The position numbers were made by a program, and so were the translations under genes. A stretch of DNA of 64,000 nucleotides from Nitrospirota bacterium (GTDB lineage Bacteria; Nitrospirota; Thermodesulfovibrionia; Thermodesulfovibrionales; JdFR-88), in contig JAJYJK010000007.1 of assembly GCA_021789555.1 (NCBI GenBank), forward strand, positions 1 through 64,000. The letters are read 5' to 3'. The notes beneath the pieces are model-generated. The model was not told where the DNA came from and ran no database searches. It saw nothing but the letters and a program-made list of their open reading frames with translations. Below are positions 1 to 64,000 of the stretch, one piece after another (the first letter of the stretch is position 1; each line of letters begins with the position of its first letter).

Positions 1-74
1 AAAAAGGCAACCGCAACCTCTTTAGGAAGATGCGCTTCCAGGCCCAAAAACCACTGGCGGCCACAACACCATGA

Positions 75-122
75 CCGGACATTTCTACTTTGCCGAAAAC
101 CGGACATTTCTACTTTGCCTTG
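75..122. repeat. Two tandem copies of ~ACCGGACATTTCTACTTTGCC; candidate terminal repeats of an IS21-like insertion sequence truncated by the window edge
   Basis: ccggacatttctactttgcc occurs twice about 25 bp apart; no transposase ORF visible in window. Confidence 0.4.
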
Positions 123-230
123 ACAGCCGGTGCGGCCGCCCCTTGACTGAAAGCCCATTAACTGATAAATAGTTAAAAGAGACGCGGGCCCAATCTGCGG
201 TAAAACCGATAAACAACCTGGAGGTCAATT

Positions 231-728
231 ATGGCTTTGAAATCGAAGGAAGAATCGCGGGAGCTGGCCAGGAAGGAACAGGCGCGGGCCATATCGCCGT
301 TTGAGCACCTGGAGCGGCAGTTCGAGGAATTCTTCAGGAGGCCGTTTTCCATGCTCAGGCAGCCATGGTGGCCGGCGAGAAGGGTATTCGAGGCCGAAGA
401 GCTTTCCCCATCGGTGGACATCTTCGAAGACGCCGGGGACATCGTGCTCAAGGCGGAGCTTCCCGGCATGAGCAAACAGGACATCACTGTCGATCTTACC
501 GACCACATAATCACCATCTCCGGTGAAAAGAAGAAGGAAGAAAAGATCGAGGACAAGAATTTCTATCGCGTGGAGCGCTCCTATGGGGCCTTCACCCGGT
601 CTTTCGAGTTGCCCTCCGACGTGAAGGCCGATCAGGTAAAGGCCAAATTCCACGACGGCGTACTGGAAGTCCGGCTGCCCAAGACGGAGGAGGCCAAGCG
701 GAAGGCCAAGAGCGTCCCCATAGAATAA
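231..728 (+). CDS. Hsp20/alpha-crystallin family small heat shock protein
   Basis: ACD core PSVDIFEDAGDIVLKAELPGMSKQDITVDL..ITISGEKKKEE, C-terminal GVLEVRLPK; RBS ggagg upstream of ATG. Confidence 0.95.
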   Translation: MALKSKEESRELARKEQARAISPFEHLERQFEEFFRRPFSMLRQPWWPARRVFEAEELSPSVDIFEDAGDIVLKAELPGMSKQDITVDLTDHIITISGEKKKEEKIEDKNFYRVERSYGAFTRSFELPSDVKADQVKAKFHDGVLEVRLPKTEEAKRKAKSVPIE

Positions 729-797
729 AGTCCCCGCTGCCCTGAAGGGATGGGGGAGGATGTCCTCCCCCCCCATCCCTCCGACCTGGAACCGGAA

Positions 798-820
798 GGC
801 CCCTTCAAGGGGCCGTTTTA
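798..820 (+). terminator. Rho-independent terminator downstream of hsp20
   Basis: GGCCCC-TTCAA-GGGGCC hairpin followed by GTTTTA. Confidence 0.6.
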
Positions 821-937
821 ATTGATCTTCCCTGCGGCTTGCCGCAGGGAAGCTAATGTAAGGAAATTTTCCTATTATATTCGCTCGCTTGACCCCGTGG
901 CAATTTTTTGCCCACGGGGAATACGCTCGCTGCCCAT
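820..937 (+). repeat. Interspersed structured repeat, copy 1
   Basis: 12-bp perfect hairpin CTTCCCTGCGGC-TT-GCCGCAGGGAAG, then attatattcGCTCGCTtgaCCCCGTGG..CCACGGGGaatacGCTCGCT; 64-bp core matches 18696-18759 with 6 mismatches. Confidence 0.75.
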
Positions 938-1082
938 CTCAAACCGCATGATTGGGTTATGCCTCTTGAATTAATGATATCTCTACGCCTTCGGGTTTAC
1001 TTTTCCCCGGATTTTTCAGTATCATCGAAGGTGATAATGCTCATGCAATAGTAAGACTAGGCCGCCTGAGGGATGATCCCAT

Positions 1083-1862
1083 TTGATTGATAATACCGGA
1101 TGCGGGCCGCGGGCCATGCAATGCAAAAACCGCACGTTGAATCCCCGGCTGTTACTGCGTCTGCTGGCAATCGGCATTGTCCTTTGCTCCGGCAGCGCCT
1201 ACGGGAAGCCCCTGCTGCTGAACACCTTTAATACCTATCCCCTTTCCTCTCCGCAGGGGACCGGGTATCTGGACCTTGTCATCAAGGAGGCGTTCCGCCG
1301 GATAGGGGCCGATGTGAAGATCGTCCGGCTGTCCTCCGAGCGGGGGCTCGTCAATGCCGACAGGGGTATCGATGACGGCGACTTCGTCCGTATCGCGGGG
1401 CTCGACAAGACATATCCCAACCTGGTCAGGGTGCCTGCGGCGCTCTGCGATTTCGAGTTTACCGTCTTTACGAAAGACCCCTCCATCAGGATTGAGGGGT
1501 GGCAGGGCCTGAAACCTTATAACGTCGGCATCATCACCGGCTGGAAGATACTCGAACGGAAGATCGTGGGGACCCGTTCGTTGACAAAGGTGGGAAACGC
1601 CACCGCCCTCTTTGAACTCCTCGCGCACGGCCGGGCGGACCTGGTGGTATTCGACAAGGTGGAGGGCGACGCCATCATAAAAAAGCTGGGGCTCTCCGGG
1701 ATAATAGCGCTCAGGCCGTATCTTGCCAGGCAGGACATGTACCTGTATCTGAACCGCCGCCATGCCGGCCTGGCGCGGAGGCTTGCGGAGGCGCTGCTGG
1801 AGATGAAGACGGACGGCTCCATGCGGCGCATAGCGAGGTCAGTCGCCGGCCTGAAGGAATAA
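1083..1862 (+). CDS. Periplasmic substrate-binding-domain protein (SBP_bac_3-like)
   Basis: N-terminal signal; LDLVIKEAFRRIGADVKIVRLSSERGL..., YNVGIITGWKILE, ARRLAEALLEMKTDGSMRRI typical of solute-binding fold. Confidence 0.75.
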   Translation: MIDNTGCGPRAMQCKNRTLNPRLLLRLLAIGIVLCSGSAYGKPLLLNTFNTYPLSSPQGTGYLDLVIKEAFRRIGADVKIVRLSSERGLVNADRGIDDGDFVRIAGLDKTYPNLVRVPAALCDFEFTVFTKDPSIRIEGWQGLKPYNVGIITGWKILERKIVGTRSLTKVGNATALFELLAHGRADLVVFDKVEGDAIIKKLGLSGIIALRPYLARQDMYLYLNRRHAGLARRLAEALLEMKTDGSMRRIARSVAGLKE

Positions 1863-1878
1863 TCCTGAAGGAATAATA

Positions 1879-4494
1879 ATGGCCGACGAGCAGAGACAGA
1901 TCCAAAACCGTATCGGGCGGCGCCTCCTGAAAAAGGTCCTCCTCTTCAGCTTCGTGGTGACGATTATTTTCACGGTCATCCAGGCATGGATGGACTACAG
2001 CATCCGGATGTCGGGCATCAACGAAACGATCGGGCAGGTCAAAAAAGTCCAGGTCAGAGGGCTTATCACCGCTCTCTGGAACTACGACATGCAGGAGCTC
2101 GCCGCCGAAGTCGAGGGGATACACCATTTCAATTATCTGAATTACGCGGCGGTCATCGACCGCGGCAAGTTGATCGCCCAGGCGGGGCAAAAGAAGCGGA
2201 AAAATGTCATCACGCGGGAAATAGCGCTCACGCGGGACTATAACGGCAGGCAAGTCATGCTCGGCACCCTCTACCTGCAGGCCGACACCGCCCTGGTGGT
2301 CCGTGACGTCCTTGCCAGGATTGCGCTTATCTTCCTGTTCCAGGCGGCGACGGTCGCCATTGTGGCGTTTTTTCTCCTGTGGCTGTTCGGGCGAATGGTC
2401 ACACGGCATCTCTCCATAGCCGCAAGCTATTTCCGCTCCTTCAACGTCGCCGGCATGAATGCCCCGCTCGTGCTCGACAAGCCGGCGAAAGACGATGAAC
2501 TGGACACCCTGGCCGGCGCTTTCAACATGATGCGCGAGCACCTTGCCGCCTCCTACCTGCAGCAGCTCTGCGCGCAGCAGGAAATCGAGGAGAGCGAGAG
2601 GCGGTTCCGCGTGCTGTTTGAGCAGGCGCCTGACGCCATCACCGTTTACGACCAGGACGAAAACCGGTTCGTTGACGCAAATGAAAACGCGGAGCGCCTC
2701 TTCGCGCTCAGCCGCGAGGAACTCTTGAAGACCGGTCCGCGGCAGATCTATCCCGACGCCCAGCCGGACGGCCGTTTAATCTCCGAGAGCATATCGGAGA
2801 ATATCAAGCTCACCCTTGCCGGGGAGTCGGTGGCCCTCGACAGGCTGATCCGGTGCGCCGACGGCAAAGAGCGCCTCTGCGAGGTGCGCCTTGTAAGGCT
2901 GCCCTCCGGGGAGCGAAGGCTGATCAGGGCCAGCTATATCGACGTGACCGAGCGCAGGCAGGCGGAAAAAGCCCTCTTCTACGCGGAGAAAAAATTCAGG
3001 GACCTCCTCGAGACCATCCAGCTCATAGCCGTCATGCTGGACTGCGACGGCAACGTCGTCTTCTGCAACGACTACTTCCTCGGCCTGACGGGATGGTCCA
3101 GGGACGAGGCGCTGGGCAACAACTGGTTCGATATGTTTTTGCCCGGTGAAAACAGGGAGACCGTGAAATCCGTCTTCAAATCCATCTTGCGGGACAATGC
3201 GCCCCTGCATTACGAAAACCCCATCGTCACCCGCGAGGGCGCCAAACGGCTCGTCATATGGGACAATTCCGTCTTGCGGAATTTCGGGGGCGACGTCATC
3301 GGCACCGCGAGCCTGGGCATCGACGTCACGGAGCACCGGAGGCTCGAAGAGCAGCTGCGCCAGGCCCAGAAGATGGAGGCCATCGGACAGCTGGCCGGCG
3401 GCGTGGCGCATGACTTCAACAATATCCTCTGCGCCATCGTGGGATACGCGCACCTGGCGCTCATGAAGATGCCGGAGGGCGATCCGGTCAGGGGCAACAT
3501 GGAACAGATACTCCGGGCGTCGGAGAGGGCGACCACGCTCACCAGGAGCCTGCTTTCATTCAGCAGGAAGCAGATCATCAACCCGAGGCCCAACAACCTG
3601 ACCGATATCATAAGGGGGCTTGAGAAATTCCTTTCGAGGCTGATCAGGGAAGACATCGAAATGAAGATCAAATGCGGCGAGGGCGATATGATGATCTTCG
3701 CCGACAGGGGGCAGATCGAACAGATGCTGATGAACCTCGTCACCAATGCCAGAGACGCCATGCCCGGGGGCGGGCATATAGCGATAGGTACAGTGAAGGT
3801 GCGCATGGATGAGGAATTCATAAGGATGCACGGCTACGGGAAGCCCGGCGCATACGCCGCTATCGTCGTCTCGGACACGGGCGAGGGGATGGACGCAAAG
3901 ACGAAGGAAAGGATATTCGAGCCCTTCTTTACAACGAGGGAGCAGGGGAAGGGCACCGGCCTCGGGCTCTCCATGGTCTACGGCATAGTGAAGCAGCATG
4001 AGGGCTTTATCGACGTGGACAGCGAACAGGGGAAAGGGGCGGAGTTCAGGATTTACCTGCCGCTTGTAAGCGCCGCCGTCCCGGACAGGCAAAGGGACAT
4101 AAGGCTGCCCGAGGCGGAGGGGGGGGTTGAGACGCTGCTCGTTGCGGAGGACGATGAGGCGATAAGGCAACTGAACACCGAACTGCTGCGGAATTACGGC
4201 TACAGGATAATCGAGGCGGTCGACGGCGAGGACGCGGTCGCCAAATTCAGGCAGAACATGGATGACGTGCAACTCATTATCATGGACGGCATCATGCCCA
4301 AGAAAAACGGGAAAGAGGCGTATGAGGAGATACGGGCGATAAACCCCTCGGTAAGGGTGATCTATTTGAGCGGCTACGCGGAGGACATCATCAGCAGGGA
4401 GGGCCTGCTCGAACCGGGGACAAATTTTATCCTGAAACCCGTCACGCCCGCGAACCTGCTGAAGAAGGTGAGGGAGGTGCTGGACGGGGACTAA
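1879..4494 (+). CDS. Hybrid sensor histidine kinase (sensor-HAMP-PAS-PAS-HisKA-HATPase-REC)
   Basis: LAGGVAHDFNNIL H-box, DTGEGMD / GTGLGLSMVYGIVKQHEG ATPase boxes, C-terminal receiver (LLVAEDDEAIR, IIMDGIMPKKNG). Confidence 0.93.
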   Translation: MADEQRQIQNRIGRRLLKKVLLFSFVVTIIFTVIQAWMDYSIRMSGINETIGQVKKVQVRGLITALWNYDMQELAAEVEGIHHFNYLNYAAVIDRGKLIAQAGQKKRKNVITREIALTRDYNGRQVMLGTLYLQADTALVVRDVLARIALIFLFQAATVAIVAFFLLWLFGRMVTRHLSIAASYFRSFNVAGMNAPLVLDKPAKDDELDTLAGAFNMMREHLAASYLQQLCAQQEIEESERRFRVLFEQAPDAITVYDQDENRFVDANENAERLFALSREELLKTGPRQIYPDAQPDGRLISESISENIKLTLAGESVALDRLIRCADGKERLCEVRLVRLPSGERRLIRASYIDVTERRQAEKALFYAEKKFRDLLETIQLIAVMLDCDGNVVFCNDYFLGLTGWSRDEALGNNWFDMFLPGENRETVKSVFKSILRDNAPLHYENPIVTREGAKRLVIWDNSVLRNFGGDVIGTASLGIDVTEHRRLEEQLRQAQKMEAIGQLAGGVAHDFNNILCAIVGYAHLALMKMPEGDPVRGNMEQILRASERATTLTRSLLSFSRKQIINPRPNNLTDIIRGLEKFLSRLIREDIEMKIKCGEGDMMIFADRGQIEQMLMNLVTNARDAMPGGGHIAIGTVKVRMDEEFIRMHGYGKPGAYAAIVVSDTGEGMDAKTKERIFEPFFTTREQGKGTGLGLSMVYGIVKQHEGFIDVDSEQGKGAEFRIYLPLVSAAVPDRQRDIRLPEAEGGVETLLVAEDDEAIRQLNTELLRNYGYRIIEAVDGEDAVAKFRQNMDDVQLIIMDGIMPKKNGKEAYEEIRAINPSVRVIYLSGYAEDIISREGLLEPGTNFILKPVTPANLLKKVREVLDGD

Positions 4495-4510
4495 TACCGG
4501 GACAGACTCC

Positions 4511-5233
4511 TCAGCCGCGCGACTCCCAGGCCATCGCCTCCCGGTACTCGCGGAAAAGCCTCTCCCGCCTCCTGAACTCCGGGGAGTGCATGGAGCGCCT
4601 GCCGTTTTTTAGCGCGACCCCCAGCTGCGCATGGAGCATCTCGTGGTAGACCACGAACCGGAGGTAATAGGACGGCACGCCCTTTCTGTCGAGCAGAGGG
4701 TTTATCTTTATGAGCCCGCGGCCGCCGTTTACAGGCGGCGAGTAACTGCCCAGTGTGCGCTTCTTCACGGAGCATCTGGGGGGCCTGCGGCCCCATCCGA
4801 TATCGCAGGCAAGCCCGCCGTCGAAATATTGCCTGTTGACCGAATCGTACGCGAGGGCGAGGTCGTGGAACCTGCCGGCAGTCCTTGGCGGGGGATTTTC
4901 TCCCGTCCGCCTGCCGGGGGCTGGCCCCCTTTCGATCTCCCCTTGGTTTTCCCTTATGTAGCGCGACAGGACCGGAAAGCGCTCGCCTTTCCTGCGGTTT
5001 CTAATGAACCTGGCTATCTCCGAGACGACCTCCGGGCCGGCCTTGAGGAATATCGCGTGGAGCCTGAGGCTTGTCCCGCCGCCCGAGCGCCTCAGGGACA
5101 AAACGCTCACCGAATTCGAAGTGATGGCGATGGAAACAGGCGCGCCGGTCAGGGCGCAAAGCCGCCTCTCAAGGCCCTTTTCATCCCACCCGAAAGGCAG
5201 TACGGGCTGCAGGTCTTCCTCCACAAAAGGCAC
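4511..5233 (-). CDS. SprT-like zinc metalloprotease-domain protein
   Basis: YHEMLHAQLG HExxH motif with downstream HSPEFRRRERLF. Confidence 0.75.
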   Translation of the reverse strand: MPFVEEDLQPVLPFGWDEKGLERRLCALTGAPVSIAITSNSVSVLSLRRSGGGTSLRLHAIFLKAGPEVVSEIARFIRNRRKGERFPVLSRYIRENQGEIERGPAPGRRTGENPPPRTAGRFHDLALAYDSVNRQYFDGGLACDIGWGRRPPRCSVKKRTLGSYSPPVNGGRGLIKINPLLDRKGVPSYYLRFVVYHEMLHAQLGVALKNGRRSMHSPEFRRRERLFREYREAMAWESRG

Positions 5234-5377
5234 CCGTAAGTATAACCCAAGCCCGGCGCCGGAAGATACCTCAGCCCCGCCCGATAGTCGGGCAGGGAAA
5301 GTTACTGTATAATTTGGCTGGGAGGGCCGTCTTTCCCCCGATTGTCCGGATTTTCAATGACGAAAGGAGCAACTGGC

Positions 5378-5854
5378 ATGAAAAGACCGGCCGAAAAGAC
5401 CGAGGATTTTTTGAACCTGATGGTGGACTGGCAGGCGACCGAGTACCAGATGATCGAATACGCGGGCAGGGAGGCCCCGAAGACCAAAATCCCCCTCATA
5501 AAGACCATGCTGCATGCGATGGAGTTTGAGGCAAAAAAGCGCTGCCTCATACAGCAGATGCTCATCGAGAGCGTCAAGAAAGAGGCGGTAAACCTGGACC
5601 CCGAGGACCTGCAGGCGCTCTCGGCCCATTTGAACCGCCAGATAGAGGCGGAGGAAAAGGCCCTCCCCCTGGCGGAGGCGGCGCTCGAAAAAAGCGAACT
5701 CTTCATGCCGCGCTTCCTGCTTTCATACCTCGTCTCGGAATTGAAGAAGGAAAACAGCCTCCTGAGACAGTTTGAAGACGAGGTCAAGGGCGCGGCGATT
5801 TCGACCTCGGCCGGCTCAAAGCTATTTGATTCCGGCAAAACGGGGGCTCTCTGA
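5378..5854 (+). CDS. Conserved hypothetical helical protein (possible ferritin-like fold)
   Basis: ORF with good RBS (aaaggag) upstream of internal ATG 5378; helical Glu/His-rich sequence; family not recognised. Confidence 0.55.
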   Translation: MKRPAEKTEDFLNLMVDWQATEYQMIEYAGREAPKTKIPLIKTMLHAMEFEAKKRCLIQQMLIESVKKEAVNLDPEDLQALSAHLNRQIEAEEKALPLAEAALEKSELFMPRFLLSYLVSELKKENSLLRQFEDEVKGAAISTSAGSKLFDSGKTGAL

Positions 5855-5922
5855 TTCAGGCAGCGGGCAGCCGTAGACGCGATTGACCGCGCAGGCATCC
5901 TCTGCTAAAGTTTTCTCCTGAG

Positions 5923-7083
5923 ATGCGATACTCGAGTGTTGCCCTTTCCGTGCCTTTCAGCAAATTGAACCTCTTCATCGAAGAGCTCGGCCTCACCGCG
6001 TCCGAACTCGCGGTCCTCGAACCCTACAAGGGGCTCTTCGGCGAAAAGGCGCGTGAATTTGCCGGCTATTTCTACGATGTCTTCACGGGCATAAGCGATA
6101 CCAGGAAGATCATCGAGCAGCTTGAAAACCCTCAGATGCTCAAAAACGACTGGGCCAACTGGTTCAGGACGGTCTTCACACTCGAACTGGACGAGAATTT
6201 AATGGCGTATCTGTGGAAGATAGGCATAAGGCACGTGGAGGTCAATCTGGACCAGCGTTACACGAACCTGGGTTTCTCGATGGTGAGGAAGTTCTGCGGG
6301 CGGATAATCCGGAGCGATGTGCCGGCGGAAGACCAGATAAAGGTCTCCTCCGTCATAGACAGGATACTGGATTTCTGCCTGCTCACCGAGACCAGCGCGT
6401 ACATAGACGCCACGAGCCGCTGCGACCTGGAGATCATAAAGGGCATCGCAGACCGGATAAGAAACCCCATAACCATAATAGGGGGCAATTTAAGAAGGAT
6501 CCAAAAACTACTCGACGTAAAAGACCCCTCGTACTGCGTCGTGGAAGACATCATCGCCCAAAGTTCCAGATGCGAGACCATGGTGGCGGACATCAGGACA
6601 TACGTCGAGATGTTCCAGAAAGAGGCCTACCCCGTAAAGATATCTCTTCCGGACCTGGTAAAACTCGTGCTTGAGGAGCTTGCGGAAAAGGCGAAAGCGG
6701 CCGGGATAGCGATAGAGACCGGCATAGACCCCCGGACAGGCTCCATCGAGGCGGACCCCCCGGACATCAAGACCGCGTTCTATCGGGTAGTGGAAAACGC
6801 CATCGAGGCCGCGGCCGAGTCCCCGGGACCGAGGGTCACCATCACATCGGAGCCCTACCGGGCCCCCTTTAACGCCGTAAAGATAACCATCTTCAACACC
6901 GGCGTGCCGCCCCGCCCCGAAGAGGTGGAGCGGATGTTCTCCCTCTTTTACTCCACCAAGCCCGGCGGCTCCGGCCTGGGCCTGCCCATAGCCCGTCTGG
7001 CAATAAAAAAGAGCTTCGGCAGGCTCGCCCTCGAGCCCGTCGCCGAGGGCACACGGGCGGTGATAGTCCTTCCAAAAGGATGA
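5923..7083 (+). CDS. Protoglobin-domain sensor with degenerate histidine kinase module
   Basis: Protoglobin pattern IGIRHVEVNLDQRYTNLGFSMVRKFC; HATPase boxes VVENAIEAA, FYSTKPGGSGLGLPIAR; H-box reads GIADRIRNPITIIGG. Confidence 0.8.
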   Translation: MRYSSVALSVPFSKLNLFIEELGLTASELAVLEPYKGLFGEKAREFAGYFYDVFTGISDTRKIIEQLENPQMLKNDWANWFRTVFTLELDENLMAYLWKIGIRHVEVNLDQRYTNLGFSMVRKFCGRIIRSDVPAEDQIKVSSVIDRILDFCLLTETSAYIDATSRCDLEIIKGIADRIRNPITIIGGNLRRIQKLLDVKDPSYCVVEDIIAQSSRCETMVADIRTYVEMFQKEAYPVKISLPDLVKLVLEELAEKAKAAGIAIETGIDPRTGSIEADPPDIKTAFYRVVENAIEAAAESPGPRVTITSEPYRAPFNAVKITIFNTGVPPRPEEVERMFSLFYSTKPGGSGLGLPIARLAIKKSFGRLALEPVAEGTRAVIVLPKG

Positions 7084-7085
7084 GG

Positions 7086-7451
7086 CTACAGGGGTTTTAG
7101 CACACAGTTTTCGAGGATGACCTTGTAGAAATACCCCGCGCCGAAATCCTTGTCTGCGGAGACCGTGCAGGTGGCGCTCACGCGCTCACCCGGCTTGGCG
7201 GACTGGCTGGTGGTAAGGACTACCTCGTCCATCCCCTTTGAACCCGTCCCGTCCTTCAGGTGTATCCAGTTTTTGCCCATGATGTTCTTGTTGATCTTGA
7301 TCACGCGCCCCGAAACCACGGCCTTTTTGCCATTGAGCTTTGTCCTGCCCGCATAGAGCGCCTTAATCGAAATCGCATGCGCCGTCCCAGCCGGGGCCAG
7401 AAACAGCAAGGCCAACGAAAGCAGGGAGGCAATTCGCACCAGTTTTTTCAT
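7086..7451 (-). CDS. Exported OB-fold-like protein
   Basis: Signal peptide MKKLVRIASLLSLALLFLAPAGTAHA followed by KKAVVSGRVIKINKNIMGKNWIHLKDGTG. Confidence 0.65.
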   Translation of the reverse strand: MKKLVRIASLLSLALLFLAPAGTAHAISIKALYAGRTKLNGKKAVVSGRVIKINKNIMGKNWIHLKDGTGSKGMDEVVLTTSQSAKPGERVSATCTVSADKDFGAGYFYKVILENCVLKPL

Positions 7452-7561
7452 CGGGAAATTCTCCTTGGGCGTTTTATGGAAATCGACCACTAGAATACAT
7501 TAAGCCCCTGGGATTAATCAATCTCGCCCTCCGCCGGCGGCGAGGGCCGCTTCGGGGTTTA

Positions 7562-9268
7562 TTATCTCCGTCTGAACATCCTCTTAAGCTCCTCATGGCC
7601 CAGACGCACGCGGGTGGGCCTGCCGTGCGGGCAATGCTCCGGGTCCTCGCATCTTTCGAGATCTTCGAGGAGCCTCTCGAATTCGGCCTCGGAAAGCGCT
7701 TCTGATCCGCGGACGGAGGCGTGGCAGGCAAGCCTGGCGGCCACCTTCTTTTTAAGCCCGGAGGCATCGGCGGCCCTGTCCTCCTGGAGCCCGAAGGCCG
7801 CATCGGCGATCAAAGAGGCGTAATCGACGTCCGCCTTTTTCAGAAACTCCTCCGGGGCGCTCCGAAGTATTACGCTTTGCCCGCCGAACTCCTCCACTTC
7901 AAACCCCATCTCCAGCAGCAACTCCCGGTGGCCGAGCACCGCCTGCCTCTCCCCGGGGGAAAGCTCCATGCAAAGGGGGAAGAGGAACTGGCCCGGACAG
8001 GGCCCGACATTTTTCAGGAGTTTCTCGTACATCACGCGTTCATGGGCGGCGTGCTGGTCCAGCAGTATGACCCCCTGCCCATCCGAATAGGCGTAAAACA
8101 TCTCGCCAAGACGGATGAAGGGGCGCCTTTTCTTCCCCGCGGGGCCCATCAGGAGATCAAGCGGCGCGGCCCCCTCCGGATAAACGGCCTGCCCTCCGGA
8201 ATAGACGCTCATCCCCTCCGAAGCCGGAAGGGCCCCCGGGCCGGCCGCGAGCCCGAAGGTCCCGGCGGGCAGCGCGCCCCCCGGCTCCTCCTGCCGCCCG
8301 GTCTTCATCACCGCGCCCCTTATGAGCCTGTACAGACGGTCCTTCTCCGTGAAGCGCACCTCCTCTTTCTGCGGATGCACATTCACGTCGACGGCGCGGG
8401 GGTCGGCCTCTATGAAGATGAAAAAGACCGGGTGCCTGCCTGCGGGCAGGGCGGCGAGCCCCCCATAGACGGCATGCCCCAGGCCGGGGTCCCTCACGGG
8501 CCTGCCGTTTACAAAGATAAACTGATGGCTCCTCGAAGCCCTCCAGTTGCCGTCCCTTGAAAAAAAGACTTTTAGCCCAAACCCCCTCTCGTCCGCTCCG
8601 CCCTCCAGAAGCCCTTCCAAAAACTTCCCCCCGTATATCTGCATTATCCTCTCGCGCTCATCTTGCGCCGGGGGAAGCTCCATGCACATCTGGCCGTCCA
8701 CATGGAGGGTGAAGCCGGTGCCGGGGTGCGAGAGCGCCTGCCTGGTAAGGGCGCTTATTATCTGGAGATTTTCGGCGGCATCCGATTTGAGGAATTTTCT
8801 CCTCGCCGGGGTGTTGAAGAATAGCTCCCGCACCTCGACCGTCGTGCCCCGCGCCGGGGCCGGACGGCTCTCGATGATCCTGCCCGCCCTCGCCTCCATA
8901 TGAAGCCCTTCGGAGGCGCCCGCGGGGGCCGTCAGGAGGGTGAGCTCCGAGACCGCGGCTATGGACGGGAGGGCCTCCCCCCTGAAACCAAGCGTGGTTA
9001 TGCCGGAGAGGTCTTCCCCGGAGGCTATCTTGCTTGTCGCGTGGCGCTCAAGGCTCAAAACGGCATCCCCGGGGCCCATGCCCTCCCCGTCGTCCAGGAC
9101 CGATATGAAGGCCTTGCCGCCCTTTTTGACCTCCACCTTTATATGGCCAGCGCCCGCGTCCAGGGAATTTTCGACAAGCTCTTTCACGGCCCCGGAGGGC
9201 CTCTCTATCACCTCGCCGGCCCTGAGCCTGTCGCTCACCTCGGGGGCCAATATCTTTATCTTTCCCAT
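7562..9268 (-). CDS. mutL: DNA mismatch repair protein MutL
   Basis: RAGEVIERPSGAVKELVENSLDAGA, TLGFRGEALPSIAAVSEL, C-terminal DQHAAHERVMYE. Confidence 0.95.
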   Translation of the reverse strand: MGKIKILAPEVSDRLRAGEVIERPSGAVKELVENSLDAGAGHIKVEVKKGGKAFISVLDDGEGMGPGDAVLSLERHATSKIASGEDLSGITTLGFRGEALPSIAAVSELTLLTAPAGASEGLHMEARAGRIIESRPAPARGTTVEVRELFFNTPARRKFLKSDAAENLQIISALTRQALSHPGTGFTLHVDGQMCMELPPAQDERERIMQIYGGKFLEGLLEGGADERGFGLKVFFSRDGNWRASRSHQFIFVNGRPVRDPGLGHAVYGGLAALPAGRHPVFFIFIEADPRAVDVNVHPQKEEVRFTEKDRLYRLIRGAVMKTGRQEEPGGALPAGTFGLAAGPGALPASEGMSVYSGGQAVYPEGAAPLDLLMGPAGKKRRPFIRLGEMFYAYSDGQGVILLDQHAAHERVMYEKLLKNVGPCPGQFLFPLCMELSPGERQAVLGHRELLLEMGFEVEEFGGQSVILRSAPEEFLKKADVDYASLIADAAFGLQEDRAADASGLKKKVAARLACHASVRGSEALSEAEFERLLEDLERCEDPEHCPHGRPTRVRLGHEELKRMFRRR

Positions 9269-9284
9269 TGATATAGATTGTAAA

Positions 9285-9827
9285 TCAACCATGGCGGCCT
9301 TTGGCAAGTCTCCGCAGGAGGCCGTCAATGAGACGAGCGGCCTCCCTGATTGCCGTGCGGTCCGTCTCGATTACCAGTTCCGGGTGCAGGGGCTCCTCGT
9401 AGGGGGCGGAGAGGCCCGGGACCGGCCATCCCTTTTTGGCCTTCGCGTAGATGCCGGAGGGCGCCCCCCGCCTCTTTACCCTCCTTTTTTCCCTCTCGAT
9501 GGAGACGGAAAGGGGACATTTCAGATAGACCTCCGCGAAGGGGGAAATCTCGGCCCGCGCAAGCTCGCGCCATCTGCGGAGGTTTCCGGTCGCGTCTATT
9601 ATGACGTCCCGGCCGACCCCGGAGAGGGTCTTTGCCGCGAAGATGAGCGCGCGGTAGAGGATCTCCCTCTCATCCTCGGAGTATGCGGGCCTGGGGGTTG
9701 CAAGCCTCCGGAGCGCGTCCATCTGGAGGATGACGCTTCCGGGGCGCCTTTTATGAAGGGCACGGGCAATGGCGCTCTTGCCGCTGCCCGGCAGCCCCGT
9801 TATCCAGACGACCCTGCCCTTTCTCAT
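9285..9827 (-). CDS. Adenylylsulfate kinase-like P-loop kinase
   Basis: VVWITGLPGSGKSAIARAL Walker A; AEVYLKCPLSVSIEREKRR, APYEEPLHPELVIETD as in CysC. Confidence 0.75.
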   Translation of the reverse strand: MRKGRVVWITGLPGSGKSAIARALHKRRPGSVILQMDALRRLATPRPAYSEDEREILYRALIFAAKTLSGVGRDVIIDATGNLRRWRELARAEISPFAEVYLKCPLSVSIEREKRRVKRRGAPSGIYAKAKKGWPVPGLSAPYEEPLHPELVIETDRTAIREAARLIDGLLRRLAKGRHG

Positions 9828-10080
9828 TCTTTCAAGGAGAGTTTATCCCCTCTGGCCGCCGCTGGCAATAAGGTTTGCTTTTTTACTTGCGGGGGCGGCC
9901 CTTTTTTCTCCGCCGTCCTCCCGGATTTGCAGGGGCCTTCCATGAAAGCAAGTAAGATGTCCCGAAGATTGCCCGCATCCCGTTTCGATGCTTGAATCCT
10001 GTAACCCTCTGCATTAAAAGAAAATCCAAAATGGTGCTAATATTATAAGATATCAAAAACGAGTCTAAACGGAGGCGCAA

Positions 10081-11298
10081 ATGGGTTTTGCTTCGCTGAA
10101 ACCGGACGTTTACTGGGTCGGTGCGATAGACTGGGCGATAAGGGATTTCCACGGGTACATAACCCCGAAGGGCTCCACATACAACAACTACCTCATCCTG
10201 GACGAGGAGCCAACCCTCATCGACGGCGTGAAGCTCGAATTCGTCGACGAATCGATAGGCAATATCAAATCCCTGATAGAGCCGGCCAGGATAAAACACC
10301 TTGTCGTAAACCACATAGAGCCGGACCACGGCGGTGGCCTCTCAAGGCTCCTGGCCCTCATGCCGAAGGCGACCGTCTACTGCACGCAGAAGGGAAAGGA
10401 GGGGCTTTCCCGCTACCATGACATCTCCGGCTGGGACATCAAGGTCGTAAAGACAGGCGAGCGGCTGAAGATCGGCAGGCGGACCCTTCAGTTCATAGAG
10501 ACCCCGATGGTCCACTGGCCGGACTCGATGATGACTCTCTGCCTGGAAGAGGGGATACTCTTCAGCCAGGACGGCTTCGGGCAGCACCTTGCAAGCTCCC
10601 AGCGCTTCGATGACGAGTTCGTGGCCTGCGCCTCGGAGGCGGAGATCGAGGACTCGGTCTGGGACTATTACGCCAATATCCTGATGCCCTTTGGCGGCAT
10701 CATAAAAAACAAGATAGAGGAGATAAGCAAACTTGGCGTTCCGATAGGCATGATAGCCCCGGACCACGGGGTCATATGGAGGAAGAGGCCGGAAAAAGTC
10801 CTGGGCATGTACCTGGACATGGCAAACGGCAAGGCGGACGAGCGGGTGGTCATCATCTACGATACGATGTGGGGGGGCACCGCCCGCATGGCCCAGCCGA
10901 TAATGGAGGGGCTCAAGGACGAGGGGATGGACACGAGGGTCATGAAGCTGAGGGCGACCCCGCTGTCGGTAGCGATAAAGGAATTCTGGCGGGCGCGGGG
11001 CTGCCTTCTGGGCTCCCCTACCCTGAACAATAACCTCTTCCCCTATGTAGGCGAGTTCCTCATATATCTGAAGGGCCTCAGACCCAAGGACCGCATCGTG
11101 AGCGCCTTCGGCAGCTACGGCTGGGCCGGCGGGGCCGTGAAGCTGGCGATGGAAGAGTTCAGGAACATGAAGCTGGAGGTCTATCCGGAGACGCCCACCG
11201 TGAATTACCGCCCGAACCCCGAGGAGCAGCGGGCCTGTTATGAGTTCGGGCAAAAGTTCGCCCGCGCCACAAGGGAGTTCCACAAGAGGTTTTTGTGA
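10081..11298 (+). CDS. A-type flavoprotein (flavodiiron protein, FprA family)
   Basis: Diiron site HIEPDH, H in TPMVHWPDSM, D in SQDGFG, H in APDHGVIW; C-terminal flavodoxin domain VVIIYDTMWGGTARMAQ. Confidence 0.95.
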   Translation: MGFASLKPDVYWVGAIDWAIRDFHGYITPKGSTYNNYLILDEEPTLIDGVKLEFVDESIGNIKSLIEPARIKHLVVNHIEPDHGGGLSRLLALMPKATVYCTQKGKEGLSRYHDISGWDIKVVKTGERLKIGRRTLQFIETPMVHWPDSMMTLCLEEGILFSQDGFGQHLASSQRFDDEFVACASEAEIEDSVWDYYANILMPFGGIIKNKIEEISKLGVPIGMIAPDHGVIWRKRPEKVLGMYLDMANGKADERVVIIYDTMWGGTARMAQPIMEGLKDEGMDTRVMKLRATPLSVAIKEFWRARGCLLGSPTLNNNLFPYVGEFLIYLKGLRPKDRIVSAFGSYGWAGGAVKLAMEEFRNMKLEVYPETPTVNYRPNPEEQRACYEFGQKFARATREFHKRFL

Positions 11299-11861
11299 GG
11301 ACTGCCGTCTTCATGGGGAGCCCCAGAAAGGGGGGCAACACCCAGATACTGCTGGACGAGGCGATGCGCGGGGCAAGGGAGAAAGGGGCGGAGATCGCCT
11401 ATTTCGACTTGAACAACATGAAAATCGGTGGCTGCCAGGACTGCGGGGTCTGCGCCGAAACCTGCTGCTGCCATATAAATGACGACATGCAGCTTGTATA
11501 TCAGGCCATAAGGGAGTCCTACAGGTTCATCCTGGCCTCTCCCATATTCTTCGCGGGCGTCAGCGCCCAGGCAAAGGCGATGATAGACAGGTGCCAGCCA
11601 TTCTGGTGCGAAAAGTACCTGCTTAAAAGGCCCATCCCTCCGGAGGGGAGGGCCGGGCTCTTCATAACCGTGGGCGGGATGAAGAAGGCCGAAGGCAGGG
11701 ACTGCTCTTTTGCGACCGCAAGGAGTTTCTTCAGGACGATAAGCGTCCTTGAGCATCGGGAGCTATGCCAGCTTGGGGTGGACGCCAGGGGCGAGATATT
11801 AAAGCACCCCGAGGCCCTGAAAGAGGCTTACGAGGCCGGAAAGACCCTTATGGAGCCTTAG
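11295..11861 (+). CDS. NADPH-dependent FMN reductase / flavodoxin family protein
   Basis: MRTAVFMGSPRKGGNTQILLDEAM; overlaps flavodiiron stop by 4 bp. Confidence 0.9.
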   Translation: MRTAVFMGSPRKGGNTQILLDEAMRGAREKGAEIAYFDLNNMKIGGCQDCGVCAETCCCHINDDMQLVYQAIRESYRFILASPIFFAGVSAQAKAMIDRCQPFWCEKYLLKRPIPPEGRAGLFITVGGMKKAEGRDCSFATARSFFRTISVLEHRELCQLGVDARGEILKHPEALKEAYEAGKTLMEP

Positions 11862-11895
11862 GGCATGTGGGCGTCAGCCCCCCTGAGGCCGGAGG

Positions 11896-12264
11896 ATGGG
11901 AAATCACAATAAAATCAAGAAGGAGGGGTTTAAAGATATGGAGATGAAAGACTTTCCCCGGCATTACAAAAATCTAAGGAAGAGGTTTCCAGGTTATTTT
12001 GCGGCCCTTGAGGGCCTGGGACAGGAAGTGAGGGCCTCCGGCCCGCTCGATGAAAAGACCATAGAACTCCTGCAGCTTGCAGCCGCGGCGGCGGTGCGCT
12101 CCGAGGGCGCCCTCCACTCTCACGCCAGGCGCGCCCTGGCGGCCGGGGCCACCAGGGATGAACTCTACCAGGGCCTCCTTACCCTCACCAGCACGATCGG
12201 GTTCCCGGCCGTGGCCGCCTCGGTCTCCTGGCTTGAGGACGTTATAAAAGAAAAAGGCAAATAG
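11896..12264 (+). CDS. Carboxymuconolactone decarboxylase family protein (AhpD-like fold, no CxxC)
   Basis: SEGALHSHARRALAAGATRDELYQGLLTLTSTIGFPAVAAS. Confidence 0.8.
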   Translation: MGNHNKIKKEGFKDMEMKDFPRHYKNLRKRFPGYFAALEGLGQEVRASGPLDEKTIELLQLAAAAAVRSEGALHSHARRALAAGATRDELYQGLLTLTSTIGFPAVAASVSWLEDVIKEKGK

Positions 12265-12530
12265 CAATTTTCCCCAATTCAAAGACAAAATCTTCCAAGA
12301 CATTTTAATGCCTTTGTGGGAAGATTGTTGTCATACGGGGTTTTCTCGTTCTTAAAGAGTTCAGTCAGCGTCCGGGCATTTTCTGCAAACTCAAAGGTGA
12401 ACTCTCGCGGTTGGGAAAAAGCGCTTTAATGAAACCTAAATTTATAATTTTAGTTTATTATGGAACATCTCGGGGGACGTTATTAACGGTAAGAACCCAT
12501 TTAAAACAGGGCTGAAACAGGGGGACCGCC

Positions 12531-12773
12531 ATGAAGATGAAGGCCCTTGCCGAAGCGATCATCCTTCAGTCGTTCGAAGACCTCTGGGACAAAGTCCACA
12601 GGAATGAAAGCCTTGAGTTTTTCAAGGACGGCGGGTTCGACTTCTACGCGGGCGTCGCGGGGCTTGGGCCCGAGGGAAAATTGAAGCTCCTCGACATGTT
12701 CAAAACCCATCTGGCGGAGGAGAGCCGGACGAAGTCCGAAAAAGAAGAGACCCTTACGGGGGGGCTCAAGTGA
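12531..12773 (+). CDS. Hypothetical protein
   Basis: ORF with RBS (cagggggaccgcc ATG); overlaps the following ORF by 4 bp. Confidence 0.5.
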   Translation: MKMKALAEAIILQSFEDLWDKVHRNESLEFFKDGGFDFYAGVAGLGPEGKLKLLDMFKTHLAEESRTKSEKEETLTGGLK

Positions 12774-12973
12774 CGACTTTTCTGAGAAGGGGCATGATCA
12801 TAAGGCACACGGTCAAGAAGAAAAAAGGCGTAGTCATAGACTGGGGCGTCACCGGCGCCAAGTACCGGAAGTATGTCATCTCGAAAAAGCCGCTTGCTGA
12901 CTCGGTGAGGGTCTGGACGGGACAGCGGATCGAGGTCTGGCCCCTCCCAGAAGTTGCTTTCGATGAAAACTGA
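12770..12973 (+). CDS. Hypothetical small basic protein (GTG start)
   Basis: Coupled GTGA overlap with upstream ORF; GMIIRHTVKKKKGVVIDWGVTG. Confidence 0.5.
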   Translation: MTTFLRRGMIIRHTVKKKKGVVIDWGVTGAKYRKYVISKKPLADSVRVWTGQRIEVWPLPEVAFDEN

Positions 12974-12993
12974 AGTTACCTTCGAAGAAAACT
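12950..12993. repeat. Imperfect 22-bp tandem duplication between convergent genes
   Basis: gaagttgctttcgatgaaaact / gaagttaccttcgaagaaaact. Confidence 0.6.
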
Positions 12994-13933
12994 AGAGACC
13001 CAGTTCAACCAGCCCCCTCAGGGTCTTTCCAAGCGAGTCCCTGTCTTCCACATTGAATGAGGGGCAATCGGGCAGCGTCCTTTTGAGGAGCCCGGAGAGC
13101 ACCTTTCCCGGCCCGACCTCGATAAAGACCTCGGCCCCCGCGGCCTTCATCACCCTGAGGCTGTCCTCCCATTTGACCGGGTTCGAGAGCTGTCTTACGA
13201 GGGCGGCCCTCAGCCCATCGGCCTTGCTTATGATTATGGCGTCTGCGTTGCTGATGAACGGCACGGCCGGCGGGTTGATTTTGGCCTCGAGGAAGAGAAA
13301 CTCCGCCAGCCTTTTTGCAGGCCCTTCCATGAGCCTTGAATGGGACGGCACGCTCACCTGGAGGGGGACCACCTTTTTTGCCCCCCGCTCCCTGGCCAGC
13401 TCCATCGCCTCCCGGACGGCCTCTGTCACCCCCGAAATTACGATCTGTCCCGGGCAGTTGTAGTTGGCCGCCTGGGCGTAGCCCTTTTTGAGCGCGGCGC
13501 ATACCTCATCGACGGCCTCGCGCGAAAGCCCCAGAATGGCGGCCATCATGCCCTCCCCGGCCGGCACTGCTTCCTGCATGAGCCTCGCCCGGAGCCTCGT
13601 CGTCCTCAGGGCCGTCGAGAAACTGAGCGCCCCCGAGGCGACGGCCGCCGTATACTCGCCCAGGCTATGTCCGGCGACGAAGGCGGGCTTTACGCCCTCG
13701 ATGCAAAGCGCCCGGCAGGCGGCGTACTCGGCGGTAAGCAGGCAGGGCTGGGTGTTTATAGTCAGGTCCAGCTCGCTCGCCGGACCCTCGAAAGAAAGTC
13801 TGGCGACATCGAACCCCAAGACAGCGGAGGCCTCGTCGAATATCTCCCTGACCTTGCTGAAACCCTCGCAGAGGTCCCTGCCCATTCCGACCTTCTGGGA
13901 GCCCTGCCCCGGAAAGATAAAGGCCAGCTTCAT
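12992..13933 (-). CDS. fabD: Malonyl-CoA:ACP transacylase
   Basis: MKLAFIFPGQGSQKVGMG, VAGHSLGEYTAAVASGALS, QVSVPSHSRLMEGP, EVGPGKVLSGLLKR. Confidence 0.95.
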   Translation of the reverse strand: MKLAFIFPGQGSQKVGMGRDLCEGFSKVREIFDEASAVLGFDVARLSFEGPASELDLTINTQPCLLTAEYAACRALCIEGVKPAFVAGHSLGEYTAAVASGALSFSTALRTTRLRARLMQEAVPAGEGMMAAILGLSREAVDEVCAALKKGYAQAANYNCPGQIVISGVTEAVREAMELARERGAKKVVPLQVSVPSHSRLMEGPAKRLAEFLFLEAKINPPAVPFISNADAIIISKADGLRAALVRQLSNPVKWEDSLRVMKAAGAEVFIEVGPGKVLSGLLKRTLPDCPSFNVEDRDSLGKTLRGLVELGL

Positions 13934-15135
13934 CTGCCGTTTTTTCGCTCTTTTAGCTTCCTGATGAGAAGCGGCAATATCTCGTTTAAATCGCCGACGA
14001 TGCCGTAAGTGGCCACATTGAAGATGGGTGCCTCGGGGTTTTTGTTTATGGCGACGATAATGTCCGAGGACTGCATGCCCACGAGGTGCTGGACTGCGCC
14101 CGATATGCCGCATGCGATATAGAGTTTCGGGGCCACGGTCTTTCCCGTCTGGCCCACCTGATGGCAGTACGGGATCCAGCCTTCATCGACCGCCGCCCTC
14201 GACGCCCCGACTGTGCCCCCCAAAAGCACGGCAAGCTCCCTGAGCATCTGGAAGCCCTCCTTGCCCTTAAGCCCCCTTCCGCCGGAGATGATAACGTCCG
14301 CCTCCTGGAGGTTTACCTTCATCGCCCCTTCTTCTTCCCTTATGGATGCAAGCACCTTCGCCCTGGATCTGCGAAACTCCCCGGCCTTCACCTCTATTAT
14401 CTCGCCCTGCCGGCTGTCGTCGCATCGGCCCGGTTTCATCACCTTCGGGCGGACCGTCGCCATCTGCGGACGCGTCCCCGGCGACAGGATGCTTGCCATG
14501 ATGTTGCCCCCGTAGGCCGGGCGCGTCTGGATGAGGTTTCCCGTCTCCGGCTCTATCTCGAGGCCCGTGCAGTCCGCAGTCAGTCCGGTTTTCAGCCGGG
14601 CCGCCACACGGGGAAGAAAAGACCTGCCTATAGCGGTCGCCCCCGCCAGCACTATCTCGGGCCTGTGCTCGTTTATAAGAGAGGCCAGCAGACCGGCATT
14701 GGGCTCGTCCTCGAAGTTTGTAAAGATTTCGTCATCGCAAAAATAGACCTTGTCCGCCCCCCGCCTGACAAGCTCGCGGGCCTCCTGCCTCGTGGCGCCA
14801 AAGAGCACCGCGCAGAGCTCCACCCCCCTTTGGCCGGCGAGTTTCCCGCCTTCTCCCAGGAGTTCGAAGGCGACCGGCGCCACCTTCCCGCCGCGCTGCT
14901 CGGCAAAGACCCAGACCCCTTTATAAGCGGAGAGATCGGCCTGCCCGGGCTTTTCGAGATCTCCCTTGTATTCCTTTATCGCGCCCTCGGCGCAGGCCGT
15001 AAGGCATGCCTGGCAGAGCTGGCAGTATTCCCCGATTTCCGCCTTTCCGCCTTCCATCTTTATGGCGTCATACGGGCATACGGTGATGCAGGCGCCGCAG
15101 CCCGAACAGACGTTTTTTTCCACCTTTAAAGGCAT
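13930..15135 (-). CDS. etfA: Electron transfer flavoprotein alpha subunit with N-terminal 2[4Fe-4S] ferredoxin domain
   Basis: CSGCGACITVCPYDAIK and CQLCQACLTACAEGAIK, then ETF alpha with GRGLKGKEGF, YIACGISGAVQHLVGMQSSDIIVAINKNPEAPIF. Confidence 0.95.
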   Translation of the reverse strand: MPLKVEKNVCSGCGACITVCPYDAIKMEGGKAEIGEYCQLCQACLTACAEGAIKEYKGDLEKPGQADLSAYKGVWVFAEQRGGKVAPVAFELLGEGGKLAGQRGVELCAVLFGATRQEARELVRRGADKVYFCDDEIFTNFEDEPNAGLLASLINEHRPEIVLAGATAIGRSFLPRVAARLKTGLTADCTGLEIEPETGNLIQTRPAYGGNIMASILSPGTRPQMATVRPKVMKPGRCDDSRQGEIIEVKAGEFRRSRAKVLASIREEEGAMKVNLQEADVIISGGRGLKGKEGFQMLRELAVLLGGTVGASRAAVDEGWIPYCHQVGQTGKTVAPKLYIACGISGAVQHLVGMQSSDIIVAINKNPEAPIFNVATYGIVGDLNEILPLLIRKLKERKNGR

Positions 15136-15923
15136 TTTTTCTCCATAAGCTCTTTTACCAGGGCCTCGACCTGCTCTTCCAGGCCCCCCTCGAGCACCCT
15201 GCGCCCGCACCGGGGCGCAGGCGTAAATATCTTCTTGACCTGCGTGGGGGAGCCGTTAAAGCCAACGACCTCCGGTGTCAGCCCGATCTCGGCGGCGGAG
15301 AGCTTTTTTATCTCCGTCTTTTTCGCGTTTATCTTGCCCCTCAGCGAGGGAAGCCTGGGCGTGTTCAGCTCCCGCACGACCGTTATCAGGGCAGGCAGTT
15401 CCGCCTGGACCACATCCACCCCTTCATCCATCAGCCTTTCGACCTTTATGGAGCCCCTTGCCTCATGATCGATCTCCGCCTCGATTATCTTTCTTACATA
15501 GGAGACATGGGGGATATCCAGGAACTCCGCGACCTCGGGGCCGACCTGGGCGGTGTCGCCGTCTATGGCCTGCTTGCCGCAGACGATCAGGTCCGCCCCT
15601 ATTGCCCGGATGGCCCCTGAAAGCGCGCGGGAGGTCGCCAGCGTGTCGGCGCCCGCAAACTCCCTGCCCGTCACCAAAAGCCCGTCATCCACGCCCATCG
15701 AGATCGCCTCCCTGAGGGCCGCCTCCGCCTGCGGGGGGCCCATCGTTATGGCCGTGACCTTCCCGCCAAGAGCATCCCGAAGCCCAAGCGCGGCCTCTAT
15801 CGCGTGCATGTCATACGGGTTTATTATCGAGGGGACCCCTTCCCTCACCAGGGTGCCCGTCTCGCGGTTTATCTTCACCTCGGCCGTGTCCGGGACCTGC
15901 TTTATGCAGACTGCTATCCTCAC
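15126..15923 (-). CDS. etfB: Electron transfer flavoprotein beta subunit
   Basis: MRIAVCIKQVPDTAEVKIN, IINPYDMHAIEAAL, ICGKQAIDGDTAQVGPEVAEFL. Confidence 0.96.
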   Translation of the reverse strand: MRIAVCIKQVPDTAEVKINRETGTLVREGVPSIINPYDMHAIEAALGLRDALGGKVTAITMGPPQAEAALREAISMGVDDGLLVTGREFAGADTLATSRALSGAIRAIGADLIVCGKQAIDGDTAQVGPEVAEFLDIPHVSYVRKIIEAEIDHEARGSIKVERLMDEGVDVVQAELPALITVVRELNTPRLPSLRGKINAKKTEIKKLSAAEIGLTPEVVGFNGSPTQVKKIFTPAPRCGRRVLEGGLEEQVEALVKELMEKKCL

Positions 15924-17077
15924 TTTGCCTTGGCCGCTTCTTTTATGAGGTTTTGGGCTATGACGTTGCGCTGTATCTGGTTTGTGCCTTCGTATATCTG
16001 GAGGATCTTTGCGTCCCTCATCATCTTTTCGACCGGGTATTCCCTCATGTAGCCGGAGCCGCCCATGACCTGGACGGCATTCGTGGTGACCCGCATCGCC
16101 ATGTCGGTCGCAAAGAGCTTGGCCATGGCGGAGACCTTGGTCACATCGTTCGCGCCCGAGTCCATATATCTTGCGGTATGGTAAACGAGCGCCCTGGCCG
16201 CCTCTATCTCAGTGGCCATATCGGCAAGCATGTGCTGTATTGCCTGGAAGGCTATTATCGGATGGCCGAACTGCACCCTGGATCTGGTAAATTTTATGGC
16301 CTCATCAAACGCCCCCTGCGCGACCCCCACGCCCTGCGCGCCCACGCCCACGCGGGAGCTGTCCAGCGTCTTCATCGCCACGATAAAGCCCATGCCCTCC
16401 CGGCCCAGGATGTTTTCCCTCGGTATCCGGCAGTCCTCGAATACAAGCTCCCTCGTTGCGGAGGCCCTTATGCCCATTTTTCTTTCCTTCTTCCCGAAGC
16501 TGAAACCGGGGGTGTCCTTCTCGACGACGAAGGCGGAGGCCCCCCTTGGCCCCTTGGACTTGTCCGACATGGCTATTACCGTATATATTTCGGCCTCGCC
16601 GCCGTTTGTTATCCACTGCTTGGTGCCGTTTAAGACGTAGTGGCCGCCTTCGAGTCTGGCGGTAGTCTGAATGCCGCCCGCGTCGCTGCCCGCGTTTGCC
16701 TCGGTAAGGCCGAAGGCGACAAGCCTCTTGCCGGCCGCTATGTCAGGCAGGTATTTTTGTTTCTGCTCCGGGGTCCCGAAAAGCAGGATCGGGTAGGTCC
16801 CCAGCGCATTTGCCGCATAGGTGGTGGATACGCCGAGGCAGGCCGCAGAGAGCTCCTCCACGGCAAGCGTCAGCTCTAAACTCCCCTTGCCAAGCCCCCC
16901 GAACTCCTCCGGTATGAAGAGGCCAAAGAGGTCCGAGCCGGCCAGCACCCGCATGATCTCCCATGGGAACTCCTCTTTCTCGTCAAGCTCCTGCCTCACG
17001 GGGACGATCTTCTCCACGGCTATCTGCCGGGCAAGCTCCTTGATCATCATCTGCTCTTCGGAAAGGAAATAGTCCAT
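15920..17077 (-). CDS. Acyl-CoA dehydrogenase
   Basis: FGLTEANAGSDAGGIQTTA, WITNGGEAEIYTV, MGGSGYMREYPVEKMMRDAKILQIYEGTNQIQRNVIA. Confidence 0.96.
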   Translation of the reverse strand: MDYFLSEEQMMIKELARQIAVEKIVPVRQELDEKEEFPWEIMRVLAGSDLFGLFIPEEFGGLGKGSLELTLAVEELSAACLGVSTTYAANALGTYPILLFGTPEQKQKYLPDIAAGKRLVAFGLTEANAGSDAGGIQTTARLEGGHYVLNGTKQWITNGGEAEIYTVIAMSDKSKGPRGASAFVVEKDTPGFSFGKKERKMGIRASATRELVFEDCRIPRENILGREGMGFIVAMKTLDSSRVGVGAQGVGVAQGAFDEAIKFTRSRVQFGHPIIAFQAIQHMLADMATEIEAARALVYHTARYMDSGANDVTKVSAMAKLFATDMAMRVTTNAVQVMGGSGYMREYPVEKMMRDAKILQIYEGTNQIQRNVIAQNLIKEAAKAK

Positions 17078-17201
17078 CTTTTAGCGCTCCCCCGCCTGTT
17101 TCTATCTTAATGATAAATGTTCAGCTTATGATAAATAAACCGGGCGATTAAATTCCATCTTCCGGCCCGCCTTCAGCATATCTCCATCTTCCGGCCCGCT
17201 T

Positions 17202-17618
17202 TTAATGTATCTCTATTTCCGGAAAGAAAAAAGGTATTTCATATCCGGCAGAGCCCTCGCTGTCGGAGCCGTGCACGGCGTTTCTCTCGATGTTTTCGGC
17301 ATACAGCGCCCTTATCGTCCCCGGGGCCGCGTCCCTGGGGTTTGTGGCCCCCATGATCTTTCTGACCCTGGCGATTGCGTCTGGCCCTTCGAGGACGAGC
17401 ACCGCTATCGGCCCCTCCGACATGAATGACGTCAGGTCCTTATAAAACGGCCTCTCCCTGTGGACCACATAGAAGCGCCCGGCCTCTTCGGCCGAAAGGT
17501 GCAGCATCTTCAGCGCGGCGACCCTGAGCCCCGCGTCCTCGAAACATCTGATGACGGCGCCCACCGCGTTCTTTTTGACTGCGTCCGGCTTGACGATTGA
17601 AAGCGTCCTTTGAACCAC
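17202..17618 (-). CDS. ndk: Nucleoside diphosphate kinase
   Basis: [47 protein letters not shown]. Confidence 0.96.
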
Positions 17619-17675
17619 TCCGAATCCTCCTTTTCCAGGGCAGCGCCCATCCGGGTTGTGCAGCTTGATTTCCCT

Positions 17676-18605
17676 TTAGAGCGCGAGGGCCGCCACGAGC
17701 CGGCCCACCGCGGAGACCGAACGGTCAAAGGCCGCCTTCTCCTGCCCGGTAAGCGGCACTTCGACGATCTCCTCCACGCCACCCGCGCCCACTACGACCG
17801 GCACCCCCGCGTACAAGCTCATTGCCCCATACTGCCCCTCCAGGCAGGCCGCGCAGGGCAGGAGCCTTTTTTCATCCAGCAACACCGCCTTCACCATCTC
17901 ATAGACCGAGGCGGCCGGCGCGTAATACGCGCTGCCGTTTTTCAGGAGGGAGACTATCTCGGCCCCGCCCCCCTTTGTCCTTTCGAATATCTCCTCAATC
18001 TTGCGCTCCGGCAGGAGGGCGCTTATGCCGACCCCTTTCACCGAGACCAGGCTTTTGACCGGCACCATCTGGTCCCCGTGCCCCCCGAGGACCATCGCCT
18101 CGACGTCCTTCGGGCTGACCCCCAGTTGCCAGGCGATAAAGGCGCGAAGCCTCGCGGAATCGAGCACGCCGCCCATGCCGAAGACGCGCCTCTGGGGAAA
18201 CCCCGAGCGCTTCCATACAAGCTGCGCCATCACGTCCATCGGGTTTGTGACCACTACGATGACCGCATCCGGGCAGCGGCGGGGGAGTTCCGCCGCAACG
18301 CCCCCGACAATGGAGGCGTTTGCATGGAGGAGGTCGTCTCTGGACATCCCGGGCTTTCTGGCCAGGCCGGCCGTTATCACGACCACCGAGGAGCCCTGCA
18401 AATCCGCGATGTCATTCGTCCCGTTGATTGCGACCGATGAGCCCCAGAGGGGACAGGCCTCTGCCAGATCGAGCGCCTTGCCCTGCGGCATCCCCTCCGC
18501 CACGTCATACAGAAGGACGTCGGAGAGGCCGGTCTGCACCAGCAATTGGGCCAGCGAGGCCCCGACGTTGCCCGCACCGATGATCGATACCTTTTTCCTT
18601 TTCAT
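17676..18605 (-). CDS. mdh: Malate dehydrogenase (LDH-like type)
   Basis: KVSIIGAGNVGASLAQLL, GLARKPGMSRDDLL, VLGGHGDQMVPV. Confidence 0.93.
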   Translation of the reverse strand: MKRKKVSIIGAGNVGASLAQLLVQTGLSDVLLYDVAEGMPQGKALDLAEACPLWGSSVAINGTNDIADLQGSSVVVITAGLARKPGMSRDDLLHANASIVGGVAAELPRRCPDAVIVVVTNPMDVMAQLVWKRSGFPQRRVFGMGGVLDSARLRAFIAWQLGVSPKDVEAMVLGGHGDQMVPVKSLVSVKGVGISALLPERKIEEIFERTKGGGAEIVSLLKNGSAYYAPAASVYEMVKAVLLDEKRLLPCAACLEGQYGAMSLYAGVPVVVGAGGVEEIVEVPLTGQEKAAFDRSVSAVGRLVAALAL

Positions 18606-18626
18606 ATGCACTCAGCGCCTTTTTTT

Positions 18627-18759
18627 ATTGATCTTCGCTGCGTCAAGGAGACTGGTCCCCAAGCCGCAAGGAATCCAATGCAAGAAATTTTTTTCATCAT
18701 ATTCGCTCGCTTGACCCCGTGGCAATTTTTTGCCCGCGAGGAATATGCTCGCTATCCAT
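18627..18759 (+). repeat. Interspersed structured repeat, copy 2
   Basis: attgatcttcgctgcg...atcatattcGCTCGCTtgaCCCCGTGGcaattttttgCCCGCGAGGaatatGCTCGCT; matches copy 1 core. Confidence 0.75.
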
Positions 18760-18987
18760 TTAATTTAAATACAAATGATAATTATACCCCAATCGCGGGG
18801 TTTTTTCCCCCGTACCGCGCACAATTACCCCCCGACCCTTGCCTGACTTTTACGTTTAATATAACCAGGTGTGTATAAGGAGGAGGCGGATGGGGATATG
18901 CGAGCGGTTTTTTACTTTTTTTGCCGCCAGTCCTTCGACCTTCTCATTGGGACAAAAACCCATGCCTGTAAAGGGCAGGCGGGCGGG

Positions 18988-20316
18988 TTAAGCACGATCT
19001 ATTATCTTCTTTGCGGCCAGGAGGGCCCCTTGCCGGTCTTTGACCTCTCCAAGGAGCCACTTCATCTGCACCCTGTCTAGCACCGCCTTGAAAAATGGAG
19101 ATGGTTCAAGGTTAAATTCCTTTTTGAGGTCCTCCCCGCTTATTTGTTTTTTGGCCAGCCTCGGCCTCACTTCTTTTATATAAAGCGCAAGGAGCGACCT
19201 TGAGAACTCCAAAAACCCCTCCCCTTCCTCCTCGTCCTCCGCGATGGAAAACGCGCAGGAGAAAAGCAGGTGCGCGTATATCTCGTCCCCCGCATCCCTG
19301 AGGAGCCGGGTTGCGGCCGCCCTGCCCGCGTATTTTTCCTGCAGCCCCCCCGATTTATAGAGTCTTCTCAATTTACAGAGCCTTTTCAATCGGGGGCGCA
19401 AGTGATAGAGCCGCTCTATCAACTGCCTCTGCCTCTTCGAAAGCACAAACCTGCCCATCGCCCTGCCCGACGTCCCCGAGGCAAGCACGGCCAGCTCAAT
19501 CGGGAAAAAGGCCTCCGGGCTATAATGAAATTTTTTAATGGCCCACTTCCTCCCCATCCCGGGCGGGGCTAAAGGGGTGGGTCGCGCCCATGCCCTGCGG
19601 AGGGTTTTTAGCGCAATTAGATTTGCACCTCTAAAACCGGGCATGATCACCCTCAGGACCCCGTCTTTGAGCATGCGCTCAAGCACCCTTCCCGCCCCCT
19701 GAGAAGATAGTATTTTCTGAAACTCCTCCGTGATCCTCTCCGGGGCGGGTTTTCTCAAGAGCGGGGCCAGTCTCTTTAATGCCGCAGCCGAATTCCGCTC
19801 TATCCGAAAACCCGCGGCCGCGGAAAAACGGTAGCACCTGAGGATCCTCAGCGGGTCCTGGGCCAGGTTGTCCTCCGATATGACGCGCACTATCCCCCTC
19901 ATCAGGTCCCGGGCGCCGCCCAGCGGGTCAATGAGCCTCCTTGAGGTGAGGGGAAAGGCCATCGCGTTTATAGTGATGTCCCTTTTCGAGAGGTCTTCTT
20001 CTATGCCCTTGCCGCGGAACCGCGAGATGTCCAGATGCTCATCGCCCCTTACGACCCTCGCCATGCCGAAGCGTTCATCAAGGAGGACGAACGTGGCCCC
20101 GGCCTCCTCAGCGAACCCGCGGGCCGCCTTGAGCGCGTTTCCCTTAAGCGCGATGTCTGCGTCCTTCGGGCTTTTCTCACCCGCCAGGATGGCCCGCACA
20201 CTGCCGCCCACAAGAAAGCAGGAGCCGTTTATCCCCCTGTCCCGCGCGAACCTCCTGAAATCAGCCAGAAGCCTTCCCATCTTCAATATGACAGTCCAAA
20301 TTGAATGAAAAATCAA
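18988..20316 (-). CDS. tRNA nucleotidyltransferase / poly(A) polymerase family protein
   Basis: CFLVGGSVRAILAGEKSPKDADIAL, LSKRDITINAMAFPLTSRRLIDPLGGARDL, QDPLRILRCYRFSAAAGF. Confidence 0.9.
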   Translation of the reverse strand: MIFHSIWTVILKMGRLLADFRRFARDRGINGSCFLVGGSVRAILAGEKSPKDADIALKGNALKAARGFAEEAGATFVLLDERFGMARVVRGDEHLDISRFRGKGIEEDLSKRDITINAMAFPLTSRRLIDPLGGARDLMRGIVRVISEDNLAQDPLRILRCYRFSAAAGFRIERNSAAALKRLAPLLRKPAPERITEEFQKILSSQGAGRVLERMLKDGVLRVIMPGFRGANLIALKTLRRAWARPTPLAPPGMGRKWAIKKFHYSPEAFFPIELAVLASGTSGRAMGRFVLSKRQRQLIERLYHLRPRLKRLCKLRRLYKSGGLQEKYAGRAAATRLLRDAGDEIYAHLLFSCAFSIAEDEEEGEGFLEFSRSLLALYIKEVRPRLAKKQISGEDLKKEFNLEPSPFFKAVLDRVQMKWLLGEVKDRQGALLAAKKIIDRA

Positions 20317-20363
20317 GATATTTTGTAATATAATAATCTAATTTGGGAAAAGGAGGAGCTTAG

Positions 20364-21385
<1,022 letters not shown>

Positions 21386-21386
<1 letters not shown>

Positions 21387-22042
21387 TGGGTTTCACTTTT
21401 GCCCCCGAGGGATATCCTTATTTCGTCTTGTTCGGGGCGCTCTCCTTTCTGGTCTGGCTGGCCTGGGGATGGTTTGCCGTCCTGCCGGGGCTGGTCCTCG
21501 GGTTCATGTTCTATTTCTTCAGGGACCCGGAAAGAAGGACGCCCGATGAGGAGGGCTATGTCTGCCCCGCCGACGGCAGGATAATAGTGGCCCAGCAGGT
21601 GCGGGAGGACAAATACCTTGAAAAAGAGGCGCTGCTCATAAGCATATTCATGTCCCCCTTGAACGTGCACGTAAACAGGAGCCCCTGCGACTGCGAGGTC
21701 AGGCTGGTGGACTACCGGAAGGGTTCGTTCAAATCGGCCTGGAGCGAGCATGCCTTTCATAAAAACGAGCACATCTCCATAGTCATGGATGAGCGCCCCG
21801 CCTCCCGGCGGCCAAACGGGCAAGACGGGCGGATACTGGTGAGGCAGGTGGCGGGCTCCATCGCGCAGAAGCCGGTCTGCAGGAAAAAACCGGGGGACAT
21901 CCTGAAGAGGGGCGAGCGCTTCGGGATAATAAAATTCAGCTCCAGGGTGGACGTGTACCTGCCCGCGGATGTAAAACTCGCGGTCTCCATAGGCGACAGG
22001 GTACGGGCCGGCGAGAGCATACTGGCAAGGAAGGAAGGATGA
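21386..22042 (+). CDS. psd: Phosphatidylserine decarboxylase-related protein
   Basis: FFRDPERRTPDEEGYVCPADGRII, SIFMSPLNVHVNRSPCDC, FGIIKFSSRVDVYLP; between ilvC and pssA. Confidence 0.9.
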
Positions 22043-22764
22043 AAAAAGGCATCTATATCCTGCCAAACGCCCTTACGCTTGCCGGGATGCTGGCGGGTTT
22101 CTACGCGATACTGGCCGCGATAAAGGGCAATTTCATCGACGCCTCCTGGGCGGTGCTGGCGGCCATGATCTTCGACGGGCTGGACGGATTTGCGGCAAGG
22201 CTGACGGGCAGCGCCTCGCGCTTCGGGATAGAACTGGATTCCCTTTCGGACCTCGTCGCCTTCGGGGTGGCCCCGGCGCTCATAATCTATCTGGCCTCCC
22301 TGAACACATTCGGCCGGGTGGGCGGGCTTGTCGCCTTCCTCTACGTGGCCTGCGGGGCCATGCGCCTCGCCAGGTACAATGTGCAGATGGTCACCGCGGA
22401 GCGGAAGTATTTCACGGGGGTCCCGATACCCGGGGCCGCCGTCGTCATTTCCACCCTGATCATCTTCTCCTGGAAGACCGGGACCGACATCGGCCACAGC
22501 GTGCTTGTCCTGCTGCTCACGTTCGTCCTGTCGCTCCTGATGGTGAGCACCCTGAGGTTCCACGGGATGAAGGAGATAAATTTCTCGCGGAGAAAACCCT
22601 TCTGGATACTTGTGGCCCTGGTCTTCGTATTTGTCATAGTGGCGATGCACCCGGAGGTCTCGCTTTTCTTCGTCGCGATGGCCTATCTGCTGGCGGGGCT
22701 CATCGAGAACGCAATTATTTTATATCTCAGGAAGCGAAAGACATATCAGAAGGAGAATATTTAG
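22039..22764 (+). CDS. pssA: CDP-diacylglycerol--serine O-phosphatidyltransferase
   Basis: CDP-alcohol phosphatidyltransferase motif DGLDGFAARLTGSASRFGIELDSLSD. Confidence 0.95.
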   Translation: MKKGIYILPNALTLAGMLAGFYAILAAIKGNFIDASWAVLAAMIFDGLDGFAARLTGSASRFGIELDSLSDLVAFGVAPALIIYLASLNTFGRVGGLVAFLYVACGAMRLARYNVQMVTAERKYFTGVPIPGAAVVISTLIIFSWKTGTDIGHSVLVLLLTFVLSLLMVSTLRFHGMKEINFSRRKPFWILVALVFVFVIVAMHPEVSLFFVAMAYLLAGLIENAIILYLRKRKTYQKENI

Positions 22765-22765
22765 C

Positions 22766-24307
22766 ATGCGCAACATCAAAATATTCGACACCACCCTGAG
22801 AGACGGGGAGCAGTCCCCGGGGGCAAGCATGAACGTGGAGGAGAAGCTGCAGGTGGCAAGGCAGCTTGCCAGACTCGGAGTGGACGTCATCGAGGCCGGC
22901 TTCGCCATAAGCTCCGAGGGGGATTTCGAGGCCATAAGGACCATAGCGGCCGAGGTGGAGGGCCCCATCATAACGAGCCTGGCGCGGGCCAGGGAGGCCG
23001 ACATAAAAAGGGCGTGGCAGGCCGTGCGCGAGGCCCCCAGAGGCAGGATACACACGTTCCACTCCACATCGGACATCCACCTGAAATACCAGCATAAGGG
23101 GATGAGCCGGCAGGAGGCGCTCAAGAGGTCGGTCGAGATGGTAAAGCTCGCCAGGAGCCTCGTGGAGGACGTGGAGTTCTCCCCCATGGACGCCACCCGC
23201 ACGGAGCCCTCCTACCTGGCGGAGGTCGTGGAGGCGGTCATCGAGGCCGGGGCCGGCACCGTCAACATTCCCGATACCGTGGGCTACTCCATCCCGGAGG
23301 AGTTCGGCGGGATAATAAAGTACCTGATGGACAATGTCTGCAATATAGGCAAGACGGTCATATCCGTCCACTGCCATAACGACCTGGGCCTTGCGGTGGC
23401 CAACAGCCTGGCGGCCATCCGCGCCGGGGCCGGACAGGTGGAGTGCACCATAAACGGCATAGGCGAGCGCGCCGGCAACTGCTCCCTGGAGGAGGTGGTC
23501 ATGGCGCTCCGCACGCGCAGGGACTTCTTCGACGCGGACACCGCCGTGCGCTCCGAGGAGCTCATGCGCTCGAGCCGCCTCATCACGAAGATAACCGGCC
23601 TGTACGTGCAGCCCAACAAGGCGATAGTCGGGGCCAATGCCTTCGCGCACGAATCCGGCATCCATCAGGACGGCCTCCTGAAGGCGAAGGCGACTTACGA
23701 GATAATGCGCCCGGAGAGCGTGGGGCTTACGAGCACGAAACTCGTCCTCGGCAAGCACTCCGGAAGGCATGCCTTCAAAAGCAGGCTCAAGGAGCTTGGC
23801 CACGAGCTGTCGGACGAGGAACTGGAGAGCGCCTTCAAGAAATTCAAGCGCCTGGCCGACCAGAAAAAGGAGATCTACGACGAGGACCTGGAAGTCCTCG
23901 TCTCGGAGGAGCTGGCCGGGGCCCCGGAGCTGTATGCCCTGGCCGGTCTGAAGATATCGAGCGGCACCGATGATACGCCGACCGCCACGCTCAGACTGAG
24001 GACGGGCGAAAAGACGGACGAACATACCTCAACCGGCGACGGCCCGGTTGACGCCACCTACAAGGCGATTGCCGCCCTCACGAAGACCAAGAGCACCCTG
24101 CAGAGGTTCGAGGTCAAGAGCATCACGGGCGGAATGGACGCAATCGGGGAGGTCTTCGTGGGCCTGGAGGAAGGCGGCGTGACGGTGCGCGGACACGGCG
24201 CGGACACGGACATCATCGTCGCCGCGGCCAAGGCCTATATAAACGCCCTCAATAAGCTGGCCGCAAAAAGGCCGAAGGGCGGGGGGATAAAGCCGCCCGA
24301 ATTGTAG
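22766..24307 (+). CDS. leuA: 2-isopropylmalate synthase
   Basis: IKIFDTTLRDGEQSPGASM, HCHNDLGLAVANSLAAIRAGAGQVECTINGIGERAGN, C-terminal regulatory domain. Confidence 0.97.
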   Translation: MRNIKIFDTTLRDGEQSPGASMNVEEKLQVARQLARLGVDVIEAGFAISSEGDFEAIRTIAAEVEGPIITSLARAREADIKRAWQAVREAPRGRIHTFHSTSDIHLKYQHKGMSRQEALKRSVEMVKLARSLVEDVEFSPMDATRTEPSYLAEVVEAVIEAGAGTVNIPDTVGYSIPEEFGGIIKYLMDNVCNIGKTVISVHCHNDLGLAVANSLAAIRAGAGQVECTINGIGERAGNCSLEEVVMALRTRRDFFDADTAVRSEELMRSSRLITKITGLYVQPNKAIVGANAFAHESGIHQDGLLKAKATYEIMRPESVGLTSTKLVLGKHSGRHAFKSRLKELGHELSDEELESAFKKFKRLADQKKEIYDEDLEVLVSEELAGAPELYALAGLKISSGTDDTPTATLRLRTGEKTDEHTSTGDGPVDATYKAIAALTKTKSTLQRFEVKSITGGMDAIGEVFVGLEEGGVTVRGHGADTDIIVAAAKAYINALNKLAAKRPKGGGIKPPEL

Positions 24308-24322
24308 GGCGGGCATGGGGCC

Positions 24323-25816
24323 TTGCGGTACGGGCAGATTAATCACTGGCGCAAAAGAGACCATAGGGCGATACTGAAAAGGATCGCCAGACGTGCGATG
24401 CTTGAGCGAGGCTTGCTGCCGGATTTCTCCCAGGAGGCAATTGCCGAGCTGAACACAATCGATTTCCCGGCAAAAGCCCCTGAGGGCGAGGTCCGCGACC
24501 TGCGAGGACTCCCCTGGGCCTCAATCGATAACGACGACTCCCGCGACCTCGATCAACTGACATCCGCAGAAATGCTCGACCGTGGAGATGTAAAAATCCT
24601 TGTGGCCATATCCGATGTGGACGCGCTTGTAAAAAGGGAATCGCCCCTTGACGAGCACGCCAGGCATAACACAACGTCTGTCTATACGCCGGCCATAATC
24701 TTCCCCATGCTGCCGGAAAAACTGTCCACTGGTCTCACGTCTCTGAACCTGAATGAAGACCGGCTGGCCATCGTGATAGAGATGACAGTGGGCGCGGACG
24801 GCTCGGTGCGGGACCCTGATATTTACGAGGCGGTTGTCCATAATCACGCCAAACTCGCCTATAACAGCCTGGCCGCATGGTTTGAGGGCAAGGGGCCGGT
24901 TCCGGCCCCGGTTGCGGCAGTGAGCGGACTGGAAGAAAACCTCCGCCTCCAGGACGAGACAGCTCAAAAACTGAAGAGACTGCGGCATAAGCATGGCGCG
25001 CTCAGCCTGCAAACCGTTGAGGCAAGCCCTCGCTTTGAAGAGGATGTGCTCATCGATCTGGAGGCAAAAGAGATAAACAGGGCCAATGACCTGATAGAGG
25101 ATTTCATGATAGCGGCAAACAGCATGACTTCTCAATATCTGGCCTCGAAGGGGCTACCCTCTTTGAGACGGGTGGTGCGCACGCCGCTGCGCTGGGACAG
25201 GATAGTTGAGCTTGCCATGGAATCCGGGTACAGTCTCCCCCGGTCTCCGGATGCTGTTTCGCTCGAACATTTTTTAAAGGAAGCGCAGTCCAAAGACCCG
25301 TCCAGGTTCCCCGATCTCTGCCTGAGCGTTATAAAACTGCTTGGGCCCGGCGAATACGTGGCGGATGCCCCGGGGGGAAAACCCTCAGACGGGCATTTCA
25401 GCCTTGCCGTAAGGGGCTACAGCCATTCAACCGCCCCTAACCGCCGTTTCCCCGACCTTATAACTCAACGGCTCCTGAAGACGGCTTTCCTGAAAACACC
25501 GGGGGGGCCATACTCGATTTCTGATCTCGAGGACCTGGCCAGGCACTGCACCGAAGAGGAGAATGCGGCCAAAAAAGTTGAAAGGCAGGTTGGCAAATCC
25601 GCTGCCGCGCTCTTATTTGAATCCCGGATAGGCCAGAGGTTCGATTCCATTGTTACAGGGGCCGGACCAAAGGGGACCTGGGTGCGCCTGCTGCACCCGC
25701 CCGTGGAAGGGAAAGTGGTCGCGGGTTATCAGGGGCTCGACGTCGGGCATAGGGTGCAAGTCCGGTTGGTCCATGTGGATGTAGAGGCCGGATTCATCGA
25801 TTTCGAAAGGATTTAA
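24323..25816 (+). CDS. RNB-domain exoribonuclease (RNase II/R family)
   Basis: WASIDNDDSRDLDQLTSAE, VLVAISDVDALV-type motif, HFSLAVRGYSHSTAPNRRFPDLITQRLL. Confidence 0.88.
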   Translation: MRYGQINHWRKRDHRAILKRIARRAMLERGLLPDFSQEAIAELNTIDFPAKAPEGEVRDLRGLPWASIDNDDSRDLDQLTSAEMLDRGDVKILVAISDVDALVKRESPLDEHARHNTTSVYTPAIIFPMLPEKLSTGLTSLNLNEDRLAIVIEMTVGADGSVRDPDIYEAVVHNHAKLAYNSLAAWFEGKGPVPAPVAAVSGLEENLRLQDETAQKLKRLRHKHGALSLQTVEASPRFEEDVLIDLEAKEINRANDLIEDFMIAANSMTSQYLASKGLPSLRRVVRTPLRWDRIVELAMESGYSLPRSPDAVSLEHFLKEAQSKDPSRFPDLCLSVIKLLGPGEYVADAPGGKPSDGHFSLAVRGYSHSTAPNRRFPDLITQRLLKTAFLKTPGGPYSISDLEDLARHCTEEENAAKKVERQVGKSAAALLFESRIGQRFDSIVTGAGPKGTWVRLLHPPVEGKVVAGYQGLDVGHRVQVRLVHVDVEAGFIDFERI

Positions 25817-25862
25817 AAATCTCTTATAGAAGTGACTCAAAGTCTGGACGAATTTGTGTCTG

Positions 25863-26270
25863 CTATCTCTCGCTTCGCGGAAAACGCAAATACTCTTTCA
25901 AGCTCATTATCCTGGCCCCGCCGTATTTTCCAATTCCGAGCATTGCCTTATCCCCGGTGATTATGGCATATGCGCCGCCGGAGGAGGCGCATTCGAGCAC
26001 CCGGTTATCAGGATCATCTGAAAGAAAAGTGATTCGCTTTTTAGTCTCCGTCATCCGGCCAATCTCGGAGAGATTCACGGCAAGACGGCTCAGAGATTCC
26101 CTGTCGCCGCCGAATTTACCCGCAAGGACCGAAAGGACCTCGTTGATGATCTCGCGTGAAATCAGCAAAGTGTCCTTCCCCTCGATGATCTTAAGCATTG
26201 CTTTTTCAGCCTGGCCGCCGGGAAAAACAAGTGCGGATATGAATATATTGGCATCGAAAACGACCTTCAC
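25863..26270 (-). CDS. PIN-domain toxin
   Basis: MKVVFDANIFISALVFPGG, LLISREIINEVLSVL, FLSDDPDNRVLECASSGGAYAIITGDK. Confidence 0.88.
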   Translation of the reverse strand: MKVVFDANIFISALVFPGGQAEKAMLKIIEGKDTLLISREIINEVLSVLAGKFGGDRESLSRLAVNLSEIGRMTETKKRITFLSDDPDNRVLECASSGGAYAIITGDKAMLGIGKYGGARIMSLKEYLRFPRSER

Positions 26271-26503
26271 TTTTCCAGGAGCCTTTTAAGATCGGCTTCC
26301 GTGAGAATACCTTTCTCTCTGGCTTTTCTGCTCCAGAAATCCTGTATGGCAAAGAATTCATTCCTGAGCCGTTGTTTTTTCGCAAGTCTCAGGGCATCCT
26401 GCATGACCGCGCTCAGCGTCTTCCCTTCCTCTCTGGCCATGTCTTCGGCCTCTTTTGCCAAATCCGGGGGAAGAGAAATGGTTTTTTTTACTGCCGTTCC
26501 CAT
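26267..26503 (-). CDS. Ribbon-helix-helix antitoxin of the PIN toxin
   Basis: MGTAVKKTISLPPDLAKEAEDMAREEGKTLSAVMQDALR; 4-bp overlap with PIN gene. Confidence 0.85.
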   Translation of the reverse strand: MGTAVKKTISLPPDLAKEAEDMAREEGKTLSAVMQDALRLAKKQRLRNEFFAIQDFWSRKAREKGILTEADLKRLLEK

Positions 26504-26584
26504 AGCTCACCTCTTATTCTCAGTATGAATGAATCATACCATAATATCCGGAGTGTGTGTCAAACATATGCCTTGTGCTTAAAT

Positions 26585-27883
26585 TCATATCCCCCCGAAG
26601 GCAACCCCCCATGTCCTCGTAACCTTGAGCATGATGCCCTGCCCCAGCATCGTCGGCTCCGGGGCCTGGTTTTCATCGAAGCTCGTTGTGGAGGCCGCGG
26701 AAAGGAGGTATTTGCCCCACTTCCATAAATAGGAGAGGACGAGGCGCTCATGGGAGAGATGGAGCCAGTCCTGCCTAAAATCCGTGCCGAAAGAGAGGGC
26801 CGCCGCGCTTGCAAGTTTTTGCCGGAAGCCGGCGAAGACCTCATAACTCACGCCGCCCGCGGAATTCGTGAGTTTCAGCCGCCCCTGGACGTTGTTGTCC
26901 GCCGCGGGCCGCCAGGCGAGGCCGCCCTCGTAGACCTCCTGCCCGGACGAAGACGAATGGGCGCATTCCGTCGCCATGTATGTGGCGTCCCCGCTGAAAT
27001 CGACCCTGGGGCCGAGCCTGTAGCCCAGCGACCCGCCCAGCCGATGGGTGACGGGGGCCATCTGATCAAAACCGGTGTAGGCCGTATCGAGGCCGTAGCT
27101 GCCCCGGAGCGTGAGTCTTTTGTCGAGATTGGCGGCGCTGGCGTCAAGAAGCAAACCAAGCGGCATGCTTGCATTCGCGCTGGAATAACCGCCCGTGGCC
27201 TGCGCCCCGAGGACGACCGGGGCCAATCTCCGGGTGGCAAACCGCCCAAGGGCATTAAAGGCGTATAACCGCCTGTCGCCGCCCAGCACGGGGCCGTCGG
27301 GCAGGCTGTAGTTCATCGAAGTGTCCCCGGTGAGTGTCTCCGTATCCGAAAGCATCCAGCTCTTGCGCTTTGAGCCGCCGCCCCCGGACGGCCCGTCCCA
27401 GGCCGCCCCGCCGCCGGGGGCGGCGGCCGCGGGATATTCGTTTACGACCTCCAGATTTGCCGCGCCGCCCGGATATCGCCAGCTTTCGGCAACATTTCGC
27501 ACATCCGAAAAACTCTTCCCATTTGAAAGATCGCCTTTATTTGAAAAATCAGGGCCGGCAAAAAAAACGATGGGGCCGGAGTTTGCCGCGGGGCTTTCAG
27601 GCAGGCCATGGGCCCCCGCAGAGACAAGAAGCGCAGGCCGCCTGTCGGGGACCTCGAGCATCCCTATCGAATTCAGCCTCGAAGAAGGAATAAAGGGCGT
27701 AAGGCCCGTCGAAAAGACAAACATATCGGCAGAGAGGCCCTCCGGAGGCAAATATGCAAAGGCCGGGGTTCCGGAAGGCACAAGGACAAATGCCGCAAGC
27801 AGGGCCAGGGCCGCAAGGGCCCCGGATATTCGAGGTCTGATTCGAGGTCTGTTTTTTTTCGGCTTGATGGTCTTTGAGCACAT
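26585..27883 (-). CDS. Secreted / outer-membrane beta-barrel-like hypothetical protein
   Basis: Signal peptide ISGALAALALLAAFVLVPSGTPAFA; repeated alternating amphipathic strands (LTLRGSYGLDTAYTGF, RLGGSLGYRLGPRVDFSGDATYM, RLVLSYLWKWGKYLL). Confidence 0.55.
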   Translation of the reverse strand: MCSKTIKPKKNRPRIRPRISGALAALALLAAFVLVPSGTPAFAYLPPEGLSADMFVFSTGLTPFIPSSRLNSIGMLEVPDRRPALLVSAGAHGLPESPAANSGPIVFFAGPDFSNKGDLSNGKSFSDVRNVAESWRYPGGAANLEVVNEYPAAAAPGGGAAWDGPSGGGGSKRKSWMLSDTETLTGDTSMNYSLPDGPVLGGDRRLYAFNALGRFATRRLAPVVLGAQATGGYSSANASMPLGLLLDASAANLDKRLTLRGSYGLDTAYTGFDQMAPVTHRLGGSLGYRLGPRVDFSGDATYMATECAHSSSSGQEVYEGGLAWRPAADNNVQGRLKLTNSAGGVSYEVFAGFRQKLASAAALSFGTDFRQDWLHLSHERLVLSYLWKWGKYLLSAASTTSFDENQAPEPTMLGQGIMLKVTRTWGVAFGGI

Positions 27884-28047
27884 GGAATAACAAGATTGTC
27901 TCTACGGTCGATGAATACGAGGAAGATGGGGACCTAAATCCCCGATCAACGAAAACCCTTGCGTATAAGTCTGGCATACGGGGCCGCCTGTTTCAGTGAC
28001 GGCGGTCACAAGCAATAGAGGAAGCCCACCCTCCCGCCCTGTTTATC

Positions 28048-28090
28048 CATTTGGGGGCATTTGAGGGCATTTGGGGGCTGCGCCCCCAAA
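28048..28090. repeat. Three 10-bp tandem repeats (CATTTGNGGG) running into a 9-bp hairpin
   Basis: catttggggg catttgaggg catttggggg, then TTTGGGGGC-TGC-GCCCCCAAA hairpin (starts 28070). Confidence 0.6.
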
Positions 28091-28179
28091 CCCCGAAGAC
28101 AAAAGGATTTTCCGGACATCACAGGGGGAGAGGGGCCGGAAAAATTTGTCACGGCCGCGCCTTCTTTGTATAATGGGCA

Positions 28180-28947
28180 ATGAGGACGCCTCTAGCCCTG
28201 ACCATAGCGGGCTCGGACCCCGGCGGGGGTGCCGGCCTCCAGGCCGACCTGAAAGTATTCAAGGCGCTGGGGGTCCACGGGCTCTCCGTCTGCGCCGCGC
28301 TTACCGCCCAGAACACGAAGGAAGTCGCCGGCATATCGGCCGTGGGCGGGGATTTCCTCAGGCGCCAGTTGGACACCCTGCTTTCCGACATGACCCCAAA
28401 CGCCATGAAGACGGGGATGCTCTTCAGCCGGGAGAACATAAAGACGGCCGCCCGGTGCATCTGGGAATATTCGCTTAAAAACCTCGTCGTGGACCCGGTC
28501 TCCATCTCGTCCTCGGGGACGGCGCTCATTGAGGAGGGCGGGCTCGACCTCATAAGAGAGCTGCTCTTCCCCCTGGCCTCGGTCGTCACTCCCAACATAT
28601 ACGAGGCGTCGGTGCTTTCGGGGATGGCCGTTGAAAATACCGCGCAGATGGAGGAAGCGGCCCAAAAGCTCAAAGGGATGGGGCCGAAGGCGGTGATAGT
28701 CACGGGGGGCCATCTCAGGGACGAGGCCGTCGATATTTTCTATGACGGAAAAGTTACAATAAGACTCATGGGAAAGAAACTCGCCGGGAATTTTCACGGC
28801 ACGGGCTGCGTCTTTTCCGCGGCCCTCGCCGCGTATCTCGCCAGTGGCGAGACCCTGAAGCAGGCCGGCAGGGACGCAAAACAATTCATAGAGGAAAAAG
28901 TGGCGGGCGCCTTCCATCCGGGCGGGGGCATGGGCGTTCTCATCTGA
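28180..28947 (+). CDS. thiD: Hydroxymethylpyrimidine/phosphomethylpyrimidine kinase
   Basis: LALTIAGSDPGGGAGLQADLKVFKALGVHG, GTGCVFSAALAAYLASG. Confidence 0.95.
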   Translation: MRTPLALTIAGSDPGGGAGLQADLKVFKALGVHGLSVCAALTAQNTKEVAGISAVGGDFLRRQLDTLLSDMTPNAMKTGMLFSRENIKTAARCIWEYSLKNLVVDPVSISSSGTALIEEGGLDLIRELLFPLASVVTPNIYEASVLSGMAVENTAQMEEAAQKLKGMGPKAVIVTGGHLRDEAVDIFYDGKVTIRLMGKKLAGNFHGTGCVFSAALAAYLASGETLKQAGRDAKQFIEEKVAGAFHPGGGMGVLI

Positions 28948-28956
28948 GCTGAACCT

Positions 28957-30306
28957 ATGGCAAGGGCCGAAAAGAACGTCTACCGCTGCCAGGCCTGCGG
29001 GCATAAAAGCCCCAAGTGGCTGGGCAGGTGCCCGGAATGCGGCGAATGGAACACCCTGGCGGAAGAGAGAGAGGCGCCCAAGAGGGCCTCCGCCCCGTCC
29101 GTCTTCTCGGTCCCGGAGCCGCTGTCGAAAATCCACTCGGCGGCGGGCGGCCGCACCTCCACCGGAATGGGCGAGCTGGACCGCATCCTGGGGGGCGGCG
29201 TGGTAATGGGCTCCGTGGTGCTGGTGGGCGGAGACCCCGGCATCGGGAAATCGACCATCCTCCTTCAGGCCGCCTCGAAGATGCCCGGCCCCGCCCTGTA
29301 CGTCTCCGCCGAGGAGTCAGCCGAACAGATAAAGGCGAGGGCCGAACGCCTCGGCATCGATGAGGGGCCTATAGTCGTCCTGACCGAGATATCGCTTGAG
29401 CACATCCTGGCGGAGGCCCGGAGCCTGAACCCGGCTGCGCTCATTGTCGATTCCATACAGACCGTCTATACCGAGGATCTCTCGGGCGCGCCGGGCTCCG
29501 TGGGCCAGGTGCGCGAGAGCGCGGCGAAGCTGATGCGCTTCGCGAAGACAACCGGCGTGCCCGTCTTCATCGTGGGCCATGTCACGAAAGAGGGGATGAT
29601 CGCCGGCCCCCGGGTCCTTGAGCACATAGTGGACACGGTGCTTTATTTCGAGGGGCACAAGGGGCAGACATTCAGGATTCTGAGGGCGGTCAAAAACCGC
29701 TTCGGCTCCACAAACGAGATAGGGGTATTCGAGATGACCGACGCCGGCCTCGCGGAGGTGGAAAACCCCTCGGAGCTGTTCCTTGCGGAGAGGCCCGTGA
29801 ACGTCTCCGGCTCCGTCGTCGCGGCGAGCATGGAGGGGACAAGGCCGCTGCTGGTGGAACTGCAGGCCCTGGTGTCCCCAAGCACGTATTCGGTTTCGAG
29901 GAGATCCTCGCTGGGCATAGATTTCCAGCGGGTGGGCATGATCCTGGCGGTGCTAGAAAAGGTGGCCGGGGTGCACCTTGCCGCGACCGATGTGTTTTTA
30001 AACGTGGTCGGGGGACTGAAGATCGAGGAACCCGCCCTTGACCTGGCCGTCTGCGCCTCGGTCGTCTCCTCCCTGAGGGAAAAGCCCGTGCCGCCCGAGA
30101 CCTTCACCTTCGGCGAGATCGGGCTTTCCGGCGAGGTGAGGGCCGTAAACCACGCGGAGGCAAGACTGAAAGAGGCGTCCAAGATCGGCCTGAAAAAGGC
30201 CGTCATTCCCAGGGGCAACCTGGAGAAACTAAAATCAAAGGCCTGCGGCCTTGAGATAACGGGGGTGAAAGACGTACATGAAGCCATCGAAGCCCTTTTT
30301 GATTAG
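28957..30306 (+). CDS. radA: DNA repair protein RadA
   Basis: YRCQACGHKSPKWLGRCPECGEWNTL zinc finger, LVGGDPGIGKSTILLQ, LGRAD-type/KNRFGSTNEIGVFEM. Confidence 0.97.
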   Translation: MARAEKNVYRCQACGHKSPKWLGRCPECGEWNTLAEEREAPKRASAPSVFSVPEPLSKIHSAAGGRTSTGMGELDRILGGGVVMGSVVLVGGDPGIGKSTILLQAASKMPGPALYVSAEESAEQIKARAERLGIDEGPIVVLTEISLEHILAEARSLNPAALIVDSIQTVYTEDLSGAPGSVGQVRESAAKLMRFAKTTGVPVFIVGHVTKEGMIAGPRVLEHIVDTVLYFEGHKGQTFRILRAVKNRFGSTNEIGVFEMTDAGLAEVENPSELFLAERPVNVSGSVVAASMEGTRPLLVELQALVSPSTYSVSRRSSLGIDFQRVGMILAVLEKVAGVHLAATDVFLNVVGGLKIEEPALDLAVCASVVSSLREKPVPPETFTFGEIGLSGEVRAVNHAEARLKEASKIGLKKAVIPRGNLEKLKSKACGLEITGVKDVHEAIEALFD

Positions 30307-30898
30307 CCGCCTTTCCCTTGGTCTGTTCCTGCTTGCCCTTTTGGTCTGCTCGTGCGCGCCGGTTCGGCCCCGGATGCCGGAATATCCCGGCAGTGTGAAC
30401 ATGTTCCTTGACGCCTCCAGGCAGAAATACGACTCGATGAAAGGCGCCTTCGAGTTCACGTTTGAAAAGATGGACGGCAGGAAGGTCTCGGCTGAGGCGG
30501 TGACCGTCATCACCCCGGACAGCGTCAACGTGAGGGTCTATCGCATGGGCCTGCCCGTAGGGGACCTGGAGAGCCTCTCAGGCAGGAAAAGGCTGGACTA
30601 CATCGTCTACGAGGAGGCGCTCCGGAAGGCCCTCCTCTGGTGGGATTTTGGCCGCTACGAGACACGGCGCCTGCCCGACGCCGTCCTGGTGACGGGCAAG
30701 GACACGGAGCTGGTATTGGCCCCGCGCACTTATGTGCCGGTCAGGCAGACAATAAGGGTGCGGGGAGCGGACCTCCTCATAAGCTATTCGGATTACAGGC
30801 CGGTCGACGGCTTCTGGTACCCGTTCGGCATCAGGATCGAATACCGGGGAAACACGCTGGATTTAGCCGCGAGCGAGATAGAGCTCAGGCACAATTGA
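30278..30898 (+). CDS. Lipoprotein (DUF4292-like)
   Basis: Lipobox LLVCSC; RQTIRVRGADLLISYSDYRPVDGFWYPFGIRIEYRG. Confidence 0.75.
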   Translation: MKPSKPFLISRLSLGLFLLALLVCSCAPVRPRMPEYPGSVNMFLDASRQKYDSMKGAFEFTFEKMDGRKVSAEAVTVITPDSVNVRVYRMGLPVGDLESLSGRKRLDYIVYEEALRKALLWWDFGRYETRRLPDAVLVTGKDTELVLAPRTYVPVRQTIRVRGADLLISYSDYRPVDGFWYPFGIRIEYRGNTLDLAASEIELRHN

Positions 30899-31703
30899 GG
30901 TCCAGGTCCAGGACGACTGATTTTATGACCTGCTCGTCGATGACCTGCGATTTGAAGAGAAAGCCATCCAGAAGGGCGTTGTCGCAGATGGTGTTTATGA
31001 GCCTGGGGAGGCCATGTGAACAGTTGTAGACGGCCTTAAGGGCGCCCTCGGTGAAGAGCCCGCGGTCGGCCTGCGCCACTTCGAGCCTGTGCCTCATGTA
31101 ACTCTTCGCCTCCTCCTCCGACAGCGCGGTAAGCCTTATGCGCATCGAGACCCGCTGCTTCAAGGGCTCATCGAGGCTCAGTATCTCTTCCATGTCTGGA
31201 AGACCGAAGAAGATCAGGTTCACCATCTTGCCGTCGGGCAGCTCCATATTCAACAGCCCCCGGAACTCCTCCATGATCTCCTTCGACTTGAGCATCTGCA
31301 CCTCATCCATCAGGACGACCGCGGTCTTGCCCTGCTCGTATATCTCGATGAGCCTCTGGTAAATCTGCCCCAGTATCTCTACCTTCGAGTCCTTCACCTC
31401 CCTGATGCCGAGCTGGAGGGCCAGCTTCTTCAGGAGCCACTCCGAGCTGACGCTGGAATGTATTATCACCAGGAGGGCGGCCTCGTAGCGTTCCTCGTCC
31501 AGTTCCTCCAGGAGCCTCCTTGCCAGTGTGGTCTTGCCGGCCCCGATGTCGCCGATCACGACCGAAAGCCCCCTCCTGGCATCTATCGCGTGCTTGAGCT
31601 TCACGACGGCCTCGGAGTGCTGTCTGCTCTTGAAATAAAACCGGGTGTCCACGATATTGGAGAAGGGATGCTCCTTGAGCTGATAAAATTCCAGGTAATC
31701 CAT
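30885..31703 (-). CDS. ExeA/GspA-like AAA ATPase
   Basis: MDYLEFYQLKEHPFSNIVDTRFYF, VVIGDIGAGKTTLARRLLEEL, VVLMDEVQML. Confidence 0.9.
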   Translation of the reverse strand: MDYLEFYQLKEHPFSNIVDTRFYFKSRQHSEAVVKLKHAIDARRGLSVVIGDIGAGKTTLARRLLEELDEERYEAALLVIIHSSVSSEWLLKKLALQLGIREVKDSKVEILGQIYQRLIEIYEQGKTAVVLMDEVQMLKSKEIMEEFRGLLNMELPDGKMVNLIFFGLPDMEEILSLDEPLKQRVSMRIRLTALSEEEAKSYMRHRLEVAQADRGLFTEGALKAVYNCSHGLPRLINTICDNALLDGFLFKSQVIDEQVIKSVVLDLDLNCA

Positions 31704-31704
31704 T

Positions 31705-34221
31705 TCAGATGTAAGATATCCTGTTTTTCTTGACCGGGGCCGGCCTCAGGACTTTTTTCTCCGCACTGTTGTCCGTAATGGGGGCGCCGGCGGCCTTTTG
31801 GGCAAGCGTGTCTTGAGGCGCCGCCTTTTTCAGGAGTTCCATCCTGGAAGCCGTATCCCGGAATTCGGGGTCCCGCCTGTGGATCTCCGTGTAGAGGTTT
31901 AGCGCCTCTTGCGGGGCGGAATTTTTCTCGAGGGCGGCCGCGAGATCATATTTCAGCCCCCAGTGGATCTCGTGCCCGGGGTCGGCCTTCTGAATTGCGC
32001 GCCGGAGCGTTTCAATGGCATGGGGGAACCGGCCCTTTTCCATGTAGCAGGCCGCAAGGACGGAAGCGGCCCGGAGCCCCACTTCGGGATCGTCCAGGAT
32101 GGATTTGAGTTCTCTTTCGGCGTCTTCAAGGAGGCCCATCTCCTTATAGGCGATGCCCAGGTTGTAACGGGCCTCGGCGTCGCCGGGGTCGAGCTGTTTT
32201 TCCACGCCTTTCTTGAAATCCTCGAATATCTTCTCGATATCGCCTTCAAGGGCCGCCGCGGAGACCTTCGCGGCCCCGCCGTCTATGATATTGCCGGAGG
32301 CCGCGATGACGGCATCCGGGCCCGATTTAAGGGCGGACAATTCGGCAAGCTTCGCCTTGATATTGCGGTCTTCGGGAGAGCGGGCCAGAAATTCGTTGTA
32401 AATCTTCTCCGCCTCATGATAGAGGCCCTGGTCCATATAGAAGGCGGCCTCGGAGAGTTTCTCGCTGTATTCGGCGCGGTCCACACGCAAGTCGGGCGCG
32501 GCGGGCTGTCCCCCAGTTGCTCCAGTTGTCGCCCCAACCCCAGTCGCTCCAACCCCCCAGCGCTCAACGAGGCGCGCATCCGTGGGGTTTATCCTGAAGG
32601 CCTCGCTTATCATCTCCTTATTTTCCGGCTCGCGCCCCGCCCTCCTCAAAAGCTCCGCCATGATGATGCATTCCGTGACGGCCAGTTCCTTGTCGCCCGC
32701 GCTAAGGTAGACGGATTTCAGTTTCAGGTGGAGCTCCATATTCGCGGGCTGACTCAGCCTCAGGGGCTCCAAAAGCCTTCTGGCTTCATCCAGAAGGCCC
32801 AGGTCTATGAACCTGTCAGCCTGCTTCAGGACCCCTTCGAAGGGCCTTCCCGCCCCCGCGCCTTCGCCTGCATTCCTGTCAGCATCTTCTTCAGTTTGAG
32901 AGGCCGGGACATCCATAGAGCCGAATGCGGGCGTAGAGCCGAACGCGGGCGGAGAGATGAACGCGGGCCTCGCTTCGACAACCGTTTCATTCCCACGCCC
33001 ATCGTCACTGCCTCGGGGATTCTCATCCTCCCGGGGATAGTCATCTCCCCGGGAATAGTCATTCCCCTGGGGCCCAAGCTCCCGGAGTTTTTCTTTCAGC
33101 GATCCGTCCTCCGGGGCCAGATCAAGGGCCTCGCGCAATGAGAGGCGGGCGCCCTCGGCGTCGCCCGCATCCTTAAGCAAGCCGGCCAGTTCCTTGAGTT
33201 CGCCAAGGGCCTCCTCCGTCCGCCCTGCCCGCCTGTAGAGGGCAGCGAGCCTTTTTGCGGCAAGGATGGGCTCCGCCTGCCGGAATTCTTCGAGTATCCC
33301 TATCGCCTCCGGGAGTTTTTCTTTCTCCATAAGCCTCTCGAGCACGCCCTCATATTCGGCCCAGGCCGTCTTCATCCGGCCCTCCTTCACATACGAGGCG
33401 GCAATCAATTGGCTGGCCGCGAGGTTTTCGGGGTCCATCTGCAGAAGCTCCCCCGCATTCTGCCTGGCCCCCTCGATATCGCCGTTTTCCAGGCAGAGTT
33501 TCGCGAGCCACAGCAGGAAGATGTCGCTTTTGCCCGTGCGGGCGATTGCCAGTTTCAGGTGCTCGATCGCCCTGCCCCGGTCGCCAAGCCTTTCATAAAG
33601 GGAAGCGATGGCCGTAAGGGCCGCCCTGTTTCCGGGCTTTATCTCAACCGCCTTCTCAAGGTATCCGACGGCCTCGTCCGTCTGCCCCTGGCCTTCCAGC
33701 AGACGGGCGATCTCTACGTACTCCTGAGAGGTCTCCTCCACGAAACCCTCTTTCGAGAATATCCCGGCGAGCCTTTTTCTGAGGGCAAGGTTGTCCGGCT
33801 GGAGCTTGTTTATCCTGGAGAAGGTGTATACGGCCTCGTCCTTGCGCCCTTCCCTCAGGAAGATGTCCGCCGCCGTCATGTAATAATTCACGGCGTCCGC
33901 AATGATGTTTTTCTCCTCGGAGAGCTCCCCGAGGAGGAAGTGGGATTTCGCATTAAAGGGCACTATGTTCAATATCTTTTTGTAGATGGCGAGGGCCTTC
34001 AGGGAAAAGCCCTCCTTCCTGAATATCTCGGCCGCGCGGTGGAATTTCTCGATGGCGTTTGCCTGGTCGTTTTTCCTCAGATAGAGGTCGCCGGCGGCAT
34101 TGTAGCTGTTTGCGTCGGGGAAGGAGGCAAGGAGGTTCTCCCATTCGGCTATGGCCTTGTCAATCTGTCCCTTTGCAAGGTATTTTTGGGCCTCCCTGAT
34201 GATAAAAGCCTTGTCAGCCAT
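31705..34221 (-). CDS. Large TPR-repeat protein
   Basis: Multiple TPR units (e.g. AEWENLLASFPDANSYNAAGDLYLRKNDQANAIEKFHRAAEIF); low-complexity linkers. Confidence 0.9.
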   Translation of the reverse strand: MADKAFIIREAQKYLAKGQIDKAIAEWENLLASFPDANSYNAAGDLYLRKNDQANAIEKFHRAAEIFRKEGFSLKALAIYKKILNIVPFNAKSHFLLGELSEEKNIIADAVNYYMTAADIFLREGRKDEAVYTFSRINKLQPDNLALRKRLAGIFSKEGFVEETSQEYVEIARLLEGQGQTDEAVGYLEKAVEIKPGNRAALTAIASLYERLGDRGRAIEHLKLAIARTGKSDIFLLWLAKLCLENGDIEGARQNAGELLQMDPENLAASQLIAASYVKEGRMKTAWAEYEGVLERLMEKEKLPEAIGILEEFRQAEPILAAKRLAALYRRAGRTEEALGELKELAGLLKDAGDAEGARLSLREALDLAPEDGSLKEKLRELGPQGNDYSRGDDYPREDENPRGSDDGRGNETVVEARPAFISPPAFGSTPAFGSMDVPASQTEEDADRNAGEGAGAGRPFEGVLKQADRFIDLGLLDEARRLLEPLRLSQPANMELHLKLKSVYLSAGDKELAVTECIIMAELLRRAGREPENKEMISEAFRINPTDARLVERWGVGATGVGATTGATGGQPAAPDLRVDRAEYSEKLSEAAFYMDQGLYHEAEKIYNEFLARSPEDRNIKAKLAELSALKSGPDAVIAASGNIIDGGAAKVSAAALEGDIEKIFEDFKKGVEKQLDPGDAEARYNLGIAYKEMGLLEDAERELKSILDDPEVGLRAASVLAACYMEKGRFPHAIETLRRAIQKADPGHEIHWGLKYDLAAALEKNSAPQEALNLYTEIHRRDPEFRDTASRMELLKKAAPQDTLAQKAAGAPITDNSAEKKVLRPAPVKKNRISYI

Positions 34222-34345
34222 AGCGCTTTATGGTATCAAAGACCCCAAGGCCTGTCAATTAAGCGGAAGGGGAGGGATTACCGCGGTTTTCGGCTAAACC
34301 CTCCCCGCGCCCGGAGACAAAAGACCCGGGGCAATCGCCTCTGTT

Positions 34346-34714
34346 TCAGGCGTGTTTTTTCCTGTAGTCCTCTATGGCAAGCCTCAGGGCGTCGGCCCCG
34401 AGGTTCGAGCAGTGCATCTTTTGCGGGGGCAGGCCGCCCAGGGCGTCCGCCACCGCCTCCTTCGTTATCGTCATCGCCTCTTCAAGCGTCTTTCCCTTGA
34501 CCATCTCGGTCACCATGCTGGAGACGGCGATTGCGGCCCCGCAGCCGAATGTCCTGAACTTGGCGTCCTCTATCCTGCCGTCTTTCACCTTGATGGTGAT
34601 TTTCATCACATCGCCGCAGGTGGGGTTGCCCTCCTCGCCGACCCCGTCGGCATCCGGTATCTCGCCGACGTTGCGGGGGTTCGTGAAATGGTCCATCAGT
34701 TTTTCGGAATACAT
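34346..34714 (-). CDS. IscU/NifU-N Fe-S cluster assembly scaffold
   Basis: MYSEKLMDHFTNPRNVGEI, GNPTCGDVMKITIKV, FGCGAAIAVSSMVTEMVKGK, MHCSNLGADALRLAI; all three scaffold Cys and the Asp present. Confidence 0.96.
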   Translation of the reverse strand: MYSEKLMDHFTNPRNVGEIPDADGVGEEGNPTCGDVMKITIKVKDGRIEDAKFRTFGCGAAIAVSSMVTEMVKGKTLEEAMTITKEAVADALGGLPPQKMHCSNLGADALRLAIEDYRKKHA

Positions 34715-35898
34715 GAGTCCTCCTTCTTTATTCCGCCCCAGCCGCCGGCATAGGGCGATATTTCCCTCAATCTGCTCACAGCGGCCGGGAATTGCCCAAG
34801 GGTATAATCTATGTCCTCCACGTCGTTTTCCATGCCGAGGGAAAATACGATGGAGCCCTGGGCAAGCTGCGCCGATATCCCCATGGACAGCAGCACCGGG
34901 GACGCCTTGAGGGCCTTCGAGGAGCAGGCCGACCCGCTTGCGGCGTATATGCCCTTCGCCTGGAGCATCAGCAGCATAGCCTCGCCCTCGATGAACTCCA
35001 CGCAAAAACTCGCATGCCCCGGCAGCCTGTTTGACGGATGTCCGGTGAGCTGTATGTTTTTGATCTTTTCAAGCGTCCCGCTTATGAGCCTGTCTCGCAG
35101 GGCGGAGAGTCCCGCGGCCCTCCGGGGCAGCTCTTCCGCCGTTAGCTCCGCGGCCCTGCCCATCCCGACTATCGCCGGGACGTTTTCGGTGCCGGCCCTC
35201 CTGCCGTTTTCCTGTATGCCCCCGTATATGAGCGGTATTATCCTTGTGCCGCTCCTTAAGTAGAGCGCGCCGGCCCCCTTCGGGCCGTAGAACTCGTGGG
35301 CCGAGAGGGAGAGGGCGTCGACCCCAAGGGCGTCCACGTCAATAGGCAGGTATCCGGCGCTTGCGACCGCGTCCGTATGGAAGAGCGCCCCTTTGTTTTT
35401 CGCAATCCGGGCCAGCTCCGCTACCGGCTCAACCGTGCCCACTTCAGGGCTGGCGTGGATTATCGATACAAGCGACGTCTCGTCCGTCACCGCCTTTTCG
35501 AGCGCCTCCGGGTCGACCAGGCCGAATTTGTCGACGGGCAGATAGGTGACCGCAAAGCCCTCCTTCTCGAGCACGCGGGCCGGGTTCAGGACCGAGTGGT
35601 GGTCCATCCTGGAGACCACTATATGCCTACCTTTTTTCGTATGCGCGGCCGCAAGCCCCCTGACAGCGAAGTTATTGGCCTCCGCCCCGCTGGCGGTGAA
35701 TATTATCTCCGGCGGCCTCGCGTTTATGAGGCCGGCCACCTTCCACCTGGCCTCCTCGAGCGCCTTTTTTGCGGTCTGGCCCAGCTCATAGAGGCTCAGG
35801 GGGTTGCCGAAACTCTCCTTGAAGAAAGGCATCATCGCCTCAAGGGCCTCCGGCCTGAGGGGGTTGGTGGCCATATAATCGAAATACCGCGTGCCCAT
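34696..35898 (-). CDS. NifS/IscS-like protein with degenerate PLP site (PLP Lys replaced by Glu)
   Basis: YFDYMATNPLRPEALEAMMPFF, HTDAVASAGYLPIDVDALGVDALSLSAHEFYGPKGAGALYLRSG, Cys loop ASGSACSSKALKASPVL; GAG codon at 35293-35295 where family has Lys. Confidence 0.92.
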   Translation of the reverse strand: MGTRYFDYMATNPLRPEALEAMMPFFKESFGNPLSLYELGQTAKKALEEARWKVAGLINARPPEIIFTASGAEANNFAVRGLAAAHTKKGRHIVVSRMDHHSVLNPARVLEKEGFAVTYLPVDKFGLVDPEALEKAVTDETSLVSIIHASPEVGTVEPVAELARIAKNKGALFHTDAVASAGYLPIDVDALGVDALSLSAHEFYGPKGAGALYLRSGTRIIPLIYGGIQENGRRAGTENVPAIVGMGRAAELTAEELPRRAAGLSALRDRLISGTLEKIKNIQLTGHPSNRLPGHASFCVEFIEGEAMLLMLQAKGIYAASGSACSSKALKASPVLLSMGISAQLAQGSIVFSLGMENDVEDIDYTLGQFPAAVSRLREISPYAGGWGGIKKEDSCIPKN

Positions 35899-35901
35899 GG
35901 C

Positions 35902-36156
35902 TTATCTTCCTTTCCTGATGAAAAATTTATAGTAGTCCGGGTTTTCCTCTATGCCCAGGAATTCGTTGCCCGTCTTAGCGCACCACTGGGGTATGTCCTC
36001 CAGCGCCCCGTCGTAATCGGTCATTATCTCCAGTATCTGCCCCCGATCAAGCGTCCTCATCATCTCCTCCAGCTTCAGCAGGTGCATCGGGCACATCATG
36101 TAGACGATATCGGCCGTGACATCGGCCTTGATGCCTTCCACGAACTTGATGTTCAC
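35902..36156 (-). CDS. TusA/SirA-like sulfurtransferase-family protein
   Basis: GTG start overlapping Rrf2 stop; ADVTADIVYMMCPMHLLKLEEMMRTLDRGQILEIMTDYDGALEDIPQWCAKTGNEFLG. Confidence 0.85.
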   Translation of the reverse strand: MNIKFVEGIKADVTADIVYMMCPMHLLKLEEMMRTLDRGQILEIMTDYDGALEDIPQWCAKTGNEFLGIEENPDYYKFFIRKGR

Positions 36157-36590
36157 GCGCCCACTGCCCTCTCGCTGCCGAATTTCTTGCCCGCCAGCAG
36201 GTCGTGCAGCGTCATCTGGTCGAGAAAACCCTCTATCTTCTCCCCGAGGGCCTTCCACAGCAGGGATGTCACGCATCCGTCGGCCCTGACACAGCCGGCA
36301 AGCGGGTCCTGGCAGGCAGTCAGCGCCACCGGGCCGTCAAGGCCCCTCAGTATCTCCCCGATGCTTATCTCCCGGGGAGAGCGCGAAAGCAGGTATCCGC
36401 CCCCCGGGCCGCGGACACTCGTTATCAGGCCCGCCTTCCTCAGGGTATTTAATATCTGCTCCAGATAGGCCACCGAGACGTCCTGCCTTTCGGCTATCTC
36501 CCTGATGGCGACGGGATGCTCCGGGTAGCCCCTCGCTATCTCGAACATCGCCCTTACGCCGTATTGCCCCTTCGTGGAGAGTTTGAGCAT
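36153..36590 (-). CDS. Rrf2/IscR-family transcriptional regulator
   Basis: MLKLSTKGQYGVRAMFEIARGYPEHPVAIREIAERQDVSVAYLEQIL; three Cys in CQDPLAGCVRADGC. Confidence 0.95.
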   Translation of the reverse strand: MLKLSTKGQYGVRAMFEIARGYPEHPVAIREIAERQDVSVAYLEQILNTLRKAGLITSVRGPGGGYLLSRSPREISIGEILRGLDGPVALTACQDPLAGCVRADGCVTSLLWKALGEKIEGFLDQMTLHDLLAGKKFGSERAVGA

Positions 36591-36663
36591 AATCTTTTTT
36601 ATAATACCTTACTAAATTTGTCAAGTATTTTTAAAAAAAACTCTCAGGTTTTTGCATTTTGTG

Positions 36664-36720
36664 AAACCCTCTCCACCAGGGAGAGGGTTGGGAGAGGGTA
36701 ATATTTGGAGAGGGTATATT
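36664..36720. repeat. gagagggt-rich short dispersed repeat (CCCTCTCC..GGAGAGGG type)
   Basis: accctctccaccagggagagggttgggagagggtaatatttggagagggta; similar motif at 50688-50725. Confidence 0.5.
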
Positions 36721-37302
36721 TTATGCCCGGCTTTTCGAGAGGGAGGCAAAACCGCTATTGAGGGCCATGAGGCAGGCATGGAGCCTGCCGGAGCAACCGA
36801 ATTTCCTGTAGATATTGTCCAGATGGCTGTTGACGGTGCCGGGGCTTACCTTGAGGACCCTGGCTATCTCCTTGTTTGAAAGCCCCCTTACAAGCATCAG
36901 GAGCACCTGCCTTTCCCTTTCCGTGAGGCCCGGCTCCGGTGAGGCCTCCGGCGTGGCCTTCAGAAGGACAAGCACCCCTCCGGGCAGGCCTGTGACCTCC
37001 ATCCGGATGCGCCGGTAAAGGAGCTGCCGCAGATAGCCCCCCGAGGCCTTGACCCATTCGGCCAGCTCATCCGCGTCGATATCTTTTTCATCCAGGAAAG
37101 CCCTGGCGCTGCCGTTGCACCAGTGCCTGCCGTTTTGATCGATGAACAGGGCCGGCTCCGTCTCGAGCGTGGCATTGAGGTCCTCAAGCGCTTTCCGCGC
37201 CTTCAGGGCCATCTCCGTGCCTTTCACTGCTCCGGCCATGATTTGGATATCGGTCGCTCCAGGGTCCAGGTTTTTATTTTTAAGCGCTCTCCTCTTAATC
37301 AT
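36721..37302 (-). CDS. LuxR-type HTH regulator
   Basis: GLTERERQVLLMLVRGLSNKEIARVLKVSPGTVNSHLDNIYRKFG. Confidence 0.9.
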   Translation of the reverse strand: MIKRRALKNKNLDPGATDIQIMAGAVKGTEMALKARKALEDLNATLETEPALFIDQNGRHWCNGSARAFLDEKDIDADELAEWVKASGGYLRQLLYRRIRMEVTGLPGGVLVLLKATPEASPEPGLTERERQVLLMLVRGLSNKEIARVLKVSPGTVNSHLDNIYRKFGCSGRLHACLMALNSGFASLSKSRA

Positions 37303-37334
37303 AGCCCAGTTGATGAAAAAAACAACTGGGCGGC

Positions 37335-37589
37335 TCACCCGTTTTTTATCTTGAAGATCACGATTATCAGCCCCAGGGCAAACGAGACGATATTGGTTGC
37401 GATGACAGGCACGGAGTTTATGGAAAAGCCATACAGGACCCAGAGAAAGAGCCCCGCGCAGAGGGTGATGAACATGCCGGCCGAAATGTCCTGGGTGGAC
37501 CTCGATTTCCACGTCTTCATGACCTGGGGCAGGTAGGCCAGCGTGGTCAGCGCGCCGGCCGCAAATCCCAAAAGCGTTCTCCAGCCCAT
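37335..37589 (-). CDS. SemiSWEET-type (PQ-loop/MtN3) sugar transporter
   Basis: FAAGALTTLAYLPQVMKTWKSRSTQDISAGMFITLCAGLFLWVLYG. Confidence 0.9.
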   Translation of the reverse strand: MGWRTLLGFAAGALTTLAYLPQVMKTWKSRSTQDISAGMFITLCAGLFLWVLYGFSINSVPVIATNIVSFALGLIIVIFKIKNG

Positions 37590-37619
37590 CTTCACCGGTC
37601 CTCCACGCGGCGGACAACC

Positions 37620-37660
37620 GCGGGGCATCCAATGCAGGGAGTTTTGCCCATTATATTGGC
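37620..37660 (+). repeat. Diverged/truncated copy 3 of the interspersed repeat
   Basis: gcatccaatgcagggagttttgcccattatattggc aligns to copy 2 gaatccaatgcaagaaatttttttcatcatattcgc at 27/36 positions. Confidence 0.45.
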
Positions 37661-37671
37661 CCTCCGTCCAT

Positions 37672-39348
37672 TCAGGCGAACGAGGCTTTTTTCAAGAGCT
37701 GAAGACCGGCGGCAGAGGCGGCGGCAAGCCACAAGAAACCCGGCATGTAAAAGCCGAGCACCACTTTCCCCAGCCCCATGGTGAGGGCCACCAGGAAAAC
37801 GCACCCGTAGACCCATTGCGCGAACGCGCCGGAAAAAACACCCGGCCCCGTATGATAAAGCCCGGCCTTCACCGGTCCCCATCCCGGCCCTCCCGGATTG
37901 GCCTTCATGTAAAACTCCCTCAGTTTTTCCATCGCCACGGGCCTGGTAAGCAGGGTCACCGCAACCCATACGGCCGTGGAGGAGCCTATTATCAGCGAAA
38001 GCCGCAGGTAGTACGGCGTATGGGCGAACGTCCTGCTTGAATAGATGACGGCTGCGGAGAGGCTGGAGGCCACCACGGCCGATATCTCGCTCCAGGCGTT
38101 TATCCTCCACCAGAACCATCTCATTATGTAAACGAGCCCGGTGCCAGAGCCAAACGCTATGAGGAACTTAAAGACCCCGATTATCGAGGAGACATTGGCG
38201 GTGATGACCGCGGTGACCGCCGAGAGCACCAGCACAATGATCCTCGCCACCTTGATATAATGCCTGTCGCCGGCGCCCGGCTTGACGAATGGCGCGTAGA
38301 AATCGTTTACGAAGTACGCGGACGAGAGGTTCAGGTAAGTGCTCAGGGTGGACATGAAGGCGGCGAAAAAGGAGGCGAGCATGAGACCCCTCAGCCCCAC
38401 GGGCAGCAGGTCCATCATCATCCTTGGATAGACGCCTTCGTTGTCGGAGATGGCGGGGTATAAAACCATGCTGGCAAGGGCCGCGATGATCCACGGCCAG
38501 GTCCTGACCGCGAACGTGACCACGTTGAAGTAGAGCGTGGCCAGAAAACTCTGTCTCTCGTCTCTCGAGGAGGCCATGCGCTGCACTATGACCCCGCCCC
38601 CGTCGGAAGAGTATTTGGACCACCAGCTAAGCGAGATATACCCGAGGAAGGCCATGAACGCCGCGCCCCCGGCCCCGGGGAAAAAATCCAGCACGCGGGC
38701 CGGCAAGACGGCCTTTATGTGTGAAAGCCCCCCCGCCCTGCCCTCCGCGGCGACGGCAAGGACGACCGCGCCCGTCATCGCGATGATGAACTGGAAAAAA
38801 TCGGTCAGCACCACCCCCCAGTAGCCCGAAAGCATGGTATAGATGATCGTCACCCCGCTTGATATGATGATGCTCTCCCACTTGCCCCAGCCCAGCACGA
38901 CGTCCATTATCTTGGACATGGCCAGTATCACCTGCGCCTTTATGATGGTGTGGATGGCGAAGGAGAAGTAGAGGGCCTTGAATCCGCGCAGGACCGAGGC
39001 CTCCTTCCCCGAGTACCTCAGGCTTATCAGCTCGACGTCCGTCACCACCCCCAGTCTCCTCCAGAGCCTGGCGAAGAAAAAAACCGACAGCATACCGCTG
39101 AAGACAAAACACCACCATTGCCAGTTCTCGTAAATCCCGTGTTCCCTCACAAGCCCGGTCACGTAGAGGGGGGTGTCCGAGGAGAAGGAGGCCGCGGCCA
39201 TCGAGGTGCCGGCAAGCCACCACGGCAGGTTCCTGCCCGACAGGAAAAATTCGCCGAGCCCGGATGAGGCGCGGCGCGTGAAGTACAGCCCGATCGCGAG
39301 AGAGGCCGCCATATAAGCCCCTACTATCAGCCAGTCCGCGCCTTGCAT
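37672..39348 (-). CDS. Sodium:solute symporter (SSS family)
   Basis: FFLSGRNLPWWLAGTSMAAASFSSDTPLYVTGLVRE; about 13 TM segments. Confidence 0.93.
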   Translation of the reverse strand: MQGADWLIVGAYMAASLAIGLYFTRRASSGLGEFFLSGRNLPWWLAGTSMAAASFSSDTPLYVTGLVREHGIYENWQWWCFVFSGMLSVFFFARLWRRLGVVTDVELISLRYSGKEASVLRGFKALYFSFAIHTIIKAQVILAMSKIMDVVLGWGKWESIIISSGVTIIYTMLSGYWGVVLTDFFQFIIAMTGAVVLAVAAEGRAGGLSHIKAVLPARVLDFFPGAGGAAFMAFLGYISLSWWSKYSSDGGGVIVQRMASSRDERQSFLATLYFNVVTFAVRTWPWIIAALASMVLYPAISDNEGVYPRMMMDLLPVGLRGLMLASFFAAFMSTLSTYLNLSSAYFVNDFYAPFVKPGAGDRHYIKVARIIVLVLSAVTAVITANVSSIIGVFKFLIAFGSGTGLVYIMRWFWWRINAWSEISAVVASSLSAAVIYSSRTFAHTPYYLRLSLIIGSSTAVWVAVTLLTRPVAMEKLREFYMKANPGGPGWGPVKAGLYHTGPGVFSGAFAQWVYGCVFLVALTMGLGKVVLGFYMPGFLWLAAASAAGLQLLKKASFA

Positions 39349-39391
39349 TCAAATAATATACCCTTTCGTGCTAAATTATTAACAGTTCGGT

Positions 39392-39742
39392 ATGGGAAAG
39401 AGAATCCTTGTCGTCGACGATGAACCCGTAATCCTCAGCGCCATAGACCGCGCCTTAAGCAAGGTGGGCTACGAGATCAAGGCCGTACGTGACGGCGGGG
39501 CCTGCCTGGACGCCCTTTCAGGGGGCGATTTCAGCCTGGTCATAATGGACCTCCACCTGCCGGGCTTCTCCGTGGAGGAGCTTGTGGCCGGGGTCCTGGC
39601 CAGATGTCCGGGCGTGAAATTCCTCTACATAAGCGGCAGCCAGGCCAGGGAGGACGTCCTTCCCTTCATCCAAAAGCCCTTCCGCATCAATGACATAAGA
39701 GATCTGGTCAGGACCATAATTGGTGAACCCGAACCCAATTGA
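39392..39742 (+). CDS. Single-domain response regulator
   Basis: KRILVVDDEPVIL, LVIMDLHLPG, FIQKPFRINDI. Confidence 0.92.
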   Translation: MGKRILVVDDEPVILSAIDRALSKVGYEIKAVRDGGACLDALSGGDFSLVIMDLHLPGFSVEELVAGVLARCPGVKFLYISGSQAREDVLPFIQKPFRINDIRDLVRTIIGEPEPN

Positions 39743-41729
39743 CGTATTTCTTTTCCGCCTGATAAACGGACATTTTAGCGGGACCCTGGATGCCGTCTAC
39801 CTCTTCGCGGCGTCCCCCTACATATATCTGGTCCCCATCGCCGTCCTGCTGCTCATGAAGGAAAAAAGGTTAATCCCCTTCGTCTTTCTGGCGGCGATAG
39901 CCTCGATCGGCATGGCGGACTGGAGCGGAAACATGCTGAAGGGGGTCTTCGCAAGGACAAGACCCTGCCATGTGCTGTCGGGGGTGAGGTTGCTTGCCGG
40001 CTGCACGGACTCGTTCTCCATGCCCTCGAACCACGCGGCCAACATCTTCGCGACGCTTACGCCCGTATGGTTTTACTCCAGGAGAAAGGTGAAATACCTG
40101 CTGCCCGCGGCCGGGCTCCTCACGGCCCTCTCAAGGGTCTACATGGGTGTGCATTACCCCTCAGATGTGGCGGCGGGGGCCGTCCTGGGAATGGCCGTGG
40201 GCTCGCTCGTCACGGCCCTTTTCATCCTGGCCTTCAGGCAGGGGCGGTCCAGGGGCGCTCTCATCATATGGCTTACGGGCATGACGCTTTTCCGGTTCTA
40301 TTACATCTGGTACGGAAACCTGAACCTTGGCCCCGACGAGGCCCATTACTGGGAATGGTCGAGACGGCTCAGCTACGGCTATTATTCAAAGGGCCCCGTC
40401 ATCGCCTATCTGATCAGGGCGGGCACGGCCCTCTTCGGAAACACCGAATTCGGCGTGAGGTTTTTCGCACCCGTGCTCTATCTGATTGGAAGCTTACTGC
40501 TCTACGAGCTGGGCAAGGAGCTTTTCGACGAGGCAACCGGCATCTGCTCGGCCGCCCTCTTTCAGGTGGTGCCTCTTTTTTCGGCATTCGGCGTCATCAT
40601 GACGATAGACGCCCCGTCCATCTTCTTCTGGATACTGGGCCTGTATCTGTTTCTGAAAGCCCTGAGAGAGAAGAAGACGGCCGGCTGGGTGTTTTTAGGG
40701 GTTGCGGTCGGGCTGGGCATGCTCACCAAGCTCACGATGTCTTTTTTCATCCTCTCGGCCTTTCTCTACCTGGCCACATCGAAAGAGGAAAGGCGGGAGC
40801 TCTTTTCCGTCCGTCCGTATCTGGGGTTGCTTGCCTGCCTGGTCCTGCTCGTCCCCCTTTTTTACTGGAACCATAACCACAACTGGGTGAATTTCAGGCA
40901 TGAGGCGGGCCACGCGGACATCGCGGCCGGCTTCAGGGTCTCGCCCGAAAGTTTCCTTCAGTTTTTAGGCTCGCAGATTGGCGTCATCACGCCCGTGCTC
41001 TTTGTGCTCATGGCGTACGCGCTTATAAAAAACCGGGCGCTTGCGAAGGATGAAAAGGCCGGCCGGTTTTGCTTCTGGTTTGCGGCCCCCACGCTCGTCT
41101 TCTTCCTGCTGAAAAGCATACAGGGGAAGGTGCAGGCAAACTGGGCCATGGACGGCTATATAACGGGCATTATCGCCGTTAGCCAGGTCATAGTGCGGGG
41201 GTTTGCGCCGGGACGCAGGCCCGGCAGCAGGTTTTTGATGTCGGCGGCCGCGGCCATCGCCGTCTTCGTGACCGCCGTATCCTATTATCCTTCCATCATA
41301 AAACTTCCGCCAAAACTGGACCCCTCGGCAAGGCTGAGGGGATGGAAGCAGCTCGCGGCCGAAGTGGAGAAAAACGCGCCCGCCGGCAATATTAAACCCT
41401 ATTTCGTCTTCTCCGATTACTACGGGGCCAGCTCCGAGCTTGCCTTCTACCTGAAGGGCCATCCGGTCACCTACTGCGCCAATACGGGCAGGCGCATGAA
41501 CCAGTACGACCTCTGGCCGGGCCTCGACCAGCCCCGGTTGCTACACGACAACGCCGTTTTTGTTACAATAGGTGCTTCGGGCATGCCCGGCATGGTCGGA
41601 GACGCATTCGAGAGTTGCCGGAGAAAGACACTCATAGAAACCGAGAAGGGCAAAAGGCTCTCCGTCTTTACCATATTCACCTGCTACGGGTTCAAGGGCA
41701 TGAGGGAAAGACCGATAAGGGACTATTGA
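39720..41729 (+). CDS. PAP2 phosphatase - GT-C (PMT/ArnT-like, GT39/83) glycosyltransferase fusion
   Basis: PAP2 motifs KGVFARTRP, PSNH, SRVYMGVHYPSD; then NLGPDEAHYWEWSRRLSYGYYSKGPVIAYLI GT-C motif. Confidence 0.92.
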   Translation: MVNPNPIDVFLFRLINGHFSGTLDAVYLFAASPYIYLVPIAVLLLMKEKRLIPFVFLAAIASIGMADWSGNMLKGVFARTRPCHVLSGVRLLAGCTDSFSMPSNHAANIFATLTPVWFYSRRKVKYLLPAAGLLTALSRVYMGVHYPSDVAAGAVLGMAVGSLVTALFILAFRQGRSRGALIIWLTGMTLFRFYYIWYGNLNLGPDEAHYWEWSRRLSYGYYSKGPVIAYLIRAGTALFGNTEFGVRFFAPVLYLIGSLLLYELGKELFDEATGICSAALFQVVPLFSAFGVIMTIDAPSIFFWILGLYLFLKALREKKTAGWVFLGVAVGLGMLTKLTMSFFILSAFLYLATSKEERRELFSVRPYLGLLACLVLLVPLFYWNHNHNWVNFRHEAGHADIAAGFRVSPESFLQFLGSQIGVITPVLFVLMAYALIKNRALAKDEKAGRFCFWFAAPTLVFFLLKSIQGKVQANWAMDGYITGIIAVSQVIVRGFAPGRRPGSRFLMSAAAAIAVFVTAVSYYPSIIKLPPKLDPSARLRGWKQLAAEVEKNAPAGNIKPYFVFSDYYGASSELAFYLKGHPVTYCANTGRRMNQYDLWPGLDQPRLLHDNAVFVTIGASGMPGMVGDAFESCRRKTLIETEKGKRLSVFTIFTCYGFKGMRERPIRDY

Positions 41730-41736
41730 ATCCAAA

Positions 41737-42693
41737 ATGGCAAAAGAACTCTCCGTCATAATCCCCGTCTATAACGAGCAGGAGAATATCCGGCCCCTCT
41801 ACGACGCCCTGAAACCCGTGCTGGAGGCGATGGGGGTTGGATACGAGATAATCTTCGTGGATGACGGCAGCACGGACGGCACGGCGGCGGCAATCGAGGG
41901 GCTCGCCTCCGACCCAAACGTCAGGGCGCTTGAGTTTCGGCGCAATTTCGGGCAGACCGCGGCCTTCGCCGCGGGCTTCGACCACGCGGAAGGCGAGGTC
42001 ATCATCACGATGGACGGGGACCTGCAGAACGACCCCATCGATATACCGAAACTCTTCGATATGGTCAGAAACGGGAAGTACGACCTCGTAAGCGGCTGGC
42101 GGAAAAACAGGCAGGACTCCTTCCTGAACAGGAAACTGCCCTCCATGCTGGCAAACTGGCTCATAGGGAAGGTGACGGGTGTGAAGCTCCACGATTACGG
42201 GTGCTCGCTGAAAGCCTACAGGCGGGATGTGGTAAAAAACCTGAAACTCTACGGGGAGATGCACCGCTTCATCCCCGCAGTGGCGAACTGGTACGGAGTG
42301 AATGTGGCCGAGGTGGAGACCACCCATCACCCTAGGCTCAGGGGGAAATCCAAATACGGCATAGGAAGGACGGTAAAGGTCTTCCTGGACCTGATAACGG
42401 TAAAATTCCTCCAGAGCTTTTCCACGAAACCCATCCAGTTCTTCGGCCCCATGGGCCTGGCAAGCACGGCGGGCGGCATGGTCATCTCGCTCTATCTCGC
42501 GGCCCAGAAACTGCTGCTGGGCAAATCCATCGGGGGAAGACCGCTTCTGCTGCTGGGCGTGCTGCTGATAATCATAGGCGTGCAGCTCATAGGCATGGGG
42601 CTGCTTGGCGAGATGATAGTGCGGGTCTATCACGAAAGCCAGAAAAAACCCATCTACGCGCTGAAGAAGATAATTGGCCCCGACAACCGGTGA
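41737..42693 (+). CDS. GT2 polyprenyl-phosphate glycosyltransferase (DPM1/ArnC-like)
   Basis: LSVIIPVYNEQENIRPLYDAL, IIFVDDGSTDGTA, ITMDGDLQNDPIDIPKL, two C-terminal TM. Confidence 0.95.
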   Translation: MAKELSVIIPVYNEQENIRPLYDALKPVLEAMGVGYEIIFVDDGSTDGTAAAIEGLASDPNVRALEFRRNFGQTAAFAAGFDHAEGEVIITMDGDLQNDPIDIPKLFDMVRNGKYDLVSGWRKNRQDSFLNRKLPSMLANWLIGKVTGVKLHDYGCSLKAYRRDVVKNLKLYGEMHRFIPAVANWYGVNVAEVETTHHPRLRGKSKYGIGRTVKVFLDLITVKFLQSFSTKPIQFFGPMGLASTAGGMVISLYLAAQKLLLGKSIGGRPLLLLGVLLIIIGVQLIGMGLLGEMIVRVYHESQKKPIYALKKIIGPDNR

Positions 42694-43673
42694 CCCCGAA
42701 TAGCGATACAGGCGGCGCGGGGGGCAAGAAGGCCCCCACCCTGCCGGGCGCGCTGAAAAAAGCCCTCCTTTTAGTCCTGAAATTCTCCGTAAGCGGCACT
42801 CTGCTTTACCTGGTGCTGCGGCGGGCCGGGGTGCAAAACGTCGTCCACGCGATAAGGGGGATAAACCCGGCCTTCTTTCTTGCCGCCGTGGCGCTCTACT
42901 TTGCGGGGACCTTCGTTTCCTCGATCCGGTGGCGCCTGTTCGTGAAATCCGGGATGCCGCTTCGCAAATTCTTCACCCTCTATCTGCTGGGCTCCTTTTT
43001 CAGCACGTTTCTTCCGGGGCTGGTGGGGGGGGACGCCTTCAAGGGCTATTATCTCTACAAGAAGACGGGCAAGATGGCCGAGGCGATGGCCTCCATCTTC
43101 ATGGACAGATACCTTGGTTTTGTCGCCCTGCTGATTTTGGCCGCGCTGGCATACCCGCTGGGGCTGCCCTACCTGCGTACGGTCTCCTTGCCGGCCCCGG
43201 GCGGGCACACGGCCCACCTGGGGCTTGCATGGTTTCTCCCCCTTGTCCTGCTCGCGTTTCTGGTGTTCAGCCTCGTTTTTTTCAAGCTGAGGCTTTTTGG
43301 CAGGATAAGGCTGCTTGCGGATTTCTACGGATATTTCGACATCTACGGCCGCAGGAGCATCGTAAACGGGGTGCTGCTGTCATTCGGCGTGCAGGCCCTT
43401 GCCATCGCCGCCGTTTACACGCTTTCAAGGGGGCTCGGGATGGAGGTCTCCCTCCCGCTTTTCTTCATCTTCGTGCCGCTCATAACCACATTCGCCGCAG
43501 TCCCGGTCTCGATATCCGGCATCGGCATAAGGGAGGCGTCCTTCGTGCTGCTGTTTGGCTCCGTCGGGATAGCCCCCCGCACGGCCACCGCCCTTTCATT
43601 TGCGTGGTTTCTGTCCTCCGCCGTGGCCTCCCTGAGCGGGTTATACGAATACCTGAAGCTTAAAAGGGGCTAA
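42690..43673 (+). CDS. Lysylphosphatidylglycerol synthase TM / AglD-family flippase-like membrane protein
   Basis: FVSSIRWRLFVKSGMPLRKFFTLYLLGSFFSTFLPGLVGGDAFKGYYLYKKTG, ISGIGIREASFVLLFG. Confidence 0.9.
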   Translation: MTPNSDTGGAGGKKAPTLPGALKKALLLVLKFSVSGTLLYLVLRRAGVQNVVHAIRGINPAFFLAAVALYFAGTFVSSIRWRLFVKSGMPLRKFFTLYLLGSFFSTFLPGLVGGDAFKGYYLYKKTGKMAEAMASIFMDRYLGFVALLILAALAYPLGLPYLRTVSLPAPGGHTAHLGLAWFLPLVLLAFLVFSLVFFKLRLFGRIRLLADFYGYFDIYGRRSIVNGVLLSFGVQALAIAAVYTLSRGLGMEVSLPLFFIFVPLITTFAAVPVSISGIGIREASFVLLFGSVGIAPRTATALSFAWFLSSAVASLSGLYEYLKLKRG

Positions 43674-43751
43674 GAGGTCCTTCTTGCCTTTCATTCGGCA
43701 CCTTTCATTCGGCATCTTGACGCTTTGCCTTCATAATGGTACAGTAGGAAC

Positions 43752-43982
43752 ATGAAAACGGCTAAAAAATCAACGATTTATTTTGACGCTCAGATCCATA
43801 GGGCCCTTCGTTTAAAGGCTGCCGAGACTGACAGGACTGTCTCTGATATTGTCAATGACGCAGTCAGGATCAGTCTGGCGGAGGATGCGGAGGATATCGC
43901 TGCATTTGAGGAAAGGGCGCATGAGCCCAACTTGTCATTTGAGGCGGCCCTCAAGGATCTGAAAAGGCGTGGGAAATTATAA
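43752..43982 (+). CDS. CopG/RHH-type antitoxin
   Basis: KKSTIYFDAQIHRALRLKAAETDRTVSDIVNDAVRISLAED. Confidence 0.85.
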   Translation: MKTAKKSTIYFDAQIHRALRLKAAETDRTVSDIVNDAVRISLAEDAEDIAAFEERAHEPNLSFEAALKDLKRRGKL

Positions 43983-44226
43983 TATCTCTATAAAGCCCTC
44001 GGCGGTCAAAGAAATTGAAGGTATTCCCAAAAAAGATCGCCTGCGGATTGTCCGGAACATTAAGGGATTGGCGTCTAACCCCCGTCCTCCTGGATGTGAA
44101 AAGCTTACAGGAGGAGATAAGTACAGAATACGCCGGGGAGACTACCGGATAGTATATTCCGTTTCCGACAGGGAATTAATCATTGTTGTGGTTAAAGTCG
44201 GCCATAGGCGGAATGTTTACAACTAA
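43969..44226 (+). CDS. RelE/ParE-family toxin
   Basis: YNISIKPSAVKEIEGIPKKDRLRIVRNIKGLASNPRPPGCEKLTGGDKYRIRRGDYRIVYSV; 14-bp overlap with antitoxin. Confidence 0.92.
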   Translation: MGNYNISIKPSAVKEIEGIPKKDRLRIVRNIKGLASNPRPPGCEKLTGGDKYRIRRGDYRIVYSVSDRELIIVVVKVGHRRNVYN

Positions 44227-44295
44227 CCGGGGAATCGTCTCTTCTGAATACTCTTTGGAGGCCGGAATTCGCCGAGAGGCATTCGGAAGCTGCAC

Positions 44296-45231
44296 TTATA
44301 CAGTTGGCTGCAAAAACCCATACGGCGGGCACTTGGCGCAGACACTGGCGAAAAGCGAGGTCGAAAGATAGCGGTCTCCCCTGTCGGGCAGTATCACGAC
44401 GATTGTGCCTTCGCTTAGTTCCCGCGCAAGCCCTAGGGCCGCGAAGAACGCCGCCCCGCTTGACATGCCCACGAAAAGCCCTTCCTCGAGCGCAAGGAGC
44501 CTGGAGGCGGCAAAGGCGTCATCGTCACCCACGTTGATTTTTTCATCGAGCGCCCCGGGGTCGTAGATGCCTGGCACAATGGATTCGGTCATGTTCTTGA
44601 GCCCCTGTATCCTGTGGCCCAGATGGGGCTCGACCCCGATGACCTTTATGTCCTTCCGAAACTCCTTGAGCCTCCTGCCCGCGCCCATGATGGTGCCCGT
44701 GGTGCCCATGCCGGCCACGAAGTGCGTGACGGCCCCGCGGGTCTGCTCTATGACCTCCGTGCCGGTCGTCTCGTAATGGGCAAGGATGTTCGCCCGGTTA
44801 TTGAACTGGTCCGGCATGAAGTAGGCCCCCGGGAATTCGGCCATTATCTTCCGGGCGAGCCTGATGGCGCCGTCCGTCCCTTCCTCCGGCGGGCTGATGA
44901 CAAGCTCCGCGCCCAGGGCCTCAAGCGTCCTTCGGCGCTCCATGCTCACGCAGGCGGGCATCACGAGCTTCACCTTGTAACCCTTGGCGGCCCCGACCAT
45001 GGCAAGCCCGATGCCGGTGTTGCCGCTCGTGGCCTCCAGTATCGTGCTGCCCCTCTGGAGCCTGCCCTCCGCCTCGGCGGCCTGTATCATGTAGAGGGCA
45101 ATCCGGTCCTTCACCGAGCCGCCGGGGTTCGCCCCTTCGAGCTTGGCAAAGAGTTTCACGCCTTTGGGGTTAAGGTTTAGATTCTCGATTAAGACAAGCG
45201 GTGTCCTGCCTATGGAATCCAGAACGCTCAT
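44296..45231 (-). CDS. Cysteine synthase (CysK/CysM family)
   Basis: IGRTPLVLIENLN, GANPGGSVKDRIALYMI, ATSGNTGIGLAMVGAAKGY, GTTGTIMGAGRRLKE. Confidence 0.95.
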   Translation of the reverse strand: MSVLDSIGRTPLVLIENLNLNPKGVKLFAKLEGANPGGSVKDRIALYMIQAAEAEGRLQRGSTILEATSGNTGIGLAMVGAAKGYKVKLVMPACVSMERRRTLEALGAELVISPPEEGTDGAIRLARKIMAEFPGAYFMPDQFNNRANILAHYETTGTEVIEQTRGAVTHFVAGMGTTGTIMGAGRRLKEFRKDIKVIGVEPHLGHRIQGLKNMTESIVPGIYDPGALDEKINVGDDDAFAASRLLALEEGLFVGMSSGAAFFAALGLARELSEGTIVVILPDRGDRYLSTSLFASVCAKCPPYGFLQPTV

Positions 45232-45422
45232 GACAGTGATAACAATAATAACATAAGAACGGATTTCCCACCCACCCGCCCTTTATATGTATGGGGGCTT
45301 TGCGCCCGCTCCCTCATCACGGCAAAGACCAGGCTAATATCTGCCTGGCCTTGAGAGAGGGAGCAGGCGGACAGACCGCGCGCCGATGGAAAAGACAAAC
45401 GGATAGTTTGTTAATATAAGAC

Positions 45423-46547
45423 ATGGCGAAGAGAGTCGTAGTCGGCATGTCCGGCGGGGTCGACTCCTCGGTGGCGGCCCTCCTGCTTAAAAACCGGGGG
45501 TTCGAGGTGGAGGGTTTAAGCCTGCTCATGTTCGAGACCAGAGGAGGCGGGCAGCAGGACCCGCGCTCCTGCTGCTCGCTTGAGAGCGTGGCGGATGCGG
45601 CCCGCACGGCCCGTATCATCGGCATACCGCACCGGGTAATTGACTGCCGCGACATCTTCATCGGAAAGGTAATCGAGCCCTTTGCCCTGGCCTACTCAAA
45701 CGGGCTTACGCCGAACCCCTGCATCCTCTGCAACCGGCATGTAAAGATCCCCCTGCTTCTCGAGGCGGCAAATGAAAGAGGCGCGGAGTTTATCGCCACC
45801 GGCCACTACGCCCGCATGCGGCAGCATGGAGAGGGGCCGGAACTGATGTCGGCCCTCGATGAGAAAAAAGACCAGTCATACGTCCTCTACGCGCAGAAAA
45901 AAGAGGAGCTGCAAAGGCTGTTGCTGCCCCTTGGCGATCTGGGCAAGCAGGATGTCCGTAAGCTGGCCGGAGAGGCGGGGCTCCCCGTCTTCAACCGGCC
46001 CGAGAGCCAGGAGATATGCTTTGTCCAGGGGAAGGACTACCTGGGCATGGTGAGGGCGCTTGTGCCCGGCTCCCTGGCGGAAGGACCCATCCTGGACGGC
46101 GACGGCAAGCAGATCGGCGCCCACAGCGGCATTTCCGGCTATACTATAGGGCAGAGAAAAGGACTGGGCGGCAACAGGAGGAAACCCGGCGGACGGGATC
46201 CCAATCCCCTTTACGTCTACCGTATAGACGCCTCCAGAAACGCCATTTACGCCGGCCCGAAGGAGAAGGCGTTCGTGAAAACTATAGAGGCGGAGGGGGT
46301 CAACTGGCTACTGCCCGGCCATCGGGAAATGCAGGAGTTCGAGGCCGGTGTGAAGGTGCGCTCCATGATGAGGCCCGCGCGGGCAAGGGTATATCCCCTT
46401 GGGGCAAACGAAAACGCCCGGATAGAATTTCAAGGGCCGCAGTGGGCGCCGGCCCCTGGGCAAAGCGCGGTCTTTTATGACGGGCGAAGCGTAATAGGCG
46501 GGGGCGTCATAAAGCCGTGGCAATCCGATGAGAAAGGGGTCTCATAG
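45423..46547 (+). CDS. mnmA: tRNA-specific 2-thiouridylase
   Basis: VVVGMSGGVDSSVAALLLK, GLTPNPCILCNRHVK, ATGHYARM, ESQEICFV. Confidence 0.97.
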   Translation: MAKRVVVGMSGGVDSSVAALLLKNRGFEVEGLSLLMFETRGGGQQDPRSCCSLESVADAARTARIIGIPHRVIDCRDIFIGKVIEPFALAYSNGLTPNPCILCNRHVKIPLLLEAANERGAEFIATGHYARMRQHGEGPELMSALDEKKDQSYVLYAQKKEELQRLLLPLGDLGKQDVRKLAGEAGLPVFNRPESQEICFVQGKDYLGMVRALVPGSLAEGPILDGDGKQIGAHSGISGYTIGQRKGLGGNRRKPGGRDPNPLYVYRIDASRNAIYAGPKEKAFVKTIEAEGVNWLLPGHREMQEFEAGVKVRSMMRPARARVYPLGANENARIEFQGPQWAPAPGQSAVFYDGRSVIGGGVIKPWQSDEKGVS

Positions 46548-47081
46548 ATGGCCGAAGACGGGGGGACGGGTCAGGCAGGGCGACCCGGCGATAACGCTTT
46601 GATAAGGGCCGCCGTCATAACCTTAAGCGACAAAGGCGCCAAGGGCCTGCGGACCGACGAGAGCGGCCCGCTCATCAGGGAGCTCTTAGCGCCGATTGGC
46701 GTCCAGGTGCTCCACTACGAGATGATACCGGATGAGTTTTTGACCCTGAAGGAGAGACTTCTCAGCCACTGTCGCCTCGTTGACCTCATAGTCACCACCG
46801 GCAGCACGGGGCTTGGCCCCAGGGACATCGCCCCCGAGGCGACGGCCGCCGTCATTGAAAGAGAGGTGCCGGGCATCGCCGAGGCGATGAGGGCCCACGG
46901 GTTGAAGGTCACCCGGCGGGCGATGCTCTCCAGGGGGATTGCCGGGACCAGGGGGAAATGTCTTATAATAAATCTGCCCGGCAGCCCGAAGGCCGTCCGG
47001 GAGTGCCTCGAGGCGATAATCGAGGCGATACCACATGCGGTAAGCATGATAAAGGGCCCCGAGGAGGACTGCGCGAGATGA
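46548..47081 (+). CDS. Molybdenum cofactor biosynthesis protein (MoaB/Mog family)
   Basis: AAVITLSDKGAKGLRTDESGPLI, LIVTTGSTGLGPRDIAPEAT, IINLPGSPKAVRECLEAI. Confidence 0.95.
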   Translation: MAEDGGTGQAGRPGDNALIRAAVITLSDKGAKGLRTDESGPLIRELLAPIGVQVLHYEMIPDEFLTLKERLLSHCRLVDLIVTTGSTGLGPRDIAPEATAAVIEREVPGIAEAMRAHGLKVTRRAMLSRGIAGTRGKCLIINLPGSPKAVRECLEAIIEAIPHAVSMIKGPEEDCAR

Positions 47082-47821
47082 GCGACGTATCATTCCCACT
47101 TGCCTTCGCGGCCGGTCTGCTCTCCTTTGTTTCCCCGTGCGTCCTGCCGCTTGTGCCCTCCTACGTGTCGTTTATAACCGGCCTGTCCTTCGAAAACCTG
47201 ACCGCGGCGTCAGCCGAGGAAAGGGCCGACATCAGGCGGCTCACGATGAAAAACTCCGCCGCATTCGTCTTGGGTTTCTCGAGCATATTCATCGGGCTTG
47301 GCGCCTCGTCCTCCGTCATCGGGCAGTGGTTCTTCCATTATCAAAACACAATCCGCATCGCGGGCGGCGTCCTCATAATAATATTCGGGCTCTTCATCTC
47401 GGGCATCCTGAAGCTGAATTTCCTCATGCGGGAAAGAAAGCTCCACCTCCGCGGCCGCCCCGCCGGTTACATCGGCGCATATCTCATAGGCATGACGTTC
47501 GCCGCGGGATGGACCCCCTGCATAGGGCCCATACTGGGCAGCATCCTGCTGGTGGCCACCACCAAGGGCTCCGCCCTCTACGGGCTGAAACTGCTTTCAG
47601 TCTATTCGCTCGGCCTCGCGCTGCCTTTTCTCGCCGCCGCCCTCGCAATGAACAGTTTTTTAAGCTACTCAAAACACATAATGAAATACATGAGGGTCGT
47701 GATGCTCATCAGCGGCCTGATACTGACCGTATTTGGAGTGCTGCTGCTGACAAACAAGGTGAGGGGGCTTTCGGGGCTTGTAAGCGGGTTCGGCATAAAC
47801 GCGGACAAGCTCTTCAAGTAG
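47078..47821 (+). CDS. ccdA: Cytochrome c biogenesis protein CcdA
   Basis: AAGLLSFVSPCVLPLVPSYVSFITG, GMTFAAGWTPCIGPILGSIL. Confidence 0.95.
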   Translation: MSDVSFPLAFAAGLLSFVSPCVLPLVPSYVSFITGLSFENLTAASAEERADIRRLTMKNSAAFVLGFSSIFIGLGASSSVIGQWFFHYQNTIRIAGGVLIIIFGLFISGILKLNFLMRERKLHLRGRPAGYIGAYLIGMTFAAGWTPCIGPILGSILLVATTKGSALYGLKLLSVYSLGLALPFLAAALAMNSFLSYSKHIMKYMRVVMLISGLILTVFGVLLLTNKVRGLSGLVSGFGINADKLFK

Positions 47822-48035
47822 ACGCCCCGTTTCCCGCCGGTCCGGGATCCCCCGGCATGAGACCTTGAGATTACCTCATACAATTAAAGGCATTGTTTAC
47901 AATTTGAATATAATTGTTTCTTTTTTGCAAACAAAAGTTCAAGTTGTAATTTGATTTTTTAATTATTGTTTTTTATAAATTAATAAATAAAATTATGATG
48001 ACAATTCTTCAGAGGTAGTGTATACTTGGAGGGTT

Positions 48036-48506
48036 ATGAGCCACGTTTGGAGACCTTTATATGTAGTTCTGGGAATAGTCGCGGCTATCCTGATAGCCAG
48101 GTTCTTTGTAGTGCCTCCCCAGTTCGGCGTTTGGGAGAGGGGCTATATGTACGGCTGGCACAACAAAGCGGCCGAGACATGGTGGGCCAATTTCAGGGTC
48201 GGGTACAAGGGCAGGGAGTACTGCAAGGATTGTCATCCGGACAACTATAACAAGATTATGGCGTCTCCGCACAAAATAATAGAGTGCGAGGACTGCCACG
48301 GTCCGGCTATAGGCCATCCCGACAACCCCCCCAAGCTCGAGATCATCAAAAGCAGGCTTCTGTGCCTGAGATGCCATACGAAGCTGCCCTACCCCACTTC
48401 GCTCAGGAGCCAGCTTCCGGGGTTCCTCAATCCCGATGAGCACAACCCCGGGATTGAGTGCGTAAGCTGCCACGACCCGCACAGTCCCGTGCTTGGAGGC
48501 AAATAG
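48036..48506 (+). CDS. Membrane-anchored tetraheme c-type cytochrome
   Basis: N-terminal TM; CKDCH, CEDCH, CLRCH, CVSCH motifs; RBS ggaggg. Confidence 0.92.
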   Translation: MSHVWRPLYVVLGIVAAILIARFFVVPPQFGVWERGYMYGWHNKAAETWWANFRVGYKGREYCKDCHPDNYNKIMASPHKIIECEDCHGPAIGHPDNPPKLEIIKSRLLCLRCHTKLPYPTSLRSQLPGFLNPDEHNPGIECVSCHDPHSPVLGGK

Positions 48507-48513
48507 GAATATC

Positions 48514-49287
48514 ATGAGTCTGGAGAGAAGGCAATTTCTGAAGATCATGGGGACCACCGCCGCCGGCGCGGGGATGCTTGGCGCCTTCAGGTTCCTGGAG
48601 AAGGGCGAGGCGACCCAGATACTCGGCTCGGGCAATCCGAATCAGAAGTGGGTTTTCCTCGTAAACACATATAATTGCGTTGGCTGCGGCATGTGCGTGC
48701 GTGCCTGCAAGCTTGAAAACGAGATCCCCTACAACGCGCCCGTTTCGAGGACGTGGGTCGAGCGCTACGTGGAATTGAACAGCGGGAAGGTGCTTGCCGA
48801 CTCTCCGATGGCCGCAAGGGACGGCTTTACGGCCGACAACCCGATGGGCAAGACGGTCAACCCGGCCGACATAACGAAGGCCTTCTTTGTCCCGAAGCTC
48901 TGCAATCAGTGCGAAAAGCCGCCATGTGTGCAGAATTGCCCGGTCGGCGCGACGTTTTCAACCAAAGAGGGTATCGTGCTTGTCGACAGGACGTGGTGCA
49001 TAGGGTGCGGCTACTGCATAATGTCCTGCCCCTATGGCGTGAGGTTCTTCCACCCGGTCTATCACGTAGCGGAAAAATGCACCTGGTGCTATCACAGGAT
49101 CACAAAGGGGTTGAAGCCGGCGTGCGTCTTTGCCTGCCCGTTCGGGGCAAGGCAGATAGGCAACCCCCAGGACCTCAACGACCCCGTCACAAAGACGATA
49201 GCCACGCAGAGAGTTGCGGTACTTAAAGACGAATACGGCACCAAGCCCCAGGTCTTCTACCTCGGGCTTGACAGGATTGTGAGGTAG
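48514..49287 (+). CDS. Tat-exported 4x[4Fe-4S] ferredoxin-like protein (HybA/DsrO/NrfC type)
   Basis: ERRQFLKIMG twin-arginine signal; CVGCGMCVRACKLEN, CNQCEKPPCVQNCPVGA, CIGCGYCIMSCPYG, CTWCYHRITKGLKPACVFACPFGA. Confidence 0.93.
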   Translation: MSLERRQFLKIMGTTAAGAGMLGAFRFLEKGEATQILGSGNPNQKWVFLVNTYNCVGCGMCVRACKLENEIPYNAPVSRTWVERYVELNSGKVLADSPMAARDGFTADNPMGKTVNPADITKAFFVPKLCNQCEKPPCVQNCPVGATFSTKEGIVLVDRTWCIGCGYCIMSCPYGVRFFHPVYHVAEKCTWCYHRITKGLKPACVFACPFGARQIGNPQDLNDPVTKTIATQRVAVLKDEYGTKPQVFYLGLDRIVR

Positions 49288-49293
49288 GGGAAA

Positions 49294-50568
49294 ATGCATC
49301 AGTGGTACGTACACGGACTGGAATGGACACAGAAACAAGGGTTTGTTTATCCAAACGAGTTTATTACCTGGAGCATCCAGATTGTGATGTACCCCTTCTT
49401 AACGGGTTTGGTCGCGGGCGCTTTCGTCCTCAGCTCGCTTTATCACCTCTTCGGGGTGAAGGAATTGAAGGACATGGCCAAGTTCGCCCTCGTCTTCTCG
49501 TTCGCGCTCCTGCTGGGTGCGCCGATCCCGCTTATGCTCCATCTGCAGCAGCCCTTGCGCGGAGTTGAAATCTACATGACCCCGCATTTCACATCGGCCA
49601 TCTCGGCGTTCGGAATTGTCTATCTGACTTATGCCCTGATCGTCTGCTCGGAGATATGGTTTCTCTACAGGGCCTTTTTCGTCGGGCGGGCGACGGAGCT
49701 GTCCAAAAAAGAGGGGCTTGGAAGCCTTGCGCTGCGCAATATCTATCGGGTGCTCACGCTGGGCGCAAACGACGTCAGTCCAAAGGCCATCGAAGCGGAC
49801 CATAAGGCCATAAAATTCCTGGCGGGCATAGGCGTTCCGGCGGCCTGCTTCCTGCACGGGTATGCGGGTTTCATATTCGGCTCGGTAAAGGCGAACGCCC
49901 TGTGGATGACGCCGCTCATGCCGGTCATCTTCATAATGAGCGCGATAATATCCGGCATTGCGCTGTGCATGTTCACCTACACCATCGTTATGGAGTGGAA
50001 GAAGCATGTGACAAAGAAAAGGCTGGCCAGGCATCTCAGGACCGGCGAGACCCTCCAGGAGCTGCGCGGCACCGAGCTGGAGATGATAAGAATAAGCGCC
50101 AAGTATCTTATGGCTTTCATGATTGCCGCCTTCTCTCTGGAGCTTCTGGACCTCATCTTCAGGGGGTATACAGCCGTGAAGAGCTGGGACATCCTCCGCT
50201 CGGTCATATACCAGAGGGACTGGGTTGACATATTCATAAAACAGTATCTCTGCGGCTACGTAATTCCTTTCGTACTGCTCCTCTGGCCCGGCCTTACGGT
50301 CAGGAGAGCGGTGCTCGCCACGGTCCTCGTTTTGTTCGGCGTCTACATGATGAGGTGGAACGTGGTCATCGGCGGCCAGGAGTTCTCCCTTACGTTCGCG
50401 GGTTTTATGAACTATAATATCCCGATAATCCCGCACAACTGGCAGACATACAAGGAAGGCGTCTTTGGCGCTATTACGGTAGGCCTTCTGCCTTTCTTCT
50501 TCTTCTACTTCATAAACAAGCTCATACCCTCTTTCCCGCCCGTGCACCACGAGGGCAAAACGAAATAG
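49294..50568 (+). CDS. NrfD/PsrC-family quinone-interacting membrane protein
   Basis: Multi-TM; FLTGLVAGAFVLSSLYHLFG, FALLLGAPIPLMLHLQQPLRG, FLHGYAGFIFGSVKANALWMTPLMPVIFI. Confidence 0.92.
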   Translation: MHQWYVHGLEWTQKQGFVYPNEFITWSIQIVMYPFLTGLVAGAFVLSSLYHLFGVKELKDMAKFALVFSFALLLGAPIPLMLHLQQPLRGVEIYMTPHFTSAISAFGIVYLTYALIVCSEIWFLYRAFFVGRATELSKKEGLGSLALRNIYRVLTLGANDVSPKAIEADHKAIKFLAGIGVPAACFLHGYAGFIFGSVKANALWMTPLMPVIFIMSAIISGIALCMFTYTIVMEWKKHVTKKRLARHLRTGETLQELRGTELEMIRISAKYLMAFMIAAFSLELLDLIFRGYTAVKSWDILRSVIYQRDWVDIFIKQYLCGYVIPFVLLLWPGLTVRRAVLATVLVLFGVYMMRWNVVIGGQEFSLTFAGFMNYNIPIIPHNWQTYKEGVFGAITVGLLPFFFFYFINKLIPSFPPVHHEGKTK

Positions 50569-50590
50569 AATAGGACGATAAATAAAAAAA

Positions 50591-50618
50591 CCCCGGCGCT
50601 CACCGCCGGGTTTTTTTT
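50591..50618 (+). terminator. Rho-independent terminator after NrfD-like gene
   Basis: CCCCGGCG-ctcac-CGCCGGG followed by eight T. Confidence 0.85.
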
Positions 50619-50687
50619 ATTTGCCTCAAAATTCAGACCCCGCGAAAAAAACACGAGGCTGCCCCCCCCTTTTTGCTCTACCCCTCA

Positions 50688-50758
50688 TCCCTATCCCCTC
50701 TCCCACTGGGAGAGGGAGGAGTCCCCGCCAAAGGCGGGACGGAGGGTGCGGGGATTCA
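50688..50758. repeat. Dispersed CCCTCTCCC/GGGAGAGGG repeat with adjacent CCCGCC/GGCGGG hairpin
   Basis: cccctctcccactgggagagggaggagtccccgccaaaggcgggacggagggtgcgggg. Confidence 0.6.
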
Positions 50759-50785
50759 GAACATTAATGATGCAGTAGTCATTGG

Positions 50786-51730
50786 TTATCGGGCGTCAAT
50801 TGCCGGAACCAGGAGCACGGGGAACTCCGATATCTCGCAGAGCCTGTGGGAGACGCTCCCAAGGGCAGGGCCTTCAGGTTTCTCCTTGCCGGTGGCGCCC
50901 GCTATTATCATGCCGGCCCCTATGGACCTGGCCGTCTCGATTATCTCGCGCGCCGGCTGCCCGGCCGCGATATGCGCCTCCGCCTTCATGCCGGCCCTCT
51001 CGATGGTGTCGCAGTAGCGCTGCCGGAGGCGTGTCAAAAGCTGCTGCCTGGTGTTTTCCAAATCAGGCCCCAAAAGGGCCTTTTCGTCGATTACGTGGAC
51101 CACGCCGGCCTTTTCGACCGCGCCTGCCATAGAAACCAGAAAAGAGAGTGCCCTGTCGGAGGCCGGCGACCAGTCGGCGGCCAGGAGGGGTTTCTCGAAG
51201 ACAAGTCTGTTTTCCTTCACGGCGATTTCGCCCTCCGCCTCGAACCGGGCCAGATACCTGTGCACGAGGACAGGCACCCTGCACCTGCGAAGGATGCCCA
51301 GGGTGTGGGAGCCCGCCAGGGGTCCGATGCGTCCTCCCCTGCCTATCACAAGCAGGTCCGCCTGCTCCCTTAGCGCGATGCCCGCGACATCCTGCACGGG
51401 CGCGCCCACCTCGATTACAATCCTGCTTTCAATCCCGGCCCCGGAGATGGCCTGCCGCCAGTCCTCGAATTTTATCCCGGCCTCCTGGCGGAGCCTTTCG
51501 GCCTCTTTCCTCAGATACCCGCCGAAGGGCACGAAGCCGACATCCTCCCTGGGGATTATATGGCAGAGCACAATCTCCCTGAGACCCGCGGCCTTCAGGA
51601 CAAACAGCGTCTCAAGCGAATTAAACGCCATCTCGCCCAATCTTGTGGCGAAGAGGATTCTTTCTATCTTCGGGACTCCATCCATCCGGATTTTTCCCCC
51701 TTTTATTAAGGGCCTCATAATTAAATGCAC
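50786..51730 (-). CDS. Tandem universal stress protein
   Basis: RILFATRLGEMAFNSLE, ADLLVIGRGGRIGPLAGSHTLGILRRCRVPVLV, second Usp AGMIIAGATGKEKPEGPALGSVSHRLCEISEFPVLLV. Confidence 0.9.
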   Translation of the reverse strand: MHLIMRPLIKGGKIRMDGVPKIERILFATRLGEMAFNSLETLFVLKAAGLREIVLCHIIPREDVGFVPFGGYLRKEAERLRQEAGIKFEDWRQAISGAGIESRIVIEVGAPVQDVAGIALREQADLLVIGRGGRIGPLAGSHTLGILRRCRVPVLVHRYLARFEAEGEIAVKENRLVFEKPLLAADWSPASDRALSFLVSMAGAVEKAGVVHVIDEKALLGPDLENTRQQLLTRLRQRYCDTIERAGMKAEAHIAAGQPAREIIETARSIGAGMIIAGATGKEKPEGPALGSVSHRLCEISEFPVLLVPAIDAR

Positions 51731-51748
51731 AACTTTTTAAGAGCAAGT

Positions 51749-51824
51749 TGTCATTCCAGCAAGCGAAGCGCGTCGGGAATCCTTCCGAAAGGCAAGAAAG
51801 ATTCCGGACAAGCCGGAATGACAT
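51749..51824. repeat. Inverted dispersed repeat (TTGTCATTCC ... GGAATGACA family)
   Basis: ttgtcattccagcaagcgaagcgcgtcgggaatcc...aagattccggacaagccggaatgacat. Confidence 0.75.
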
Positions 51825-51856
51825 CTAAAAACCAAATGCATCCTATTATGAGACTG

Positions 51857-53248
51857 TTAATAACTGAAGAAGATAAGCGTCTCAAGGATAAAGAGCGGCA
51901 AAAGTATCAGCAGTGAAAATTTTAGCATATATCCGAGAAAGCCCGGCATCTCCACCCCCGACTCTTCCGCTATGGAGCGCACCATGAAATTCGGGGCGTT
52001 TCCTATATACGTGAAGGCCCCGAAGAATACCGAACCCGCCGATACGGCCTCCAGATAGGCGGGATGCTGCATTATGAGGAGGGCCGCGGCGCGGCGCCCT
52101 CCCATCCCGGCATAGAAAGACCCCAGGGCCGCCTTGAAGAAGGCCAGGTAGGCGGGGGCGTTGTCGAGAAAGCTTGAAAGCGTCCCGGCGGCCCAGAAAT
52201 AATGAGACGGCCGGTTCACCACCCTCATGAGGAAGCCGAAATGCCCCGCGGCGCCCGCCTGCAGGATGTCCAGCAACGGCGTCATGGAAACAAAGAGGCC
52301 GGCAAAGATCACGGCCACCTCTTTCAGCGGAAACCAGGTAAACCCGTTTTCATCCCGGATTTCCCGGGCGGTAAAGAGCATCGAACAAAGGGCCATCAGA
52401 AACACAACGATATCCCGCAATATCTCCGACACGTCCCTCTGCGCCCCCAGGAACGAGACCCGGCCAAGGCTCATCTGTCCGGCCGCGATGAGGGCCCCAA
52501 TCGCAACCAGGAGGAAGACGAAATTTTGCGCGCCCCTCACCCTGAAAGGTTTTTGCCCGGCCTGCCCTGCCCGCAAAGGCCCTTTCCCCTCGGCGCACTC
52601 CTCCGATTTAAAGATACGCCTGTCGAGCAGGTAATAGACCAAAAGCAATGCCCCCGCTGCAAGAAACATATGCGGCAGCAGTCTGAAAGTCCAGAAAAAA
52701 GGCACCCCCGACAGAAAGCCGAGAAAAAGCGGCGGGTCCCCGAAGGGCGTAAGCGCCCCGCCAATATTTGCCACGAGGAAGATGAAAAAAATCACTACGA
52801 GCGTCCTGTTTTGCCTGTGGGCGTTCGCCCTGATGAGCGGGCGTATCAAAAGCATGGCGGCCCCGGTGGTGCCCATGAAGGAGGCAAGCAGCGTGCCGAT
52901 CAGGAGCATGACCGTGTTGCTGCCCGGCGTGCCCCGCTGGTTGCCCGTAATCAGGATGCCCCCCGATATCGCGTAAAGGGCGCCAAGCAGGATGATGAAG
53001 GGCAGGTATTCGTTTATTATCATGTCCAGAAAGCTGCCCAGGGCCTGGCCCCCGTAAAGGACGACCAGCGGCGCAAAGGCCAAAAATCCCCACAGGGCCG
53101 AGACCTTGCCGAAGTGGTCGTGCCAGAACTTTGGGGCCGCCAGGGGCATGACGGCCATCGAAACGAGCAGGCCCAGAAAGGGAATCACGCTCCAGACCGG
53201 AAGCGCCGCTCCGAGACTTTCACTTGAAAATGAAAATGAAAAGGGCAT
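51857..53248 (-). CDS. NhaD-type sodium:proton antiporter / citrate-transporter superfamily
   Basis: LVANIGGALTPFGDPPLFLGFLSGVPFFWTF, ITGNQRGTPGSNTVMLLIGTLLASFMGTTGAAMLLIRP. Confidence 0.9.
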   Translation of the reverse strand: MPFSFSFSSESLGAALPVWSVIPFLGLLVSMAVMPLAAPKFWHDHFGKVSALWGFLAFAPLVVLYGGQALGSFLDMIINEYLPFIILLGALYAISGGILITGNQRGTPGSNTVMLLIGTLLASFMGTTGAAMLLIRPLIRANAHRQNRTLVVIFFIFLVANIGGALTPFGDPPLFLGFLSGVPFFWTFRLLPHMFLAAGALLLVYYLLDRRIFKSEECAEGKGPLRAGQAGQKPFRVRGAQNFVFLLVAIGALIAAGQMSLGRVSFLGAQRDVSEILRDIVVFLMALCSMLFTAREIRDENGFTWFPLKEVAVIFAGLFVSMTPLLDILQAGAAGHFGFLMRVVNRPSHYFWAAGTLSSFLDNAPAYLAFFKAALGSFYAGMGGRRAAALLIMQHPAYLEAVSAGSVFFGAFTYIGNAPNFMVRSIAEESGVEMPGFLGYMLKFSLLILLPLFILETLIFFSY

Positions 53249-53461
53249 CCACCCGGACCTTTCAGTTTTTTTGCCCGGCCAGGGGGGCCAGCCCCCCTCA
53301 AAATCGCAGATATTATATCATGCAGTCAAAACCGGGCAATGTGAAACGTTCCCCCCCCAGACGATGATTTTCGACGACGATGATTTTCAACGATGATTTC
53401 CCCCGGGTGCAGACCATTGCCAAATTGACATGCCAACCATGATTTTATAAAGTATAAAGCT

Positions 53462-53872
53462 ATGGGAGAGTTTGAGGTAAGGGACAAAAGGACAATGGAT
53501 GCGCAAGGCAACCCAAAGATGGACGCGCAGGGCAACCCGAAGGCGGAAGCCGCGCGCGCACAGCAGCAGGCCCGGAGCCGGCAGACCCCCGCGGAGGGGC
53601 CCAGCGAAGCAGCCCTCCCCCCCGCCGGAGAATCGAATTTCCTCTCGTTCCTGGTGAACCTCGCGGCAATGGCCTATATGGCGCTCGGCCTGGGTGAGAC
53701 ACCGACCGAGCCGAATCTGCCGGAGGCAAAATACATCATAGATTCCATTGACATGCTTGGCGCGAAGACGAAGGGCAACCTCACCCCGGAAGAGGAAAAC
53801 GGCCTGCGGAACATCATCTACGAGCTTAAAGTGAATTTCTCCAAGGTGGCCCCGGGGGGTGCGCGGAAGTAA
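53462..53872 (+). CDS. DUF1844-like protein
   Basis: FLSFLVNLAAMAYMALGLGETPTEPNLPEAKYIIDSIDMLGAKTKGNLTPEEENGLRNIIYELKVNF. Confidence 0.88.
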   Translation: MGEFEVRDKRTMDAQGNPKMDAQGNPKAEAARAQQQARSRQTPAEGPSEAALPPAGESNFLSFLVNLAAMAYMALGLGETPTEPNLPEAKYIIDSIDMLGAKTKGNLTPEEENGLRNIIYELKVNFSKVAPGGARK

Positions 53873-53941
53873 AAAGCGGTTTGACTACAACCTTTTTTTT
53901 CTGTTATTCTTCTATCTTATAGAACTCATGGGAGGTCGCAT

Positions 53942-54370
53942 ATGGCAACGAGGAAAAACAAGGCGGGCTGCAACTCCTCCAGCGAATCTGACGAAAAGAA
54001 ACTCTCTATGAGGGAAGAAAAGCTGCAGGAAATAAAAAATGAGCTCCTCAAGCAGAAGGAGATCATCCTCTGCGAGGCCGAAACGGCGATGAACGCGCTG
54101 CCGGAGCAGACCGTCTTCCCCGACCTGGGGGACCAGGCCTCGGCCGAGACCGACCGCAACTTCATGCTCAGGTTGAGGGGCAGGGAACAGCGGCTGCTGA
54201 AGAAGATCGAAGAGGCCATCGACAGGATAGACGCCGGCTCGTTCGGGATTTGCGAGGTCTGCGGTGAGCCTATAGACATAAACAGGCTCGCGGCCCGGCC
54301 GGTGACCACGATGTGCATCGCCTGCAAGACGGAGCAGGAAGAAGACGAAAAAATGAAGGGGAGCCGCTAA
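53942..54370 (+). CDS. DksA/TraR family zinc-finger regulator
   Basis: DLGDQASAETDRNFMLRLRGREQRLLKKIEEAIDRIDAGSFGICEVCGEPIDINRLAARPVTTMCIACK. Confidence 0.95.
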   Translation: MATRKNKAGCNSSSESDEKKLSMREEKLQEIKNELLKQKEIILCEAETAMNALPEQTVFPDLGDQASAETDRNFMLRLRGREQRLLKKIEEAIDRIDAGSFGICEVCGEPIDINRLAARPVTTMCIACKTEQEEDEKMKGSR

Positions 54371-54535
54371 AGCCAAAGGTCTCGCGCCGCTTTATAACGT
54401 CCCCGACGCGGTTTGCAAGTCTTCCGCCCCTTTTTATGGCCTTGTCCGTGCCTTCAATCGCCTGGCGGCCGTGACCCGTGTTGCCCCGCCTTTTTCACTT
54501 AAAACCCGCCGGGGGCGCAAATCTCCGTGCCCGTC

Positions 54536-55429
54536 TTATGGTGTCTGCCGATCCGGCCCCACCTTGCCAGGCCGCAATGCCGGCGCCGCCTCAGCCCAGT
54601 AGTTTGTGGCCGCCCCCGAGTCTCCAAGCGCCTCGCCCAGCATATTGAAGCAGAAGGCAACCAGCGCGATGGCCAGTCCCGGCAGCACCGCTATCCACGG
54701 CGCAGAGTAGATATAGGCCATGCCCTGGCTTATCATCGAACCCCAGGTCGCCACCGGGGGCTGCGCCCCGAGTCCAAGAAAACTCAAAGACGCCTCCGTG
54801 ATTATGTATCCGCCGAGCTTTACCGCCATGAGCGTAAGGGCAAGCGGCATGCACTGGGGAAGTATATGCGCCCAGAGTATCCGAGGGCCCGACGCGCCCA
54901 CGGCCCTCGCGGCGTCCACGAACTGGGAGCCCTTGATGACGAGCACATGCCCGCGTATGAGGCGGGCAAAAGACGCCCAGCCCACCGAGGCCATCGCGAG
55001 CATCACCGTAAAAGTCCCCGGCGGCAGCACCACGGAGACCCCTATGGCGAGAAGGAGCGAGGGGAACGCGAGAATCAGATCGCAGAGGGCCATGAGCGCG
55101 GTATCGGTCCTGCCTCCCCGGTAGCCCGCGACAAGCCCCACGGAAACGCCCACCGTCATGGCGAAAAGGGCCGCGAGAAACGAAACGGATATGGATATCT
55201 TTCCGCCCTCCAGCAGGCGGGAGAGGATATCCCTGCCCTCCTGATCAGTGCCGAGCGGATGACCGCTGAAGAGATGCCCGGTGAATATCCCGGGGGGCTC
55301 CCTGAGACTATCCAGGTTGACCCCGTGCGGGTCCACCGGGTAGACCAGGGGCGCCAGGACCGAAAAGGCCAGCACAAGGACGATGACCAGGGCAGAGAGT
55401 TTACCCTTCAGCGTTATAGTCAGCGTCAT
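54536..55429 (-). CDS. ABC transporter permease, DppC/OppC family
   Basis: HPLGTDQEGRDILSRLLEGGKISISVSF, YIITEASLSFLGLGAQPPVATWGSMI. Confidence 0.95.
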   Translation of the reverse strand: MTLTITLKGKLSALVIVLVLAFSVLAPLVYPVDPHGVNLDSLREPPGIFTGHLFSGHPLGTDQEGRDILSRLLEGGKISISVSFLAALFAMTVGVSVGLVAGYRGGRTDTALMALCDLILAFPSLLLAIGVSVVLPPGTFTVMLAMASVGWASFARLIRGHVLVIKGSQFVDAARAVGASGPRILWAHILPQCMPLALTLMAVKLGGYIITEASLSFLGLGAQPPVATWGSMISQGMAYIYSAPWIAVLPGLAIALVAFCFNMLGEALGDSGAATNYWAEAAPALRPGKVGPDRQTP

Positions 55430-55502
55430 AGGCCGGACACCCCTCCGGGGCATAATGAAACCCTCGGGCTAAGCATCCTCATATCGCCAGCGGGTAAAAC
55501 CA

Positions 55503-56435
55503 TTACTTGTGTAAAATCCTCACACGCGGGTCCAGCGCGTGATAGGCGATGTCCACGAACATATTGACGACGATGAAGACGGAAGTCCCCACCAGGATGG
55601 AGCCCAGCACCACCGGGTAATCCCTCCTGATTATCCCCTCCACGGCGTACCTGCCTATGCCGTCCCAGCCGAAGATCGTCTCCGTAAGGACCGCGCCGTT
55701 TAAATAGCTGCCGAAATCCAGCCCCATGACGGTGACAATCGGTATCAGGGCGTTCCTCAATATGTGGACGGCGCCCACCCTCCACCCGGCTATTCCCTTC
55801 GCCCTCGCGGTCTTTATAAAGGGCATGTCCATCGTCTCGAGCACCATCGTGCGGGTGACCCTGGCAAGCGTTGCCGCGGAGGGCAATGACAGCGTGAGGG
55901 CAGGCAGCAGGAGAAACCGTATGCCGCCGGTGCCGGAGGGCGGGACAAGCTTTAGCTGCAGGCTAAGGAGCAGCATGAGCAGAAGCCCGCTGAAAAAAAC
56001 GGGCACGCTTATCCCGATTATGCTTATGGAGCTTAAAAGGGTGTCTGTCCCTGAGCCCCGTTTGAGCGCCGCCCAAAAACCAAGGACAAGGCCGGAGGGC
56101 ACCGCCAGGAGCATGGCCGCGAGGGCCAGCTTCATCGTGTTGGGGAATTTCTGTGCAATCTCGCCAAGGACCTCCCTTCTCGTAGAGTAGGAGCGGCCCA
56201 TCTCTCCTCTCGAAAGGAGTTTCACATAACTCAGATACTGGATAAGAAACGGCCTGTCCGCGCCTATCTGCCTGCGGATGGCGGCAATCACCCGGGGGCT
56301 TGCCCTCTGCCCGACCAGCGCCAGGGCGGGGTCTCCCGGAAGCGCCCTGGTCAGGCAGAACGTTATGAACAGGATGCCAAGCAGCAGCAGCACGGTGATC
56401 GCTGTTTTCTTTATGAGATAAACCGCAAAACCCAT
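55503..56435 (-). CDS. ABC transporter permease, DppB/OppB family
   Basis: LFITFCLTRALPGDPALALVGQ, ARAKGIAGWRVGAVHILRNALIPIVTVMGLDFGSYLNGAVLTETIFGWDGIGRYAVEGI. Confidence 0.95.
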   Translation of the reverse strand: MGFAVYLIKKTAITVLLLLGILFITFCLTRALPGDPALALVGQRASPRVIAAIRRQIGADRPFLIQYLSYVKLLSRGEMGRSYSTRREVLGEIAQKFPNTMKLALAAMLLAVPSGLVLGFWAALKRGSGTDTLLSSISIIGISVPVFFSGLLLMLLLSLQLKLVPPSGTGGIRFLLLPALTLSLPSAATLARVTRTMVLETMDMPFIKTARAKGIAGWRVGAVHILRNALIPIVTVMGLDFGSYLNGAVLTETIFGWDGIGRYAVEGIIRRDYPVVLGSILVGTSVFIVVNMFVDIAYHALDPRVRILHK

Positions 56436-56561
56436 ACCGATTATTATAAACCGACTATGTTTTTTTCTTCCCCCATCCGCCTTCTGCCACGCAGTGCCGC
56501 TGTTTAATAAACGTCAGACCCGCGATAGATTTTATCCTCCGCCCTGACTTATAATTCTTGG

Positions 56562-58010
56562 ATGGCCTACAAGGACCTTCGACAGTTCATAAACGAGCTT
56601 GAAAGGCGCGGACTTTTAAAGCGGGTGGCCGCCCAGGTGGACCCCGAGCTTGAGATCGCCCAGATAAACGACCGGGTGGTGAAGGCCGGCGGCCCGGCGC
56701 TCATCTTCGAAAACCCGAAAGGCTCGCGTGTGCCCTGCGCCGTAAACCTCTTCGGCTCCTATGAGCGCATGAGGCTCGCCCTGGAGGTCCGGGACCTCGA
56801 TGAGATAGGCTCAAGGATGCTCGAGTTCCTGGAGCCCGAAATCCCGGTGAACCTGATAGAAAAACTAAAGGCCCTGCCCAAGCTCAAAAGGCTCGCCGAT
56901 TTCATCCCCAAACACGTAAAGGGCGGCCCCTGCAAAGAGGTGATAATCAGGCAGCCGCAGAGACCCACGCTCGACATCCTGCCGGTGCTGAAGACCTGGC
57001 CCCTCGACGCGGGCAGGTTCATAACGCTGCCGATGGTCTTCACCGCAGACCCCGAAACGGGGGAGAGAAACTGCGGCATGTACCGGATGCAGGTCTTCGA
57101 CGGGTCCACGACGGGCATGCACTGGCATATGCACAAGGACGGCGCCCGGCACTACAGGAAGGCCGCCCGCATGGGCAAAAGGCTCGACGTCGCGGTGGCC
57201 ATCGGCAGCGACCCGGCCACCATGTATTCCGCCACGGCCCCGCTGCCCGAGGGGGTGGACGAGATGCTCTTCGCCGGGTTCCTGCGCGGGGCCCCAGTGG
57301 AGCTTGTCAAATGCGAGACCTCGGAGCTGGAAGTGCCGGCAAACTCCGAAATAGTGCTCGAGGGATACTGCGAGCCTGCGGAGATGAGGCTCGAGGGCCC
57401 CTTCGGCGACCACACGGGCTATTACAGCCTCGCCGATATGTACCCGGTCTTCCACATCACCTGCATGACGATGCGAAAGGACCCCATCTACCCGGCCACG
57501 ATTGTGGGCAGGCCGCCCATGGAGGACTGCTACATCGCGAAGGCGACAGAGCGCATATTCCTGCCCCTCATAAAAAAACAGCTCCCGGAGATCGTGGACA
57601 TGAACCTGCCCCTGGAGGGGGTCTTCCACAATATGGCGATCGTCTCCATAGACAAGCGCTACCCCGGCCATGCGCGCAAGGTCATGTACGCGCTCTGGGG
57701 GCTGGGACAACTGAGTTTCGTGAAGATGATAATCGTGGTGGACGGCTGGGTAAACGTGCAGGACATCTCCGAGGTGCTCTGGAGACTCGGCAACAACACG
57801 GACCCGAAACGTGACGTCCTCATAGTTGAAGGGCCGCTCGATGTCCTCGAACACGCCTCCCCTATCCCCGCCTACGGCGGCAAGATGGGCATCGATGCAA
57901 CGAAGAAAACCCCCCAGGAGGGTTTCACACGCCCGTGGCCCCCGGACATCGAAATGCCGGAGGAGATCAAGAAACTCGTCGAATCCAGATGGAAGGATTA
58001 CGGGTTGTAA
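56562..58010 (+). CDS. ubiD: UbiD-family (de)carboxylase
   Basis: YKDLRQFINELERRGLLKRV, NCGMYRMQVFDGSTTGMHWHMHKDGA, EGPFGDHTGYYSLADMYPVFHIT. Confidence 0.96.
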   Translation: MAYKDLRQFINELERRGLLKRVAAQVDPELEIAQINDRVVKAGGPALIFENPKGSRVPCAVNLFGSYERMRLALEVRDLDEIGSRMLEFLEPEIPVNLIEKLKALPKLKRLADFIPKHVKGGPCKEVIIRQPQRPTLDILPVLKTWPLDAGRFITLPMVFTADPETGERNCGMYRMQVFDGSTTGMHWHMHKDGARHYRKAARMGKRLDVAVAIGSDPATMYSATAPLPEGVDEMLFAGFLRGAPVELVKCETSELEVPANSEIVLEGYCEPAEMRLEGPFGDHTGYYSLADMYPVFHITCMTMRKDPIYPATIVGRPPMEDCYIAKATERIFLPLIKKQLPEIVDMNLPLEGVFHNMAIVSIDKRYPGHARKVMYALWGLGQLSFVKMIIVVDGWVNVQDISEVLWRLGNNTDPKRDVLIVEGPLDVLEHASPIPAYGGKMGIDATKKTPQEGFTRPWPPDIEMPEEIKKLVESRWKDYGL

Positions 58011-58186
58011 AAGCAAAACACCCTCTCTAATTCTCTCCCTAAATAAACCGCCTTATAGCAGGCTGCGGGGAATTGGAAGTTAAAAATCCAGTGACGGGCG
58101 TCACTGACTCGCAAACCGCGTTCCGGTAGGATAACATGCAGATTAAGGCTTTACTCCCCTCCTTACGGTTGTCCCTCTCCCTTGTG

Positions 58187-58309
58187 GCGTCCGAATTGGA
58201 CGCCACTTTTATTTCCAGCGTCCGAATTGGACGCCACTTTTATTTCCAGCGTCCGAATTGGACGCCACCTTTATTTCCAGCGTCCAACTGGACGCCACCT
58301 TTATTTTCA
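58187..58309. repeat. Four tandem 30-31 bp units containing GCGTCC-N4/5-GGACGC inverted repeats
   Basis: Units 58187-58217, 58218-58248, 58249-58279, 58280-58309: gcgtccgaattggacgccac(t/c)tttatttcca. Confidence 0.9.
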
Positions 58310-59062
58310 GCAGAGCCCGACGGAATGCGGGGGGTTCCCGGCGGCGGGCCTGTAACTTGCAAGGTCGAAATACGGGCATTTATCGAGCCTGCAGCCGTGG
58401 GGGTGTCTGGCGCTCCACAGACATTTTACAATCCTGTTTTGCACCGGAAGGGCCACCCCGGAGGCGTCTTTCAGGAAATCCACCGCAACGCCGAGTCCCG
58501 CAAGCGCATAGGCCTTGCAGCAGCTGGGACCCGTCAGTTTCACGATCTCCGAGGACACCCTCGTCACCGCCTCCATCGTGAGCCTCTGTTCGATGTCCTT
58601 GCCGCACCTGGACCCGTAGAGGATCGAAACGCAGGCCCCCAGGGCGGGCAGGATGCCGCAGACCCCGGTAAGCCCGCAGTACCCCCCGGCCGCCTGTCTC
58701 GACAGCCGCTGAAAGGCCTCATGCAGCTGCTTGTTTGAAATCTTTATGCGGCCGTCGTTTTTCACGGCCGACAGGAAGGCCCCGGCCGCGATGCAGGCGT
58801 GCTCACAGCCCAGCATGGGAAGCCCCGGCTGGCTGAACATGGCCTCCGCAGTCTTGAACGGGTCCTTCTCAAGCGTCATCAGGGCCATGTCCATAATCGT
58901 CTTTCTTATGCCGGCGCCGTGGCAGGAATCGCAGAGATAATGCCCCTTCGAGCAGACGGCGTGGGCCGGCTCCCTGCGCCCGCAAGACTCGCAAGTAAGC
59001 TCACGGAAGCCCGTGAGGTACTCAATCGGGGCCCCGCAGAGCGCGCAGTCTTCCGTCTCCAT
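58307..59062 (-). CDS. DUF5714-like cysteine-rich protein
   Basis: METEDCALCGAPIEYLTGFRELTCESCGRREPAHAVCSKGHYLCDSCHGAG, GYCGLTGVCGILPALGACVSILYGSRCG, SCCKAYAL. Confidence 0.85.
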   Translation of the reverse strand: METEDCALCGAPIEYLTGFRELTCESCGRREPAHAVCSKGHYLCDSCHGAGIRKTIMDMALMTLEKDPFKTAEAMFSQPGLPMLGCEHACIAAGAFLSAVKNDGRIKISNKQLHEAFQRLSRQAAGGYCGLTGVCGILPALGACVSILYGSRCGKDIEQRLTMEAVTRVSSEIVKLTGPSCCKAYALAGLGVAVDFLKDASGVALPVQNRIVKCLWSARHPHGCRLDKCPYFDLASYRPAAGNPPHSVGLC

Positions 59063-59189
59063 ACCAAAGTATATCAAATTAAAAAAAATTTTCGTGCCCC
59101 AGCCGCCCGCCACCTTAATTGCCGGGTATCCGGCACCTCCAGCAAAGGCGGTTGAAAAAATCCCTTCTGAAAATGTAATATGGCGGAAT

Positions 59190-59630
59190 ATGAAAAAAGT
59201 GCTTATCGTAGACGACGAGCCGACCATACTGCTGTCGCTTTCCCATCTTTTAAGCAGCCGGTCCGTATCGGTCTTTACTACCGGAAAGATCGAGGAGGCC
59301 GAAGAGGTCCTTTCGACACACGGGATCGATCTTGTCCTGGCGGACATCCGCTTAAGCGGCGTCCACGGGTATGAGGGGCTCAGTCTCCTGGACTATGTCA
59401 AGGAAAAAAACCCGGATGCCAGGGTCATAATCATGACCGCCTACGGCACCGCCGAGATGAAAGAAGCGGCTTACGAAAAGGGCGCCTATCATTATTATGA
59501 AAAGCCGGTCGATATAAACGACCTGCTGGAAAAAGTGGCGGCCTGCGGGATTCCCATCGCCGAACCCAGGAAGACCAAGAAAAACCTCACCAATCGTTCG
59601 GACGAGCTGCAGGGGAAATTTCAATTCTGA
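59190..59630 (+). CDS. Response regulator (receiver domain plus short tail)
   Basis: KKVLIVDDEPTILLSLSHLL, LVLADIRLSGVHG, IIMTAYG, YYEKPVDINDLL. Confidence 0.92.
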   Translation: MKKVLIVDDEPTILLSLSHLLSSRSVSVFTTGKIEEAEEVLSTHGIDLVLADIRLSGVHGYEGLSLLDYVKEKNPDARVIIMTAYGTAEMKEAAYEKGAYHYYEKPVDINDLLEKVAACGIPIAEPRKTKKNLTNRSDELQGKFQF

Positions 59631-59676
59631 TAGAATTCCGATTGACGGGGCCTGATTAACAGGGTTTTAAAAATTC

Positions 59677-61359
59677 TCAGGGTATCCTTACGGTCACGGT
59701 CGTGCCCTCGCCGGGGGCGCTTTTGATTTCCAGCCGTCCGCCATGCTCCTCCACTATCTTCCTGCAAATGGGCAGCCCAAGCCCCGTGCCTTCCTTTTTG
59801 GTGGTAAAAAACGGGTCGAATATCCTTTCCATGTCGGCCTCTTTTATCCCCTGCCCGTCATCGCGGACCGTTATGACGGCCATGCCGTTTTCCCTTTCGG
59901 CCGTTATCTCCACCCTTTTGCATGAGGCGCCGGCCGCGTTGTCCAGGAGGTTCAAAAAGACCTGCCTCATCTTGTCGCTGTCGGCCTTTACCATGGCTGT
60001 CCCGGTGGAGCTGAATAAGACCTGCGGCTGATAGCCGCTCAGTTTGACGTAACTGAAAAGGTCCTCGAAGAACAGGTGCAGATCTATCCAGCCCATCTCC
60101 AGCCTGGAGGGGCGGCTGTAGGAGAGCAGCTCCTCAATGAGCGCCTTCACCCGCCTTGTCTCCTTGAGCATGGCCTGTATGAGGGCCTGGTGCTGGGCGG
60201 CGGCTATCTCCCTTTCCAGGAGCTGGCCGATGGACTGGATCGCGAACAGGGGGTTTCTGATCTCATGGGCGACCCCCGCTATGACCTTCCCGATCATCTC
60301 GAAATGCTGTTTTTTCCTTATCTCGTCACTGATCTTCTTTATCTCCGTCAGGTCCCTGAAGACGACGATTATGCCCTTTTGCCCGCCGTTTTGGTCGAGC
60401 AGCTGGGAGCTTGTGAACCCGATGGGTTTTATCTTGCCGTCCCCGGTCCTTATGACCGCCTCGCGGCTCAGTTTGGGCATTGTGTATCTCATGTCCGCGA
60501 GCGCCTCGTCTATCGTATCGACGCGCTTGCCCACCGCTTCTTCACCGGTCAGCTCCAGGATTTCAAGCCCCGGCTGGTTCATCCGCAGGATATTGCCGTT
60601 TTCATCGAGGACGGCAACACCGCTTGCGGTGGAGTTGAATATGGCCTCGGAGAATTCCTTTTCGGCAAGGGCCTTTAATTTCTCCTCGCTCTCCCTGGAG
60701 AGCTCCCGGTAAAGCATCCTCTTCACGACGAGCACCAGCCCGGCCCCGCTTGCAAGCGAGATGAGCAATGCAAAGAGGAGCGCGCTTCCGAAAACCCTGT
60801 CTATCCCGTTTCCCAGTCCCGCGCCGGGCAAGAAAACGCCCACATAGCCCCGTATGCGGTCCGCGCGGCTGTGGCAGCCCCAGCAGGCCCTTTCATTTAT
60901 CAGCGGCCTGAAAAACGCGAATACGCCGTCTTTATTGTAAGAATAACCCCCGCTCCATACGGCCCCGCCGGCCGAAAGCGGCCGCGCCGCCGCGGGCAGC
61001 CTTGCCCCGGCCGGACCGAAATAGACCGAGCCGTCTTTTTTGAATATCGCGAGCTTTATGCCGGAGCCGCGTATGCGGCCGCCCACTATCTTCAATATCT
61101 CCGCCGGCCTTCTCCTGACCAGCATCTCTTCCCGCACCGTCTCGACCACGTCTTCGGCGACTGAAATTGATTTTTCATTCCGGATGGATGAAAGCAGGGC
61201 CTTTTCCCTGCCGGCCACGAGGAAGGCCACAGCCCCGATAGAGACAAAAATCCCGGCGAGGGAAAAAATAAAAAGCCTTGTCAGGAGCCCCGGCTTTAAC
61301 CCGGAAAACCTGTCCCTGAGATTTTGCGCGCCCGTCTTGTCGCTTCCCGCCCGAGCCAA
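59677..61359 (-). CDS. Sensor histidine kinase with periplasmic CxxCH (c-type heme) motif, PAS, HisKA, HATPase
   Basis: ERACWGCHSRADRIRGYVGV; IAGVAHEIRNPLFAIQSIGQLLE; GTGLGLPICRKIVEEHGG. Confidence 0.93.
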   Translation of the reverse strand: MARAGSDKTGAQNLRDRFSGLKPGLLTRLFIFSLAGIFVSIGAVAFLVAGREKALLSSIRNEKSISVAEDVVETVREEMLVRRRPAEILKIVGGRIRGSGIKLAIFKKDGSVYFGPAGARLPAAARPLSAGGAVWSGGYSYNKDGVFAFFRPLINERACWGCHSRADRIRGYVGVFLPGAGLGNGIDRVFGSALLFALLISLASGAGLVLVVKRMLYRELSRESEEKLKALAEKEFSEAIFNSTASGVAVLDENGNILRMNQPGLEILELTGEEAVGKRVDTIDEALADMRYTMPKLSREAVIRTGDGKIKPIGFTSSQLLDQNGGQKGIIVVFRDLTEIKKISDEIRKKQHFEMIGKVIAGVAHEIRNPLFAIQSIGQLLEREIAAAQHQALIQAMLKETRRVKALIEELLSYSRPSRLEMGWIDLHLFFEDLFSYVKLSGYQPQVLFSSTGTAMVKADSDKMRQVFLNLLDNAAGASCKRVEITAERENGMAVITVRDDGQGIKEADMERIFDPFFTTKKEGTGLGLPICRKIVEEHGGRLEIKSAPGEGTTVTVRIP

Positions 61360-61617
61360 ATTGAGATAAACCCCCTTTCAGCCAGGAATGAAAAGCGATG
61401 AATTATATCATACAAGAGACAAGTGGCAGGCAACCGGAGGGCAAATCGAGGGAAACCGCTTTTTCGCTTTTCCGGACCTTTTATTTGTTGCCCGCCCCGT
61501 GCAATTTGTACTTCGTTTGCAGTTTGGCGGCCGCGCTCCTTACCGAAAAGGCCCCTCCCGGAGCCTCCTCTTCGCGCTCTCAAGGGCGGAAGCGGATTTC
61601 ATCTCTCACTCTCCGTT

Positions 61618-62775
61618 CTACTCTTCCCCGAGCACCTTTTTCATCTCCAGGAACCGCAGAAGACCCGTTTTCGTGATGAGCCCCAGGAAATGCCCCTGCG
61701 CCATGACCAGAAGCCTGCCGTCCTGTCTCATTCGCAGCAGCGCATCGGAAAGGGCGGTATCGGGCGAGACGATGATCTCGTCATTAAGGGGCTTCATCAC
61801 CTCTTCGACTGTCCTGGCCGGCAGCGTGCCTTCCGGGATTCCCCTTATGTCCGCCAGCGAGACGAGCCCGACCGGGGTCTCGCCATCGAACACGGGAAAC
61901 CCCTTGTACCCGTAGTGCAGGAAATAGTCCTTCACCAGTTTATCGAGGCCCATGCGCGGAGAGACCTTCACCGTGTCCCGGGATAAAACCATTATGTCCC
62001 TGACGACGGCGGAATTGAGGAGCTGTTTAAGGACGACCTCCTGATATCCGCTCTGGGCGACGCTCCTTAAGAATATGCCTATGAACACAAACCACAGCCC
62101 GCTTATGAGCGCGCCGGCAAGCACCTGGAGCCCCCCGAAGATGATAAAGATCACCGCCACTATTTTGCCTATGTCCGAAGCGAGCCTGGTGGCCTTCGAA
62201 AGAGACCCCTTCGTTTTCCAATAGATGGCCCTCAAGACCCTGCCACCATCCAGCGGGAAGCCGGGGATGAGATTGAAGACCGCAAGCGCCCCGTTTATGA
62301 CCGCCAGATAACCCATGACCGCCCCCGTTATCGGATGCGAGGAGCCCGTGGCCAGCGCCTGGAGCCCATAGAAGACCCCCGCCAGCATGAGGCTGCTTAC
62401 CGGCCCCGCTATGGCTATCTTCAGTTCGCTTGCCGGGTCCTTGGCCTCCTCCGAGAGCTGCGAGACGCCGCCGAAGATAAAGAGCGTTATCGAAGGGATG
62501 GAGAGCCCGTGGCGCATCGCCACCAGTGAATGGGCCAGCTCATGTATGAGCACGCTGGCGAAAAAAAGGATGGTGGCCGCAAAACCGGCCGCCCAGTAAA
62601 CCGCCGCCTTCTCCCTGGGGAAGGCGTGCGGAAAGTAGCCGACCGAAAGGCTCCAAAGGAGGAGGAAAAAGATTATGAACCATGAAAAGTCTATCGAAAT
62701 CTGAATGCCTGCTATCCGGAAGAGCCTTATGCCGCCCGTGAGGGCCCTGTCTTTTTTGGAGGCCGCATCAGCCAT
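61618..62775 (-). CDS. Site-2 protease family (M50) membrane metalloprotease with CBS domains
   Basis: SVLIHELAHSLVAMRHG, FNLIPGFPLDGGRVLRAI, C-terminal CBS pair. Confidence 0.95.
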   Translation of the reverse strand: MADAASKKDRALTGGIRLFRIAGIQISIDFSWFIIFFLLLWSLSVGYFPHAFPREKAAVYWAAGFAATILFFASVLIHELAHSLVAMRHGLSIPSITLFIFGGVSQLSEEAKDPASELKIAIAGPVSSLMLAGVFYGLQALATGSSHPITGAVMGYLAVINGALAVFNLIPGFPLDGGRVLRAIYWKTKGSLSKATRLASDIGKIVAVIFIIFGGLQVLAGALISGLWFVFIGIFLRSVAQSGYQEVVLKQLLNSAVVRDIMVLSRDTVKVSPRMGLDKLVKDYFLHYGYKGFPVFDGETPVGLVSLADIRGIPEGTLPARTVEEVMKPLNDEIIVSPDTALSDALLRMRQDGRLLVMAQGHFLGLITKTGLLRFLEMKKVLGEE

Positions 62776-62983
62776 GAATTTTCACCCCTTCCCCTGAATA
62801 TCCGTTACCTGATAAAATTATATCCCTATTTCCCCCGCCCACCCAGTTTTTTTTGAAACAATACCTCAATTTGGGGCCAAAAACGGCGGGATTTTGCCTT
62901 CCAGGGTTAAAATCAGCCTGATTTTTTTTACTCGCGCGTGAAAGCGCTTTTTTGACAACCCTGTCTTCTTTTGTTATTTTAGG

Positions 62984-63880
62984 ATGATGACCTTTGAGGT
63001 AATGAGCAATAAAAAGCTTGTTACGGCGGCAAATTTACTCCTTTCTGTCCTTCTTGCGCTGACGTGCATATTCCTGGCGAGGGATTTCATAAGCCTTGGC
63101 ATATCGGGCCGCCGGACGGCCAGGGATGTCGGCGCGTCCTCGCGGCCCTCGCGGGATATCTCGCAGCCGAAAGTCCGCACGGTGCTGCCGGACTATTCAG
63201 CCGTGGCGGGCAAGGGCAACCTGTTTGGCTTTCCGCCGATGGACGTAAAACCGCTTACGGCCTCGTCAGGGCAGGCCGAAAGCTCGAACATAAGCCTGAT
63301 CGGCACGGTTTCGGGGGCCTGGAACTACGCCGTCGTGCTCAGGGACGCCAAAGAGGAGCTTTACCGGGCCGGCCAGATGATCCCGGGGGTCGGTTATCTG
63401 AAGGCCATAAACAAGGACTCCGCCCTTATCGCGGCCCAGGCCGGAGGGGAGCTGAAACTGCCGCTAAAAGACATCGCCACGATCCGGGAGGCAAACAGCA
63501 ATGGCGCGGCCGCCCCGGGCCGGACATTATCGCCGAACCCGGTCATAAGTTCCGGGGGGCAGGACTCCTATGTCCTCAACAAGGCGGCGGTGGCCGACGC
63601 GCTGCAGAACCCCACGCGGATACTCTCCGATGCCCGCATGTTGCCGAATATCATACATGGCAGGCAGCAGGGCTTTGTCCTAAGGGAGGTAAAGCCGGGC
63701 GGCCTCTTCTCCTCGCTGGGGTTGAGGGACGGGGACGTGATACTCAAGATAAACAATAATGAAATCTCCGGCCCGGACATGGCTTTGAGGGCCTTTACCG
63801 CGCTAAAGGGGCTCGACAGGGTGGACCTCGATATCATAAGAGGCGGGCAGAAACTGACGCTTGTTTACCAGATAAGGTAG
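62984..63880 (+). CDS. gspC: Type II secretion system protein GspC
   Basis: N-terminal TM; NISLIGTVSGAWNYAVVLRDAKEELYRAGQMI; PDZ-like GGLFSSLGLRDGDVILKINNNEI. Confidence 0.88.
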   Translation: MMTFEVMSNKKLVTAANLLLSVLLALTCIFLARDFISLGISGRRTARDVGASSRPSRDISQPKVRTVLPDYSAVAGKGNLFGFPPMDVKPLTASSGQAESSNISLIGTVSGAWNYAVVLRDAKEELYRAGQMIPGVGYLKAINKDSALIAAQAGGELKLPLKDIATIREANSNGAAAPGRTLSPNPVISSGGQDSYVLNKAAVADALQNPTRILSDARMLPNIIHGRQQGFVLREVKPGGLFSSLGLRDGDVILKINNNEISGPDMALRAFTALKGLDRVDLDIIRGGQKLTLVYQIR

Positions 63881-63899
63881 GCCGGGCGCTAAGGAAGAC

Positions 63900-64000
63900 A
63901 TGCTAAGGAAGACATCGCTTGCGGCCATCATGCTCCTGCTGCTCCTGTACTCCCAGTTATCTACTCAGGCCTGGGCGGCGAAAAAGATCACCCTCGATTT
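63900..64000 (+). CDS. gspD: Start of type II secretion secretin (GspD), truncated by window end
   Basis: MLRKTSLAAIMLLLLLYSQLSTQAWAAKKITLDF signal peptide; follows gspC. Confidence 0.6.
   Translation, partial: MLRKTSLAAIMLLLLLYSQLSTQAWAAKKITLD

Follow-up and report, generated by a model that had tools for sequence, protein, structure and literature searches.

An aspartate-box transmitter coupled to a protoglobin domain in a Nitrospirota bacterium, and the family of histidine-kinase-like proteins that share it

The window analyzed here, a stretch of 64,000 nucleotides from a Nitrospirota bacterium, encodes a soluble protein of 386 aa in which a protoglobin domain precedes a module of the histidine kinase (HK) type, and in which aspartate occupies the position of the phospho-acceptor histidine. 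The locus raises the question of what a transmitter of this kind can do for the cell, and whether the substitution belongs to this protein or to a larger group.

Domains, predicted fold and altered boxes

The first-pass annotation of the locus had described a protoglobin-coupled, HK-like protein, and Pfam matches bore this out. The sensor domain scored 49.4 bits against PF11563, for which the curated cutoff is 25, and HATPase_c (PF02518) matched aa 278-385 with 49.4 bits (cutoff 26.4); the HisKA (PF00512) match at aa 171-227 reached 25.6 bits, just under the cutoff of 26.9. NCBIfam holds no named family for the protein, only general histidine-kinase models that scored far below their cutoffs. 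An AlphaFold2 model with 26 homologues as input (mean pLDDT 88) contained globin helices, a linker helix, a two-helix DHp hairpin and a CA fold, and its Foldseek matches included ZraS, DivL, HK853, RetS and the CA domain of ThkA. By protoglobin homology the protein would bind heme, with H104 as the predicted proximal ligand; Y51, which by eye falls at distal position B10, is variable among homologues (Y, H, F, T, R or N). The protein is probably a heme-based gas sensor joined to an HK-type module. Coordinates of all features are given in Table 1.

Table 1. Coordinates, in the window, of the protoglobin Asp-box gene, its functional positions and neighboring genes.
Feature	Position	Strand	Basis
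Protoglobin - Asp-box HisKA-like - HATPase_c protein, 386 aa, ATG start	5923-7083	+	ORF, Pfam, AlphaFold2
Protoglobin sensor domain, aa 18-162	5974-6408	+	PF11563 49.4 bits, E 6.8e-13; PDB 2w31 globin match
H104, predicted proximal heme ligand	6232-6234	+	Sole His of the protein; invariant in 28/28 homologues
DHp-like helical hairpin, aa 168-196 and 202-232	6424-6618	+	HisKA match below cutoff; helices in model
Asp box A176-D177-R178-I179-R180-N181-P182, replacing A-H-E-I-R-N-P	6448-6468	+	Sequence, alignments
GAC codon of D177, phospho-acceptor position	6451-6453	+	Aligned with same-genome HKs and ThkA
N181 (H+4), phosphatase-specific Asn/Thr position of HisKA	6463-6465	+	Invariant in protoglobin clade; function of position from PMC3510030
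CA (ATP-binding) domain, aa 241-385	6643-7077	+	HATPase_c; ThkA CA domain 3a0t match, rmsd 1.8
N-box R288-V-V-E-N292, lacking the first Asn but not the second	6784-6798	+	Alignments
G1 box N325-T-G327, with the Asn of ThkA in place of Asp	6895-6903	+	Alignments
G2 box G-S-G-L-G, intact	6967-6981	+	Sequence
Upstream helical protein, ~158 aa	5378-5854 (also listed as 5342-5854)	+	Without Pfam match
Flavodiiron gene	10081-11298		
Flavin reductase gene	11295-11861		

The H-box of the window protein reads GIADRIRNPITIIGG and aligned without gaps to that of ThkA (VAHEIRNPITIIGG). Among solved structures, ThkA of Thermotoga maritima (PDB 3a0r/3a0t) is nearest to the transmitter in sequence (E 1.6e-23 and 1e-35). 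The two proteins share the run RNPITIIGG after the acceptor position and the Asn of the G1 box. In ThkA, however, the acceptor site is His-Glu and the N-box is complete, neither of which holds for the window protein. The annotation had also read the acceptor codon as GAC and the DHp-like helices as free of any other His, and both readings were confirmed: H104 is the single His of the protein, so a His-phosphate in its transmitter is impossible. AfGcHK (Anaeromyxobacter) and NmpU (Myxococcus xanthus) are likewise cytoplasmic proteins with a protoglobin or globin sensor and an HK module, but they autophosphorylate, whereas the window protein lacks both the acceptor His, which gas-dependent autophosphorylation of globin-coupled HKs calls for, and the acidic neighbor that accompanies it in HisKA kinases; D177-R178 stands there instead. 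The transmitter part is very probably kinase-dead, as the annotation had concluded for His autophosphorylation.

Within the CA domain the reading of the boxes had to be revised in part. The N-box, described as intact, is not: of the two Asn of HisKA kinases the first is R288, and among 28 homologues that position is H, Q, Y, R, E or C in 27 and N once, while N292 is invariant. The G2 box is intact as annotated. The G1 box does read NTGVP where DxGxG is usual, but taken alone this is weak evidence for a dead site, since ThkA, with NSGPP and the same G1 Asn, was crystallized with ADP and Mg (3a0t), and the change is thus no argument against nucleotide binding. We infer that the CA domain probably binds nucleotide.

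Conservation and gene neighborhood

Of 177 genomes in the order, 28 encoded protoglobin Asp-box homologues, as did a single genome from a different order of the class, and all homologues read carried A-D-[RKM]-[IV]-R-N. Orthologues with His in the H-box, which the annotation had named as the case that would speak against it, were seen neither in the order nor in the sampled phylum: the acceptor was Asp in all 28 aligned homologues and His in none. Invariant among these 28 were H104, the linker pair C167-D168, A176, D177, R180 and N181, and the residue at +1 in the clade was R, K or M, never acidic. A peptide-pattern scan of genome contigs, using patterns from the window protein only and thus picking up close relatives alone, returned five such relatives in named records, all of them Nitrospirae MAGs. 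No plasmid-borne relatives of the protoglobin protein were found, and the Asp-box motif strings were not found in the literature searched.

Estimates of dN/dS were well below 1 throughout the protein and lowest in the DHp; between the window gene and L018, dN was 0.058 in the DHp, 0.257 in the protoglobin domain and 0.205 in the CA domain. It is extremely improbable that the gene is a decaying or non-functional copy, or that its Asp results from a sequencing or assembly error. One homologue (G101) is indeed split by a frameshift, but the Asp recurs in every homologue and across many families, the predicted fold is of high confidence, and a local error or pseudogene was rejected on conservation and dN/dS. 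The break in that homologue (G101:C21:8838-9987; L041, L043) lies within the DHp, and its Asp box is still legible. Judged from the alignments, the His-to-Asp swap is a maintained function rather than a broken copy, because the same swap is fixed across a family of related signaling proteins with many different sensors.

No constant neighbor of the protoglobin Asp-box gene was found across families, and neither a response regulator nor any other partner consistently accompanies it, as expected if the protein acts on receivers in trans. In several relatives from the same family the upstream helical protein is likewise encoded beside the protoglobin gene; it was rejected as an HPt partner, having no conserved His. 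The flavodiiron and flavin reductase genes that the annotation had linked to the sensor are real. Their synteny is confined to one family and minus-strand genes intervene, and they were rejected as a general output. The window also encodes, at 1879-4494, a hybrid kinase (CHASE5-PAS-HisKA-HATPase-REC) whose His is normal (VAHDFNNI).

A wider family of Asp-box transmitters

What the annotation missed, as far as the compared sequences tell, is that the same Asp box is common to a much larger transmitter family. Of the ~50 HK-like proteins of this genome whose sequences were read, only the window protein and L008 had Asp at the acceptor. The latter (L008:1420-2703, minus strand) is a second Asp-box transmitter of 427 aa with a membrane N-terminus, ALRVADRVRNPA. 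Another HK-like protein of this genome (L141, C54:44045-44374) has Gln at the acceptor in the alignment (VSQEFKDP). At E < 1e-25 the L008 family was matched in 35 of 101 genomes from the order, its box was A-D-[RKN]-[VI]-R-N-P in 20/20 members read, and the Asp box was found in 44/44 sister-family modules. In a joint-profile search of the phylum the top scores belonged to Asp-box modules, from the window's order and another family of the class, while the weakest Asp-box scores overlapped those of ordinary kinases, so that the two are told apart by the box as read; the four best-scoring hits read from outside the class had His at the acceptor.

Sensors in the sister family comprised Tll0287-like, dCache-HAMP, REC, REC-PAS and triple PAS domains and membrane segments. 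Against the HisKA profile these proteins scored lower than the window protein or gave no match. Members with a receiver domain at the N-terminus of an Asp-box transmitter are L254:4719-5858 (minus strand) and L247:4252-5541, and REC-fused members retain, by eye, the receiver's acidic pair, acceptor Asp and Lys. At L238:4773-7872, and similarly at L237, L240-L242, L249 and L250, an Asp-box transmitter lies beside VTT-domain and Band_7/SPFH (slipin-like) proteins in a recurring gene group, to which an NfeD-like protein (named by eye) is added in some genomes.

The G1, F and G2 boxes of the sister family are intact and its first N-box position is mostly His (HxxxN), a form shared with two proteins of this genome that by eye are CheA-like. 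These features would suit a CheA-like kinase acting in trans, whose CA domain phosphorylates the His of a separate phosphotransfer protein. We consider this improbable: in the protoglobin clade the first N-box position varies freely, as if released from catalysis, and the neighboring conserved helical protein offers no conserved His.

Over 70 Asp-box modules the acceptor was Asp in 70/70 and +3 was Arg in 70/70. Asn stood at +4 in 69/70, as the Asn/Thr expected of HisKA phosphatases and as in N181, and the residue at +1 was Arg or Lys in 64 and acidic in none; the pair of acceptor His and acidic neighbor that marks HisKA kinases thus occurred in 0/70. The invariance of the Asp, and the replacement by a basic residue of the His-activating acid, which would be superfluous for a carboxylate, could mean that D177 is itself a phospho-acceptor forming an ATP-dependent aspartyl phosphate. 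This is a very remote prospect, since the first position of the N-box is variable in the protoglobin clade, and we know of no precedent for an aspartyl phosphate on a DHp.

In the tree each Asp family formed one clade and the two families grouped together (SH-aLRT 91), and His-bearing protoglobin kinases from another family of the phylum branched apart from the Asp clades. With the H-box and N-box columns removed the joint Asp clade was retained with a support of 61, a drop that leaves room for convergence. A single origin of the Asp box is the interpretation we favor on this topology, short of a demonstration.

Output of a transmitter without an acceptor histidine

In these proteins the kinase-specific residues (His and the acid at +1) are lost and the phosphatase-specific Asn at +4 is retained. 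Kinase activity of CrdS from M. xanthus depends on the His and on the +1 acid, whereas its phosphatase activity does not need them, or only mildly so (PMC3510030). The half-life of CrdA~P, 53.5 min alone, was 2.6 min with CrdS H371A and 0.4 min with E372A, whereas with N375A (+4) phosphatase activity was lost and the half-life was 47.6 min (PMC3510030). The Asn at H+4 of the HisKA phosphatase motif (CrdS, HK853, EnvZ) occurs in the window protein too, where the motif is predicted from sequence. The residue pattern suggests a transmitter without autophosphorylation that would retain receiver docking and water placement. The annotation had listed a phosphatase, a heterodimer partner and an ATP-binding regulator without choosing; the pattern favors a phosphatase or receiver docking.

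We tentatively prefer the explanation that the window protein is a gas-responsive, nucleotide-binding, kinase-dead transmitter acting on receivers, most likely as a dedicated phosphatase, and with similar caution we take phosphatase activity to be its main output. A cytoplasmic heme-gas sensor (O2, NO or CO) would control the kinase-dead HK-type transmitter. Gas binding at the H104 heme would shift the long linker helix into the DHp hairpin and move the CA domain, in which nucleotide would serve as a conformational effector with no phosphorylation of the protein. The DHp would then dock a receiver domain encoded elsewhere in the genome and strip its phosphate; we infer both activities for the window protein. 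N181 would place the water and D177 would possibly be the acidic partner in a DxxxN pair spaced as in the DxxxQ phosphatases CheZ and NarX, where Asp and amide are likewise four apart. Here, though, the Asp takes the His position itself, and it counts against the pairing that the acid of NarX lies one residue later than D177.

A further hypothesis, which we regard as unlikely, makes the invariant Asp catalytic: in a class-restricted, multi-sensor Asp-box family, the change from His to Asp would have made a bifunctional kinase either a dedicated DxxxN phosphatase or, more radically, a kinase of its own aspartate. Sensor inputs under this hypothesis, held with the same doubt, would be protoglobin, Tll0287-like, Cache, PAS and receiver domains.

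A DivL/RetS-like allosteric pseudokinase, which binds a phosphorylated receiver or heterodimerizes with an HK and alters its partner without catalysis, has to be weighed more seriously. DivL, the best-studied precedent, has Tyr for His and neither kinase nor phosphatase activity, and it senses DivK~P. The protein of Caulobacter resembles the window protein in that the whole transmitter is retained, the acceptor residue is other than His throughout orthologues, and Arg stands at +3; it differs in having Tyr and a PAS sensor where the window protein has Asp and a protoglobin, and the window protein is no DivL orthologue, ThkA and not DivL being its closest solved sequence relative. DivL retains Thr at +4 and yet has no phosphatase activity, so that Asn or Thr at +4 is no proof of a phosphatase. 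It stabilizes DivK~P, and its +3 Arg (R553) is required to bind DivK~P (PMC4211667). Phosphatase activity is also lost in PleC H610A and diminished in HK853 H260A. Together with DivL these His mutants bring the allosteric alternative almost level with the dedicated phosphatase. That alternative, a plausible one though still short of our preference, further draws on the ChrS/HrrS pair, in which HKs heterodimerize and the inactive partner has an effect, on DivL and RetS among the PDB structural matches of the model, on the DHp as the most conserved part of the protein, and on the N-terminal receiver domain of some sister-family members. It also counts against a phosphatase that R180 and N181 might be retained for fold or docking alone. 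Against the allosteric alternative, an invariant Asp with an almost invariant +4 Asn is more specific than docking requires, and Magnetospirillum DivL has Ala at the His position, whereas the acceptor of the Asp-box modules does not vary.

Pseudo-histidine-kinases have mostly been described one at a time, as with DivL. For these bacteria the Asp-box proteins are a warning that counting genes by HATPase_c gives too many working kinases. The Asp-box family makes it testable what the acceptor position does when phospho-His is impossible. With one fixed substitution, several swappable sensors and no conserved receiver partner next to the protoglobin genes, it would demonstrate large-scale re-use of the two-component transmitter as a non-kinase output.
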